Assembly: GCA_033032865.1 (NCBI GenBank)
Contig: JAWHQI010000166.1
Span: 3,286,001-3,350,000, forward strand
Source: Dactylorhiza incarnata
Taxonomy: Eukaryota > Streptophyta > Magnoliopsida > Asparagales > Orchidaceae
Direction: 5' to 3'
Length of the DNA: 64,000 nt
The notes beneath the pieces were generated by a model. The model did no database searches, was not told the DNA's origin, and saw only the letters and a list, made by a program, of their open reading frames with translations. The first letter of the stretch is position 1, and every line of letters starts with the position of its first letter. A program made the translations under genes and the position numbers. Below are positions 1 to 64,000 of the stretch, piece after piece.

Positions 1-410
1 AATTGGGATTTCTGGGAGGATCGCCGGAGCTCGCCGCCACCATGCCGCACCGCCTCAATACGTGCCACCAAGCTCTTTTAGGGTACGATTTCTCCCCCCC
101 CCCCCCCCCCCCCCCCCTCCCTCTGTGCTAGTTATCTAGGGTCCTAGAAAGGGGAGACGAGATCAATTGAGCCATCAGCCATGCGATTTTTCTCTCCCAA
201 GCTCCGATTGGGCTTCCTCCTGGGATCGCCCGGAACCACCACCTCCGGCCACCATTCCACCGCCAATCGACGGCCAACCCCTCAACGGAGGTGGTGGCGG
301 CGGCAGATGGCCGGGGAGGGTGGTGGTTGGCCGGGATCAAGATCCATTTCCTCTGGGCCGTCGGCTAGAGGAAGGAGACGAAATCACAGCCGCTGATTTC
401 GTCTCCTTGA
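1..410. other. GC-rich stretch, no supported gene
   Basis: I see no gene here. The sequence is GC-rich with a C homopolymer of about 20 bases near 97-117, followed by proline/arginine-biased reading frames on both strands that look like base-composition artefacts. The C run is a likely place for length errors in the assembly. It may belong to an element whose other end lies outside the window. Confidence 0.4.
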
Positions 411-818
411 TCTCTATTGGCAGACCACCATAATAATTCTGCCTAAGTTTTTAAGTGGTTTGCATGCTAATTTTGAATGCCTTCGAGGCCGATTTTGTAA
501 AAAGTGGCAGAGATAGGTTTTGTATCCCTATGGGTCTACTTTCATTTTCCACCTTAATCATCTGATTTGGTGCAATGTGGACACCAGGGAACCCATTTTT
601 TCTAGGACTGCTCTTTATGTCTATTGGCAAACCATAATAATTCTGCCTAAGATTTTTTAAGTAGTTTGCATGCCATTTTTGAAGGCCTTAGATGCCGATT
701 TTGTAAAACATAGCAGAGATAGCTTTTTTAGACATATGGGTCTACTTTCATTTGCCACCATAATCATCTGATTTGGTGCAATATGGACATCAGGGCACTC
801 TTTTTCCTAGGATTGCTC
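411..818 (+). repeat. Diverged tandem duplication, period about 205 bp
   Basis: Two consecutive copies of one block are visible. Each starts near 'tctattggca' plus 'ataataattctgcctaag' (411 and 618), runs through 'gccgattttgtaaaa' and 'atgggtctactttcatt', and ends near 'catctgatttggtgcaat' and a 'ctagga.tgctc' motif. The copies differ by scattered substitutions and small indels, so the duplication is old. No coding potential is seen. Confidence 0.7.
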
Positions 819-2900
819 CTTGTGTAGGGCAGAAATTAAAAAGGCTATAACTTTTAATTGGCTTAACCAAACCCATTGAAATTTCTACCATGCATGCATG
901 GTATGATGACACACCTAGGGTTTTAATTTGAGAATTTTTGGATGTGTATCCATTGAGTTATTTCATTTATTAGTAAAAGTAAGTTTTTGGTATTTAAGGA
1001 GTTGTATAACTCCAAACACCCCCTAATTTGGGGGGTGAGCTCTGCATACACATCTAAGTCACTGGATAAAATCTCACCTCATGTGCATGAGTAGTTTTCT
1101 CTGAACTTCAAAATGAAGTTAGGGTTTAAGAGGAAAAGTGGGGTGCTAATAGTCAATTTTGGCTTTGAGCCTTTGATGGAATTGAAGGTGGGAATCACCT
1201 TGTATGCCTCTGAATCCTTGGGGTTAGTGAATGTCATGAGGATATACATCATTGTCATAAGTTTCATGATTTTTGGAAATTATTTTCCTAAAGTTTTTTA
1301 ATTAAATGATAATTGTCACACTTTTAAATTAATGGAATAATTTGAATCAAAAACTTAGGGTGAAATCCAAAACTCTGGAAAATGGATCTTTGACTGGAAA
1401 GGCACATTTAGGAATTTTGTTGGAATTATTGGACCTCATTTATTTCTCTGAATTTGATTTATTTGGTTAGGTCAATTTATTCAAATATGACATTTAGGTC
1501 TCATATGCATTTGGAGAATTATGAAATTATTCTAGTAGATTTCCTGGGTGATTCTATAGCTCTGTAAATTTGATCATAATTGTTAGATGAATTTTTGTGG
1601 TAATTATCAATTTATTGAGGAAAAACCCCCTTTTGTAATTAATTAATTTAATGGGGTAAAATAGTTTGAAAAATTCTAAATCTCTGGATTTAGTGTTTTT
1701 AGATGATTATTATACTAGGATAATTTTCTCTGAATTTATAGAGACATATTAATGGTAGATGTGGTGTAAATCATTATTTGCACCCCATTTATGTTAAATA
1801 GAAATTATGGTCAAAACTTTCGGTTAAAAATGTGAAACTTAGGATTTGGTATTCTTAGACCATTATTATGCCATGATAATTTTCCCAGAATTTATTGAAG
1901 TTTTAACATAGCACTTGTAGTGTAAACCCTTATACGCTTACCAAATGTAACAAATGACAATTAATGGTAAATACTCCTTGGTTTAATATGAAACACAGGC
2001 ATTGCTGATTTTAGGTCAATAACATACTTCTGTGATTTATTCAGATTTTATTGAGACCTTTAGGTGGTAGTTGTAGTGTAAACTCTTATTGGCACACCAC
2101 TGGTATTAAATGAATATTGTGGATAAATATTCCCTGGAATATTATGAAACCTTGGATTTGACGTTTTTAGAGGATTAGTATGCTAGGTTAATTTTCTCAG
2201 AATTTTTGGAATTCTTATTTTAGTACTTGATGTGTAAAGTCACGTCTTCATCTTTTTCATGATAAATATAAATTATGATTATAAATTTGCTGGAAAAATA
2301 TGATCTTCTGGAAATAGTGATGTTATGTTCATATGAAGCTACTGTAATCTTTCCAGAATTTTAGGATGTCAAAATCTTGTACTTGATGTGTAAAATTATT
2401 TTTCCATTCATTCATTGAAAATTAGGGATTAGGGTTATTTAATTGCTGGAAAATTATGAAATCTTGGAAATCTTTTTATCATGTCACCTCTCATCTCTGG
2501 AAGGATTTTTTGACAAGTTTGAATTCACTAGCAAGATACCTCCTTCACATTTTAGATTCATATTAGTAAATAATGAATTTTTATAGAGGTCAAATTAGAT
2601 GAAACATGCTTGGATTTTGATCATCCTTTATTTTATCCACTATGAACCTAGGATAAAAATTAGAAGTCATTTGGAAGTAATTTGACCAAGATTCCATCAT
2701 AGGAATCTAAGTTAGTTATATGGCGTGGTCTGCGGATAGTGAAAACTCATTATGATGAATAGGTCAATATAATCACAAGGAATTCGGTGAGAATTTGATT
2801 ATAACAAGAGATGAGTATAGACCACTTAGAGGACTAGAAGTTTTTAGAGTTGAGTCCAAAAGATTGATTGCATAGGAGCGGGGTGAAACATAAGGCGTAA
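819..2900. other. AT-rich non-coding stretch
   Basis: No gene supported. The sequence is AT-rich, with short low-quality frames only (the 62-codon frames near 1079-1301 overlap on opposite strands and have no recognisable content). Phrases such as 'ctggaaaattatgaaa' and 'gatgtgtaaa' recur loosely between 1660 and 2480, suggesting very old internal duplication. It could be the inner part of a long degenerate LTR. Confidence 0.35.
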
Positions 2901-2948
2901 GTTATTAATGGTAATGAGAGGGAGGAAGGTTAGGTCAAGGTAGCCGCC

Positions 2949-3360
2949 AAGAATGTTAAATGTCCTGGAAAGGGGTTGGGCATCATCCCATCATATACCC
3001 TAGTACCTTGCGAACCCTTCACCGGGTAGCCCTCGGGAAGTCCAGGATCCACCCTAAGCTTCCAAGTAGAATAATAACTAAACAAGAGCAGTTTAAATAG
3101 GAGTTAGAAGATGAGAGTGCTTGGTGAGCTGTGGGTAAGGTTGTGCTCGGGATTGACGAAAGATCGTCCTTCCCCTTAGAGAGTCATAAAGCGCCGAGGT
3201 TAATTCAAGTGAAATGATAAGAGGGTAATCTTATGGGTAGATATCAATAATACTAAGTGTCTTGGGAAAGGGAATTTTGGGGTGTTATCCCATTGTAGTT
3301 CCTAATACTATAACGAGCCCTTTACAGGGTAACCCTCGGGAATCCAAGATTAAACGTAAA
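2949..3360 (+). repeat. Two diverged copies of a block, about 300 bp apart
   Basis: The stretch 2949-3060 ('gtcctggaaaggggtt', 'cacc gggtagccctcggga') is repeated in diverged form at 3247-3360 ('gtcttgggaaagggaa', 'cagggtaaccctcggga'). A second small duplication, 'ggacgggttggtccgggga' versus 'gacgggcaggttagcccgg', follows at 3522-3590. Such repeated blocks are common in long plant LTRs; I infer, without proof, that this is LTR-derived. Confidence 0.5.
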
Positions 3361-4012
3361 CCGTAGGGATAAGTTGTTACAAGAATAATCTAATAACACA
3401 CTCACCCACACCCCGTGGTTGCGGGAGCCTAGTCTGTTTGGTGATGCGAGCAGTAAGCTCAGTGTTTGAAAGAGCGGATTGAAAGTCAGGTGAGCTTACA
3501 ACTCAGTAGAGTTTGTTGGTACGGACGGGTTGGTCCGGGGAGCCGGTGGCTCGGAAGGTTATTAATGACGGGCAGGTTAGCCCGGGGAGCTTATGGCTCG
3601 GAGATAGATTGTAGAACATGTTGCATGTGCATCGAAGGTGGTGGGTCTTCTGTATTGGATGGACGTTCACACCGACGTCAATACGTTGACTAGGCAAGTG
3701 TAGTATATACACTTAGCCTAGAAAGTCTGGCGGTCCAGTAAGCAAGAGTACGCAGACGCTCCACGGTTTGTGTTGAGGCGTACGATAGGTCTAGGTTAGG
3801 TAGTTTGAATACCAACCTGGAGGTGGGCGAGGCCCAACCCACCGCTTCCATTTGCCACTACGGGAGTATCCTGGGAGTCTAGCTAGCTCCAAAAAGGGGA
3901 AACTAAAGGTCTATGCGCATAGAGTCGTGGTGTGTGAGTTGCACTTGTATGATCATAGCATAACAACATACCTTGCATGTCATAGCATGAACATTGCATT
4001 TCAACCCCTACC

Positions 4013-4052
4013 CCTATCGTATAAATTGGTATGGGACTTTTTATACGATAGG
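4013..4052. repeat. Perfect 13-bp inverted repeat (hairpin)
   Basis: The arms 'cctatcgtataaa' (4013-4025) and 'tttatacgatagg' (4040-4052) are perfectly complementary around a 14-base loop. It sits in a non-coding region and is not followed by a T-rich terminator-like run. Its role is unknown. Confidence 0.7.
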
Positions 4053-4809
4053 CCCTGCTAAACGACCCCTTGGTCTATAGGTTTGTATGTGCATTCCTAT
4101 AAATCAATTGTTACTTTTACATTTACTTTACTTGCGTAGCTTACTTCCTTTACTGCTGCAATATTACGTTACTGCACTTATTAATGTATAATTATTCTGT
4201 TAGTATAGAAATTATATGGATACACTCTTGTTAGCATAGAGAATTTGTCACCTGCTTTTGATTACTCCACTTTGATGTCCTCCGCTTCTTCCTCCCCGCA
4301 CAGTGCCTAGGTGTCGCGGGGGGAGGCGGGGACAAAATCGCCTTAGTCTTTATGACTAACGGTCGGTGGTGACCGTAGGTAACCGAGGAGCTGGAGCCCA
4401 GCTGGCAGGGAGACAGGACCTGAGGAGCAGATGTCGTACATTACTACCGCTACTGGACAGGTGTTGACGAGAGATGTTTTGTAGCTTCCGCATAGATATA
4501 TATATATAGTGAGAGAGAGTTGTACTTCTTTTATTCATTCGGACTTGTACTGGGCTTAAGCCCTTTTACTCCTTTCCTTGTACTCATTGATGGACAGTGT
4601 ACATTTGTTATATATTTATATTCAGATGCGTGTGATTGTGGACTTATATGCTAGATTTTCTTCTTATCTCTGGTTGGCCTGGTTGTTCGTGCTTGCCGGC
4701 AGGATCGGCGTCTTGCGGAGATGGCTAACTTGTGTGATAGCATCACCGTAAGGCGGCGGTTCTGGGCATAAGATTCGGAACTCTCCTGGTGCGGGAGAGG
4801 GGTCTTACA

Positions 4810-5050
4810 GAATAAGCGCTTTAAGACGCGTGGCAACTCACTCGACCGGTCACACGACCTTTGACCGGGAGGCTCAGCGGTATGAGGGCTCCTTACTTGG
4901 GGCTAACTGATGGCGCGTCCCCTCCGACACTCCTTGATGATGATGACCCGACTGCCGAGGCGCTATGACACAAAGATCTGAGGTGCCATAATGATGCTGA
5001 AGGAAGTCCGCGTTATAATTTCCGCCCGCGACGTACCAAAACCGCCATTA
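4810..5050. other. Intergenic or transposon-derived DNA, nothing recognised
   Basis: No ORF, RNA gene or repeat is supported here. The part at 4810-5035 is GC-balanced and resembles worn retrotransposon internal sequence. From 5040 it becomes very AT-rich, running into the LTR of the next element. Confidence 0.35.
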
Positions 5051-6134
5051 AAAATTAAACTTTTATTTATGCACATTTATTTTATATTAATAAATATAAA
5101 ATTATTTCATGCTAGATGATAATTTTATATTTATTAAAATGGTTGTAATTTTAATTTTGCACTCTTTATTTTATTTTGGTGTGTATTTAACCATACGGAT
5201 GGATGAGATTTCATCTCCATCATGGATGGTTAAGATGTTGTTGTAACTCCTATTTAAGGAGGTCTTTGTGAAGGAATGAAGCATTGAAGACAAAAAAAAA
5301 CCTAATTTCCCCTCTTGGAAATTTCGGCCAAGGAAGAGCTCTCCATTGCCCCCCCCCCCCCCTCCTCTTAGTGTGACTCCAAGGCCGCCTCCCTCCATCC
5401 TCTTCGGTGCGACTCCGACGAGACTTCCGCGGTGTGACTCCAAGGAAGAAAGGGGCTTCTCCATTCGGTGCGTCGCCAGTGGAACCATGGAGAGAGAGAT
5501 TCTCCCACATCTATCTTGAGTGCATGCATATTCTTGGTTGGGTAACCCCTCCCCTTTCTAGTGATTCTTCTACGTTATTTTGTGGAGGTTTTGTCGAATC
5601 GTTTTATCTGAGATCTTAAATCTTTTCGCTTGCAAAATCTGAAATAATAGTGTTGTTATTGAATCTCTTGTTGTTCGGATCGGGTAGATCCGGTGCGGGA
5701 GCGAAACTCGGCCTAGCCTTGATTTGCTCTCCAAGATTGGCGCACTTGGCGCTAACAAGGGAGTTAATCTCAACTAACGCTTTATTGCCGCTTGAATGTT
5801 CACCGCCGCTCCAAGAAAATTGCCGCTGCGTTTGAAATGAATTGATTGATGGAATAGATGCTTGTGTAGGTGCGGTGAGTTGTGTGCTTGTTGGAGAGGT
5901 AGGTCTTAAGGACGTTGTATCGAGTCCGGCTTACGGTGAGTTGTGTGCTTGTTGAAGAGGTAGGTCCTAAGGACGTTGTATCGAGTCCCGCATATTTTTA
6001 TCTATCGGATTTGGAGAGCCAACCGACCCCTTTTCGTTCGATTTTGGTCGGAGCCCTCCCATGTTATTTTAATTTATGTGATGAATGTCATTCCGTTAGC
6101 GTAACGTACACGTCGTCACGGTACCCCTACATCA
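5050..6134 (+). repeat. 5' LTR of Chromo-1 (start uncertain)
   Basis: The right boundary is fixed by a CA at 6133-6134 followed three bases later by a PBS complementary to initiator-Met tRNA. A TATA-like TATTTAA at 5251-5257 is a plausible promoter. Without a 3' LTR to compare, the start is a guess in the AT-rich stretch near 5050. A 61-bp tandem duplication lies inside at 5873-5990. Confidence 0.55.
5873..5990 (+). repeat. 61-bp tandem duplication in the Chromo-1 LTR
   Basis: The unit starting 'cggtgagttgtgtgcttg' at 5873 is repeated from 5934, both ending in 'gacgttgtatcgagtcc'. The two copies differ by only a few bases, so the duplication is recent relative to the element's decay. Confidence 0.85.
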
Positions 6135-6137
6135 ATT

Positions 6138-6150
6138 TGGTATCAAAGCC
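6138..6150 (+). other. Primer binding site, initiator-Met tRNA
   Basis: TGGTATCAAAGCC starts three bases after the LTR end. It matches the usual plant PBS TGGTATCAGAGC for tRNA-iMet with one mismatch. The stretch from here to the gag start at 6571 is an untranslated leader. Confidence 0.8.
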
Positions 6151-6570
6151 GGTTGTTTCAACTCCCACGTTGCAAACATCCTCGCTGTGATCCTTGTTGG
6201 TCGTTCTAATCAATAGAAAATCTGAAAATTTTCGGATTAGTCTGCGTTTAGTAAATTCTCAGAAATTTAAAACTTGTCAAAAAATTTGAAACTTTTTCTG
6301 TAGCTTCCTGCACATATTTCCAGCAACATTAAAACTGAAACTTTTTCGATTCGTCCTCGTTAGGTCGGCCTGAAAATTGGAAGCGTCGTAATTCTGTCCA
6401 GGTGGTGTGCGAATAGCGGTCTGAAATATGAAATTTTTGTCAAAATTCAAAAAAAAAAAAATTTAACTATCTACGTATTACGCACATCAGGAATCTATAA
6501 AAATATTCTATGTTCAATCTAGCTACAGCCCTAGGAAAAATCATCTTCCCAAAATTTTTCCTGAACCTGA

Positions 6571-8370
6571 ATGCGCACTAGGCTAGGAACGGAATACACG
6601 ACACCGTCTACGTCTAGAATGGCTGCGAATCAGCACGATGATCCAAACACCGAGGCCATAGCAGGTCTACGTACCGAAATGACTGAGCTTAGGACGATGT
6701 TAGAACAAATCTTACGGAATCAAGGAGGACCGCCACCACCACCCAGTGATGTTGAGGGGTCCAACCGGCACCAACCGGTCACTGATTCGGATTTTGATGG
6801 GGACCATCCCCAAGTGCCTCCTCGAGAACGCCGTCCCGAGCGTGGTTTCGATATCACTAGAGCCATCAAGATTGACACCCCCACCTACGATGGCATGGGA
6901 GACCCCCAGGTTTTCCTTAGCTGGGTAGTTGATATGGAATGTTACTACCAGTGGCACAATCTCACGGATCTCCAAAAGGTCCAAGTCCCCCGCATGAAGT
7001 TGACAGATCGTGCAAAAACCTTTTGGCTGAATTAGGAAAGGAGGTTGGGAGCCGGACAGGAAGTCCCATCTATCGGATGGGCGGTGATGAAAAATTTGCT
7101 CACCGACCAATACGTTCCCGCTTACCACCGAACACAAATGTTCGATGACCTAGCCACCCTGCGGCAAGGTTCAAAATCGGTTGCCGAGTATATGGGAGAG
7201 TTGAAAGACCGTATGGTGCGATGCGAGCTTAGGGAACCCCCAGAGGTCACATTATCCAGGTTTCGTAAGGGGCTTCAACCCGATATCCAGTGGAAGCTCT
7301 TGCGCTATGGACACGCAGATCTCAACACGACTTTCAATGCCGCCTTAGACATTGAAAAACACTTAGCCGCCAAGGCTCACTCCCGTTATTCCCACACGAG
7401 GAATAAGACCACCGTTGGAGCGTCTTCTTCCACCTATCCGGACAGGGGAAAGTCTAGAACCACCGAGTCTAAATCCGTCGTGATCACCGCTAGGAACACC
7501 AGGAACCCCACGAGTGAGCGTGTTCCCATTGGGAAAGTTAGCAAGGCCAATACCACATGTTATTCTTGCGGTGTTCAAGGCCACTATGCCTTTGAATGCC
7601 CAAGTAAGACTAAGTTCGTTGCCCTCTTAGACATGGCCGTCGATTCTACTGACTATGTGTATAAGGCCGCCGAGGAGAGCGACCCCGAAGGAGTCCCAAG
7701 CGATTTGGAAGACGATCCCCCCCCCCCCCCCCCCCCCCTCATGGTGATGCGTTGTATTCTGACCACTCCACGTCCTCTAGATGACTGGAGGAGGACGAGT
7801 ATCTTCTCTCTGATCTTTAAGAGTGGCGACAAGCTGTGCAAGCTCATTATAGATAGCGATAGTTGTGTGAATGTTATCTCTGAGAATGTTGTTAAACGAA
7901 TGAATCTGACCACGGAACCACACCCCACACCCTACCAGGTAGCTTGGATTAGCAAGGTTACCATCCCGGTTAGCAAGCGTTGACTGGTCCCTCTTGCCTT
8001 TAAATCTTACACGGATGAGGTTTGGTGTGACGTCCTCCCCATGGATGCGTGCCACGTGTTATTAGGCCGCCCTTGGCTTTATGACCGTGACGTCACACAT
8101 TTCGGTCGAGCCAATACTTATGAATTCAAATTCAACGGTAAGACCATCACTTTGAGACCGACCGTTCTGAAGGAGCCGGTAGCTTTGGCTAAGGACACTA
8201 CCGTCCCGTCCGAGAGGAAGGCTTTGAGCCTAGTTGGTAGGAGAGAGTTTGTGAGAGATCCTTTTCTTGAGGGAGTTATGTACGCATTAGTTCTTATGAG
8301 TGCGAAGGGTGAATCGGAAGCGTTGAATGAGTTGCCTAGGGCGTTACGAGTACTTTTAGACAAGTATAAG
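6571..8370 (+). pseudogene. Chromo-1 gag and protease, broken by two stops
   Basis: Encodes the capsid precursor and aspartic protease of the chromovirus. The N-terminal part has the gag core (FLSWVVDMECYYQW near 6925, motif continued by FRKGLQPDI near 7262). A CCHC zinc knuckle CYSCGVQGHYAFEC (CX2CX4HX4C) lies near 7558-7600, and the protease-like segment IIDSDSCVNV near 7850 is followed by LLGRPW near 8065. A TAG at 7033-7035 and a TGA at 7981-7983 interrupt the frame; the second copy at 47018 reads GAG and TGC at those points, so both are nonsense changes in this copy. The expected D-(S/T)-G protease triad reads D-S-D in both copies. The reading continues to 8370, where a solo LTR is inserted. 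Confidence 0.8.
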
Positions 8371-9384
8371 TGTTGGAGTTACCATTGTGATCTAGAAGTG
8401 GTCAAACATGTAATGTCACTGCCAACGCGATATGAGCCTGCAGGGTCGCACATAAGAGCATGTGGAGAAGATGGAAGATTGACTGTGTTGGTAAAGGTTA
8501 CCAATCACCATATAGAATGGGGGAGGTCCAGCAAATGTTGCTGTCTGAATTCATCGGGTTTACACGGATAGAATTCGTCGGAATTCGTCGGATATGATTC
8601 GTCGAATTCGTCGGATTGTTCCGTGGAATCCCGACGAATTGTTACAGAGATCCTTAACTCGGCAAATGTTGTCGTCTGATATGATTCGTCGGAATTCGTC
8701 GGATTCGTCGGATTGTTCCGTGGAATCCCGACGAATTGTTACAGAGATCCTTAACTCGGCAAATGTTGCCGTCTGATGTGATTCGTCGGAATTCGTCGGA
8801 TTGTCCCGTGAAAACTCGATGAATGCTGATTCGTGAAATCCCGACGAATTTATACAGAAAGAGTTCTTTTTCTGTATGGACTGCGGATAGCGATTCTTTT
8901 AGGTCTGTTTATACTTCGGCTATAAATAGAACTTAATCTTAAGGGTTCAGTACGCTCTTCTTACGCCTCCTGGAAGAAGATCCGACGGAAGGTGTTCCGC
9001 CCGAACCCTAGACGAAAGGAGTTCCGCCGCCCGTTCGCCTCCGCCGACCTCTTCTCCGGCGATCGTCGCCGTGTTTGTTCTTCCTGGAGCAAACCTAGCA
9101 GTTCGTGGAAGTGCAAGGTGCAGTCGTTCTTCTCCTGGCTCGTGTGGATCACTGTAGAGACGTAGACATAATTCTACATGAGAACTCTCTTTGCCGCCAA
9201 CAGGAATCTTCTTCTTGGAGCATCTAGGTTGGATTTGATCCAATCCCGCAAAGGTAATTTCATACCTAGCAATTTTATTAACTTCTTGAATCAATGTTCA
9301 TGGCCCGATCCGAATCTTGTTGGGTTGTTTCTCTTTATTTCCGCTACGCCTACATGTGATGTATGGTTGTAGAAAAACCCAACA
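8371..9384 (+). mobile_element. Solo LTR, Copia-type, with perfect target duplication
   Basis: The 1014-bp insertion begins TGTTGG and ends CCAACA (short inverted ends) and is flanked by the 5-bp duplication ATAAG at 8366-8370 and 9385-9389. It interrupts the chromovirus between protease and RT: the peptide on the left ends LLDKYK and resumes on the right with KDVYP. It has a TATA box TATAAATA at 8921-8928 and three imperfect copies of a roughly 90-bp unit at 8594-8860. No PBS, PPT or internal genes are present, as expected after recombination between the two LTRs of a full element. The small frames inside are not genes. Confidence 0.93.
8594..8860 (+). repeat. Three-copy tandem repeat in the solo LTR, unit about 90 bp
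   Basis: Units begin with 'tgattcgtcgg' at about 8594, 8681 and 8778 and contain 'gtggaatcccgacgaatt' and 'ggcaaatgttg'. The inner word 'gaattcgtcgg' is itself reiterated. The array lies just upstream of the LTR TATA box, so it is in the position of U3 enhancer repeats. Confidence 0.75.
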
Positions 9385-12224
9385 ATAAGGACGTGTACCC
9401 ATAAGAGTTGCCTTCTGTGTTACCTCCATTGAGGAACATACAACATGCGATAGATCTTATTCCGGGCTCGTCCTTGCCGAACCAACCCCACTATAGGCTT
9501 CATCCCGCGGCCCACAAAGAGTTACAGACTCAGATCGAGGATTTGATGAAGAAAAGATTCATCAGGACTAGCATGAGTCCTTGTGCGGTGCCAGCCCTTC
9601 TTGCCCCCAAGAAGGATGGTACGTGGTGGATGTGTGTTGATAGCCGCGCTATGAACAAAATCACCATCAAGTACCGATTTCCTATACCACGCTTAGATGA
9701 CCTTCTAGATGTCTTGTCTGGCGCCACCATATTTTCTAAGTTAGATTTACGAAGCGGCTATCACCAGATAAGGATCCGCGAGGGAGATGAGTGGAAGACG
9801 GCGTTTAAGTCTAAGGACGGATTATATGAATGGCTTGTGATGCCCTTCGGGCTATCCAATGCCCCCAGCACATTCACCCGAATGATGACGCATGTCTTTC
9901 AGCCATTCATGGGGAAGTTTGTAGTTATCTACTTCGATGACATCTTGGTTTACAACACTACTACCACCGAGCACATCTCCCACATGAGAGTGGTTCTTTC
10001 CACTCTACGGAAGGAAACTTTATTTCTGAATCTCAAGAAATGCATTTTCCATGTTACGGAGGTGGAGTTCTTAGGCTACATCGTTGGAACGGAGGGCATT
10101 AGAGTCGACCCTAGCAAGGTTAAGGTGATTAAGGACTGGCCCGAGCCGACCACGATACGTGAGGTAAGGAGCTTCCATGGGTTGGCAACTTTCTACCGCC
10201 GTTTCATCAAAGACTTTAGCAGCATCATGGCCCCCATTAGTGACTGCATGAAAAAAGGTGAGTTTACTTGGACGAAGTCCGCCACCTTCGCTTTCCAACG
10301 CATCAAGGAGCTTATGACTGAGGCACCCGTCTTACGTCTACCTGACTTCTCGAAAGTCTTTGAGCTTACTTGTGACGCTTCGGGCGTGGGAATAGGAGGT
10401 GTCTTGAGTCAGGAAGGGCACCCTGTGAGTTTCTTTAGTGAAAATTTGGCGTGCGCTAAATTGAATTATTCCAACTATGACAGGGAATTTTATGCGGTCA
10501 TTAGATGCTTGCACCACTGGCGGCATTATCTCCTCTCTAAGGAGTTCGTGATCCTCTCCGATCACGAAGCATTACGATTTATCAATGGCCAACAAAAAAT
10601 CAGCCCGCGTCACGCCAAGTGGGTATCCTTCCTACAGGGTTACACTTTTAATCTCAAACACCTTAAGGGAGCGGACAATCGGGTTGCGGACGCTCTTAGT
10701 CGCCTAGCCCTCTTAGTCACCACTATGGAGGTTAACGTTGTCGGGTTCGAGCGAATCAAAGATGAGTACGCTACATGCCCGGATTTTCAGGATTCTTACA
10801 TATCTGCCCAGGATAGTTCCCCCACCACTATTACTGCTTTCGTTATCAAGGATGGTTACCTCTTTAGGCATGGGAAATTATGTATTCTGCAGTCATCTCT
10901 ACGTCTCCATATCATCTGGGAACTGCATAGTGGCGGGTTGAGTGACCATTTCGGTAGAGATAAGACTATCACCCTTGTTGAGGAAAAGTTTTATTGGCCG
11001 AAGTTGAAGGCAATGGTAGGACGGGTAGTGAGTAGTTGTCGTACTTGCCAAGTTTCCAAGGGCACCAAAACCAACGTCGGGTTATATACTCCGTTGCCTA
11101 TACCATCCGTACCTTGGGAGGACGTGAGCATGGACTTTGTCTTAGGCCTACCCACCACTTTTCGTCGTCACGATTTTATCTTCGTAGTTGTGGATAGGTT
11201 CTCCAAAATGGCATATTTTGTACCGTGCACTAGAACCGACGACGCATCTCATATTGCAAAGCTATATTTTAAGGAAGTTTTTAGTCACCGGGGAGTGCCG
11301 AAGACAATTGTCTCGGATAGGGATGTTAAGTATACGAGCTACTTCTGGAAGACACTTTGGATCCTAATGGGTACCAAACTATTATTTTCCTCCGACTATC
11401 ATCCTCAAACCGATGGGAAAACTGAGGTGGTTAACCGGAGCCTAGGGAACCTTCTTAGATGCCTCGTGAGTGACCATAAAGGCACATGGGATCTTCTTCT
11501 TCCCCACGCCCAGTTAGCCTACAACAATTCCAAAAATCGGTCCACCGGTCTGTCACCAAATGAGATTGTCCACGGGTACAAGGCCCATGTGCCTCTTGAC
11601 TTGGTTCCCTTGCCCCCAACATACAAGGCAAGTCAATTTGCACAATCCTTCGCCCAACATATTCACGACCTTCATGCACGTATACAAGCTACCTTGATTG
11701 CTCAGTACGATTCTTATCAGGCGCGCGCCAATATACATCGGAAAGTGTCACACTTCAAGGTGGGCAATTTGGTTTTAGTACGATTAGTTCCCGAGCGTTT
11801 GCCATCTGGCACCGTTAAAAAGTTAGCACCTAAGCGCGCCGGCCCTTTTCGGATCATCAAGAAAATAGGTGACAACGCTTTTGTTTTGGATTTGCCTGCC
11901 GAATGGGGAATCTCCCCTATTTTTAACGTCTCGGATTTAACGATGTTCGTATCGCCTCCACATGAGTTGAATTCCTTGACGTCTTCTCCTTCCACCAAAT
12001 CTTCTAATGGGTTGGGGAGTGGTAGTACGGATGACCTCTCTCTGTCGGTCCCCACGGGTATTTCACCGGATGGTAAGTCGCATACTTTTATTCCTACTGC
12101 TGATATGTTACCCAAGTTTCCGAAGACTTTTCTCACTCCGGACATGATACTTACTGCGGAGACACTTACTACCTCGGAGGGTGCTACTTACCGATTCCTC
12201 ATTCGTTGGCGTGATCGCTCCTGA
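9385..12224 (+). pseudogene. Chromo-1 pol: RT, RNase H, integrase, start of chromodomain
   Basis: The reading resumes after the solo LTR with one TAA at 9402-9404 and is then open for 938 codons from 9408. RT motifs include FRIPRLDDLL-like and DLRSGYHQI near 9740, MPFGLSNAP near 9840 and the catalytic YFDD near 9931. RNase H shows TCDASGVGIG near 10370, YDREFYAVI, SDHEALRF and ADALSRL. Integrase has the zinc-binding H..H..CRTC segment near 10920-11050 and the D-D-E core (MDFVLGLP near 11130, VSDRDVKY near 11312, HPQTDGKTEVVNRSL near 11401). A GPF/Y module (AGPFRIIKKIG) follows near 11838, and the last residues TYRFLIRWRDR resemble the first half of a chromodomain. The frame ends there without the rest of the domain, so this copy is truncated. 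Confidence 0.85.
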
Positions 12225-12280
12225 AGTGCGATCCTGTAAGAAACGAACCTATAAGAAACGCTCCTGAAGTGCGATCCTGT
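12216..12280 (+). repeat. 22-bp direct repeat at an element junction
   Basis: The word starting 'cgctcctgaagtgcgatcct' occurs at 12216-12237 and again at 12259-12280. The first copy overlaps the last codons of Chromo-1 pol; the second lies in the minus-strand gag fragment. Such a repeat at a truncation point fits end-joining repair with filler DNA. Confidence 0.8.
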
Positions 12281-12760
12281 CTGCGTCCGAGATGAAGTGC
12301 TCTAGGAAGGCCTCTGAGGATTCCCCCCAGAGGATTGTGCTGAGTGGTCGCCCTCTAAACATGGAGCGGCTGGCTAGCTGCTCTCCACCAATCTCGGGCA
12401 TAGCCCTTTAGCATGGTCACTACCAAGGACACTGCGGCTACGGCGGGGCACATCATCCCGACTAAGAGCTCCTCTACCCTCTCCACCCACTCTTCGTCCT
12501 GAATGGCTGACTCGGTACCTCGGAAGGTGGGGGGCCTTAGCCCCCGGAATGTCGTCAGAAGATCGGTGGGTACGGTGGCCTGTTGGGGTGGCCGTCTGGA
12601 AAGCGGCTAAATAAGCTATCAGGGTCCGTCCTAGCTCTGTATCCCCAAACGGAACTGCGGATGGAGTGGCCGGGGCTGGTGGTGGAGTGGTAGGGTGGTA
12701 CTGATTCCTAGAGGAGGACCTTCCGTTACTCGACTCTGGTATCTGGAGAAGTAACAAACG
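12240..12760 (-). pseudogene. Chromo-3 gag remnant, frameshifted
   Basis: On the minus strand a proline-rich start (PTTPPPAPATPSA near 12690) leads into a typical gypsy gag core in shifted frames: PPTFRGTESAIQDEEWVERV near 12530-12480, MLKGYARDWWRAA near 12420-12380, and a SEAFLEHFI-like segment near 12310. At least one frameshift and a stop separate these blocks. The WVERVEELL and ARDWW motifs are those of plant chromovirus capsids. The single 207-codon frame over 12374-12997 crosses the LTR boundary and is not itself a real protein. Confidence 0.6.
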
Positions 12761-12970
12761 AACATCAGTACTTGCAAAAATAAGGGAATTTTGCAGGACT
12801 GAAACGAAAAGAAAGCGTAAAGCGTGCGTGTGTATTACCATGCAGTCTCGAGTCCTTAACCTTAAACCTAAAGGGTCCATCGGGCTTCCGCTGCCTGGTT
12901 CGTCCCGAACCAAGAAACGGAACCGGGGAAGGGAGGATCGAAAGACTGCCCCATGTGGTCGGATCGTGGT

Positions 12971-12984
12971 AGCTCTGATCCATT
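12971..12984 (-). other. Primer binding site of Chromo-3 (iMet-like)
   Basis: On the minus strand the LTR end CTTACA is followed by 'aatggatcagagct', close to the usual PBS TGGTATCAGAGC. This fixes the inner end of the LTR at 12985 and the strand of the element. Confidence 0.6.
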
Positions 12985-13539
12985 TGTAAGACCCCACCTC
13001 CCCAGACCTGAACCGGGTTCAGGGAGGGGGGATCTTATGGCCCAAAGATGGCCACTAGTGATTCCCGGATGGCAACGACCCACCCTCTCAAGCGCTGAGT
13101 GGTCTCCTTGTCAGGCACGAGAATCACAACATCACATCAGAACGCACATCGGAAGCAATCGAAAACAAACAAAACCAAGCTACTGTTTATATTTACATAT
13201 TTAAATAAGGTCGAAGCCAAATGTTTACAACCACTGCCTCGGGAGCTACATAGACTATAATAAAGACCCTAGGCTAGTCCTATACTCTAGGACTCACGTC
13301 TCGGAAGATAAGAGGAGAGGCTGGAGTGTCAGATCGAGCCATCTCTAAGGCTGGTAACTCATCCTGCGGTGCGGGGGCTTCGCGTTGTCTCATCTCCTGT
13401 GATTGGTTATAAGAAATAACCATTAGTCACAGAGCTAAGTAGAAAACACATCCCCTCCCCGGATCCATATCCAGGGGGCGGCTATAGGACCGAAATAAAT
13501 AGCCGAAGCAAAGAAGAGGGTTAGCAGCAGGTAAACATT

Positions 13540-13572
<33 letters not shown>

Positions 13573-13710
13573 GTTTATATATCTATAAATAAGGCCTCCC
13601 GCCCTACGATCCATAATCGCGCAGTATAGTAAATACACAATACTATCTCGCGCACATACGCACCCAGGTATTCAAACCTGCACACACACAAAAGACCCTG
13701 TGTCGATACA
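12985..13710 (-). repeat. 5' LTR of Chromo-3
   Basis: The inner end TGTAAG (plus strand) at 12985 is set by the PBS. The outer end is probably at 13710, where the minus strand would start TGTATCGACACAG. An AT dinucleotide microsatellite lies inside at 13540-13575. With no second LTR to compare, the outer end is inferred. Confidence 0.5.
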
Positions 13711-13718
13711 GTTTAGAC

Positions 13719-14737
13719 CTCTTACTTGACCCAAGCTAAGACCCTTGACCGGTCACTAGGAACTGAGAGACTTGCCCTCGACGATTGCTGAACCTAAAAA
13801 CAAACTCTTGAAGGTGCAGCGTGGAGGTCCCGCCACATAACCGGAAGCTCACTCAGAACTTCCCCTCCCAAGCCAATGCTGAGCTTGGGCACCTTGGAGG
13901 GCACTAAGGGTCACCTCACCGACCACCTTCAACGACAAGGGGAGGGGGAGGGATGGTGCTTGCTCACGCGTAAAGGGGGGGAGGGTAGAGACCAACCCTT
14001 CTCAAGGTGCCCATGGGGGTCTATTTATAGACTTTCCCAAAGATGGACTGCGAATAGCCAAAATTGGATTGCGGATAGCCAAAATCTTGCTATCTGCAGT
14101 CCGACCATGACCATGAACAGTCAACGCAGGAGGAGGGGCGAGTGGGGTTCGAGGTGCCCACTCCCCCCCTCACAAGAGGTCCTGCCTGCCTCCCCTAAGG
14201 ATGCCGGGCGAGTGGGAGGATCCCCCCCACTCGCCCAAAGGGGGCGACGAGTGGGAGAGCCTCTCCCACTCGCCCCCAAAGGGGGCAGGCGAGTGGGAGG
14301 GCCTCTCCCACTCGCCCGGCGAGTGGGAGGGCCCCTCCCACTCGCCCAAAGGGTGCGGTGAGTGGGAGGACCTCTCCCACTCGCCCGGCGAGTGGGAGAG
14401 CTCCTCCCACTCGCCCGGCGAGTGGGAGAGCTCCTCCCACTCCCCCTACATAGGGCCGGCGAGTGGGAGAGCCCCTCCCACTCGCCCAAAGAGGATTGGC
14501 GAGTGGGAGGCTCCTCCCACTCGCCCAAAGAAGACCGGGCGAGTGGGAAGGCTCCTCCCACTCGCCCGAAGGGAGTCGGGGGAGCGGGTGCTCCCTCCGC
14601 TTCTCCCACTGCCTCCTTTTGCCTTAACCGGTCTCGACCGTTTCGGCGCGGTCGTTTTCCCCGTTTCGGCTACCTTCACTGTCTCGGCCTCACCCAGGTC
14701 GGGTCACACCGACTCGGAAAATATGAGGGTTGTACAC
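13719..14737 (-). repeat. 3' LTR of Tat-1 (outer end truncated)
   Basis: Collinear with 46041-47017. The inner end at 14737 reads TGTACAACCC on the minus strand. A TATA box CTATAAATAG lies on the minus strand at 14021-14030. The terminal 50 bp present in the 5' LTR (45991-46040) are absent here and replaced by the Chromo-3 LTR. The U3 part is dominated by palindromic units. Confidence 0.85.
14205..14580. repeat. Array of about 10 GAGTGGG...CCCACTC palindromes in Tat-1 3' LTR
   Basis: Units of about 30-40 bp such as 'ggcgagtgggag' followed by 'ctcccactcgcc' are each self-complementary and repeated head to tail, separated by short spacers ('aaaggg', 'aaagaag'). They lie in U3, about 180-550 bp upstream of the TATA box in the element's direction. 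All long frames called across this array on either strand are by-products of its repetitive composition and not genes. Confidence 0.9.
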
Positions 14738-14753
14738 AATCCCTGCTCTTTGC
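14738..14753 (-). other. Polypurine tract of Tat-1
   Basis: On the minus strand 'gcaaagagcagggattg' lies directly before the 3' LTR start TGTACA. Its purine bias and position fit a plus-strand primer, though it is interrupted by pyrimidines. Confidence 0.5.
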
Positions 14754-14847
14754 GAGCTTGTCCCAAGCTCGGAAAGAAAGTCCAACCCACCTATTGGACG
14801 AGTAGGTGGGACCCGGAGGGAATCTTTGGGGGGCTCCGCCAGATGGC

Positions 14848-14854
14848 TATAAAA
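14848..14854 (+). promoter_or_regulatory. TATA box of antisense unit A1
   Basis: TATAAAA stands 73 bases upstream of the ATG at 14927, in the direction opposite to the host retrotransposon. Position and context fit a plant Pol II core promoter. Confidence 0.6.
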
Positions 14855-14926
14855 CCCCTCGAAGAGGGAGGCAAGGAGAGCACCATTCCTGAGGACTCCT
14901 CCGATTCCTCCCCCTTCTCGAACTAG

Positions 14927-15801
14927 ATGGATCCACCTCGAGACTTCAGGGCTCGCTTCAAGGCTCTTGCTGGGAAAAATCAGGCCGACCTGACGGAACT
15001 CAAAGCTCTGGTTCATGGCCCTTCGTCCTCCCCTACCCGGTCAGCAGTGCGATCACCTCGGAAGAAGTCCCATCCTAAGCCGCTGAAGGAGGTGGCGTCG
15101 TCATCCTCCCATGGGACGACCGAATTTGTCTGAGGCCTGGAGATTGATACGGTATCAGCTCTTCTCTTGTTTTTGTCCCACACTTGCGATCGTGATACGA
15201 CAATGATGACGCGTTTCTTAACTGCTCACAGCTTCTCACGGATGACATCGAAGGGGCCCGAAGACTGATAGAGGGGGCGGGTGCAGACGCTCGGGTGGGC
15301 CCCGTTCCCTTCATTCAGGAACCTGCCGCTCTCTCGACTGCTCGCGATAACCCTCCTGTTGGGGAGGATAAAACCTCGATGGGTCAATCGAGCCGCAGGG
15401 AGGTTTCAGCGCAACTCCGCTCTCCTACTGCGGTCGAGGAGCCCACCGAGGACCGATCCAACGTCCTCGAGCGCCTAGGCCGTTTGGAGACCCTTACCCA
15501 GGAGTTGCGGGAGGGGAGGCTGTCTTCCGGGCCCGACCCCCTCGCCCGTGTTTGTGTCCTGGAGCGCCGAGTGGAGAGGTTGGAGGCTGAACTCAACCTG
15601 CTACGGGGAGAGGTCCGGGTTGCGTTCGGGGGCATGACGACACCGTTCGAGGATCACTTTCGCCGGGTGGAGGCCACCATGCGCACCATGGGTGAGGAGC
15701 TTGCCTCAGCCAAGGCGTGCTTTGAATCCACACGTGGGGAGGGGGGGGGGGGGGTCCCCTTCACCCAAGACCAGGGCTACTGGAAGTGGACGGAGCGTTA
15801 G
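14927..15801 (+). CDS. Antisense unit A1: basic, coiled-coil protein of unknown function
   Basis: The plus-strand unit lies inside the minus-strand Tat-1, between the polypurine tract and a second antisense gene. A first exon starts at 14927 (MDPPRDFRARFKALAGKNQ) with a basic segment SPRKKSHPKP. A probable intron ends with 'ctgctcacag' at 15234, and the second exon runs to the stop at 15801. Exon 2 has heptad-rich helices (ERLGRLETLTQELREG near 15470, LERRVERLEAELNLLRGEV near 15560, FRRVEATMRTMGEELASA near 15660), i.e. a predicted coiled coil. A TATA box (14848) and a possible poly(A) signal (15838) frame it. The donor site is uncertain (near 15128 or just upstream). I recognise no enzyme domain. 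Tat elements are known to carry extra ORFs in either orientation. Confidence 0.5.
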
Positions 15802-15835
15802 CTATTTTTCTTTTCGGTGATCTACTATTTGATAT

Positions 15836-15846
15836 GTAATAATAAA
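15836..15846 (+). terminator. Possible poly(A) signal of A1
   Basis: 'taataataaag' lies 35 bases after the A1 stop codon and contains an AATAAA match (15839-15844). Plant signals are loose, so this is supportive rather than decisive. Confidence 0.4.
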
Positions 15847-16157
15847 GACTGGCCCGCCATAGCAGTTTCATCTGCTTTGCGGCCGGACCATTTGTTTCTT
15901 CATGCCTATGTTATGTTCATTTCAATAACTCTACTGATTCATGTCTTGTTTAAGTCGTTGTCCTTTGGTTAACTAACAGGCAGGGTGAGCGTCGTGATGC
16001 TGAAACGGCTGACTAGCGGACAGGAGGTAGAGACCTAGAGTGGACGACCTTAGGATGAAGCGGTCGAGTGGTGTCAGGGGGAGGCATAGGTGAAGGGACC
16101 CCTCAGTCCACATCCTTACACCAGGCGAGAGGACTGCAAGGTCCTCCTACCTCTGCC

Positions 16158-16335
16158 GGGCGAGTGGACCATGAGGTCCACCCCTGTGCGCCGGGCGAGT
16201 GGACCTCAAGGCTCACTCGCCTGTGCTCGGGGCGAGTGGGCCTTGCGGTCCACTCGCTCGGGGCGAGTGGACCACCTGGTCCACTCCCCCTCCATGCCCT
16301 TGGGCGAGTGGGCCCCGTGGTCCACTCGCCTTCTC
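16158..16335. repeat. GAGTGG...CCACTC palindromes upstream of A2
   Basis: About five or six self-complementary units, such as 'ggcgagtggacc' with 'ggtccactcgcc', end only about 15 bp upstream of the A2 TATA box. They resemble but do not copy the palindromes in the Tat-1 U3 (TGGACC versus TGGGAG core). The same design next to two different promoters suggests a shared regulatory or structural role. Confidence 0.8.
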
Positions 16336-16348
16336 TTCTATCTCCCCC

Positions 16349-16356
16349 TATAAATA
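16349..16356 (+). promoter_or_regulatory. TATA box of antisense unit A2
   Basis: TATAAATA is 97 bases upstream of the A2 start codon at 16453, on the plus strand and so opposite to Tat-1. The strong match and position support a promoter internal to the element. Confidence 0.65.
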
Positions 16357-16452
16357 CGCCACCCTTCTACTTCTAGGTCCTCACCTTCATTTCTCCCCTT
16401 GCCTCACCTTCCTTCTGCAGCCAGTTCTATCCCTTCCTATCACTCCTGCTAG

Positions 16453-16810
16453 ATGGCATCCAACCGCCCACCTGTCACGAGGAACGGCCGGGAGCAAAGC
16501 GCGGCCAACTTCTCAGGGTGCTCTTTCCCTGTGGGAAAGGTGTCTAAGGAAGACCTCTTGGCCTTCAGGAGTTCCTGCCTCCCTGAGGGGTGGTCATGCA
16601 GACGCCCGTCGGCGGGCGAGACCATCAACTCCTTTTATGATGACTGGCTTGCATTCCCCCTCCCTCACTTTGAGGTCGGGCTACGACTGCCTTTGTGGCC
16701 CGAGGTGAAGGAGTTCCTAGACTACTTTGGCGTAGTCCCTGCTCAAGTCAACACAAATGCGATTTTGATGTTGACGGCCTACGCGTGCTACATGCGGGAG
16801 GAGAGGGTGG
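16453..16810 (+). pseudogene. Antisense unit A2, 5' part of exon 1 (split by Athila)
   Basis: The reading begins MASNRPPVTRNGREQSA and is open up to the Athila insertion at 16811; it continues in frame at 30583. The middle part (FPLPHFEVGLRLPLWPEVK and FLDYFGVVPAQVNTNAILML) resembles the plant 'putative gypsy type transposon' domain (Pfam Transposase_28 type), in which a hydrophobic 'FPL..F...VL..Y...AQL.PN' pattern is typical. Members occur within plant LTR elements and as free copies; function is unknown. Its place in Tat-1, antisense to gag and with its own TATA box, matches the extra antisense ORFs known in Tat-type elements. Confidence 0.55.
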
Positions 16811-16977
16811 TGATGAATAGTAATTCTACGTGTTTTTCTGTATAGTTTTTAGTGTATTTTTGCTTAGAATTATAAATAATCTATGTAATTAAATAAATAA
16901 ATTGTTTCTTTTTGTTATTTTAAACTTTTAACTAAGTTTTATTTTAATTTAATAAACTTTCTGTCTTTTTGTTAAGA

Positions 16978-17442
16978 CACGCCCTTGGACACGCCCGTGT
17001 CCAAGGGCGTGTTCACTAATCCCTAACATTTTCTTCTCTCTGTTCTTTTTCCAACTCAAACATCAAGTCACGCCCTCGGTCACGCCCGTGACCGAGGCCG
17101 TGTACTTGGTCACGCCCGTGTTGGATATCCATCCCAGATTCCAGCCACTTGAAGCATTTCATCCAAAAAGTCAAAGTCACGGCCGTGACATTTCAGACAC
17201 GCCCGTGACCCTCAATTCCTTCCAGAAGAACAAAGGACACGCCAGGTGTCACGCCCAGTTCAAGCTCCAGCCAGCCGACCTAGGTCACGCCCGTGACCTA
17301 GGCCGTGTACGATGGTCACGCCCGTGTACTTCCAAAGTCGCCGGTCAAGCCTTCCAGACGCCTGCCTGGATCCAGCTGTTCTGGCTATTCGCACCCCAAG
17401 CCGTGTCACGCCCTCAGACACGCCCGTGTCCGAGGGCGTGTA
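16978..17442. repeat. CACGCCCGTG palindrome cluster in Athila 5' LTR
   Basis: The word CACGCCCGTG, or near copies, occurs about nine times, often extended into longer palindromes such as 'ggacacgcccgtgtcc' and 'gtcacgcccgtgac'. It ends just before the TATA box, so it occupies the U3 enhancer position. The same cluster is at 28155-28619 in the 3' LTR. Confidence 0.85.
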
Positions 17443-17458
17443 ATTCCAAAATTTTTCC

Positions 17459-17466
17459 TATAAATA
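17459..17466 (+). promoter_or_regulatory. TATA box of Athila 5' LTR
   Basis: TATAAATA directly follows the palindrome cluster and is identical in the 3' LTR at 28637-28644. It defines U3 versus R, so about 650 bp of U3 and nearly 2 kb of R-U5. Confidence 0.7.
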
Positions 17467-18165
17467 GCCAGATTCAGCTGAGTGTGGGGGTTCAGAATTT
17501 TGAGACCTCTTCTTAAGCTTGTGGACCAATTTTTGCTGTTTTCATGTTTTAGCTCTCTTTTTGCATTTTCTCTCTCTTGTTTTGTAACCTTATTTTTGAT
17601 GGAAATAAAATAGGTTAGCTTGTTTTGTAATTCTCTTCTCTTGTTTGTTAAAGTGTGTGTGTGTGTTCTCTTTTTTTTCTTCTTTCTTTCTCTTTTTTTT
17701 TAGTTTTTGTAATTTTTGTTATTATAATTAGTTGTCCATTTTAATTTGGGTGTGTGTGTGTATGAGGCTAATTTTCATGTTTTTAGCTTTTTTTTTGTAA
17801 TTTTTAGATGGTTTCATAATTTGTGTGTGTGAGTGTATGAGTTTAGGTTAATTTTTCTCTTTTTTGTATTTTTATTTTTCTTTTTAGTTTTTTAGTGCTT
17901 TTGTAGTTTTTATTAAAGTATGTGTGTGTGTGTGCTAGTATAGATTTTGTTTTATTTTAACTTAGATTTCATTTTTAGTAAGGGTGTGTGAGTGTAGGAG
18001 AATAGATTTTATTTTCTTATTAACTTAGTTTCATTTATGTTGTGTGTGTGAGTGTATGAGTTAATTTTTGTTTTCTTTAACTTAGTTTTCAATTAAAGTA
18101 AGTGTGTGTGTGTGTGGGAGGATAAATTTTGCGCCTTTTTTGTAATTCAATAGCTTTTATTTCTG

Positions 18166-18360
18166 TCACGCATTTATTTCCCGCCTATCCATTTGGATAG
18201 GACTTGTCACGCATTTATTTCCCGCCTATCCATTCGGATAGGACTTGTCACGCATTTATTTCCCGCCTATCCGCTTGGATAGGACTTGTCACGCATTTAT
18301 TTCCCGCCTATCCATTTGGATAGGACTCGCTCACGCATTTATTTCCCCTCTACCTATTTG
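18166..18360 (+). repeat. Five 41-bp tandem repeats in Athila 5' LTR
   Basis: Units of 'cacgcatttatttcccgcct' followed by 'atccatttggataggactt' repeat head to tail. The half 'tatccatttggata' is itself an inverted repeat, so each unit can form a small stem. The last unit is diverged. The equivalent array in the 3' LTR is at 29346-29545. Confidence 0.9.
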
Positions 18361-19265
18361 GGTAGGGATCGCACTTCTTTAATTTATGCAATTTACCGCT
18401 TTCATTTTAATTCCGTAGAGTGCGTGAGTTTTCAATTAGTGCGTCTTTTGTTTTTAATATAATTGCTTTTTGCTAATTCCGCTAACCGCTCAATCACTTA
18501 AAATCGCCGTAGTTATCATTATCGCTTTATAAAACTCTAAAAAAAAAATCTGAGCAAAACTACTTTCTAAATTAACGTTTTCGTGCTTTCTCGCTTTTTA
18601 TCGCAATTATCGTTAAACGCACGCCAACCTTAATTTTTGTCATTAGTTTTTCTATAAAATTATAAAAATCAATTCAAAACTCTTTTCGATAAAATAATAG
18701 CGCGCTCCTAAGAAGTAGAAATAATCGATACGACCTTGGAAAAATACGACTTTGATATTTCAAAAGAAATATCCTATACTACTATCGATAAGGTCCACTT
18801 GCCTTTATTGATTTTAGTCTGGATAATTATATAAACCCAAAAGCTTTCTCTCCAAAGCAATTTTTAAAACTCTCTTTTAAACACTTAAAAAATTGTTGCA
18901 ACAACTCTTTGGTTGTTGGAACTAGCTCAAGGCAAAATAAGTTTTAAAACGATCTCTTAAAGAATTGTTGCAACAACTCACAAAATTGTTGCAACAACAT
19001 ATTCAAAAAGCTTTCAACTTTCATTTCAAACATAAGCCTTTCAAATCCCCTACTTAGCTTTTGGCGACGCGGCCAAAGAGTAATCCTCGATATTTCGAAA
19101 GAGGAAAAGGCCATTACTTCTATCTTTAGATAGGATAACGGGTAATTCCTCGAAGTAGAATTACTCGCGGGACTCTTCGAAAACTCCGCCGAATTCTAAT
19201 AAAAGAAGAAAGAAAGGCTTTACTTTAATTTAGCTTTTAAATCTAAAAAAACCGTATCAAGTTTT

Positions 19266-19340
19266 TGGCGCCGTTGCCGGGGACCGAACCCGGGTCACCC
19301 GCGTGACAGGCGGGAATACTCACCACTATACTAAAACATC
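19266..19340 (-). tRNA. Full-length antisense copy of tRNA-Asp(GUC) within the 5' LTR (retro-derived)
   Basis: The minus strand of this 75-nt stretch reads as a whole nuclear tRNA-Asp including anticodon GTC, the internal A box TAGTATAGTGG and the terminal CCA. CCA is added to eukaryotic tRNAs after transcription, so this came from a mature tRNA by reverse transcription and not from a gene copy. Its first 18 plus-strand bases are the Athila PBS TGGCGCCGTTGCCGGGGA. The next base, opposite tRNA position 58 (normally m1A), is C where the canonical complement is T. Two or three more differences from the plant tRNA-Asp I remember lie at the tRNA 5' end. It is unlikely to be an active tRNA gene. 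Confidence 0.85.
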
Positions 19341-19409
19341 CGCCTAAGGTTAAAGTTTAAAGAAAGATAGAGCTTTTCTAAAAAAGATAAAAAAACTGTA
19401 TCAAGTTTT

Positions 19410-19427
19410 TGGCGCCGTTGTCGGGGA
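19410..19427 (+). other. Functional primer binding site of Athila, tRNA-Asp
   Basis: TGGCGCCGTTGTCGGGGA lies six bases after the LTR end at 19403. It differs by one base from the tRNA-Asp complement. It is the second PBS in a row; the first (19266-19283) lies inside the LTR as part of the tRNA copy. Confidence 0.9.
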
Positions 19428-19974
19428 CTTATGTCGTTATTTTGAAATAGGAAACGCTATTAATTTTATCTTATATTTCACCTCTCTATCAATTATATAT
19501 TTTACTTTCATCTTAAAAACAACAAAAAATTTTAATTAAGAAAGAAAAAAAACCTATCTAAGAAAAAGGAAAATCCAAAATTTTCAAAAAAAAAATTTAT
19601 AAAATATAAAGATATATCTCCTTTATTTTTACCACCTCTTATAAACTCATATTTGCAGAATTTAAAAACTTTTGCAATTATAAAACTTTTGCTTATATAT
19701 TTACAAACATACATCTATATGTTCATATAAAACCAAACAAAATAAAACCTTAAAAATCATCCAAAACAAAATATATATATATAGCAATATTTTCTACTTA
19801 CGAAAAGAAAATAAAAAATAATAATAATATATATATTTTCCCCCTCTTTCTTTCTTTCCTTGTTTTTCTTCCTTGTAAAAATATTTCCAAAACAAAAACA
19901 TCAAAAAAAAATCTATAAAAAGAAAAAAAAAAGAAACTATTTCTTCCAAATTTAAAAAAAAAAGAGAATAGTTT
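19428..19974 (+). other. Athila untranslated leader
   Basis: A very AT-rich leader between PBS and gag, with long A and T runs and no supported ORF. Small frames on the minus strand here are composition artefacts. Confidence 0.7.
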
Positions 19975-21480
19975 ATGACCCGAGGAGAATCTTCGGATAA
20001 TCCAATTTTACCTTTTGATCCGGAAATCGAGCGCACACTTCTCGAGAGCCGCCGATCTCGTAATCAAAATCTACAAATAGATCCCGAAGAATCCGTCGGG
20101 GATATACATATAGGCGTGATGGGCGATCCTAATCTAAATGCGTCCCCACAGCGGACCATGGCCTATTATGCTAGGCCAAATTTAGAGGATACAGGATCGA
20201 GCGTCACCCGCCCCGCGGTAGCTAATAATAATTTCGAAATCAAATCCAGTATAATTCAAATGGTACAACAGTCGATTCAGTTCAACTGTTTGCCAGATGA
20301 GGACCCAAACCAACACCTTAATAATTTTTTAGAAATTTGCGACACCTTCAAGATTAATGGCGTCAGCGATGACGCCATTCGCTTGCGCTTATTTCCCTTT
20401 TCCCTGCGGACAAAGGCGAAATCGTGGTTGACTTCTCTTCCGAGAGGGTCCATAACCACGTGGGCCGAATTGACGGAGAATTTTCTAACTAAATATTTTC
20501 CTCCGTCAAAAACCGCTAAATTACGCACCGATATCGCATCCTTCATTCAATTCGATTCCGAGTCTCTCTACGAGACTTGGGAACGTTTTAAAGAATATTT
20601 GCGTAGGTGTCCTCATCACGCGCTACCAACTTGGCTTCAGGTACAAACGTTCTATAACGGCTTGAATTTCTCAACGAGACAGATGATCGACGCAGCCGTC
20701 GGGGGAACGTTAAACAACAAAACCCCAGAGGCCGCTCAAGCTCTGATCGAAGAAATGGCCATGAACGCGAACCAATAGAACGTGCCAAGGTCGCGTCCTC
20801 CTAAACCGGCTGGTATTTTCGAAGTGGATGCCACTACTCACTTAGCCTCGCAGGTAGAGCGGCTAAGTAAGTAAGTGGCGGAGATGACTGCTTCCTCCTC
20901 CACTCCCGCTTGGGCTAATAATCCTAATAATAATAATAATAATTTTAATAATCCTAATAATAATAATAATAATAATTTTAATAATCTTAATAATAATAAT
21001 AATCTTAATTATAATATTAATAATAACAATAATTTAAGCGAGGAATCGGTGGATTACGTGGGCAATCAAGTGCGGGCGCCCTTCAACCCATATAGTAATA
21101 ACTATAACCCGGGTTGGAGGAGCCACCCGAACTTCTCCTGGAGTAACCCTAATAATGCGCAACGCCCTCCACCTGCGATCCCGCAAGGATTTCCGCATGG
21201 ATATCCCCAAGGATTTCAGCAGGGTTTTGCGCCTCCTCCTCCAAAACCTTCTCCGCTCGAGGAGATTTTTGCAAAATACATGGCTTCCAACGACACAAAT
21301 ATCCGGAATATAACCGGATCGCTAAAAATTTTAGAAATGCAGGTTGGACATGTTGCAAAAATGGTCTCCGAGCGGCCACTTGGAGCACTACCTGGGAACT
21401 CGGAGCAGAACCCGCGTGAAAATGCCCACGCCATTACCTTACGCAGCGGCAAGGAGGTCGACTCCCCATTGCGGGTTGAG
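19975..21480 (+). pseudogene. Athila gag, two stops
   Basis: Starts at 19975 (MTRGESSDNPILPFDPEIER). The retrotransposon gag core follows: FLEICDTFKINGVSDDAIRL near 20330, FPFSLRTKAKSWLTSLPRGS near 20395, FLTKYFPP near 20480, LYETWERFKEYLRRCPHH near 20570. TAG at 20776-20778 and TAA at 20872-20874 interrupt the frame. Beyond them comes an asparagine tract of more than 30 Asn coded by AAT triplets (20919-21035), then the Athila-specific tail ITGSLKILEMQVGHVAKMV near 21310 and NAHAITLRSGKEV near 21420. There is no classical zinc knuckle, as is usual for Athila. Confidence 0.85.
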
Positions 21481-24300
21481 CATCAGGTAACTGTTTCACC
21501 TCCGACCCCTGCACCCTCGTCTTTTATTTTAGTAGATACGGAAAAAATATTAGCGTCGGGCGTCTCGGGCCCGCAAATTCTGTACCCCGCAAAATTTAAT
21601 AAAGAGAAGGAGGACGAACATAACCAAAAGTTATTACAAATATTTAAACAAATTCAAATTAACGTTCCCTTATGCGAGGCACTCTCTCAGATGCCGAAAT
21701 ATGCGAAATACCTTAAGGAGCTCCTTTCTAATAAAAAGAAGCTCGAAGGTATTTCGCGTGTTTCATTAAATGCGGAATGCTCGGCGGTCCTACTTAATAA
21801 ATTGCCGCCAAAACTAAACGATCCGGGAAGGTTTTCCATCCCGTGCCTATTCGGCAATTTATTAATAAAGTACGCCCTAGCGGACCTGGGAGCGAGCATC
21901 AATTTGATGCCCTTCTCCCTCTTTAAAAAACTAGATTTGGGAGTTCCCGCCCCAACAAAAATGAGCATCCAACTCGCGGATCGCTCGATAAAATATCCTA
22001 TCGGGGTAGTGGAGGACGTTCTGGTCAAGGTTGACAAGTTTATCTTTCCGGTAGACTTCGTCATCCTCGACATCGAGGAGGACGCCGAGGTACCAATTAT
22101 CCTCGATCGCCCTTTCCTCGCGACCTCCCGAGCATTAATTGATGTGAGTAACGGACGCCTCCTCCTTCGGGTAGGGGACGACGAAGTTACCCTTCATATT
22201 AATCCTTCGATGCGAAACTCTTTATCGAACGATGATTCCTGCTTTCACTTAGAATCCGCGTTCGAGGATGAGTGTTCTTCGCTTGCAGAATTACTCGCTT
22301 TACCATTAGACGATCCGGATCTGGCAAGCCTCGCCCCTTTGGACGAATTACCGCCAGATTCGTCTTTCGGGTCTTTTAATTCTAAAAGTTTAAAAATAAC
22401 AACTTCTTACGAAGAACCCCCGGTCTTGGAGCTTAAGCCACTCCCCGACCATTTAAAATACGCTTTTCTCGCCGCGGACTTAAAACTCCCGGTTATTATT
22501 TCGTCTTCTTTAACCGATTCGGAAACCTCCGAATTAGTTAAAGTTTTGTCCACGCATCGCCATGCAATTGCATGGCAGATTTCTGATATTAGGGGGATAA
22601 ATCCCTCTTTTTGCACTCACAAAATCTTCTTAGAAGATAATTCCTGCAAAACCATCCAGCCTCAGCGACGACTAAACCCAAATATGCGGGATGTCGTTAA
22701 GGCTGAAGTAATAAAACTCCTGGATGCGGGGATTATCTACCCTATATCCGACAGCACGTGGGTTAGTCCCATTCATGTCGTGCCTAAAAAGGGCGGTCTA
22801 ACGGTAGTGGCAAATCAACATAACGAATTAATTCCAACCCGTACTGTTACGGGTTGGAGGGTGTGCATCGATTACCAAAAATTAAATGATGCCACCCGCA
22901 AAGACCACTTTCCGTTACCGTTTATCGATCAAATTTTGGAGCGACTATCGGGTCATCCTTATTATTGTTTTCTCGACGGTCTATCGGGATTTTTACAAAT
23001 TCCAATCTCCCCCGAAGATCAGGAGAAAACAACCTTTACGTGCCCCTTCGGTACCTTCGCGTACCGAAGGATGCCATTCGGCCTCTGCAACGCGCTAGCT
23101 ACATTTCAACGATGTATGCTAGCGATATTTGGAGAGCTCGTAGAGGATATTATGGAAGTCTTTATGGATGACTTCTCGGTTTTTGGAAGCTCCTTCCAAA
23201 ACTGCCTTCAAAATTTAGATCGAGTCCTCCAACGATGCGAAGACACGAACCTGGTTTTAAACTGGGAAAAGTGTAATTTCATGGTTCGAGAAGGCTTAGT
23301 TCTCGGCCACAAAATTTCTGAAAGAGGGATGAAGGTCGACAAGGCCAAGGTCGAAATAATTGAAAAACTCCCCGCGCCCTCAAATATAAAATCAATTCGT
23401 AGTTTTCTTGGCCACGCGGGTTTCTATAGGCGGTTTATTCAAAAATTTTCCAAAATAACAAAACCGCTAACCCACCTCCTGGAGAAAGAATCTCCATTCA
23501 TTTTTGATAGCGCGTGCGTAGAGGCATTCAATGCCATAAAAAATAAACTTATCCATTCTCTCATTCTGGTGGCGCCTGATTGGACCCTTCCGTTTGAGAT
23601 TATGTGCGACGCGAGCGATATAGCGGTAGGGGCCGTATTAGGCCAACGCGTAAATAAATATTTTTATCCTATCTACTACGCGTCCCGCACGCTCACGGCC
23701 ACACAGGCTAATTACACGACAACGGAAAAGGAACTCCTTGTCGTCGTCTTCGCCATAGATAAGTTTAGGCCCTACGTCACGCTTTCTAAAATTATAATAT
23801 TTACCGACCACTCCGCACTTAAATATTTATTAGAAAAAAAGGACGCTAAGCCCCGCCTTCTTCGATGGATCCTCCTATTACAAGAATTCGATTTAGAGAT
23901 CCGGGATAAGAAGGAGGCCGAAAATTTAGCGGCCGACCACCTTTCTCGTTTAGAACACCCAATCGCGGAAGCGCTCTTCGAACCGAAAATCGATGATCGA
24001 TTTCCCGAGGAGCGTCTTTTAGTTTTAAATAATTTAAAAACTTCTCCCTCGCCTTGGTTCGCAGAATACGCCAACTATTTAGTTGCGCGGGTGCTCCCGA
24101 AAGACTTTTCAAAACAGCAAAAGAAGAAATTCCTTTCTGTTTTGAAAAATTACTTTTGGGAGGACCCTTTCTTATTTCGCGTCTGCGTGGACCAAATCGT
24201 GTGGAGATGCGTTTCGAGCGAGGAGGGTGCGCAAATTTTGCGGCACTGCCACGAAGGGCTGGCCGGGGGCATTATCAAGCCAACCGGACCACGCAGAAGG
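21481..24300 (+). pseudogene. Athila protease, reverse transcriptase, RNase H
   Basis: In the same open frame as the gag tail. The aspartic protease has ADLGASINLMP near 21880 (D-L-G in place of D-T-G, common in Athila) and VPIILDRPFLATS near 22090. RT has CIDYQKLNDATRKDHFPLP near 22864, MPFGLCNALATFQRCM near 23070 and the catalytic FMDD near 23161, the lineage-typical form of YxDD. RNase H shows MCDASDIAVGAVLGQ near 23600, TTEKELLVVVFAIDKFRPY near 23720, TDHSALKYLL near 23800 and ADHLSRLE near 23933. The frame is lost near 24270 within the integrase zinc-binding region (HCHEGLAGG), probably by a one-base shift. Confidence 0.88.
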
Positions 24301-25339
24301 CGCTGGAGGCGGGCTTTTATTGGACCGCTCTCTTCAAAGACGCTCACACTTTTGTGAGCGTATGCGATAGCTGTCAACGGTCGGGTAACATCTCTCGTCG
24401 CGACGAGATGCCCCAAAATTTTTATTTAGAATGCGAGATTTTCGATTTATGGGGCATAGATTTCATAGGCCCCCTACCTCCTTCATTTACAAATCGCTAC
24501 ATTTTAGTGGCGGTCGACTACGTATCTAGGTGGGCGGAAGCGCAAGCTCTCCCCACCAACGATGCGAGAGTCGTCGTCAAATTTCTTAAAAAATTATTTT
24601 CTCGCTTCGGTACGCCCCGTGCGATAGTTAGTGATAGGGGTACGCACTTTTGCAACGCCCAGTTTGCAAAAACATTAACCAAATATGGCGTTACGCATAA
24701 GCTCGCCACCGCCTATCACCCCCAAACGAGCGGCCAAGTGGAGGTAGTAAATCGAGAAATTAAGCGAATATTAGAAAAAAAACCGTTTCCACTAATAGGA
24801 AGGATTGGGCAATTAAATTAGACGACGCGTTGTGGGCATATCGTACGGCGTACAAGACCGCAATCGGTTGTACGCCTTATCGATTAGTCTACGGCAAGGC
24901 GTGCCATTTGCCCGTAGAATTAGAGCACCGCGCTTTTTGGGCGTTAAAGCTTTTAAATCTCGATCATAATTTAACCGCCAAAAACCGGAAATTCCAATTA
25001 AACGAACTCGATGAATGGCGTGCGAACGCCTACGAGAGTAATAAATTTTATAAGGAACGCTCTAAATTTTACCACGACCGAAAATTTAAATTTCCAAAAT
25101 CATTTGCGCCGGGCGATCTCGTCCTCCTATATAATTCACGTCTTCGTCTTTTTCCGGGGAAACTAAAATCCCGTTGGTCCGGCCCCTTTCAAGTGAAAGA
25201 GGTTTGGCCATACGGGACCGTCCTTATAACCCACCCGGAAAAAGGCGACTTAAAAGTTAACGGTCACCGACTAAAACTCTACCACGCGGGGGATCAACTG
25301 GGAGGGAAGCTAAATTCCATACCCCTCCCCCACCTCTAA
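24270..25339 (+). pseudogene. Athila integrase, two frameshifts
   Basis: After the shift near 24270 the reading continues [19 protein letters not shown] and [18 protein letters not shown] (end of the HHCC domain). The catalytic core has [10 protein letters not shown] near 24455, [13 protein letters not shown] near 24630 and [20 protein letters not shown] near 24716 (D, D, E). A second shift falls in a run of A at 24775-24782; the new frame 24830-25339 carries [20 protein letters not shown] and a C-terminal SGPFQVKEV module. The two breaks, one in a homopolymer, could be decay or sequencing error. Confidence 0.85.
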
Positions 25340-27977
25340 AACGATCGTACCCCGCCAACGCGTCAAGCTACGAGATGGTAAACAAAGCGCTCGTGGGAGG
25401 CACCCCCATATTTATCTAATTACGCTTTTTTTATTATTGTTCTTATTTACATAAAAAAAAACAAATGATGAAATAAATTTTAATTTCAAAACAAAAAACT
25501 TAAACAAAAATATAATTAATAATAATAATAAATAATAATAAATAATTATAATAAAACAAAATGAAAAATAATATTAATAACTATGCATATTTTAAATTAT
25601 CATTCTTGTTTAAAAAAGGAAACATAAAACAAAATAAAATAATGCAAAAACTTTAAAACAAAAATCAAAAAGAATTTTGGGAATTTTAAGATAGGACAAT
25701 AGGAAGCTTCTCAAAGTAGGATTACTCGACAGACCCGAGAGGGGATTTTTGTCGATATTTTGAAACGAGAAAACCTCGTTGCTTTTACCTTTTTATTTCT
25801 CTTATTTCTTCCTTGCTTTTTATCTTAAAGCTTTTTCTTTATTTACTTTATTTTATCTTTCTTAAAATTTTGATATATTTTAAAACATGCATATTTTAAA
25901 ATTAAAACCAAAACAAACAAAAATATAATATAACATAAATAATAAAATAAAAATGATGATAAAATTTTATTTTTATCATATCCAAAAAAAAATATGATCA
26001 CATATATACTTTTAACTTCTTTTATACGTATTTTATTCGTGTTTTGTACATTTCGTAAAACTAAAACAAACCAAAAAAAAACAATTTTGTATATATTCGT
26101 GGAGTTCCTTTTTATTTGTAACTATTCTTGTATATATTTTTTTCTATCTTGTAATTAAATCTTCACGTTTTTATAAATATTTCCGTTCCTCACACTTCAC
26201 TTCAACATTGAGGACAATGTTGGCTTTAAGTATGGGGGCGTGTTTTCCCTCGTTTTGTAATTATTTTTGCCCCTACCATATTAGAAAAAAAAAACAAAAA
26301 ATTTTATATGAAAAATTTGTTACAACATAAAACTTATTTGTTATAACATAACAAAATTTGTTATGACATAAGAAAATTATGTTGCAACATCTTTGTCCCT
26401 CTTTTCATTTCTCTTTTCTTTTTGAAAAAACAATTTAATATGTAAATAAAAAATCAAATGAAAAATCCAAAAAATCATTAATTAACTTAGAAAAAAAAAC
26501 AAAAAAAAAACTTAATATAAATGTTTTATGTTTATGTCTTTTATTTGTATATAAAAATCCTTATTTATAATAATAAATCAAAATCCAAAAAAAATGATGA
26601 AAAATATACTTAAAATTTTGTTATAACAAAATTCATTTTGTCATAACACCAAAAATGTTTTTCCTTCTCTCTTTTCTTTTCTTTCCCTTTTTTTAATAAT
26701 GTACATATTTTTAACAAAATTAAAAAATCAAAAAATATATGATGAAAAAAATTTCTTAGAAAAAATCAAAAATATTTTGTATGTATTTTTACTTTTCTTA
26801 ATTTTCTTCTTTTTTTTAGTATTTATATATGCATTTTGTTATAAAGAAAATCAAAAATCCCAAAAATATCATATCTTAAAAATTTCAAAAAAAAAATATA
26901 TTTGAAAAACTTATCAAAAAATCCAAAAATAAAATAAAACCCCCACTTAGCTTTTTGTTATTTCCAAGGCTAGGTTAGTTTTATCTTTAAGCGTTTTTCA
27001 TTATTTTTGATTTACTAAATCAATTTTATTTATTTCATAGTTTGAAAAATTTAAATCGAGGAATTTTCAGTAGTAAAGAAAATCTTGCGATCTTAATTTA
27101 ATTTGAGAACAGGATTTTTAGCACTACCTCGGGTTTACCCTAAATAGATTCCTTTTTGTATTATATTGGCAAACCATCTTTAGATTCAATTATTCTAACT
27201 CTAAACTTGTGAAACTTTAGGAATGTTTTTAATCTACTAAACTTGCTCTCAAAAATCTTTTTTTATTAATCTAGAATTTCTCTTAAAACCCCCCCTTATA
27301 AACACCCCTTAGCTTGGCATAAAAATAATAAAAGTAGGAGTTTTAAAAGAAATCCTGTGTCAATGGGAATAAAGAGATTCTGTAAACACAGGCACCCAAT
27401 ATTGTTAAAAGAAATCCCGTGTCAATGGGAATAAAAAATTAATAATTCCGTAAACACGGGCATTGGGTTAAGTTTAGAAAAGATTTCAATTCTCCCGCGT
27501 AAACCAACGCTGGGAATCAAAGCAAAGCCACCAAAAAGGTGGGGTGAGAGGATAAAATCCGTCACCCCTAAATTCAAGCACTCTTCTTTTTGCCAAGGCT
27601 ACCTTTTTTCCCCTACCCCTTAGCCAATAAAATTGTACCTAGATTTTAATTTAAAAAAGTTTGGGAGAGCATAATTAGTAGGCTTTATTTATTCTTAAAA
27701 ACTTTCATAAAAAAGGTTAAAGTTTTATATAATTCTATTCTAATTAAAAGGTACCAAAGACTGCAATAATCGACGCTATTTAGCTAACTTTAGAAGTCTC
27801 GCTAAAAAAATTTCGCTCTTTTTAAATTACTTTCATAGTTTTGGACTTACCTCTTTAAATACCCTAAATTTATTTCGATCTTACTTTTGATTTAATAAAA
27901 ACTTTAGTAAATTAGAAATTTTATTAAACGTCTTATAGGTATCCCTTACTTTTGCTCTGGAATAGCAAAAGCTTAAG
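25340..27977 (+). other. Athila 3' spacer, AT-rich, no env-like gene
   Basis: About 2.6 kb without a credible ORF; the 68-codon frame at 26699-26905 is low-complexity. Many Athila elements have an env-like ORF here, so it was lost or never present. Words related to 'gttataacataac' and 'gttgcaacat' recur at 26318-26400 and 26620-26655. A near-duplicate pair 'aaagaaatcccgtgtcaatg' (27348 and 27406) lies close to the 3' end. Confidence 0.6.
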
Positions 27978-27989
27978 TATGGGGGTGTT
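27976..27989 (+). other. Polypurine tract of Athila
   Basis: 'agtatgggggtgtt' ends directly before the 3' LTR start at 27990. The G run fits a plus-strand primer. The phrase 'ttaagtatgggggtgtt' is typical of Athila-type elements. Confidence 0.75.
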
Positions 27990-30582
27990 TGATGAATAGT
28001 AATTATACGTGTTTTTCTGTATAGTTTTTAGTGTATTTTTGCTTAGAATTATAAATAATCTATGTAATTAAATAAATAAATTGTTTGTTTTTGTTATTTT
28101 AAACTTTTAACTAAGTTTTATTTTAATTTAATAAACTTTCTGTCTTTTGTTAAGACACGCCCTTGGACACGCCCGTGTCCAAGGGCGTGTTCACTAATCC
28201 CTAACATTTTCTTCTCTCTGTTCTTTTTCCAACTCAAACATCAAGTCACGCCCTCGGTCACGCCCGTGACCGAGGCCGTGTACTTGGTCACGCCCGTGTT
28301 GGATATCCGTCCCAGATTCCAGCCACTTGAAGCATTTCATCCAAAAAGTCAAAGTCACGGCCGTGACATTTCAGACACGCCCGTGACCCTCAATTCCTTC
28401 CAGAAGAACAAAGGACACGCCAGGTGTCATGACCAGTTCAAGCTCCAGCCAGCCGACCTAGGTCACGCCCGTGACCTAGGCCGTGTACGATGGTCACGCC
28501 CGTGTACTTCCAAAGTCGCCGGTCAAGCCTTCCAGACGCCTGCCTGGATCCAGCTGTTCTGGCTATTCGCACCCCAAGCCGTGTCACGCCCTCAGACACG
28601 CCCGTGTCCGAGGGCGTGTAATTCCAAAATTTTTCCTATAAATAGCCAGATTCAGCTGAGTGTGGGGGTTCAGAATTTTGAGACCTCTTCTTAAGATTGT
28701 GGACCAATTTTTGCTGTTTTCATGTTTTAGCTCTCTTTTTGCATTTTTCTCTCTCTTGTTTTGTAACCTTATTTTTGATGGAAATAAAATAGGTTAGCTT
28801 GTTTTGTAATTCTCTTCTCTTGTTTGTTAAAGTGTGTGTGTGTGTGTTCTCTTTTTTTCTTCTTTCTTTCTCTTTTTTTTTAGTTTTTGTAATTTTTGTT
28901 ATTATAATTAGTTGTCCATTTTAATTTGGGTGTGTGTGTGTGTATGAGGCTAATTTTCATGTTTTTAGCTTTTTTTTGTAATTTTTAGATGGTTTCATAA
29001 TTTGTGTGTGTGAGTGTATGAGTTTAGGTTAATTTTTCTCTTTTTTGTATTTTTATTTTTCTTTTTAGTTTTTTAGTGCTTTTGTAGTTTTTATTAAAGT
29101 AAGTATGTGTGTGTGCTAGTATAGATTTTGTTTTATTTTAACTTAGATTTCATTTTTAGTAAGGGTGTGTGAGTGTAGGATAATAGATTTTATTTTCTTA
29201 TTAACATAGTTTCATTTATGTTGTGTGTGTGAGTGTATGAGTTAATTTTTGTTTTCTTTAACTTAGTTTTCAATTAAAGTAAGTGTGTGTGTGTGTAGGA
29301 GGATAAATTTTGTGCCTTTTTTGTAATTCAATAGCTTTTATTTCTGTCACGCATTTATTTCCTGCCTATCCATTTGGATAGGACTTGTCACGCATTTATT
29401 TCCCGCCTATCCATTTGGATAGTACTTGTCACGCATTTATTTCCCGCCTATCCGCTTGGATAGGACTTGTCACGCATTTATTTACCGCTTATCCATTTGG
29501 ATAGGACTCGCTCACGCATTTATTTCCCCTCTACCTATTTGGGTAGGGATCGCACTTCTTTAATTTATGTAATTTACCGCTTTCATTTTAATTCCGTAGA
29601 GTGCGTGAGTTTTCAATTAGTGCGTCTTTTGTTTTTAATATAATTGCTTTTTGCTAATTCCGCTAACCGCTCAATCACTTAAAATCGCCGTAGTTATCAT
29701 TATCGCTTTATAAAACTCTAAAAAAAATCTAAGCAAAACTACTTTCTAAATTAACGTTTTCGTGTTTTCTCGCTTTTTATCGCAATTATCGTTAAACGCA
29801 CGCCAACCTTAATTTTTGTCATTAGTTTTTCTATAAAATTATAAAAATCAATTCAAAACTCTTTTCGATAAAATAATAGCGCGCTCCTAAGAAGTAGAAA
29901 TAATCGATACGACCTTGGAAAAATACGACCTTGATATTTCAAAAGAAATATCCTATACTACTATCGATAAGGTCCACTTGCCTTTATTGATTTTAGTCCG
30001 GATAATTATATAAACTCAAAAGCTTTCTCTCCAAAGCAATTTTTAAAACTCTCTTTTAAACACTTAAAAAATTGTTGCAACAACTCTTTGGTTGTTGGAA
30101 CTAGCTCAAGGCAAAAGAAGTTTTAAAACGATCTCTTAAAGAATTGTTGCAACAACTCGCAAAATTGTTGCAACAACATATTCAAAAAGCTTTCAACTTT
30201 CATTTCAAACATAAGCCTTTCAAATCCCCTACTTAGCTTTTGGCGACGCGGCCAAAGAGTAATCCTCGATATTTCGAAAGAGGAAAAGGCCGTTAATTCT
30301 ATCTTTAGATAGGATAACGGGTAATTCCTCGAAGTAGAATTACTCGCGGGACTCTTCGAAAACTCCGCCGAATTCTAATAAAAGAAGAAAGAAAGGCTTT
30401 ACTTTAATTTAGCTTTTAAATCTAAAAAAACCGTATCAAGTTTTTGGCGCCGTTGCCGGGGACCGAACCCGGGTCACCCGCGTGACAGGCGGGAATACTC
30501 ACCAATATACTAAAACGTCCGCCTAAGGTTAAAGTTTAAAGAAAGAAAGAGCTTTTCTAAAAAAGATAAAAAAACCGTATCA
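27990..30582 (+). repeat. 3' LTR of Athila
   Basis: Full-length match to 16811-19403 with the same sub-repeats: palindromes 28155-28619, TATA 28637-28644, 41-bp repeats 29346-29545 and the tRNA-Asp copy 30445-30519. It ends CCGTATCA at 30582. That the 3' LTR also holds the tRNA copy and the extra LTR-like end shows that these are now part of the inherited LTR. Confidence 0.95.
30445..30519 (-). tRNA. Antisense tRNA-Asp copy within the 3' LTR (retro-derived)
   Basis: The same 75-nt unit as at 19266-19340, differing at two positions (A for C in 'accaata', and G for A near the tRNA 5' end). The second difference makes this copy slightly closer to the canonical tRNA. The C opposite position 58 is shared by both copies. 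CCA is included. Not expected to be a working tRNA gene. Confidence 0.85.
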
Positions 30583-31142
30583 GATGGTATTTGACCTGAG
30601 CGTGTTCTGTAAGATCTTTATCTTCCGAGCAACCACCGATGAGATTTGCTTCTTGACCGGCACACACGTGAAGGTGTGTGAGACCTCCAACAAGGTCCAC
30701 CACTGGAACGATTCATTTGTGTTTGTTAAGGGCGACCTGGGTGGCATCCCCTTCTCCCCCACACAGAGACCTGAGAAGGTATGCAAAGCCCCCTTGCTAC
30801 GTGGGGAGGCTGCTGAGTTGTACCGCTTCCTTGCGGGTGCGAGCTTTGAGGTCGAGCACCTCCGGAGGAATATTAATTGGCTCACTTATGTGAAGCCGGG
30901 GACAGGTACTGGACCTCACTAACTCGCCCCTTTTTTGGTTCACTTCTACCTATGGCTGCTTACTCCATCCTAACTTGTGCAGGTGAGCGGTCCCTTCCTC
31001 GATACCTCCCCTTTGCGGGGGGAGTTCTTCCCTCGCCCGTGGGTGCGTCGAGGAGGCTGCAGCTGCCTCTGCCTCGGCTCCGGAGGTGTCCGGGTCGAGG
31101 CAAAGGAAGGACAAGGAACAGGCGGTAGAGGAGGGTGCGCCC

Positions 31143-31174
<32 letters not shown>

Positions 31175-32025
31175 GGGACCGACGATGCGAAGGGGAAAGG
31201 TCATCTGCCGAAGGGACTCCAGGGCACAAACTGGGGAGAGGGGGGAACCGAGTGACCCCAACGCGTTAGCCAACCACCCCAACTTTGAGATGTGGGGGGG
31301 GGGGGGGGGAGGCCACGGACCCTCTTGGCGACCCTATCATCCATTGGGCTGAAACGGTGAACCGGGTCTCCCTCACCTCCCAGCGGCCTTCGTGGGTTGA
31401 GGGGGATATTACTGATGGCGCGGCGTATAGCTTTACCTATGGCATCTACGGTCGGCAGGACGCTGCATCCTACAAGGGGATGTCTATGCGCGACCTTGCG
31501 TACGCGAGTTCTCAGGCCCAGCTTCGCGCGGCCGAGCTCTCCCATATGGCCGCCCGCCGAGGTCTCAGTCTCTCGAACAGGCGGATGCAGGCAGATGCAT
31601 TGAAGTTGGACGCGGAAGAGAAGGCTATCAACCTCACGGCTCGCTTGGCCACCGCTGAGAAACTCTTGGAGGAATCATCCGGAGGCTTGGTTCGTGCCTA
31701 TTTTGGTGATTTTTCCTTCTCTTCTCAATTCCTTGTTATTCATAGGTTTTACTTCATTTGCTTTGTTGACCTGCAGGGTCCCGGTGCCGCCGACTCGCTC
31801 AGGAGATGATGCGAGGAGTCGGACCGGGAGGTGCATGACCTGAGGGCCCAGCTTGCTGAAGCCCATAGGCAGCTAAAGGAGAGGGGAGGAGAAGGAGGTG
31901 TACCTTCAAGGGTAGCGATGCCGGCCCCATCCCGACCTACCAAAGTTGGGCGCGCTCGGGGGAAGATCATGGCGTCAACGGCCCGGGCCATGGTGAGTCG
32001 TATTCATGACGTGGATGCCCTCTGA
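30583..32025 (+). pseudogene. Antisense unit A2, downstream part (Transposase_28-like, coiled coil)
   Basis: Continues the A2 frame across the Athila insertion: VFDLSVFCKIFIFRATTDEI (30587), then HHWNDSFVFVKGDLGGIPF near 30700 and NINWLTYVKPGTG at 30870, fitting the second half of the Transposase_28-type domain. A probable intron begins with a GT near 30906 and ends 'aacttgtgcag' at 30982. Later exons carry a helix-rich segment (SSQAQLRAAELSHMAARR near 31510, EEKAINLTARLATAEKLLEE near 31617). A further intron ends 'gacctgcag' near 31776, followed by EVHDLRAQLAEAHRQLKERG. Runs of about 25 C (31147-31171) and 17 G (31294-31310) break the frame and may have slipped. Exon joins are inferred. Confidence 0.5.
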
Positions 32026-32436
32026 GATGATTGGAGGGGGGGTCTCCGCCAGCGACATCCTGCCCGAGTTCTTTCCTTCACCTGGGCGGTCCGACTCGCC
32101 CCCTAGCATTGGCGGCTACTCTCCCTGGTCGTGAGGATGACCAGTGACTTCTCCTTTTCTCCCGCTTTTCGTAGGAGCCATGTACCCCTTTTTTGTGCTT
32201 GCTTTTCCCTTTAACCCTGCATGTACTAGTAAGGGTGAAGCAATGACTCATGCAATACACGATATCAATGAATCAATTATCATTGTAATGAATTTCTTAG
32301 CTTACTCTCCCCTTTTACTGCTTGAGGATTTGATACCTTACTTGAACCGACCACCGTGGTTAATCGACCCGATGAGCCTCCCGTCTGCCGTCGTGACCGA
32401 GCCTAGAGAGTGGTTTCTTTAGTCAGGGATCTTTAA
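32026..32436. other. Downstream flank of A2, no gene supported
   Basis: Probably the 3' untranslated region of A2, followed by Tat-1 spacer. Its last 75 bp (from 32358, 'cgacccgatgagcctcccg') recur in diverged form after the tandem array at 33195-33270, so the array is bracketed by direct repeats. Confidence 0.45.
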
Positions 32437-33190
32437 CGATTGGAGGCAGAAGTACCCACCTGCATCCTGGGTGCTTACCTTCACCTGGAGGCAGGGGAAC
32501 TCGACGCCCTCCCAACCTGACTAGAGGCGGAAGTACCCATCCGCGTCCTAGGTGCTTAGCTCACCTGGAGGCAGAGGAACTCAACGCCCTCCCAGTCCTC
32601 TTGCCGATTGGAGGCGGAAGTACCCATCCACGTCCTAGGTGTTTACCTTCACCTGGAGGCAGAGGAACTCAACGCCCTCCCAATCTGACTGGAGGCGGAA
32701 GTACCTATCCGCGTCCTAGGTGCTCAGCTCACCTGGAGGCAGAGGAACTCAACGCCCTCCCAGTCTGACTGGAGGCGGAAGTACCCATCCGCGCCCTAGG
32801 TGCTTAGCTCACCTGGAGGTAGAGGAACTCAACGCCCCCCAGTCCCCTTACCGATTGGAGGCGGAAGTACGCATCTGCGTCCTAGGTGTTTAACTTCACC
32901 TGGAGGCAGAGGAACTCAACGCCCTCCCAATCTGACCGGAGGCGGAAGTACCCATCCGCGTTCTAGGTACTTAGCTCACCTGGAGGCAGAGGAACTCAAC
33001 GCCCTCCCAGTCCCCTTACCGAAAGGAGGCGGAAGTACCCATCCGCATCCTAGGTGTTTACCTTCACCCGGAGGCAGAGGAACTCAACGCCCTCCCAATC
33101 CGACTGGAGGCGGAAGTACCCATCCGCGTCCTAGGTGCTTAGCTCACCTGGAGGCAGAGGAACTCAACGCCCTCCCAGTCCCCTTACCGA
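32437..33190. repeat. Nine-copy tandem array, unit about 83 bp, in Tat-1
   Basis: Units contain 'ggaggcggaagtacccatcc', 'cctaggtg', 'cacctggaggcagaggaact' and 'caacgccctccca', starting near 32437, 32522, 32606, 32690, 32768, 32854, 32936, 33022 and 33105. Alternate units end 'ctgactgga' or 'ccttaccgattgga', hinting at a two-unit higher-order repeat of about 165 bp. The 143-codon frame through it is repeat-derived. Tandem arrays in the untranslated region of Tat-type elements are a recognised source of plant satellites. Confidence 0.92.
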
Positions 33191-33337
33191 GCAGCGAGTC
33201 GACCCGACGAGCCCCCCATCTACCGGCGTGACTTAGCCCGGCGGAGGGTCTCCAGCCAGGGATCTTGAACCTGGATATTTTTTTTAGAACCCATTTCCCA
33301 TTCATAGCTTGTTCTAGTACAACTTACCAACGCTACG

Positions 33338-33460
33338 CCCCTCTGGGCATCTCATTACACCTCGCCCCTTTTCTGGGCCCTTCCCTACACCTCGCCCCTA
33401 TCTGGGCACTTCCCTACACCTCGCCCCTATCTGGGCACTTTGTTACATCTCGCTCATCCC
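33338..33460. repeat. Four-copy minisatellite, unit about 31 bp
   Basis: The unit 'acctcgcccctatctgggca' plus 'cttcccta' repeats about four times, with the first and last copies diverged. It lies between the 83-bp array and the end of the Tat-1 protease. Confidence 0.8.
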
Positions 33461-33464
33461 AAGC

Positions 33465-34286
33465 TCACTCGGCCACCTGCTCGTTGGCCATCCCCGCCAT
33501 TGCTTCCTCCACTTCTTCGACTTCTCGCATCCATCCGATCGTGTTGACTGCCATAACATAACACTGGCGCACCTCTCGGGGATCTCCCCTGACTCTCACC
33601 CGAACCTCTCCGGAGTTGTATTTTAGGCATTGATGGTAGGAGGACGGCACGCACTTGTACGCGCTGATGAGGGGCGCCCGAAGATGGCGTTGTAACTGCT
33701 CGGCGCATCTACGATGACGAATCGACAGTTCTTTGAAGTTCCCCCCATGGTGACGAGGAGTTCGACTCCTCCCTCCACTTCCTTCCTCTCCCCGGAGAAT
33801 CCGAAAAGTGGCCCGTCCGACGCCAGCACTCGCCTTGCTTCAACCTTCATCCCTTCAAAGGCCTTCTTGAAGACCACGTTCACCGAGCTCCCATTGTCGA
33901 CTAGGATCTGGGAGACGGTGAGGTTCTCGATCGCCGCCTTGATGACCAACACATCGCAGAAGGGGTCCTCATGGGCCGGCAGGTCCTGGGTCGAGAAGGT
34001 GATCTTCTCGCTCGAGGGTGGGGATCGAGAGGTCGAAGCGATGCTCCGGCGGTAAATGGCGTGGAGGCTCCCCTTTCGGGTGGCCTCTTTGCCCACTCCT
34101 CCATGCATGACCTCGATCCCTCCCAGGGCCCCTACGTCGAACCTCTCTTCGCATGGGTCATCCTCCTCCTTGCTCTTCCCCTTCTCTCCTGTCCGTGGAC
34201 CTTCCAGGCACAGCTGTTTCCCCCCTGCTGGGGCCCCTCCTCCTTCTCTCATCACGAGGAACTCCTGGCAAGTCGCGGCCGCGTGA
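33465..34286 (-). pseudogene. Tat-1 gag tail and aspartic protease
   Basis: Minus strand. The tail of gag (GHAA.TCQEFLVMREGGG) resumes just beyond the Copia insertion. The protease follows: HAIYRRSIASTSRS near 34060, DLPAHEDPFCDVLVIKAAIE near 33970, the active-site segment ILVDNGSSVNVVFKKAF near 33900 (D-N-G, a variant of D-T-G usual for Tat), FRFVIVDAPSSYNAIFGRP near 33700. A frameshift near 33650 moves reading to the 33465-33650 frame (VRVRGDPREVRQCYVMAVN). Reading then ends without any RT, so this element encodes gag and protease only. It is closely parallel to Tat-2 protease at 51094. Confidence 0.8.
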
Positions 34287-34291
34287 CCTTT

Positions 34292-35621
34292 GAAAGTGCA
34301 CAGTTAACCTCACTAGAATTCTCTAGAGGCGGGGGGTGAATAGAGATTTAAAATATTTTGTGCAATTATCTATATATTTATATGTGGTGATCACAGATTA
34401 AGGATTCCCGCACACCAACAAGAATTAAACAAGTAAAGAAAATAAATGCAAGAAAAGAAATCACAGCACAACACAAGGAAATATAGTGGTTCCCCAAACT
34501 TTGGGTAGTCCACTCTTCTACCCCCTTGGTAGGAAATTCACTATCTTGCACTGAGTCTTTTGATAAGGAGACTCTTAGAACCACTCTGAGTCTTTTGATA
34601 AGGAGACTCTTAGAACCAACTGAGTCTTTTGAAAAGGAGACTCTTAGAACCAGTACAACTGAATTTTTTGAAGAGAGATTCTAAAAACTCTTTTACAATA
34701 TGTGAAAATGAAAATAAGAAAAAGGAGAAGAAGTATTTAAGACAAGAAAGAATCTTCTTCCTAGCAAGAAGATTGGAAGCACAAGAAGTAGTGAATGAAA
34801 TCTCTCTTCTATAGTGAGAAGGAGATTGCAGGCCTTTTCTCTCTTTTGTGAGAGCTATCAGAGTTTGCAGCAGTATGGCTTCATAGTGAGAAGGAGAAGG
34901 AAGCTTGATCTTTGCTGCAGCACTATTTCTCAATTTTCTCTTTTCACTTGGGAGCTCTTCCTCTTTTTCAAATGTAAAATGGTGGATCACTTCTCTCTCT
35001 TGTTCTCTGCCGACCTCCTTGTTATTTTATAGCTCTGTCCATTCAAATAATACTATAGGAGGATAATTGATTAGTAGACAGAGAAATAGAAAGATAGAAA
35101 TATTTCAATAATAATTATATCAATAGAAGGAAAGAATTCATTCTGATTTCAAATAATGTCCATAATGGATTTAATCAATTTAGCCAAGAATCTATTAGAG
35201 GAAAAGAATGATTCAGAACGGCTATACAGAATAAATTGATTCCATATAAATCACATCTATAAAAGAAGGAAAGAGATCTGGCGATTTTTGAATTAAGCAT
35301 AGAAATCTACATGCGTCGATTACCATTCGACGTAAGCGTCGAATTCGTCCCGGCAGAACGTCGAGAGGAGAATAAGGAAGGTGCGTCGACTAAGGTGCAT
35401 CGACTTCTCAAGATACGTCGACTAGAAGTTAGAGCTACGTCGATATAGGATATGTCGAATTCTGCTTGGAGGTACTTCGACTCATTCTGAAAGAAACGTC
35501 GATACTACTTCGACGTTGCGTCGAATACTATTCTACGCATATTTACTTAACCTTGATTTTCCTTTCTTAGAATTCATATTCAACTCATTTTCAGGGGTTA
35601 AGAGAAATCATTTTCCCAACA
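34292..35621 (-). repeat. 3' LTR of the Copia element
   Basis: 1330 bp; on the minus strand it starts TGTTGGGAAAA and ends GCACTTTCA. TATA box TATAAAATA on the minus strand at 35023-35031. The U3 part at 35305-35535 is packed with CGTCGA words. Several of these differ from the 5' LTR by C-to-T or G-to-A changes at CpG. Confidence 0.95.
35305..35535. repeat. CGTCGA motif cluster in the Copia 3' LTR
   Basis: About a dozen TCGA cores, most inside CGTCGA or TCGACG, in 230 bp, irregularly spaced. The homologous cluster in the 5' LTR (44360-44605) has about fifteen. It lies in U3 upstream of the TATA box. Further clusters occur inside the element at 37740-37955 and 41455-41632. Confidence 0.85.
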
Positions 35622-35634
35622 ATCTCCCCCTATT
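35622..35634 (-). other. Polypurine tract of the Copia element
   Basis: On the minus strand 'atagggggagatt' lies directly before the 3' LTR start TGTTGGG. This is a classical PPT and confirms the strand. Confidence 0.85.
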
Positions 35635-35767
35635 TGTCTTAACCTTATAGGAGAGAAAGCATATAATTAACACTTCACAACATTTGTAAAGATAAGAAAT
35701 ATATTAAACAATCAGAAGAGAAATTAGAATAAGAAAGCATATGACAAGCATTTGTCTTTTACAAGAA

Positions 35768-37556
35768 TTAAACCAAAAACTTCTTTCTGTACATGAAGTT
35801 GACAAAAGCATAATAAAGTTTCCTAGATAAGTTTTCAATAGCATCAAAAATGTAGCCCCTGGCTCTATTAGGACGTTCCTGGACATTCCTGATGATTGTA
35901 TGCAGTTTCTCCAAGAGTTTATCACCATCAGGGATAGTGTCATTTATGGAGTAGCCTTTGCTGATGATGATTGCTGCCTTTTCATCAATCATCTCGATTG
36001 TAATGTTTTGTGTTTTCTGTTGAGTAGGCTTGAGCTCAGGTGGTCCCTTGTTATCAACCTTGGGGCTATACTTTGTTTTCTTTTCTGATCCCTGTTTCTC
36101 AGGAATTTTAGTCATCTTTCCTTTCCCTTTCCAGGGTTTGTCAAGCCATTTGTCTAACTTTGCAGGTCCTGTAGGCTTCTTATAGGGAATGTAGGTATCT
36201 TCTGTACACCCTACACCCTTCTTGTGCTTTTGACCTTTCTCTAGGATGACCCCTGCCTGAGGGTTTTTCTTTTGATAGGCTTCAATATCAAACAACTTTT
36301 TTGGAATTTTGATAGAAGATTCAACAAGAATTTGTTCCTTGGTCATTCCCCTGTTGATCTTTTCCATCCAGGCATTCCTTTTATCTTCTACTTCTTTCCT
36401 AGCTGCTTCATATTCATACAGTTCTCTTTCTCTTATCTCTTCATGCCTCTTTTCCATGTCAGGGTCATGGTACTCCTTCACAGGGCTGTTAGGAGTGATA
36501 ATAGGCATCTTTTCAAATCTTTTTATTTCCTCACATGCTTTTCTATACTTCTTTTCCTTTGCATACTCTTTCCTTTCTTCTTTGGAGAAGTTTTGCCAAT
36601 AGGGAATGGCTTCTCTTTTCCTTTTCATTTGTCCTTCTGGACTTTGCCTTGGTAGGATCTGCTTAGTGAGTTTTGCTATTGGAGGAGGTAAAGGTAGCAG
36701 TGGAGGTAGAGAAGAAGGTTGAGGTGGAGGTAGAGGTAGCAGAGGAGAAGGAGTTTTCTCTTTAGGTGGAGAAGGGATTTGTTCAAGAGGGGGAGTTTGT
36801 TTTGTAGTGAAAGGCAGAATGACCTCTGGTAGAGTAATCTTTGCTGAGGGATGTTTGTCTCCTCCAAGCTCTTCTGAAGGGATGTCCTCAAGTAGAGGTG
36901 TCTTCAGTTTGATGTAACTGGCAGAGAAGCCAGGAGAGTGATGCTGAATTTCTTCCTCACATGGGATTGCTTCAATCCACACTTGTCCTCTCTAGTTATC
37001 AGAGTAGGCTGCTTCTTCCTCCCCCTGGACTTCTGTGTTCTTTACCACAGCAATCTCCCCCTGGGTATGTGGGGCATCTATTCTGAATGCTGAATCCACA
37101 GCATGCTCTCCTTCAGTATGGTAGGAGGAGGTCTCTTCAAAATTTTTGTTGAAGGTGTAGTTAGAGTGATTGGAGAAGATTGGAGCCTATCGTAAGAAGA
37201 GAAGTTGGAGTAATACTTTAGAGATAATAATATTTAGAGTTGAAGAGGAAATTAACCCTGAGCTTTTAAGAGAGATAGATAACCTGACAAAGGGGGTTTC
37301 TGGAGCAACTCTCCCCCTGGTTTATATCCTGCATAAAGGATTTAAACCTTTCTGGCGACAGAGGCCGTTCTTGAATGAGAGCATTAAGCTCAGGAAGAGA
37401 AGAAGAGAGGGTTGCCAGTTTGGCTGCACAGGTGTTGATCATGGCAGCACATTCGTTGGTGAAGTGATTCAGGCGATTCTGGAAATCATTTACTAGGTGT
37501 TCGAGAGCATTGTTCATCATTTTGATGAGGGCCGATTGATCAGGAGTTGGTGTCAT
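35768..37556 (-). pseudogene. Extra ORF after copia pol (env-position), broken
   Basis: Minus strand, starting at 37556 (MTPTPDQSALIKMMNNALEH) with a helical segment of about 80 residues. After a frameshift near 37250 and a stop near 36985 it continues through an acidic stretch and a proline-rich run near 36750 into a charged lysine-rich region (KRKREAIPYWQNFSKEERKE near 36600, then DPDMEKRHEEIRERELYEYE near 36470), ending at 35768. The place, between RNase H and 3' LTR, is where Sirevirus elements carry an env-like ORF. I see no signal peptide and no transmembrane segment, so an envelope role is not supported. Function unknown. Confidence 0.6.
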
Positions 37557-37739
37557 TGTTGTAGAGAGAGAGACGTAGAAGACGAAGTTTTGGCGGGTTT
37601 TAGGAGAGTATATGTTATGAAATAAGAGGTATTATTTAAAGGAGGTGAAACGTCGAGAAAGGAAACAGAAATCAAGGTATATCAGGTAATCCAATCGTCA
37701 AAAGAGGAAGTAAGGATTTGATTCTAATTGTAACCAGAT

Positions 37740-37955
37740 GTCGACGTTACGTCGAATTGATGTCGACATATGCGTCGATATAAAGTCGACGCTCCGTGGA
37801 GATTTGTCCACTTAGTGTTCTGTCGACGTGTTCATAGCCCTGCGTCGATATCAATTCGACGGTGCGTCGATAAGTTATCGATGTATCTTTGCCGGGAAGA
37901 AATCAACGCCAGCGTCGAGTTCTTCTCGACGGTGCGTCGATACGTATTCGACACA
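37740..37955. repeat. CGTCGA cluster upstream of the extra ORF
   Basis: About a dozen TCGA cores such as 'gcgtcgata' and 'tcgacggtgcgtcgata' in 215 bp. They lie between the RNase H stop (38012) and the extra ORF start (37556), the same word as in the LTR U3. This could be a second promoter or a structural RNA element. Confidence 0.8.
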
Positions 37956-38011
37956 TCTTCAAATACTTTCTTAGATTTCCTGATTTCTTTTAGATTTCCC
38001 AACAATGGTGG

Positions 38012-41000
38012 TTACAGACTACCATCAAGCATTCCTAAGGTGTTGATGAAATAATTATGCTTAGTTTCATCCAAGGGTTTTGTGAAGATGTCTGCTCTTT
38101 GATTGTCTGTGGGAATATATTCTAAGGTTATCTTACCCTTTTCAACATTGTCTCTAAGAAAGTGATGTCTGATCTCTATATGTTTGGTTCTACTATGAAG
38201 GACTGGGTTGGATGCTATGGATATAGCACTAGAGCTATCACAATAGATCTTAGAGTTATGTACTTCCAATTTGTAGTCAAGAAGCTGATTTTGCATCCAC
38301 AGGATTTGTGAACAACAGCTCCCAGCAGCTATGTATTCAGCTTCAGCTGTTGAGGTTGAGACTGAGGTTTGTTTCTTACTAAACCATGATATTAATCTGT
38401 CACCTAGGAATTGGCAAGTGCCAGATGTGCTTTTTCTATCAACCCTACATCCAACATAATCTGCATCTGAGAAACCTATTAATTCAAAGTTGGTTTCTGC
38501 TGAGTACCATAGACCTAGTTCAGGGGTTCCCTTTAGGTATCTAAGAATCCTTTTTACAGAGGTGAGATGGGATTCCTTTGGATCAACCTGAAATCTAGCA
38601 CATATGCAAGTGGCAAACATAATGTCAGGTCTACTAGCTGTTAGATATAGAAGGGATCCTATGATGGCCCTATATGTCTTTTGATCTACTGATTTTCCTT
38701 TATCATCTTTTTCTATAATGGCATTGGTTGCTATGGGTGTTTTCATGGTAGATGCTGATTCCATACCAAACTTTTTGATTAGCTCTTTAGTATATTTGGA
38801 TTGTGAGATGAAGATTCCCTCACTACTTTGTTTTACTTGTAATCCTAAAAAATATGAGAGTTCTCCCATACTACTCATTTCAAATTTAGATTGCATTAGA
38901 TTAGCAAATCCTTTACACAGTTTAGGATGAGTTGAGCTAAAGATGATGTCATCTACATATATTTGAACAAGGAGGAGTTGGTTTTTATGGGTTCTAGTAA
39001 AGAGTGTCTTGTCTACTTTTCCTCTTTCAAAGGAATTTTCTAAAATGAAGTTAGAGAGAGTTTCATATCAAGCTCTAGGTGCTTGCTTAAGACCATATAA
39101 TGTTTTGTTAAGTCTATAAACAAAGTTAGGAGAAGAGGGATTTACAAAACCTGGTGGTTGCTCCACATATACCTCTTCTTGAAGGTCACCATTCAGGAAA
39201 GCACTCTTGACATCCATTTGGTAGACTTTCATCTTCATGAATGCTGCATAGGCAAGAAAGAGCCTGATTGCCTCCAATCTGGCTACTGGAGCAAAGGTCT
39301 GGTTGTAGTCTATCCCTTCTTCTTGTCTATATCATTGTGCTACAAGTTTTGCCTTGTTTCTGACAATTACTCCAGTGGAATCTAGTTTGTTCCTGTATAC
39401 CCATTTTGTACCAATCACAGGGTAGTTTCTTGGTCTTTCAACTAGGTTCCACACTTTGTTTCTCTCAAATTGGCCTAGTTCTTCTTGCATGGCCATAATC
39501 CAGTGAGGATCACAATTTGCTTCCTCAAACTTCTTTGGTTCAACTTGTGATAGGAAGCATTGGAGCATCATCCCATTAGAGACCTGATGTCTTGTTCTTA
39601 CTCCTGTATTGGGGTCTCCAATTACTTGAGTTTGTGGATGATCTTTTAAATTGACCCTTGTCCTACCTGGACTTGTCAGATGTTCTTCTTCCTCATTGGT
39701 GATAGGATCATTGTCCACCTGGCCTTCCTGAACCATGTTCTCTTGTGGGAGTTGGTTTTGAATGCTCTTTTTTGAATCTTCTTCATGTTCTTGTTCAGAT
39801 TCCTCACTTGATTCCTCTATCTGGTTTTCTTTTCCATTATCTGTGTTCTCTAGAACCAGTTGCTCAATCTGTGTTTCTATGCTGCTGCTTTCCTGTGGAA
39901 AAGAGCTGGTGGGAGTTCCCTCCCCCTTAAACAGTATATTAGTTTCATCAAATATAATGTGCATAGACTCTTCAATTTTAAGAGTTCTCTTGTTATAGCA
40001 CCTATAGGCTTTACTAGATGCTGAGTATCCCAGAAATATTCCATCATCAGATTTCTTGTCAAACTTGGCAAGACGATCTTTTCCATTATTTAGGATAAAA
40101 CAAGCACATCCAAAGATCTTAAAATATTTAACTATGGGTGTTTTCCTTTCAGGAGCTCATATGGAGTTTTTGATTTAGTTTTGTGTATTAGGCTTCTATT
40201 TAGAACATAGTTGGCAGTGTTGACTGCTTCAGCCCAGAAGGTTTTTGGTAAACCTGATTCTGCAAGTAATGTCCTTCCTGATTCAATTAAAGTTATATTC
40301 TTTCTTTCAGCAACTTTATTTTGCTGAGGGGTTCTAGGGGCTGAAAAACTTTGTTTGATACCCATATCTTCACAGAAACAACTCATAAACTGATTTTCAA
40401 ATTCAGTCCCATGATCACTTCTGATTATGGAAACCTGACTATTGAGTTCAGATTGAATTTGTTTTATGAATCTTGAGAGAGTCTTGTGGGTTTCAGACTT
40501 AGCCCTTAGAAAAAATACCCAGCTGAATCTAGAATAGTCATCCACAATGACTAGGGTATAGGATTTTCCACCTAAGCTCTGAGTGGATATGGGACCAAAG
40601 AGATCCATGTGTAGTAAGTAAAGGACACTGGGAGAGTCATCCTTACCAATTGGTTTGAAGGATGATTTGGTTTGTTTTCCTAGTTGGCAAGGTCTGCATG
40701 GAGAATCCTTAGAGTACCTACCCTTTGGTAAGCCTCTAACTAGGTTATTCTTTGCTAGTTTACTAATGGTTTTGCAGTTTAGATGACCTAGTCTCCTATG
40801 CCATAATTCACTTTTATCAATAATATTGTTGAATAAACAGACTTCTGTGGGTGAGGAGATAAAGTCCACTACATATACTTTTCCTTTTCTAATTCCATTG
40901 AGTACCGTGGCACCAGTCTTGATATCAATAATATGGCAGAGTAGTGTGGTGAATTTTACCTCATACTTACCATTTTCACATATCTGACTTATACTTATCA

Positions 41001-41223
41001 GATTGTGCTTCAGTCCTTTAACCACTGCCACATTCTTGAAGGTGACTTTCCCTTCTTTGAAGTCTCCAAAGCCCCAGGTTTGGCCACAACTAGAGTCTCC
41101 AAAGGTCACTGATGGTCCAAGTCTATCCTCAAAGTTGATCAATAAATTTTTGCATCCTGTCATGTGCATGGAGCATCCACTATCCAAGTACCACACCAGC
41201 CTGGAGATATGATACATCTGCAC
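38012..41223 (-). pseudogene. Copia pol: protease, integrase, RT, RNase H
   Basis: Minus strand. Protease WYLDSGCSMHMTG near 41185; GAG-pre-integrase LWHRRLGHLNCKTISKL near 40810 with CRPCQLGKQ; integrase core HMDLFGP near 40610, RSDHGTEFENQF near 40420 and TPQQNKVAERKN near 40320. A frameshift near 40135 leads to FGCACFILNN and the linker. RT has TKWVYRNKLDSTGVIVRNKA near 39400, [20 protein letters not shown] near 39220, [10 protein letters not shown] near 39080 and the catalytic YVDD near 38955. RNase H has SDADYVGCRVDRKSTSGTC near 38470 and STAEAEYIAAGSC near 38340. In-frame TGA codons at 39332-39334 and 39068-39070 (in the RT) inactivate it; the second replaces a conserved Trp codon. Confidence 0.92.
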
Positions 41224-41231
41224 ATAAAGTT

Positions 41232-43244
41232 TTATACATTAGTTTGGACCCTGCTGAGCTGGGGTCCCTTCCTCCCATCAGTGAAAGATTTAATGAAAGA
41301 ATAAGTAGGTTTTTTTGAATATCCTTCCTCCTTTAGGGGTATTGGTTTATCATACCAATTTTCTTTGGTGATGTTACAGAAATAGTGGTCATAGTAAAAG
41401 GAAATGGATTGAGAGAGCTGTTTGGAAGAGGAGAAATTTCTGTCTGATTGGTTGCGTCGATATGGATTCGACATAGGTTTATGGTTGCATCGATATGAAG
41501 TCGACGCTTTCTCCATTCTGCGTTTATTTTCAGTCGAAGCATGAGAGAGGTTGCTTCGGGTAGGAGTCGACGCACTTTGGTGCAAGCGTCGATTAGAAAT
41601 CGACGTGCGTTGATAAGAATTCGACGCATGTTTGACTCTTTTCTGAGGATATTTTCCTAGGATTCCTTCATATGTAATGGGATTAGTTTTATTAAAGACA
41701 GTGGTTGTTTCTGGATTTTCCTGTGATCTTTCTCCTGTCAAATGACCTTCCCTAGTGAAGTGAATGGGATGTCTCCAGACAGATTTTCTAGGTGATTGAG
41801 TTTTTGGTTCCAAGTTAATATTATCTTCTAGTTGTCTAAGTCTTTCAGTAAGATTTCTAGAGATGTTCTTGAGCTTCTGACTTCTCCCATTTAGAGAGTT
41901 TTCAAAGACCTTTGCCTTTGCTAGCTCATTTTTCAGTGTTAAATTTTCTGTATAGATTTTGTCTAATTCCTTTTCTGAGAGTCTTAGACTGAGCTCATAG
42001 TTATTATACTGTGTATTTACTTGTTTGAGATTGTTTAATTCATTTCTTAGTTCTTTAATTTCTTTTTCAGATTTGATTAGATTTAAACAAAATTCTTTAA
42101 AATTGTTTTTGAAATCAGTGGAAGAGAAATATATATCATCAAGTATATTTACCATAGATGTATCATCAGGCTTCTCAGTGGCCATCAAACAGGTTTCCTC
42201 CAGCTTGGCCTCTTCTTGATCATTGTCAGATGAAGTGCTTTCTTCAGATTCTAAATCACTCCATGATTGAGCAATGAGACCTTTCTCTTTCTTCTTTTTC
42301 TTCTGTAGATCTGTTCTTTTCAGATCTTTTTTTGCTGATCTCCTTAGGACATTCAGGTGCAATATGTCCAGGTTTCCTGCAAGAGTAACATATAATCTCT
42401 TTAGTAGGTATTTTATTATACCTGGTTTTTGAGTCTCTTCCTCTGGATCCTTCTGTTTTGATCCACTTCTTGAACCTTCTGGCCAGTAGGCTGATCAGCT
42501 CCTCATCACTTGTAGAGGGTTCACCTTCAACAGCCTTCAATGCAATACTCTTTTCTTTTGAGAGTGAAAGAGCCTTTTCTTTCTCTTCTTTCTCAGCTTT
42601 TGTTTTCAACAGATGTTCATAAGATTTTAATTTGCCCAACAGGACATCTGTTGAGATTTCTCTTTGACTTCTGGAGTCTCTAATTGGCCAGATTCTTGAA
42701 TCCCAAGAGCTAGGGAAGCAAGTTAGCAGTTTGTCATTTATCTCAGTGAGAGATATGTCCTTTTCAAGTGTTCTCAACTCATTCACTATGAGGCTGAATC
42801 TGGAATACATGTCAGCAACACTTTCACATTCTTTCTCTGAAAGTTTTCATATTGAGAGATGAGTAGTGCCTTTCTATCATTTTTCTCATCAGCACTTCCC
42901 TCTACCATTTTGGTGAGAGCTTCCCATACTTCCTTAGCTGACTCACAATCAGCAATCTTTTGGAAGATTTCATCTGAGAGGGTTGAGACTAGGATATTCA
43001 TAGCCTTGGCATCATATCCTTGGGCTTTCTTTTCTTCCTCTGTCCACTCAGCTTTTGGAGCAAGTGTTTCAGTCACTTTTCCACTTGAGTCCTTTCCGAA
43101 TGGCTTGGGGGGACCTATCAAGATAACATTAAACAATTCATCATCAATATAGTTTACATAAATTCTAATTCTTGTTTTCCAAAGTGCAAAATTTCCAAGG
43201 TTGCAAATTGGTCTGGTGGAAGCATAATCTTTGATTTGTGCCAT
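41232..43244 (-). pseudogene. Copia gag with zinc knuckle and coiled-coil tail
   Basis: Minus strand from ATG 43244 (MAQIKDYASTRPICNLGNFA). The UBN2-type copia gag domain includes LWKTRIRIYV near 43180 and KEVWEALTKMVEG near 42930. A frameshift near 42838 is followed by YSRFSLIVNELRTLEKDISL, then the zinc knuckle CYSCRKPGHIAPEC near 42385 (CX2CX4HX4C). A second frameshift near 42290 leads to a long acidic and heptad-rich tail (ELRNELNNLKQVN, LRLSEKELDKIYTENLTLKN near 42050-41930), a predicted coiled coil. A large gag with a coiled-coil tail is usual for SIRE elements. The stretch 41455-41632 is coding but also rich in CGTCGA words. Confidence 0.88.
41455..41632. repeat. CGTCGA cluster within copia gag coding sequence
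   Basis: About ten TCGA cores (for example 'gcgtcgatatggattcgacat', 'gtcgattagaaatcgacg') within the distal gag frame, coding a Ser/Arg/His-rich segment. Their presence in coding DNA shows that the motif is kept or amplified regardless of reading frame. Confidence 0.8.
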
Positions 43245-43334
43245 GTGAAAATTAATATTTTTCAGAAATATATATATATATAAATAAGAGAGGTAGGATC
43301 TTTTTGATCAAGGAGTTTTCCTTTTTAGATCAAC

Positions 43335-43349
43335 CTCGCTTTGATACCA
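43335..43349 (-). other. Primer binding site of the Copia element (iMet)
   Basis: On the minus strand TTGGTATCAAAGCGAGG begins two bases after the 5' LTR end at 43352. It fits initiator-Met tRNA with one mismatch. Confidence 0.85.
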
Positions 43350-43351
43350 AT

Positions 43352-44679
43352 TGAAAGTGCACAGTTAACCTCACTAGAATTCTCTATAAGGGGGTGAATA
43401 GAGATTTAAAATATTTTGTGCAATTATAAATATATTTATATGTGGTGATCACAGATTAAGGCTTCCCACACACCAACAAGAATTAAACAAGTAAAGAAAA
43501 TAAATGCAAGAAGAGAAATCACAGCACAACACAAGGAAATATAGTGGTTCCCCAAACTTTGGGTAGTCCACTCTTCTACCCCCTTGGTAGAAAATTCACT
43601 ATCTTGCACTGAGTCTTTTGATAAGGAGACTCTTAGAACCACCCCGAGTCTTTTGATAAGGAGACTCTTAGAACCAACTGAGTCTTTTGAAAAGGAGACT
43701 CTTAGAACCAGTACAACTGAATTTTTTGAAGAGAGATTCTAAAAACTCTTTTACAATATGTGAAAGTGAAAATAAGAAAAAGGAGAAGAAGTATTTAAGA
43801 CAAGAAAGAATCTTCTTCCTAGCAAGAAGATTGGAAGCACAAGAAGTAGTGAATGAAATCTCTCTTCTATAATGAGAAGGAGATTGTAGGCCTTTTCTCT
43901 CTTTTGTGGGAGCTATCAGAGTTTGCAGCAGTATGACTTCAGAGTGAGAAGGAGAAGGAAGCTTGATCTTTGCTGCAGCACTATTTCTCAATTTTCTCTT
44001 TTCACTTGGGAGCTCTTCCTCTTTTTCAAATGTAAAATGGTGGATCACTTCTCTCTCTTGTTCTCTACCGACCTCCTTGTTATTTTATAGCTCTGTCCAT
44101 TCAAATAATACTATAGGAGGATAATTGATTAGTAGACAGAGAAATAGAAAGATAGAAATATTTCCATAATAATTATATCAATAGAAGGAAAGAATTCATT
44201 CTGATTTCAAATAATGTCAATAATGGATTTAATCAATTTAGCCAAGAATCTATTAGAGGAAAAGAATGATTCAGAACGGCTATAAAGAATAAATTGATTC
44301 CATATAAATCAGATCTATAAAAGAAGGAAAGAGATCTGGCGATTTTTGAATTAAGCATAGAAATCGACGTGCGTCGATTACCATTCGACGTAAGCGTCGA
44401 ATTCGTCCTGGCAGAACGTCGAGAGGAGAATAAGGAAGGTGCGTCGACTAAGGTGCGTCGACTTCTCAAGATACGTCGACTAGAAGTCAGAGCTACGTCG
44501 ACATAGGATACGTCGAATTCTGCTTGGAGGTACTTCGACTCATTCTAAAAGAAACGTCGATACTACTTCGACGTTGCGTCGAATACTATTCGACGCATAT
44601 TTACTTAACCTTGATTTTCCTTTCTTAGAATTCATATTCAACTCATTTTCAGGGGTTAAGAGAAATCATTTTCCCAACA
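43352..44679 (-). repeat. 5' LTR of the Copia element
   Basis: 1328 bp, collinear with 34292-35621. TATA on the minus strand at 44081-44089. CGTCGA cluster 44360-44605. Three direct copies of 'gagtcttttg.taaggagactcttagaacca' lie at 43612-43711, downstream of the TATA, as in the 3' LTR at 34553-34652. Confidence 0.95.
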
Positions 44680-45980
44680 ACCTTCCTGCTGGTGGAAGTC
44701 ACAATACAGCAGCGCCAGCTCATTCCCTTGCTTATCCTAATGTCCCCTCTTCTTCCCTCCTTTACTTCGACCAATGGCCATGGCTTGCAGGGGCTGGACT
44801 TGTAGCGGTCCCGAGTTCTGTTGCCACCCTGCCGGGTGGAAACGCCCATGTCTTCCCTGAGAACCTCCTCCTCCCTGGAAGTGGCCTCTTCCTTGGCCCT
44901 AAGGGGGACCGACCTGTGACCTCCAAGCTGGTCGGGCGGCTGTCGGTTGCGACCTCCATCCTTGCTCCTGCCCAAAGGGGGGTCCCTGTTGTCCCTGACT
45001 CTTCACTTCATCCTTCTTTCTTCCTCCACGCTCTCTCCTCTCCTCCTCCGCTACCTCGACTAACCTAGCCACGAACTCCTGATTGGTAGCCTCACACTCG
45101 ATCTCCCGATCAGCGCGCTTCATCAGCTCTTCGAAGGACAAGGGAGGGTCCCGAGTCAGACTCATCCTGAACAGCCCCTGCTGCAGCCCAAGAGTGAAGG
45201 CTAGCTGCAGGGTGTGCCCGGGCACCTCGACAACGAGGAGGACCTCCCCCTGGAACCTATCCATGTAGTCGGCCAGCGTCTCCCCTGGCTTCTGCCTGAC
45301 TGCAAACAGGGCCTCTACCCCTTCCTCCTCTTCTTCGAGGTAGAGAACCTTAGCAAGAAACTTCGCCGCAAATCTTCGAAGCGGTAGATGGTTCCTACCG
45401 GGAGCTGGTGGAACCAATATCTCTCCTTCCCCTGGAATGTGACGGCGAAGAGCCTACACTTGAACGCATCCGACATCTGCCTGATCGAGGACATGTCCTC
45501 GAACCACTGAAGATGTTGGAGAGCGTCGCTATCCCCCTCGTAGTAGGACATGGCAGGATCGCGAAACCCATCTGGAACGGGGGCGGACATGACCAGCTCG
45601 CAGAAAGGGCTTCTCCATTCTTCTTGGTTGGGGGGAAGCATTCGCATCACCTCCCCGTCGGGGCAGCTGGTCCGGGGCGAGCTGTTGAAGAGCACTCGCG
45701 CCTGGAGGCTCAAACCCTCCTCCGAGGCTGGCTCCTTCCCTTGCTGACTGCTTCTTCCTACTTCCATCAGGGGCAGTGAGGGGATCCTGGGTGCAGGTGG
45801 TGTTGAGCACTCGCCGCGAGCAGAGGGTGCGGCCTGCATGAATTCCAGGACCCTCTTGCTGAATTCTTCGAAGTCGCTCTTCTTCATGTACTCGCAAGGC
45901 GGAGGCGGGTCTCCCAACTCGTCGCTTCCAGCCATGAGACTTGGCTCAGGGCTTTCCGAACTAGCCGCTTCCACGCTCAC
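44680..45980 (-). pseudogene. Tat-1 gag, frameshifted
   Basis: Minus strand from ATG 45980 (MSVEAASSESPEPSLMAGSD) or, after the leader, at 45935. The gag core is typical for Tat: FCELVMSAPVPDGFRDP near 45590, LQHLQWFEDMSSIRQMSDAF near 45490, CRLFAVTFQGKERYWFHQLP near 45450. Just after SFLLRFSTSKKRRKG (near 45320) the frame shifts by one base and continues VEALFAVRQKPGETLADYMD. The same shift at the same residue occurs in Tat-2. The zinc-knuckle-like motif YCDFHQQEGH...C is split by the Copia insertion at 44680. The start codon lies right after the PBS, so the leader is very short. Confidence 0.82.
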
Positions 45981-45990
45981 CGCACCAGAA
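45970..45990 (-). other. Primer binding site region of Tat-1
   Basis: On the minus strand 'ttctggtgcggtgagcgtgg' directly follows the LTR end TTTCAACA. Tat-2 has 'ttttggtgcggtgagcatgg' at the same place (49462). The conserved TGGTGCGGTGAGC is therefore the PBS, but I cannot name the tRNA with confidence. Confidence 0.6.
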
Positions 45991-47017
45991 TGTTGAAACC
46001 AGTAACCCGGTTTCAGCGTTCGAAAGGGGGATGCGGCTAACTCTTACTTGACCCAAGCTAAGACCCTTGACCGGTCACTAGGAACTGAGAGACTTGCCCT
46101 CGACGATTGCTGGAACCTAAAAACAAACCCCTGAAGTTGCAGCGTGGAGGTCCCACCACATACCCGGAAGCTCACTCAGAACTTCCCCTCCCAAGTCAAT
46201 GCTGAGCTTGGGCACCTTGGAGGGCACTAAGGGTCACCTCACCGACCACCTTCAACGACAAGGGGAGGGGGAGGGATAGTGCTTGCTCACACGTAAAAGG
46301 GGGGGTAGAGACCAACCCTTCCCAAGGTGCCCATGGGGGTCTATTTATAGACTTTCCCAAAGATGGACTGCGAATAGCCAAAATTGGACTGCGGATAGCC
46401 AAAATCTTGCTATCCGCAGTCCGACCATGACATGAACAGTCAACGCAGGAGGAGGGGCGAGTGGGGTTCGAGGTGCCCACTCCCCCCCTCAAGGGAGGTC
46501 CTACCTGCCTCCCCTAAGGATGTCGGGCGAGTGGGAGGATCCCCCCACTCGCCCAAAGGGGGCGACGAGTGGGAGAGCCTCTCCCACTCGCCCCCAAAGG
46601 GCCGGCGAGTGGGAGGGCCTCTCCCACTCGCCCGGTGAGTGGGAGGGCCCCTCCCACTCGCCCAAAGGGGCGGTGAGTGGGAGGACCTCTCCCACTCGCC
46701 CGGCGAGTGGGAGAGCTCCTCCCACCCCCCTACATAGGGCCGGAGAGTGGGAGAGCCCCTCCCACTCGCCCAAAGAGGATTGGCGAGTGGGAGGCTCCTC
46801 CCACTCGCCCAAAGAAGACCGGGCGAGTGGGAAGGCTCCTCCCACTCGCCCGAAGGGAGTCAGGGGAGCGGGTGCTCCCTCCGCTTCTCCCACGGCCTCC
46901 TTTTGCCTTAATCGGTCTCGACCGTTTCGGCGCGGTTCCCCGTTTCGGCTACCTTCACTGTCTCGGCCTCACCCGGGTCGGGTCACACCGACTCGGAAAA
47001 TATGAGGGTTGTACAGT
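45991..47017 (-). repeat. 5' LTR of Tat-1
   Basis: 1027 bp; on the minus strand it starts TGTACAACCC (47017) and ends GGTTTCAACA (45991). TATA CTATAAATAG on the minus strand at 46341-46350. The palindromic GAGTGGG array spans 46525-46860 with fewer units than the 3' LTR copy (one unit pair shorter), so it changes length between LTRs. The flank beyond 47017 is chromovirus gag. Confidence 0.88.
46525..46860. repeat. GAGTGGG...CCCACTC palindromes in Tat-1 5' LTR
   Basis: The same self-complementary units as at 14205-14580, about eight of them. Comparing the two arrays, the 3' LTR has an additional GAGTGGGAGAGCTCCTCCCA unit next to 14400-14440, showing unit gain or loss since insertion. Confidence 0.88.
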
Positions 47018-48509
47018 TTCGATATCACTAGATCCATCAAGATTGATGCCCCCACCTACGATGGCATGGGAGACCCCCAAGTCTTCCTTAGCTGGGTAGT
47101 TGATATGGAATGTTACTACCAGTGGCACAATCTCACCGATCTCCAAAAGGTCCAAGTCGCCCGCATGAAGTTGACAGATCGTGCGAAAACCTTTTGGCTG
47201 AATGAGGAAAAGAGTTTGGGAGCCGGACAGGAAGTCCCACCTATCGGATGGGCGGTGATTAAAAATTTGCTCACTGACCAATACGTTCCCGCTTACCACC
47301 GAACACAAATGTTCGATGACCTAGCCACCCTGCAGCAAGGTTCAAAATCGGTGGCCGAGTATATGGGAGAGTTGAAAGACCGTATGGTGCAATGCGAGCT
47401 TAGGGAACCCCCAGAGGTCACATTATCCAGGTTTCGTAAGGGGCTTCAACCCGATATCCAGCGGAAGCTCTTGCGCCATGGACACAGATCTCAACACGAC
47501 TTTCAATGCCGCCCTAGACATTGAAAAACACTTAGCCGCCAAGGCTCACTCGTGTTATTCCCACATGTGGAATAAGACCACCGTTGGAGCGTCTTCTTCC
47601 ACCTATCCGGACAGGGGAAAGTCTACAACCACCGAGTCTAAATCCGTCGTGATCACCGCTAGGAACACCAGGAATCCCACGAGTGAGCGTGTTCCCATTG
47701 GGAAAGTTAGCAAGGCCAATACCACATGTTATTCTTGCTGTGTTCAAGGTCACTATGCCTTTGAATGCCCAACTAAGACTAAGGTCGTTGCCCTCTTAGA
47801 CATGGCCGCCGATTCTACTGACTATGTGTATGAGGCAGCCGAGGAGAGCGACCCCGAAGGGGTCCCAAGCGATTTGGAAGACGATCCCCCCCTCATGTTG
47901 ATGCGTTGTATTCTGACCACTCCACGTCCGCTAGATGACTGGAGGAGGACGAGTATCTTCTCTCTGATCTTTAAGAGTGGCGACAAGCTGTGCAAGCTCA
48001 TTATAGATAGCGATAGTTGTGTGAATGTTATCTCTGAGAACGCTGTTAAACGTATGAATCTGACCACGGAACCACACCCCACACCCTACCAGGTAGCTTG
48101 GATTAGCAAGGTTACCATCCCGGTTAGCAAGCGTTGCCTGGTCCCTCTTGCCTTTAAATCTTACACGGATGAGGTCTGGTGTGACGTCCTCCCCATGGAT
48201 GCATGCTACGTGTTATTAGGCCGCCCTTGGCTTTATGACCGTGACGTCACACATTTCGGTCGAGCCAATACTTATGAATTCAAATTCAACGGTAAGACCA
48301 TCACTTTGAGACCGACCGTTCCGAAGGAGCCGGTAGCTTTGGCTAAGGACACTACCGTCCCGGCCGAGAGGAAGGCTTTGAGCCTAGTTGGTAGGAGAGA
48401 GTTTGTGAGAGATCCTTTTCTTGAGGGAGTTATGTACGCATTAGTTCTTATGAGTGCGAAGGGTGAATCGGAAGCGTTGAATGAGTTGCCTAGGGCGTTA
48501 CGAGTACTT
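47018..48509 (+). pseudogene. Second chromovirus copy, gag-protease fragment (Chromo-2)
   Basis: Highly similar to 6851-8355 of Chromo-1 and collinear with it. It holds the gag core (FLSWVVDMECYYQWHN), zinc knuckle (CYSCCVQGHYAFEC, with one extra Cys), the protease-like IIDSDSCVNV and LLGRPWLYDR. Codons that are stops in Chromo-1 are sense here, but a 2-base deletion near 47486 shifts the frame. Both ends are LTR termini of other elements: Tat-1 on the left (47017) and Tat-2 on the right (about 48515). No LTR or pol of this copy is in the window, so it is an orphan fragment. Confidence 0.85.
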
Positions 48510-48514
48510 AAAAT

Positions 48515-49461
48515 TGACATATGCTCTTTGCGTTCGACGAACGGCGCTCTACGTTCAACGAAAGGGTTCAAAGCTGCGTTCGGCGAAATCCAAGCAGCGC
48601 TCGACGATCCCGTCTCAGCGGATCCGCTGGGACGAACATTTAGCTGGCTGCTCGCAAGAAGACAAGCGAGTCAAGAATGCGAGGGAGCAGGAGTGCGAGC
48701 AAGATCTTCACAGACCATTCGTCCAAAGGAGGCGAACCCGATCTATCAAAGGTCGCCCGCGGGAAGAGGCGCGAGTCAAGTTCCCACGAGCCAGAGCCTC
48801 AAGGTCGACCGACAAGAAGGCGAGCGAGCCAAGTGCTCGCCGAATGCTCGCAAAGAGGCGAGCGAGCCAGAAACTCGCCGAATGATCACGAGAAGACAGG
48901 GGAGCCAGATTTTTTCCAAAGTCTCCGTGATTGACGAATCTCCGTTGAGGTCGACGAACTAAGCTTGGCGCCCGACGAAGTGCGGGCTGCGTTCGACGAA
49001 TCCGCTGATCATCTATGATCGACGAAATCATCTCTCTATCCCCGTTGGCCTGCCATTAGCCAATCCAAACAGCGGAGTTCAGCTGTTAGCAGACCCATCT
49101 GGGGTGCGTTTAGTAAAACCAAAAGGCGGAATCCTGCTATTTGCAGGCCAGACTAGAAAACCTATAAATAAGACCTCAAGGGCACCTTTGGAGAGGACTT
49201 ACTTGATCTTCTCTCTCCTCAGGCTTTCTTTGGTCAGCATTTTCAGAGCTCTCCAAGGTGCCCAAGTCTCAGCTTTGGCTTGGGAGGGGAAGCGCTCAAT
49301 GATCTTCCGGGTTAGTGGAGGGACCTCCTCACTGCGACTAAGGTCTTAGTCTTCTTTCTAGTCTTCAGTCTACCTTCTCTGAGGGATCAGTAAGGGCTAG
49401 CTGCCCCTCATTTCGGTGAGGGCCCCGAACTCCACAAGAGGCCGAGAAATCGGTTTCAACA
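48515..49461 (+). repeat. 5' LTR of Tat-2
   Basis: The end is fixed at CGGTTTCAACA (49461) by the PBS. The start is probably TGACATATGC at 48515, just after homology to chromovirus gag ends at 48509; it cannot be verified without the 3' LTR. TATA box TATAAATA at 49163-49170. The U3 contains loosely repeated 'gcgag' and 'ttcgacgaa' words. Frames called within it are not genes. Confidence 0.65.
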
Positions 49462-49481
49462 TTTTGGTGCGGTGAGCATGG
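49462..49481 (+). other. Primer binding site region of Tat-2
   Basis: 'ttttggtgcggtgagcatgg' directly after the LTR end, matching the Tat-1 site at 18 of 20 positions. This supports the pairing of LTR end and PBS in both elements. Confidence 0.6.
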
Positions 49482-49517
49482 AGCGTGGCTGGTCCAAGAA
49501 AGTTCCAAGGAGCAGAT

Positions 49518-51010
49518 ATGACAGGAGACGAGGAACAAGGCGAGGAGTTCAGCGAGCCACCGCAGGTGGTGACGCCGAGGATGTTCGCAGACTTCAATAG
49601 GGAGGTGCTTGACACCTTCAGGCTCACGGTCGCGGCGCTGCGAAGTGAGTTCACGACCCCAGCCCCTCAGGCGACCCCTCCCCCGGCAGCGGTTGGCGAG
49701 AACGCCCCAGTGGGAAGGGCCGGAAAGGAAATGGCCGGAGGGTCAATGCTAGACCTAGAAGGGCGAGTGCTGTTCGCCAGCCCGGCGAGCTCTGTGTCGG
49801 CGAGCTCTGTGCCGGCGAGCTCTGTGCCGACGAGCTCTGTGCCGACCAGTGCGGCGCAGGCGAGCGCGCGCCCGCAGGATGCAGCGACAGTGGGGGTGGT
49901 CCAGGCGAATACCGTTCTTGCGAACGCAGTCCCTGCGAGCCCGAGTCTGGCGAGAGAGCTTGGGGGTCGAGTGGAGCGAGAGAGGGTAACACAAGGGGGA
50001 AGTCCCTTCTGCGAGTTGGTACTTTCTGCACCTGTCCCGGTAGGGTTCGGAGAGTGGGACAGGGTGTACTACAACGGCAGGGATGACCCTGTCCAGCATC
50101 TTCAGTCATTTGAGGACTCGGTCTCTATCAGGCCGATGTCAGATGCTTTCAAGTGTCGGCTCTTCGCCGTCACCCTTAAGGAAAAGGCCAGGGACTGGTT
50201 CCATCAACTCCCTACAGGGGCGATCTACGCTTTCGAGGATTTGAGCCGGAGCTTTTTGTTGTGATTCTCAACTTCAAAGAAGAGGAAGAAGGACGTGAGT
50301 CCCTCTTCAAAGTGAAACAAGAGCCAAAGGAGTCGCTGGCTCGCTACGCAGACCGGTTCCAGGAAGAAGTGCTACTCACTCAAGAGATGCCTAGGTTTGC
50401 ACTCCAGCTCGCCTTCACGGTCGGGCTGAGGGAAAGTTTCTTTAAGATGGCTTTGAAGAGGAAAGCCCCCATCTCCTGCGAGGAGCTGATGGAGAGGGTG
50501 GCGGAGGAGATTGAGAGTGAAGAGGCCAACCCGGAGCTTACCAAGAGGCTAGCATAGCTCAGTGAGCCAGAGGTCAGGCAGCAGGAAGTAAGGAGGAGGG
50601 AAGAGCCGAGGGCCCCGGAGGGGGAGTGGAGGCAACGTGCCGAAGGGATGCAAGGTCAGGGAAGAGGTTACGGCCCGGGAAGGGGTAACTTCTATGGAGG
50701 ACAAGGGAGACCCCATCAGCTGTGATGGAGGCAGGGCCCGAGGCCGATGCCTCCCCCACCTCAGCAAGCCATGGCGATCAGGAGGGGAAGAGGAGGAAGA
50801 GGAAGGAGAGAAGAGGCGAGAGAAGAAGCGGGAGCAAGAAGGAGGCAGAATAGGATGGCGAAAGGCGAAACAGGGGAGGTGACGTTGCCGTATTGTGACT
50901 TCCACGATGAGGAAGGTCACGCGACGGCCACCTACCCAGAGTTCCTGGAAACAAAAAGGGGCAGAGTGACCGCGCCGAGGCAACAGGTGAGAATTGAGGA
51001 GGTCGAGCCT
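49518..51010 (+). pseudogene. Tat-2 gag, one stop and one frameshift
   Basis: Starts at 49518 (MTGDEEQGEEFSEPPQVVTP) or upstream at 49485. A short repeat coding ASSVPASSVPTSSVPT lies at 49786-49860. The core reads FCELVLSAPVPVGFGEW near 50008, LQSFEDSVSIRPMSDAFK near 50098 and CRLFAVTLKEKARDWFHQLP near 50155. A TGA at 50262-50264 replaces the Arg codon seen in Tat-1, and about 10 codons later the frame shifts by one base, at the same place as in Tat-1. The second frame runs FKVKQEPKESLARYADRF to 50557. The tail has a basic RG-rich segment and the zinc-knuckle-like YCDFHDEEGHATATYPEF near 50900, in which the final Cys is lost. Confidence 0.8.
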
Positions 51011-51093
51011 TGAGGGGAGGAGGAAGAAAGGTGTGAAGACAGAGTTGATGTGGGGAGTAGAGGAGGGATCGGGGTGATCCATGGGGGGTAGGG

Positions 51094-51807
51094 GTGGAGG
51101 AAACCCGCAAGGCTAGCCTCCATACCATCTATCGGCGGAGCGTGGCCTCAACATCCACTGCTCCACCCCCGGCAGAGAGAATTACTTTCTCCCAGAAGGA
51201 CATGACAAGCTATGAAGACCCGTTCTGCGATGCGCTGGTCATCCAGACCGCCATCGAGAACTTCACCGTCTCACGGATTCTAGTCGATAATGGTAGCTCG
51301 GTCAACGTCATCTTCAAGAAGGCGTTTGATGAGATGAAGGTGGAGTCCAAGAGGGTGTTGGCCTCGGATGGCCCCCTATTCGGCTTTTCAGGAGAAAGGA
51401 AGGAGGTAGAGGGTGGAGTGGGGCTCCATGTGACCCTCGGAGGGCAGTCCCGAAACTGCCGCTTTGTGATAGTGGACGCCGCAAGCAGCTACAGCGCCAT
51501 CTTCGGATGGCCTCTCATCAGCGCGTTCAGATGCGTCCCTTCCACCTTCCACCAGTGTCTCAAGTTCAACGCGGGTGGAGACCATGTCCGGATCCGAGGA
51601 GACCCCAAGATGGCGAGACAGTGCTATGTGACGGCTGTCAACACCGTCACCTGGATGGGAGAAGCGGAGGAGTTCGATAAAGTGATGGAGGAGGCGGCAG
51701 GAGCCGGAGGAGAGAATAGAGTCGAGGAGAGGATGGAGGAAGAGGAAGTTCGCTCCCTTTCAAGAGGCACGCATAAAACTGATCTTTCATTTAATTTAAT
51801 ATTTTGA
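51094..51807 (+). pseudogene. Tat-2 aspartic protease, 3'-truncated
   Basis: Open from 51094: HTIYRRSVASTSTAPPP, DPFCDALVIQTAIENF near 51220, active site ILVDNGSSVNVIFKKAF near 51280 (D-N-G), LFGFSGERKEVEGGV near 51380, FVIVDAASSYSAIFGWPL near 51460, and VRIRGDPKMARQCYVTAVN near 51585. It is highly similar to Tat-1 protease on the minus strand at 33465-34286. The element's sequence ends near 51770; the last codons of the open frame are from the adjoining fragment. Confidence 0.82.
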
Positions 51808-52150
51808 GTCCAAAGCATCTTACATTCATTTTTTACTTTTATTAATTCATCACATCTAAAAGAAGATAATCTATCATGTAAATTTTTATTTTCTTGAACT
51901 AGAGACTCATTTTGCACTTTTATTATATTTGATTCATTATTTTTAAAGAATAAAAAATTCTTTTCAAGATCTTGATTATGAACAATCAATGCACCATATT
52001 CTTGTGAAATAAAAGATAATTGATAAATTTATTTTTTGTTCATTCAATTGTTCTTCTAAAAATAATTTTTCTTCTTTTAAATTTTCAAAATCATTTGATA
52101 ATATTTCATATTTTGAGTCCTAAAATTTACTTGAGAGTTGATTTTTCAAA
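51771..52150 (-). pseudogene. Coiled-coil scrap, probably copia-type gag tail
   Basis: On the minus strand the frames read ENLKEEKLFLEEQLNEQKIN (near 52080), QEYGALIVHNQDLEKNFLF (near 51980), then NESLVQENKNLHDRLSSFRC and ECKMLWTQNIKLNER down to 51771, with a frameshift near 52015. The heptad pattern and Asn/Glu/Lys bias resemble the coiled-coil tails of SIRE-type gag, but similarity to the copia gag at 41232-42362 is only general. It joins Tat-2 directly at 51770. Confidence 0.4.
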
Positions 52151-52900
52151 TATTATTGATTGGGTTGTTATTTCCTTCAAAATCTTGTGTTTTGAGCTCT
52201 AATAGTTATATGTTTAGTTTGTATATGTTCATATACTTGGTTATTGTAAAGCCTAATGTTTTTTAAAGCTGATAAATATATCATTTAAGCTTTTTAGTTC
52301 ACTATTTGTGTTGTACTGTCGTGAAGTAAATGAAAATAGGTGGAGTTACAATAACAAATGTGTTTAAGTTCTCCATTATTTGTACTATTATGTTTAAGAT
52401 AAATTTTTAAATCTTGATAGTCAAATTTTTGAAGGTTCATTTTTAAGTAATCATCTTCTCTTCGACTTACTTAGAATCGTTTCGCATATCGTTCTCTTAG
52501 GGACGATCTGTAGGAGGACCATCCCGATCGTAAGGTGATTCGATGAGTCCTTAGCTACATCCACTTGGATCTCGGTTGTCTTGATTAATCTTCATAACTT
52601 TTTAAATTATATATCAGTATTTTACCTGCAGCTGCGATACTTTTTCCCCGCAGCCTCCTGCTTGACGGTACTTGTTCCCAAGGTACCCCCAGACTCCATA
52701 ATGATGTATAATTTTTGAGTTATGAATTTCTTAATCAATTCTTCTTACATCCTTGGGGTTGGCCTCAGCCACCCATGAACAGAGCTTACGAGTAGTAATC
52801 CACTAGTGTGATATCGAGAGCACACACCTATGAATCACCTCTAAAGGTACGAGACTTCCTTAGGTTACTTTCCCCCGAAGAGGAGGGGAAGACGACTAAT
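52151..52900. other. No gene recognised
   Basis: AT-rich to 52450, then mixed composition with phrases such as 'acgatctgtaggaggaccatcc' and 'gcgatactttttccccgcagcc'. No ORF, repeat or RNA gene is supported. It may be worn LTR or pararetroviral intergenic sequence. Confidence 0.3.
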
Positions 52901-52902
52901 CT

Positions 52903-53260
52903 CTATTCATACAAATAAAGAAGAATAAATGAAATACTTACGGTGCACAAGATTTTGAAAAATACTTTACTTACAAAGAAATTGACGTCATCTATGATAT
53001 TATCATTTAAACGATGATAGTCAATAACCATGCACGATTTACCATGGACTTGTTCACAATGCTTATTAATAATAATGACAGGACTTCTATGAGGACTATT
53101 ACTTCGCTTAATAAACTGGAGTTTTTGGAGCTCATCTATGTGCATTTTAAACTCATCAATATTATTATTGGTAGCATCTATTTTCTTTGATATAATGCGA
53201 AAATTATGATATTTAAGATCTAATTTATAGACTAACTTATTACGCTCTCAAAGATGTCGA
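52903..53260 (-). pseudogene. Endogenous pararetrovirus (Caulimoviridae) reverse transcriptase fragment
   Basis: On the minus strand the reading NIDEFKMHIDELQKLQFIKR leads into SNSPHRSPVIIINKHCEQVH and GKSCMVIDYHRLNDNIIDDV. The pattern 'L...G.I..S.SPH.SPA..V..H.E...GK.RMVI.Y..LN' is characteristic of caulimovirid RT and differs from all the LTR elements in this window. The catalytic YxDD part and RNase H are missing, the frame is lost at about 52950, and key residues are altered. It is a dead remnant. The lineage within Caulimoviridae cannot be fixed from about 70 residues. Confidence 0.6.
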
Positions 53261-53430
53261 ACACTTTTTCTGAAAATTTCATCTTTTTCTAAGATCAATA
53301 TGAGTATTACCGGTTTCTAATAATATGTATAATTTGGTTGGGAAGACAAAGGTAGTTAAAGGAGAAACATGAATAGCTAACTCATCTAATTCTTTAAAGA
53401 CACAGAGGTATTTAGTGAATGATGTATATA
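53261..53430 (-). other. Possible upstream part of the pararetroviral remnant
   Basis: On the minus strand a reading including FVFPTKLYILLETGNTHIDL lies where the viral protease would be. The DTG triad would read ETG here. The evidence is weak: position plus a loose motif. Confidence 0.25.
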
Positions 53431-53437
53431 TATGAAA

Positions 53438-53602
53438 GAGTGGTGTTAAAGACACATCAAAAATGGATGTGCACATCAGTGATAAATGCACAACAAAAAA
53501 TTATTAGGTCTTTTTCTCTTAAAGTTGATGGTCATATAACACATGATTTTTTTTTCTTAAAAATGATATACATATATCATTGGTGTGCCTTTAACACCAC
53601 TC
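53438..53602. mobile_element. MITE, 165 bp, 19-bp terminal inverted repeats
   Basis: GAGTGGTGTTAAAGACACA at 53438-53456 is the reverse complement, with one mismatch, of TGTGCCTTTAACACCACTC at 53584-53602. No coding sequence lies between. A target duplication was not resolved, since both flanks are AT-rich. It stands about 210 bp upstream of the eS30 start codon. Confidence 0.75.
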
Positions 53603-53639
53603 TATATAAAATTGTAGCCTAAGCCCGACCCACATATCT

Positions 53640-53810
53640 ACCATGGCCCACTTTGAATGGGGGCGGGGGGCTGGGCCTGGCTTGTTAAAATCTGTACCTA
53701 TATATAATTAGGGCCAATCCTGCAAAGTTCAGACCTAATTGCGCGACAAAAAGAGAGACGAACTGCAAGGAAGGAAGGAATCCTCCCGTTCTCAAACCTA
53801 GAAATTTGCC
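53640..53810 (+). promoter_or_regulatory. Promoter and 5' UTR of the eS30 gene
   Basis: Contains GGCCCA (53645-53650) and TGGGCC (53672-53677), site II-type elements typical of plant ribosomal protein promoters, and a TATA-like TATATATAATTA (53699-53710) about 100 bp before the ATG. A telo-box (TTTAGGGTTT) lies in the first intron at 53896-53905. These fit growth-linked expression. Element names are from established plant promoter knowledge; function is inferred. Confidence 0.6.
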
Positions 53811-54221
<411 letters not shown>

Positions 54222-54460
54222 AGATTGGTTTCTGAGAAATTAGTTTTCGCTGGTACTTTGTTTATGCCGTATTCTGAGATTTCTAGTTATGCTTCAGGAA
54301 TCTGAAATACCAAATAGCCATGAAGTTTAGATCTTACCCTGTTTTCTCTGTCTTTCTCTTTTTTTTAATCTATGATTTTGGTTCCAAACTTATTATAAAA
54401 TGTTGTTTTGTTTTGGCTAAGAAGCATACATGTTATTCTGTTGATTATCATTTCCTTAAG
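54222..54460 (+). other. 3' flank of eS30
   Basis: Presumed 3' UTR and downstream region, T-rich, without a second gene. No clear AATAAA; plant poly(A) signals are often degenerate. Confidence 0.5.
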
Positions 54461-55330
54461 GGTCCGTTCAATGAACGTTTTCATTGGAAGGTTTTCGTTT
54501 TGGTCCAAAATGAAAAAATCACGCGTTTTCGTTTTGGTCCAAAATGAAAAAATCACGCGTTTTCGTTTTGGGTAAAACGAAAACTTATTTCGTTTGCAAC
54601 ATGATATTCAATTTTGTTTTGGTCCTAAACGAAAACAAACGAATGCTGTAGAATGATTTTCAGTCCGTTTTAGGTTCTTGACCTTGCATAACGCAACATA
54701 ATCCATCCCTCTTTCTCCACATTCTTCTCTGTAAATAGCAACCAAATCCTTTTCAATTTAATCTCCATATCCCTCTTTACACCGGCGGCTTTCCAAATGT
54801 GTGCGAAGACTCTGTTCAAATTCACCGGAGCATAACAGAACGTTCTTGTGCGAAGACTCTGTTCGAACGTGTGGAAAGGCTTTTTTTCTGAACGTTCTTG
54901 TGGAGTTCAAACTCACCGGAGCATAACAGGTGTTGCGTGAGGCGTCGGGGAAGAAGAGCATAACAGGTGCGTGAAGACTCTGACCGAGCCGGAGAGGAAG
55001 AATCGGCCAGAGAGCGAACCGTTGGACGTCGGGGAAGAATCGGTCGGAGAGCGCCGGGAGGAGGCTTTGCGTGAGGCGGGAGGGAATTCGCGCGAGCCGT
55101 CAGGGAAGAAGAGCGGCGGCCTTTCCCAAAACGCGTGAAAACCGACCTCCCTAGGTCTGTTTTGAGGGGGGCTGTTTTATGGAGTGAAAACGGTTCAGTT
55201 TTGGGACAAAACCAAAACAGAGCAAAACAGACCAAAACAGAGTGAAACGAACACCTGTTTTACTTATTCCAAAACTGAAAAAGAAAACGAATCACCAAAA
55301 CAGTGCAAACGAACGGATCCGTTCGGTTGT
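54461..55330. mobile_element. Possible non-autonomous DNA transposon (TIR-like ends)
   Basis: The left end GGGTCCGTTC (54461) and the reverse complement of the right end, GGATCCGTTCG (about 55330), share a short terminal motif, and sub-terminal tracts on both sides are rich in TTTTGGT or ACCAAAA words. 'caccggagcataacag' occurs at 54823 and 54915 within internal duplications. Frames through 54758-55235 show no known domain. No target duplication was found, so this is tentative. Confidence 0.35.
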
Positions 55331-56036
55331 AGGGTTTTGGTAGGGAGTAATTGAAATTGTGAGTATAATAGAAGATAAATGACACTTTTTCTTATTGTGA
55401 TTGAAATTAAGAGTGCATCAAATCAAGTTCCATGTATTTTAATTAATCATTTTAAATAAGTGATGATAGAACCATTAATATTTCTCCAACATTGATGATA
55501 GAAACCACTTATATTTCTCCAGACAAGAATACAATATAAAAAACAAACTATTTAAATCATTGTGGTGGATTTGAAATAAGTCTCTAAATTTTATTTGTTT
55601 GAAACAGGTCTCTAAGATTTCTAATTTGTTTGAAATTAGTCCTTTGGTGACGACGAGGTGCCCATGTGGCATTGATGTGAATATTAACTATATTTATTAT
55701 TTAAAAAAATAAACTATATTTTTTTATAAATAGATAATCTTGTTTTATTTATATTTTTATTCCTTGATTAACCACTGATTTGGATCAAGTGATTTCTCCA
55801 AAAAAAAAACTCTAGATTTCGGATCATTTTATTCCATGAATCAACAGATTGAAACAAATTAGAAATAAATATAATCACACGTATACATAGATTTCTTACG
55901 TCAAACTAAAATTGTTATAGAAAACAAATTGAAAATATAAACAAATTCTACCTGCTCAAATTGGAAAAAAAAACTTTGAATACTCATGAAAATATAAAAA
56001 TCCAACAAGAACATTTTTCCTAGTTTTTTTTTAATT
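55331..56036. other. AT-rich intergenic DNA
   Basis: No gene, RNA or repeat is supported. A loosely repeated phrase ('agtaattgatgatagaa-like' near 55460 and 55490) is the only structure seen. Confidence 0.4.
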
Positions 56037-56048
56037 TATGAAACTAGA

Positions 56049-56094
56049 AGAACACCGACCCCACTATGGTGGGATAAAGGCTTGAGTGTTGTTG
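56049..56094 (+). mobile_element. 46-bp 5'-truncated SINE-like insertion with 12-bp target duplication
   Basis: The insert contains 'ccgaccccactatggtggga' and 'taaaggcttgagtgttgttg', which resembles the 3' tail of plant SINEs ending in TTG repeats. It is flanked on both sides by the identical 12-mer TATGAAACTAGA (56037-56048 and 56095-56106). A long target duplication with a 3'-end-only insert is the mark of LINE-type retrotransposition with 5' truncation. Confidence 0.65.
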
Positions 56095-56106
56095 TATGAA
56101 ACTAGA

Positions 56107-58200
56107 TTAATCTCAAGGAATAAACACAAAAAATAAGCCAGCTTATTATTGTTTAACTTATGAAAAACTACACTTTAATTTGCTTTTTTAAACAATAAAT
56201 ATTGTTAATATCCACATCGATGTTATATGGGCACTTTGTGTACAATCGTTTGCTCCTTGGGCTAAGAATCCCACACTCCAGTATCATGTTTCAAACTTCA
56301 TCACAGTCCTCCACATTGAGGATAGCCTGCTTCAAACCTTGAACTTTCGAATATAGGGCATGTTTGTAGTTGGTTTGAACAAATTGGCTTGTCATGAGCC
56401 ACTTCAACTAAGTACAACTCTTCACATCCTTCTTTCTCTCACACCTCTGGGCAATATTCAAACCCTCTCACCACAAGCCAACATACTCATTCTGCTTTAG
56501 AACGACCATCATGCACCTTTTCTCATCAGAATAGTCCTTAGAGCTGAATTCACCCTATGAACTTGTCAGGCGATGATCTCCCCATGAATTCGAGAATCTC
56601 AACTGGCAAATCATCTTCATACATGTTCTCCTCCCTAGGAGGTCAATGTCTTCTTTTGAGGGAGCCATTGCCTAAGGCGGGTTTTTGTTTGAGAAGAAGA
56701 CAGAGCTCTCGAAAGTCCTTTACACCTTTTGAGAGCTGTGTCAACCTTGTTCGAGAGCAGATCAGAAGCTAAGTAAGCTAATGATGAGCGGATGAGGTTA
56801 TATCATATGTTTCTCAGAATTTCATGGCCTCGCTTTATGGTTGATTTGGTAGGAATCCGGAAAGTACAGTAACTGAGATCTGCGATGGAAGAAAGAATTG
56901 TTGAAAAAAGAGAATTTTGAATGGGGAATATTATATCTAGATTTTCAATGAAATTAGCAAGACAAGCCTTGCTGACGAGAAAGATTGCACACCTCCTAGG
57001 ATGTCTGCTGCTATAACTGCTTGTGTTCGCATTTAGATGTTCCCTACATTTCTAGATCAGACTGTTACTACACCAACACTAACTCCCTAATTCTAGGTCA
57101 TCCTTTTCCTGGTGATAGAGTCTCGTCCACTGCATTGGAGAAGTTTCAATTGGAGAACATAGTGAAAATAAAGAATAGATGTTAAAGATTTATGGGTGAT
57201 CTACATATTCTCAAGCACTTCTATTTTAGAAAGAAAAAAGCAGGAGCAGTTCTCGTCTGTTTTCACGAAGACCGAATCAGCTGCTTTCGGCTTTGAAGGA
57301 GTAGGCACCTTTGGAGTCAGGGCATTGGCCTTTTCTGCAACCTTGTCTTGAAAGAACAGCCAGTCCATGCTAGAACAATGGCGACGTTTTCAGTCCTGGG
57401 CTAAGATAGGCTGGTGTAGTTAAAAAAAGAACATGCATCTGACCTTTTCAACTTGGCCTAATTAGTGTATGATCTCAATCGTGCAGGAGTTGGGCAATCT
57501 GCCCCCACAACTCTTCAAAGTTCTGTTGGAGGATGTGGAGCTGAGCTTACGACAAAGTGTCATTTTGCGGCATGTCATGAAAAACACGAACAAACATATT
57601 GGTGCTGAAGAGATCCACAAAGTCTTAACTAGACTTTCTTAACCCTGAGCTAAAGCTCTTGTACAGTTTGATGCGAGCAAGGTTTATCGAGTGAGCGAGT
57701 ACGCTCAGGCATACAATATATAGAATATTGTTCATTGACCTTTACTTGAAACTCACTAAAGTAGCTCCAACAATCCTAGAGTCGCCTAGATCAAACCAAC
57801 GATTAACACCTCAATAATAGATTCACTTAACATAAGACGATCGTCAGCACAAAACATCTCCGAAGCAGAGTTAGACTTTTTCTTTCAACAACAGTCTTAA
57901 AACGGAACCATAGAAATTCTGGACCAACAATGCAATTGGATTGTCTTTGTGGGTGCTAATGAAGTTTTTTTCAGCGGGCTTGCTGCGATTAGTATTGTAT
58001 ATATTTAATTAGTTAAAAAAACAGTACAATTGACCCTTCTTTACCTTTGTTCATGATCACCCCACTTCCTACACATTCTAAACTATTGCCACCTTCGGCG
58101 ATGACCGGAAACAATCCAAAAAACAGTTAATAGAAATTCTCACCCACCGCTAGACTTCTAACAGTAGTTGTCCCAAAACAAGAGGATGATTCCCTACATC
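56107..58200. other. Unassigned region with short coding-like islands
   Basis: No recognisable gene. Two islands look codon-like: plus strand 57487-57641, ELGNLPPQLFKVLLEDVELS continuing HVMKNTNKHIGAEEIHKVLT, preceded by a splice-acceptor-like 'atcgtgcag'; and minus strand about 57373-57240, MDWLFFQDKVAEKANALTPK. A third on the minus strand near 56640-56540 reads MYEDDLPVEILEFMGRSSPD. None could be linked to a family or to the others, and strands disagree. They may be fragments of decayed genes or chance. Confidence 0.3.
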
Positions 58201-58212
58201 AACAGGATAGGA

Positions 58213-58445
58213 CAGTAGTTTCATCGATGAGCGTAAAATACCACCAAAATTGAAAACTTGGACCACAAACGCTAGAAGAACCTGCGAGAAATTGAGTCGG
58301 GTAAAGATACATGCTCCCCAAGGGAAGGCGAGAAGGCCACCAGGAGAGTAGTTTCATCGATAAATGGCAAAATCCAAAACTTGGACCACAAACACTAGGA
58401 GAACCTGCGAGAATTTGAGTCGGATAAAGATACTTGCTCTCGGTT
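58213..58445 (+). repeat. Tandem duplication, period about 134 bp
   Basis: 'agtagtttcatcgat' starts both copies (58213 and 58347), followed by 'aaaacttggaccacaaac' and 'gaacctgcgaga'. The copies differ by small indels. Non-coding. Confidence 0.8.
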
Positions 58446-58819
58446 GAGCCCTTGACTCCTATCGTCTTTCTTGCTAATGCGAGAACTTGTGTTTATGCAT
58501 AACTAGTGCCAACTGGTTCTATCCTTCAATCCCCTTAGGGGTGTATATTGTCTCCTTCCCAATAACCAGGAAATAGTGGGGAATCACATTCAAGTATCCT
58601 AACAGATAAAAATGACGAAAGGGCCCAAAGGGTACGTAGTAGGTGAATCACGATAATGGCTCAGAGAACGAAATGTCGGTGAGCTAATAGAAAGAGGCGA
58701 ACAGTCCAAGAAAGCTGCCCGAAGCGGGGGTGAGCTTATATAAAGAGGTGAAGCCCCCAAAGGGGTTGAGTTTATATAAAGAGGCGATGGGGTAGTGAAA
58801 AATCAAAATGTCAAATTGA

Positions 58820-59230
58820 TTTTTTTCCTTTCTTTGTTTTTTTTTTTGATTCAAAACCATTTCCCCTCTGTAAGGTCAATCAAAAATGAGATTTTAACGC
58901 CACCCTATTGCAAAAGTTCATTTTGCCAAAAATCAAAACCATATGACAAGTTCATTTGCCATTTTCCCTCGGTAAGGTCAATCGGAAATGAGATTTTTTT
59001 TATCACAACTCTATGATAAAAGTTCATTTTGCCATTTTTCTCTCAGTAAGGTCAATCGAAAATGAGATGTTTTTAGCTAACACTGTTTTTTTGATTAAAA
59101 ACTATTTCCCCTCGTTTAGTGAAAAGAAAATGAGATTTTTCTATCAAATCCTGTGTTTTTTGATTCAAAATCATTTTCCCTCGTTCAGTTTAAAATCAAA
59201 TTCAATTTTATATCAAATCCCATGTTTTTT
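58820..59230 (+). repeat. Degenerate repeat array around AAGGTCAATCnnAAATGAGA
   Basis: Five diverged units carry 'tttcccctctgtaaggtcaa' or a relative, then 'aaaatgagatttt' and 'atttttgattcaaaa', at about 58858, 58965, 59033, 59103 and 59170, spaced 65-110 bp. The short frames at 58795-59282 follow the repeats and are not genes. Confidence 0.65.
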
Positions 59231-59406
59231 AATGAAAAACCAGCTTCTCTTCACCTCTTTCTTCACCGCTTTTTGCCGCTAATGCGACTCACCTTCTACG
59301 TACCCTTGGGGTCTCAATGCGACCGATGAAAAACTTGCTTTTTTGATGAAAAAAAAGCTGCAGATCATGTGTAGTTTGGGCATCAACGCGACCGTGTAAG
59401 TATGTT

Positions 59407-59446
59407 TGGGTATAGCAGGACTTGAACCTGCGACCATTAGGTTAAA
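59407..59446 (-). tRNA. 3' half of mitochondrial-type tRNA-Lys(UUU), 40-nt remnant
   Basis: The minus strand carries the T arm GCAGGTTCAAGTCCTGC, the acceptor end TATACCCA and the 3' side of the anticodon arm TTTAACCTAA. This matches, as I remember it, the 3' part of plant mitochondrial trnK-UUU. The 5' half is absent (sequence diverges at the anticodon loop), so it cannot be functional. It is probably a small piece of mitochondrial DNA in the nucleus. Confidence 0.55.
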
Positions 59447-59883
59447 TGTTTTGAACCACTGTATTTGCCTTCCTCACACCTAGGAATCTTCATCGTGCCG
59501 TTCTCCTTTTCAGCGATATTGAACATGTTCTTCGCCCTAGAGTTCAATCAATGCGCACAAATAAGCGATTCATGATCTCTTCCCAACTCGACGAAAATGA
59601 AATGACAAAGCATTGATTTGACCTTTAATATGTATTCCAAAACCTCAGTTATTTGATTAGATTGGATGCTTTAAAGGACCAAAAATTTGGCATGAAAATG
59701 AAACTCGAGACACCTTACCAATAGGCCCAATTTTAAAATGGCAAAAGCTTGGCACATCTCAACTCTTGGACTAACCTGTCTTATGCATCAAATATTCGCT
59801 GAGAATTTGGTCACTGGCGGATGATTTTAGTTTATTTTATGTTATCCTCGGATCAAACATTTTAATGCTGTAATGCGATATTT

Positions 59884-60105
59884 TGCGGGGGCGGCTATAT
59901 TCGGCGGGGACGATGATATTCGGCGGGGACGACGACATTCAGCGGTGGCTACATTTGGCAGGGGCTGCGACATTCAGCGGGGGCTACATTTGGCAGAGGC
60001 GGCGACATTTGCCAGGGGTGGCTACATTCGGTAGGGGCAACAACATTCAATAGGGGCGACATTTGGTTGGGGCGGCGACATTTGGCCGGGGTGGTCTATA
60101 GTTAT
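59884..60105 (+). repeat. GC-rich minisatellite, unit about 18-24 bp
   Basis: Irregular repeats of GGGGCGGC plus GACATTTGGC (variants 'tatattcggcggggacgatg', 'gctacatttggcaggggctg') occur about ten times. The unit alternates between ATTCGG/ATTCAG and ATTTGG forms. Non-coding, recently expanded and diverging. Confidence 0.85.
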
Positions 60106-60629
60106 ATACGTATATATAAAACCTAATTCAATGTTGTTCAACAAAAATCATATGATGTGATGATTGTCATCTTTGCTTGACATAGTGGAAGCCTGAGTTC
60201 AATTCTCACAATTGACAATTTTTGTGAGATTAAAAAACGGGTCATATGACCCTCCTTTTTCAATAAATTTAGGGGTAAAATCTTAATTTTATGTTGTAGG
60301 GTACCCTATACTTTTGTAGTTTTAGGTCATCCCCTAATAGGTTTCGGAGATCTACGAAAAATGGAGAGTGACAGAGAGAGAGAGCTGTTGATTCGATGGC
60401 TGATGAAATATCATGCCAGATTCGATTGTCGCAATCATTTCAATGAGTTTAAAATTCATGAGTTTGATATACGAGTGTCCGACATGGGGCTCCGCCCCTA
60501 CGACCAAGCGCGACAGTACCTTGCGGCGATGACTTTTGTCTTACATAATGGGCCTTGCAGTACTGCGTGGATTTTTGTTTGAAACTATATATCTTTTTAT
60601 ATAATTTTAACATATTATATTAATTGTGC
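60106..60629. other. Flank of the MULE, nothing firm
   Basis: A pol III B-box-like GAGTTCAATTCTC near 60192 could belong to an old SINE, but no A box or end is convincing. The 73-codon frame at 60361-60582 (MESDRERELLIRWLMKYHAR) has no recognisable domain. Confidence 0.3.
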
Positions 60630-62596
60630 TTGATTACGGGATCAATATCTTGGTCTTCCTTTTAGCCTTAGTGGAAGAAGTTCTTTTGTCTGACTTGTTG
60701 TTGGATCCAAAAGCTCACGAAGTTTTCGCTTCAATTTATTTTTCTTAATAGCCGTAGATTTGTTATATTTGAAGAGTATTCCATCCAACTCCACTTGTAT
60801 GTCATGTATTGGCTCATTTTCTTCTTAACCTTGCATGTATCTTTTATATTGCACACTAAAAATAATTGTTGTCAGTGTTTATGGATCATCCATAAAGGAA
60901 AAGATGTCGAGTTAGTAATGTACGGTATTAGCTCGTGCCCACACGGTAAGCCCATTGTGAGTCTCACTTTATGAGTGCAATTTGTCTAATTATGTATCCC
61001 ACCCTTTACCAATTCTTTCTCCTTTTTAATTACTTCTAATGCAGCTACGAAAATAGTGCCTTGCAATTCAGTGTACAAAGAGCTCCTATAGCATGTATTA
61101 ACGTGTATAGAACTTTGACCAAATGAATGTTTAATTCCCGTGTGTTGAAGATTAATCATTTGATCAAATGTTTTCCAAATAGTTGTCAAGTTTTCAATCG
61201 AAACTTCAAGTAATCGTTTAAGCTGACTGTGTCCACTTTCGACCCAATTTGTTGTGCAATTTCCAAAGTGTAAATATTTATCCACCCAAACAGAAATAAA
61301 TGATTCTTTATACGGCTCAATCCATGTTGTAAATACATATTGAAGTACATCAGAATATTTCTCCTCATAAGTACTTTGCAGAAAACGGAATCGATCATTG
61401 AAATCAAGCAGTGTTGGTGAGTTTACAACCTTTTGCCATGAAGATAGAAAACTATCAAATTCTTTTCCTGCTTTGAAGTATTTCTTGCAATGTGCAAGAA
61501 TGTTTCTGTTAATCTGTACCTGACATAAAACAATACGAGCTTGGGGGAAGACAACCTTAATAGCATTCCATAATGCTATTTCTCGATCTATCACAAACAC
61601 ACCTGGTATTGATGTTTCATCTAACATACCTTTAAATCTTTCAAGTGCCCATGCGTAACTTGATTCAGTCTCATTTGACATGAAAACAAACGAGGAAAAA
61701 AGGATAAATTTGTTGATGTCAAACCCACAATAGAAAGCAAAGGCAATCTGTAACGATTAGTCTTGTATGTGCAATCTAACATAAAAACGTCTGAAAACAT
61801 GTTACTTAGTTGCACTGCAGTTGGATGAGCAAAATACAAAAATTCCATGCTTTTAGTACTGTCATTAACATGATTGTAACTGATATAGCCGGCTTCAGTA
61901 ATGCACCTGTAGAGAAACTGTATAGGGGTAGAACCATCTAACTCTTTCTTGGACAGTCTAACTTTTTCATTATAAATTGTTCTCATAACTGAACAATTGT
62001 TTGGATTTTTTTTTCAAAACAGAAAGAATTTTTCGAGGTTTCACACCTGATGTTATCATTTCTTGAACAACCTTTTGTTCATTATCATCTAATCTCCCTG
62101 CGTATGCATGTGCCTCTAGATGAACAAAACTATGATTATGGATTCCACATTTTACCTGTAATTTCCATTCATCCAAACACATATCTCTCTGGCCTTGTAA
62201 TGCAAAAAGACATCCACAAAGCTTGGAGCTTGTTTTCCTTAAATTCCTTTTAACAAACCCTTTATTACGCTGATTTTCTCGGGGTAAACCACCTCTATCG
62301 CAACCCAACATAATCCTTGGTTTACCGTGTGCAACAATCTTATCGGCTCTTTGAATGGTTATAAAAAACCCTATACGTCTTGCAACAGTATGAGTCCATT
62401 CAACCAAATTATCTCTATTTGGAAAAAGAGTATCAATGATAAATTCATTTCCAACATCTAAATGTGTTGAATTACTAGACTCTTCAAGCAATGTCAAATC
62501 TTCGTTTGAACACATTGTTAGCACAATTAGAAAAACCTGAAAAATTGGAACACACATTACATATTTGTCGTCCCCCAAGCTAGAAACTCTGTACAT
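60630..62596 (-). pseudogene. MULE transposase / FAR1-related, two frameshifts
   Basis: Minus strand. The N-terminal part from 62596 has a FAR1-type zinc-binding region (VARRIGFFITIQRADK, LGCDRGG, SKLCGCLFALQGQRDM, then KCGIHNHSFVHLEAHAYAGR). The MULE catalytic domain has FSDVFMLDCTYKTNRYRLPL near 61780, PGVFVIDREIALWNAIKVVF near 61590 and QVQINRNILAHCKKYF near 61510, and a C-terminal segment with TTNWVESGHSQLKRLL near 61230. Beyond the stop at 60986 more coding-like sequence (LRELLDPTTSQTK near 60700) belongs to its C-terminus. Frameshifts near 61975-61990 and 61690 both fall in homopolymers. No terminal inverted repeats were found. It could be a recently dead element or a host FAR1-like gene with sequence errors. 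Confidence 0.8.
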
Positions 62597-63480
62597 GTTC
62601 TATCTTCATTACATGTTCCAGAAATAGCATTATTAATTCTATTCTGTACATGAGCGAAACTAAAAATTAGGGAGAATTTTTTTTCTGATAACATGTACAG
62701 AGATAAATGCAACCCCTAATTCTATTCCATAATGCCATGAAGATAGAACACACAAGACAACTGTGAACTCATAGTGTAACACATAAACAAAGAACAAATT
62801 TGTGAAATAGTTTAAACTGTGAACTACTCATCAATAATTTTTTTGGAAGAAGATGAATAGTACCTTCCAGGAAGAGCGCGAGGAGAACGGCTACGACTCA
62901 ACAATGGCGGAGGAGAACGACTACGTCTCGAAGAAATGCTACCCCCGGCGGAGGAGAAGAAATGCGACCCCGGCCTGCGGCGGAGGAGAAGATGGGGGTT
63001 CCCAGACCTGCCTTCAACAACAATGGCGTAAGAGATCGTCTGCGGCTTGGGGGTTTTCTATCGCTGGTGGAGGAGAAGAAATGCGATTGCTGGCGGAGGA
63101 GAAGATGGGGGTTTTCACAAATCGCGATTTTCTGCGCTTGGGGGTTTTCGATCGCTGCTTAGGGGTTTGCCTGCGCTTAGGACTGTCGATCGGGGGAGTG
63201 GAATAGGAAAAAACTGTAAAATAGAGTTTATTTTATGGGTGCATATAGCGAAAATAGACTGCCTTTGACATTGCTCTAAAAATAATGATTGAAATTCATA
63301 AAATCCAAAAAATTTTAGTAGACCTCCTAGACCTACTATGTAGGTTATTATTAGGTCTACAAAAACTAATTTCGAAATATAATGACTCTTTAAAATGATT
63401 TTTATTAAAATATAATTTTTTTTATAAAAAATAATTATAAAATATTGATGTATATATTTTTTACGGTCATTTTGAGTACT
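62597..63480. other. Upstream flank of the MULE; internally repeated GC segment
   Basis: Holds 'ggcggaggagaagatggggg' and 'cttgggggttttcgatcgc' units repeated two or three times at 62950-63170. The 117-codon plus-strand frame (62853-63206) follows these repeats. It may be the 5' untranslated or terminal region of the MULE. Not a supported gene. Confidence 0.35.
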
Positions 63481-63494
63481 CATGTATATATGTT

Positions 63495-64000
63495 TGCGGG
63501 AGAAGCCTGTAGGAGCGGGCGAAACACGCCGTCGTCGGCTGGTTACTGTCGAATGCGGGCGCAGCCCGCTAAGAGTCAGCGGGCACGGGCGAAGCCCATG
63601 CGAAGCTGCTCGTGTATATATATACTTATATATAAAGATATGTTTCATTTGTACAGTGTACTGCGTCGGTCGCAAACAAAAGCTTGTACAGTGCCCTGGC
63701 GCTGGCTATATCGCAAAGCAGTCCCTTGAATTTATATATATCTTTAACTACTATACATAAGAAGTTGCCTTTGGTGCAACATTCAAAATTTTCAAATATA
63801 GCCTCGTTCTTTTACTCCAATGACTTAATATATATTATGAAAATATGTAAATTCATAAAATATAATGGCTATTTGTGTAATTACACTATATCCCTATATA
63901 GTAGTTAGTGATATATATAAGTGACAGGCACGGGCCTCCGGCCCTATGTGAGGTCAATCGGCGGGCTTCGCCCGCCCCTCAGCCGCCACTTTTATTTTTA
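63495..64000. repeat. Cluster of GC-rich hairpins in AT-rich DNA (Helitron-like character)
   Basis: Short perfect stems occur at 'gcgggcgcagcccgc' (63556), 'cgggcgaagcccatg' (63586), 'cgggcctccggccc' (63930) and 'gcgggcttcgcccgc' (63961), separated by AT-rich tracts with 'tatatatata'. GC hairpins with GAAG or TTCG loops near an end are a feature of Helitrons, but no TC start or CTRR end could be placed within the window. Confidence 0.4.

Follow-up and report, generated by a model that had tools for sequence, protein, structure and literature searches.

In HIV-1, the strong stop is generally attributed to m1A58 in the primer tRNA, and unmodified primer is copied whole, with over-extension in TRMT6/TRMT61A-mutant cells that comes at a cost to the virus, according to the available text of a review (PMC13191261). 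As far as the available accounts describe it, the over-extension on m1A58-deficient tRNA-Lys3 resembles the plant copies reported below in that synthesis likewise continues beyond position 58 as far as the 5′ end of the unmodified primer, but it was observed in vitro or in TRMT6/TRMT61A-mutant human cells; the plant copies, by contrast, are fixed in the genome, are numerous, derive from two primers and carry errors at position 58. Joined tRNA sequences have also been described: Colicelli and Goff (1986) reported a tRNA between the two LTRs in circular MMLV DNA, and Konstantinova (2006) tRNA insertions in HIV, both as recounted in the available part of PMC12220202, which itself adds HIV insertions (Gurgo and Franchini 2025). 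In these cases, as in the plant copies, a tRNA that had been reverse-transcribed was attached to LTR or proviral DNA, and deletions accompany the join; unlike the plant copies, they comprise few isolates, as far as described, and the inserted tRNA is tRNA-Gly, tRNA-Asp or tRNA-Glu. None of these three is known as the standard primer of the viruses concerned. Asymmetric HIV LTRs are also on record, and the available portion of that report mentions no tRNA insertion (PMC9278108).

Two further systems are close to the locus described here. The TRIM Helenus carries tRNA sequence within both LTRs, keeps a tRNA-derived pol III promoter and has a PBS without complementarity to the LTR tRNA, according to the passages available (PMC10886601). 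Ty1 and Ty3 strictly inherit their PBS, as stated in the accessible text of PMC7472051. Both, like the plant elements, are tRNA-primed LTR retrotransposons, but in the plant elements the primer tRNA sequence itself is copied and at times inherited. An earlier paper related to this point is that of Lauermann and Boeke (1994). Textbooks present the strong stop at m1A58 as a standard step; its failure is documented in the available parts of these sources by experiments in vitro, by mutant human cells and by individual isolates. Among the best matches of longer literature lists, as judged from titles, the starts of abstracts and passages, we found no report of genome-wide primer-tRNA read-through copies or of m1A58 fossils.

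The window, a stretch of 64,000 nt from Dactylorhiza incarnata, contains an LTR retrotransposon with a tRNA-Asp-derived unit in both LTRs (Table 1). The two LTRs differ at 33 of 2,589 compared sites (K2P 0.0129). Pfam places the domains in the Ty3/gypsy-type order gag, RT, RNase H and integrase (PF03732, PF00078, PF17917/PF17919 and PF00665) and lists neither a chromodomain nor an additional RNase H in the four open stretches scanned, which cover part of the internal region. The additional RNase H (aRH) marks Tat, according to the available part of a paper that also gives plant PBS frequencies and Athila features (PMC6317226). The 5-bp target duplication, a feature of Athila, is present around the window element, with four of five bases equal, and around a relative, L005 (CTCAT/CTCAT). 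The element's PBS is complementary to tRNA-Asp, which we take to be typical of Athila. As in Helenus, tRNA sequence lies within both LTRs; unlike in Helenus, it is antisense, contains the PBS and represents the element's own primer. Identity with a Helenus TRIM was rejected because the tRNA lies antisense over PBS1 and gag and pol domains are present. Each LTR also holds tandem 41-bp repeats of about four units (window 18123-18368 and 29304-29549), and long C runs and G runs flank the element (window 31140-31310).

Table 1. Features of the retrotransposon and its tRNA-Asp-derived units (positions in the window)
Feature	Position	Strand	Evidence or remark
5′ LTR, extended form, 2593 nt	16811..19403	+	begins TGATGAATA, ends CTGTATCA; equal-length LTR pair, flanks
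Original LTR body, subfamily A	16811..19259	+	old LTR end CCGTATCA; U5 end close to L005; followed by spacer AGTTTT and PBS1
PBS1, 18 nt, complementary to tRNA-Asp 3′ end including CCA	19266..19283	+	
Reverse-transcribed tRNA-Asp(GUC), tRNA-derived part, A76 to about nt 8	19266..19333	-	
tRNA position 58 (m1A58 site)	19284..19284	-	tRNA sense G (C on + strand), not A
Putative transplanted subfamily-B LTR end (apparent tRNA nt 1-7 and next 63 bp), the new LTR end	19333..19403	+	
PBS2 (tRNA-Asp, one mismatch)	19410..19427	+	after extended LTR and AGTTTT
Retrotrans_gag, reverse transcriptase, RNase H, integrase core; several open stretches	19972..24818	+	Pfam, ORFs
3′ LTR, extended form, 2593 nt	27990..30582	+	ends CCGTATCA
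tRNA-Asp-derived part, 3′ LTR	30445..30512	-	ARAGORN, Rfam, relatives' LTR ends
Putative subfamily-B LTR end, 3′ LTR	30512..30582	+	identity to relatives' LTR ends
Target-site duplication, 5′ copy GGTGG	16806..16810	.	
Target-site duplication, 3′ copy GATGG	30583..30587	.	

ARAGORN places a minus-strand tRNA-Asp(gtc) precisely at 19266-19340 and 30445-30519, and the covariance search proposed in the initial annotation matches Rfam RF00005 in both LTRs at 39.6 and 40.7 bits, above the gathering score of 29 (E 7.2e-05 and 3.7e-05). The initial annotation had described a whole tRNA-Asp(GUC) with terminal CCA that begins exactly with the 18-nt PBS, is followed by a second PBS at 19410 and recurs in the 3′ LTR. 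Its place, strand and CCA are correct, the complement TGG being encoded and the tRNA lying antisense in both LTRs; the first 18 nt of the unit are PBS1, the 3′ LTR copy is called at the place given, and PBS2 is present, reading GTTGtCGGGGA with one mismatch. The completeness of the tRNA did not stand. The unit runs, in order, from a subfamily-A LTR end through AGTTTT, PBS1 and the tRNA copy (nt 76 to about 8) to a subfamily-B LTR end, AGTTTT and PBS2. Here subfamily A denotes the U5 end before PBS1, at which L005 is nearly identical, differing at the very LTR end, while subfamily B is the LTR end beginning AAAACGTCCGCCTAAGG. From 30512 onward the window 3′ LTR is identical to L007, L010 and L025 over 60 of 60 nt, followed by a 4-nt gap relative to these three and then the LTR end; L030 and L019 differ at one of the 60 nt. 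As the initial annotation had asked of the host genome, LTRs both with and without the unit exist: none of L007, L010, L019, L025 and L030 has a tRNA at the corresponding place.

In this orientation the nuclear tRNA ends CTACAACGAC, and the window reads CTAAAACGTC in the 3′ LTR and CTAAAACATC in the 5′ LTR, with ACTATACTAAAACRTCCGCC at the junction of the unit; against the tRNA, the apparent nt 1-7 show two mismatches in the 3′ LTR and three in the 5′ LTR. Because AAAACGTC of the 3′ LTR is identical to subfamily B, the simplest reading puts the end of the tRNA-derived part at about nt 8, and the apparent nt 1-7 are best read, on sequence comparison, as LTR rather than tRNA. Given one later base change, the template switch could have taken place slightly further on, a few bases past nt 8. 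A complete tRNA copy in the window was rejected, since the relatives' LTR ends supply the apparent nt 1-7; the copy thus stops short of tRNA nt 1. By the same comparison, the extra LTR-like end appears to come from the second Athila subfamily and not to be copied from the element's own end. The LTR did gain a tRNA copy, an additional end and a new PBS, as the initial annotation had it, but the simple fixing of the strong-stop product that it envisaged does not fit, since an end from a second subfamily requires a template switch.

The window unit is not unique but is one of a genome-wide set of primer-tRNA read-through products. In the host assembly (3.27 Gb, 3,184 contigs), a 35-nt tRNA-Asp pattern, TTGGCGCCGTTGCCGGGGANCGAACCCGGGTCACC, occurs at 70 places and its reversed control at 0, which excludes chance. 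The 70 sites yielded 67 distinct sequences (three identical pairs), although shared flanks and assembly duplicates mean that the sites are not fully independent of one another. Immediately upstream of TGG, 59 of these 67 read exactly ATCAAGTTTT over ten bases, and the remaining eight deviate from this motif by a single changed base or one additional T. The copies adjoin many different LTR ends. Sites with the LTR end, spacer and PBS as at PBS1 number 14,664 in the genome, so the 70 exact copies amount to about 0.5 percent of them, a ratio between two patterns of different stringency. In public viral contigs, a 30-nt read-through pattern gave 0 matches.

For comparison with nuclear tRNA-Asp genes, a single exact pattern was used that finds 14 places without C after the discriminator base and so misses any gene that has a C there. 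Ten of the 14 were fetched, and one of the four others lies within L065. Among the ten are five genuine nuclear genes and five decayed read-through copies, one of which, L117, has T58. All five genuine genes have A58, lack CCA and have A/T-rich trailers; one has a single base change near its 5′ end. Insertion or recombination of such a gene into an LTR, its likeness to the primer being coincidental, would account for a tRNA-Asp-like sequence that passes tRNA gene finders, but the unit encodes CCA, begins exactly at the PBS beside the LTR end, in the window as in the 67 distinct copies (59 exact), and differs from the nuclear genes at position 58. We therefore give this explanation almost no credence. 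A nuclear gene with its genomic flanks, which the initial annotation had set against its own reading along with a shortened tRNA or a missing CCA match, is accordingly not borne out; the CCA match is present, and the tRNA is indeed less than full length.

Position 58 stands out among the Asp copies. A 56-nt pattern allowing up to 3 mismatches occurs at 109 places, of which the best 100 by mismatches were considered; four rows without CCA, the nuclear genes L109, L110, L115 and L118, were omitted, leaving 96, one of them a TTGACG row from a palindromic site. Within these best 100 of 109, position 58 is altered in 24 of 96 copies (cDNA A in 18, C in 5, G in 1) and canonical in 72, whereas every other position is altered in at most 7 of 96, and all other positions pooled show 70 changes in 5,280 cells, mostly C to T or G to A. 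The comparison of position 58 with the others gives a Fisher p of 3e-22, a value that assumes independence among rows that are not fully independent. The T-to-A change that makes up 18 of the 24 is found a single time among all other T positions of the 56-nt pattern, again among the best 100 of 109. The stricter 70-site set shows base 58 changed in 18 of 70, and after rough clustering it is changed in 16 of 60, versus 21 of 1,905 cells at nt 1-41, the 60 clusters being approximate in that L096, L082 and L005 were lumped despite their different LTRs. Copies with A at 58 have unrelated junctions. The window carries C on the plus strand at base 58 in both LTRs, a minority error rather than the commonest A.

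A 5′-m1A-U-3′ context leads to dATP misincorporation, according to the available part of PMC4787781, and the tRNA-Asp T-loop reads A58-U59, with A as the main cDNA error. The changes at position 58 look like fossils of read-through past m1A58, from which we infer that the tRNA-Asp primer was m1A58-modified; because base 58 is canonical in 72 of the 96 copies, this reading must assume that T was inserted correctly there or that the tRNA was unmodified. Variant tRNA-Asp isodecoders or ordinary later mutation could instead have produced the changes, given that other positions also vary and that the nuclear genes were sampled by one exact pattern blind to a C after the discriminator base. A58 in all five genuine nuclear genes, the excess of 24 of 96 over at most 7 of 96 elsewhere, mainly as T to A (18 of 24; best 100 of 109), and the unrelated junctions of the A-at-58 copies make such an origin very unlikely. 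Collectively, the genome-wide copies, the signature at position 58, the A58 of the nuclear genes and the one-sided relative L005 uphold the initial annotation's central proposal of primer-tRNA read-through during plus-strand strong-stop synthesis. In the window and in L087 the wrong base may have arisen by transient misalignment (dislocation), being equal to the first internal base after the PBS, which, like the error, is C in both (in the window, after PBS2). Dislocation fails for L005, for L049 and for the L020 and L026 families, in which the error is unlike the first internal base.

A second primer shows the same phenomenon with a different spectrum. An initiator-Met pattern, which we take to be the counterpart of the Asp pattern, occurs at 25 places and its reversed control at 0, and the sequences before and after differ among all 25 copies fetched. 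At base 58, 13 copies have T, 10 have C, one has A and one has G, so that changed copies are mostly C for initiator-Met and mostly A for Asp. As described in the available text of PMC4787781, m1A followed by A forms a cluster of its own in which C is low when read as template (little G in cDNA), and the initiator-Met spectrum (C10, A1, G1) is compatible with that cluster. Across L122-L146, whether base 58 is canonical or changed largely tracks the type of LTR end: by a grouping made by eye after the data had been seen, the end is TTACAA in 10 and TTATAA in one of the 13 canonical copies, versus neither in any of the 12 changed copies. The division between TTACAA-type and other LTR ends presumably corresponds to gypsy-like and copia-like elements. 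This split suggests that element groups are not alike in their enzyme or in the tRNA they package.

The Asp copies stop at many positions. On the numbering of the 75-nt tRNA, 22 of the 67 distinct copies reach nt 1, and the other 45 are spread over 23 other end positions; seven stop at nt 12, and others anywhere from nt 3 to nt 40. What follows the tRNA also varies. L006, L004, L027 and L003 continue into the Athila internal region in sense orientation (at internal base 3944, at 5761, near 3696 and at base 14, respectively). Five of 67 (L026, L046, L048, L049 and L090) return within 50 nt to an earlier part of their own LTR in direct order, and 13 of 67, including L008, L028, L085, L091 and L100, continue into their own LTR inverted (match of at least 85 nt at 84 percent identity, starting within 150 nt), as if synthesis had turned back onto the plus strand; in these comparisons with the LTR, 27 of the 67 sequences had under 200 bases upstream. 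In a separate set of 13 junctions, six have an acceptor that aligns cleanly with the window's own sequence and 1-4 bases common to tRNA and acceptor, and in the other seven the acceptor is not cleanly aligned from its first base. Two side observations concern the architecture of individual sites. In L048 (1410-1500), two more LTR-end/PBS units stand in short tandem just before the tRNA copy, which suggests repeated switching at the PBS. L036, L037, L038 and L066 (C555, near 8370500 and 8376200) hold head-to-head read-through LTR ends in a natural palindrome, laid out as LTR-tRNA followed by inverted tRNA and inverted LTR.

In standard reverse transcription, the 5′ LTR is formed from plus-strand strong-stop DNA, and the 3′ LTR from the beginning of the minus strand itself. 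A slip during plus-strand strong-stop synthesis is therefore expected at first beside the 5′ LTR only, and L005 is this predicted first-cycle form. Its 5′ LTR starts TGATGAATA after CTCAT, and its 5′ side carries the tRNA copy, an LTR end and PBS2; its 3′ LTR shows 99.0 percent identity over 731 nt, lacks any tRNA and closes with CTATCA directly before CTCAT. The starts of its 5′ LTR (L120) and 3′ LTR (L147) agree at 98.7 percent over 393 columns, and the target duplication CTCAT lies on both sides of the element. BLAST of the window LTR against L120 gave no match, and L121, the presumed place of the 3′ LTR of L015, gave no match to LTR sequence. The window element would be the next state after an L005-like provirus. 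A single cycle should not bring the unit into both LTRs; RNA from such a provirus, if primed at PBS2, would yield a U5 that contains the whole unit and so place it in both. Since a target duplication flanks the element, the new second LTR end is the end that integrase used, and the B-derived end works. Presence in both LTRs and a working end set the window element apart from L005, the only other element of which both LTRs were compared. They also agree with the initial annotation that the change predates the last transposition and that the enlarged element could still transpose.

The two-subfamily mosaic, whose junction lies in short homology, the change at A58, the target duplication, L005 as a one-sided relative and the recurrence across the genome are very probably explained by read-through of the primer tRNA followed by a template switch and a later PBS2-primed cycle. 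During plus-strand strong-stop synthesis in an Athila-type Ty3/gypsy element of subfamily A, the reverse transcriptase would have run past m1A58 of the tRNA-Asp primer, which was then still attached to the minus strand, misincorporating a base opposite m1A58 and copying the tRNA to about nt 8. At a short homology between the tRNA (CTACAACG) and the LTR (GAAAACG), it would then have moved to the minus strand of a subfamily-B element packaged together with the first, copying the U5 end of that element and a fresh 18-nt PBS, at which second-strand transfer could be completed. The resulting provirus would have borne the unit only between the 5′ LTR and gag, as in L005. Priming at PBS2 in a subsequent cycle would have extended U5 by PBS1, the tRNA copy and the B end and so carried all three into both LTRs, with integrase using the new end. 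We infer the order of these steps, the co-packaging and the use of PBS2.

The added end could also have been acquired by end joining of tRNA-tailed strong-stop DNA to another LTR end, in the manner of two-LTR circles. The 1-4 bases of homology at the six judged junctions and the frequency of inverted LTR products (13 of 67) are in keeping with joining. Even so, a correctly placed LTR end, AGTTTT and PBS are restored in the window, L005, L015, L087 and L092, as expected with continued synthesis on a proper U5-PBS template, and target duplications flank the window element and L005; we regard end joining as unlikely. Continued synthesis after a template switch thus remains our preferred account of the window unit. 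It is very improbable that the extended LTR is an adaptation in which two PBSs or an antisense tRNA bring an advantage through alternative priming or pol III activity. The unit has survived at least one transposition, as its presence in both LTRs and the flanking target duplication attest, but a genome search in which 40 of 1,488 candidates were scored matched the tRNA and tail only in the element's own two LTRs, and base 58, in the B-box region of the antisense tRNA, is changed from A to G.

This plant genome offers many natural failures of the strong stop, junctions included, from which the rate of stop failure, the next destination of the enzyme and the base placed opposite m1A can be measured directly; in the window, such a failure has turned into a working, transmitted LTR end. 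On balance, we favor the view that LTR-retrotransposon copies constitute a fossil record of primer-tRNA modification, each copy preserving the behavior of a single reverse transcriptase at m1A58 in one event in the germ line and the spectra differing by primer and element group, and that some slips become heritable LTR ends with tandem PBSs, making read-through with template switching a natural route for LTR evolution and the joining of subfamilies. Plant tRNA annotation may count read-through copies as genes, as ARAGORN does in the window. A separate case of repetition is found on contig C1657, where a decayed tRNA-Asp read-through copy adjoining AAAACTTG (L111-L114) occurs at seven places in two groups, with a spacing of about 14 kb, in what looks like tandem amplification of one slip.
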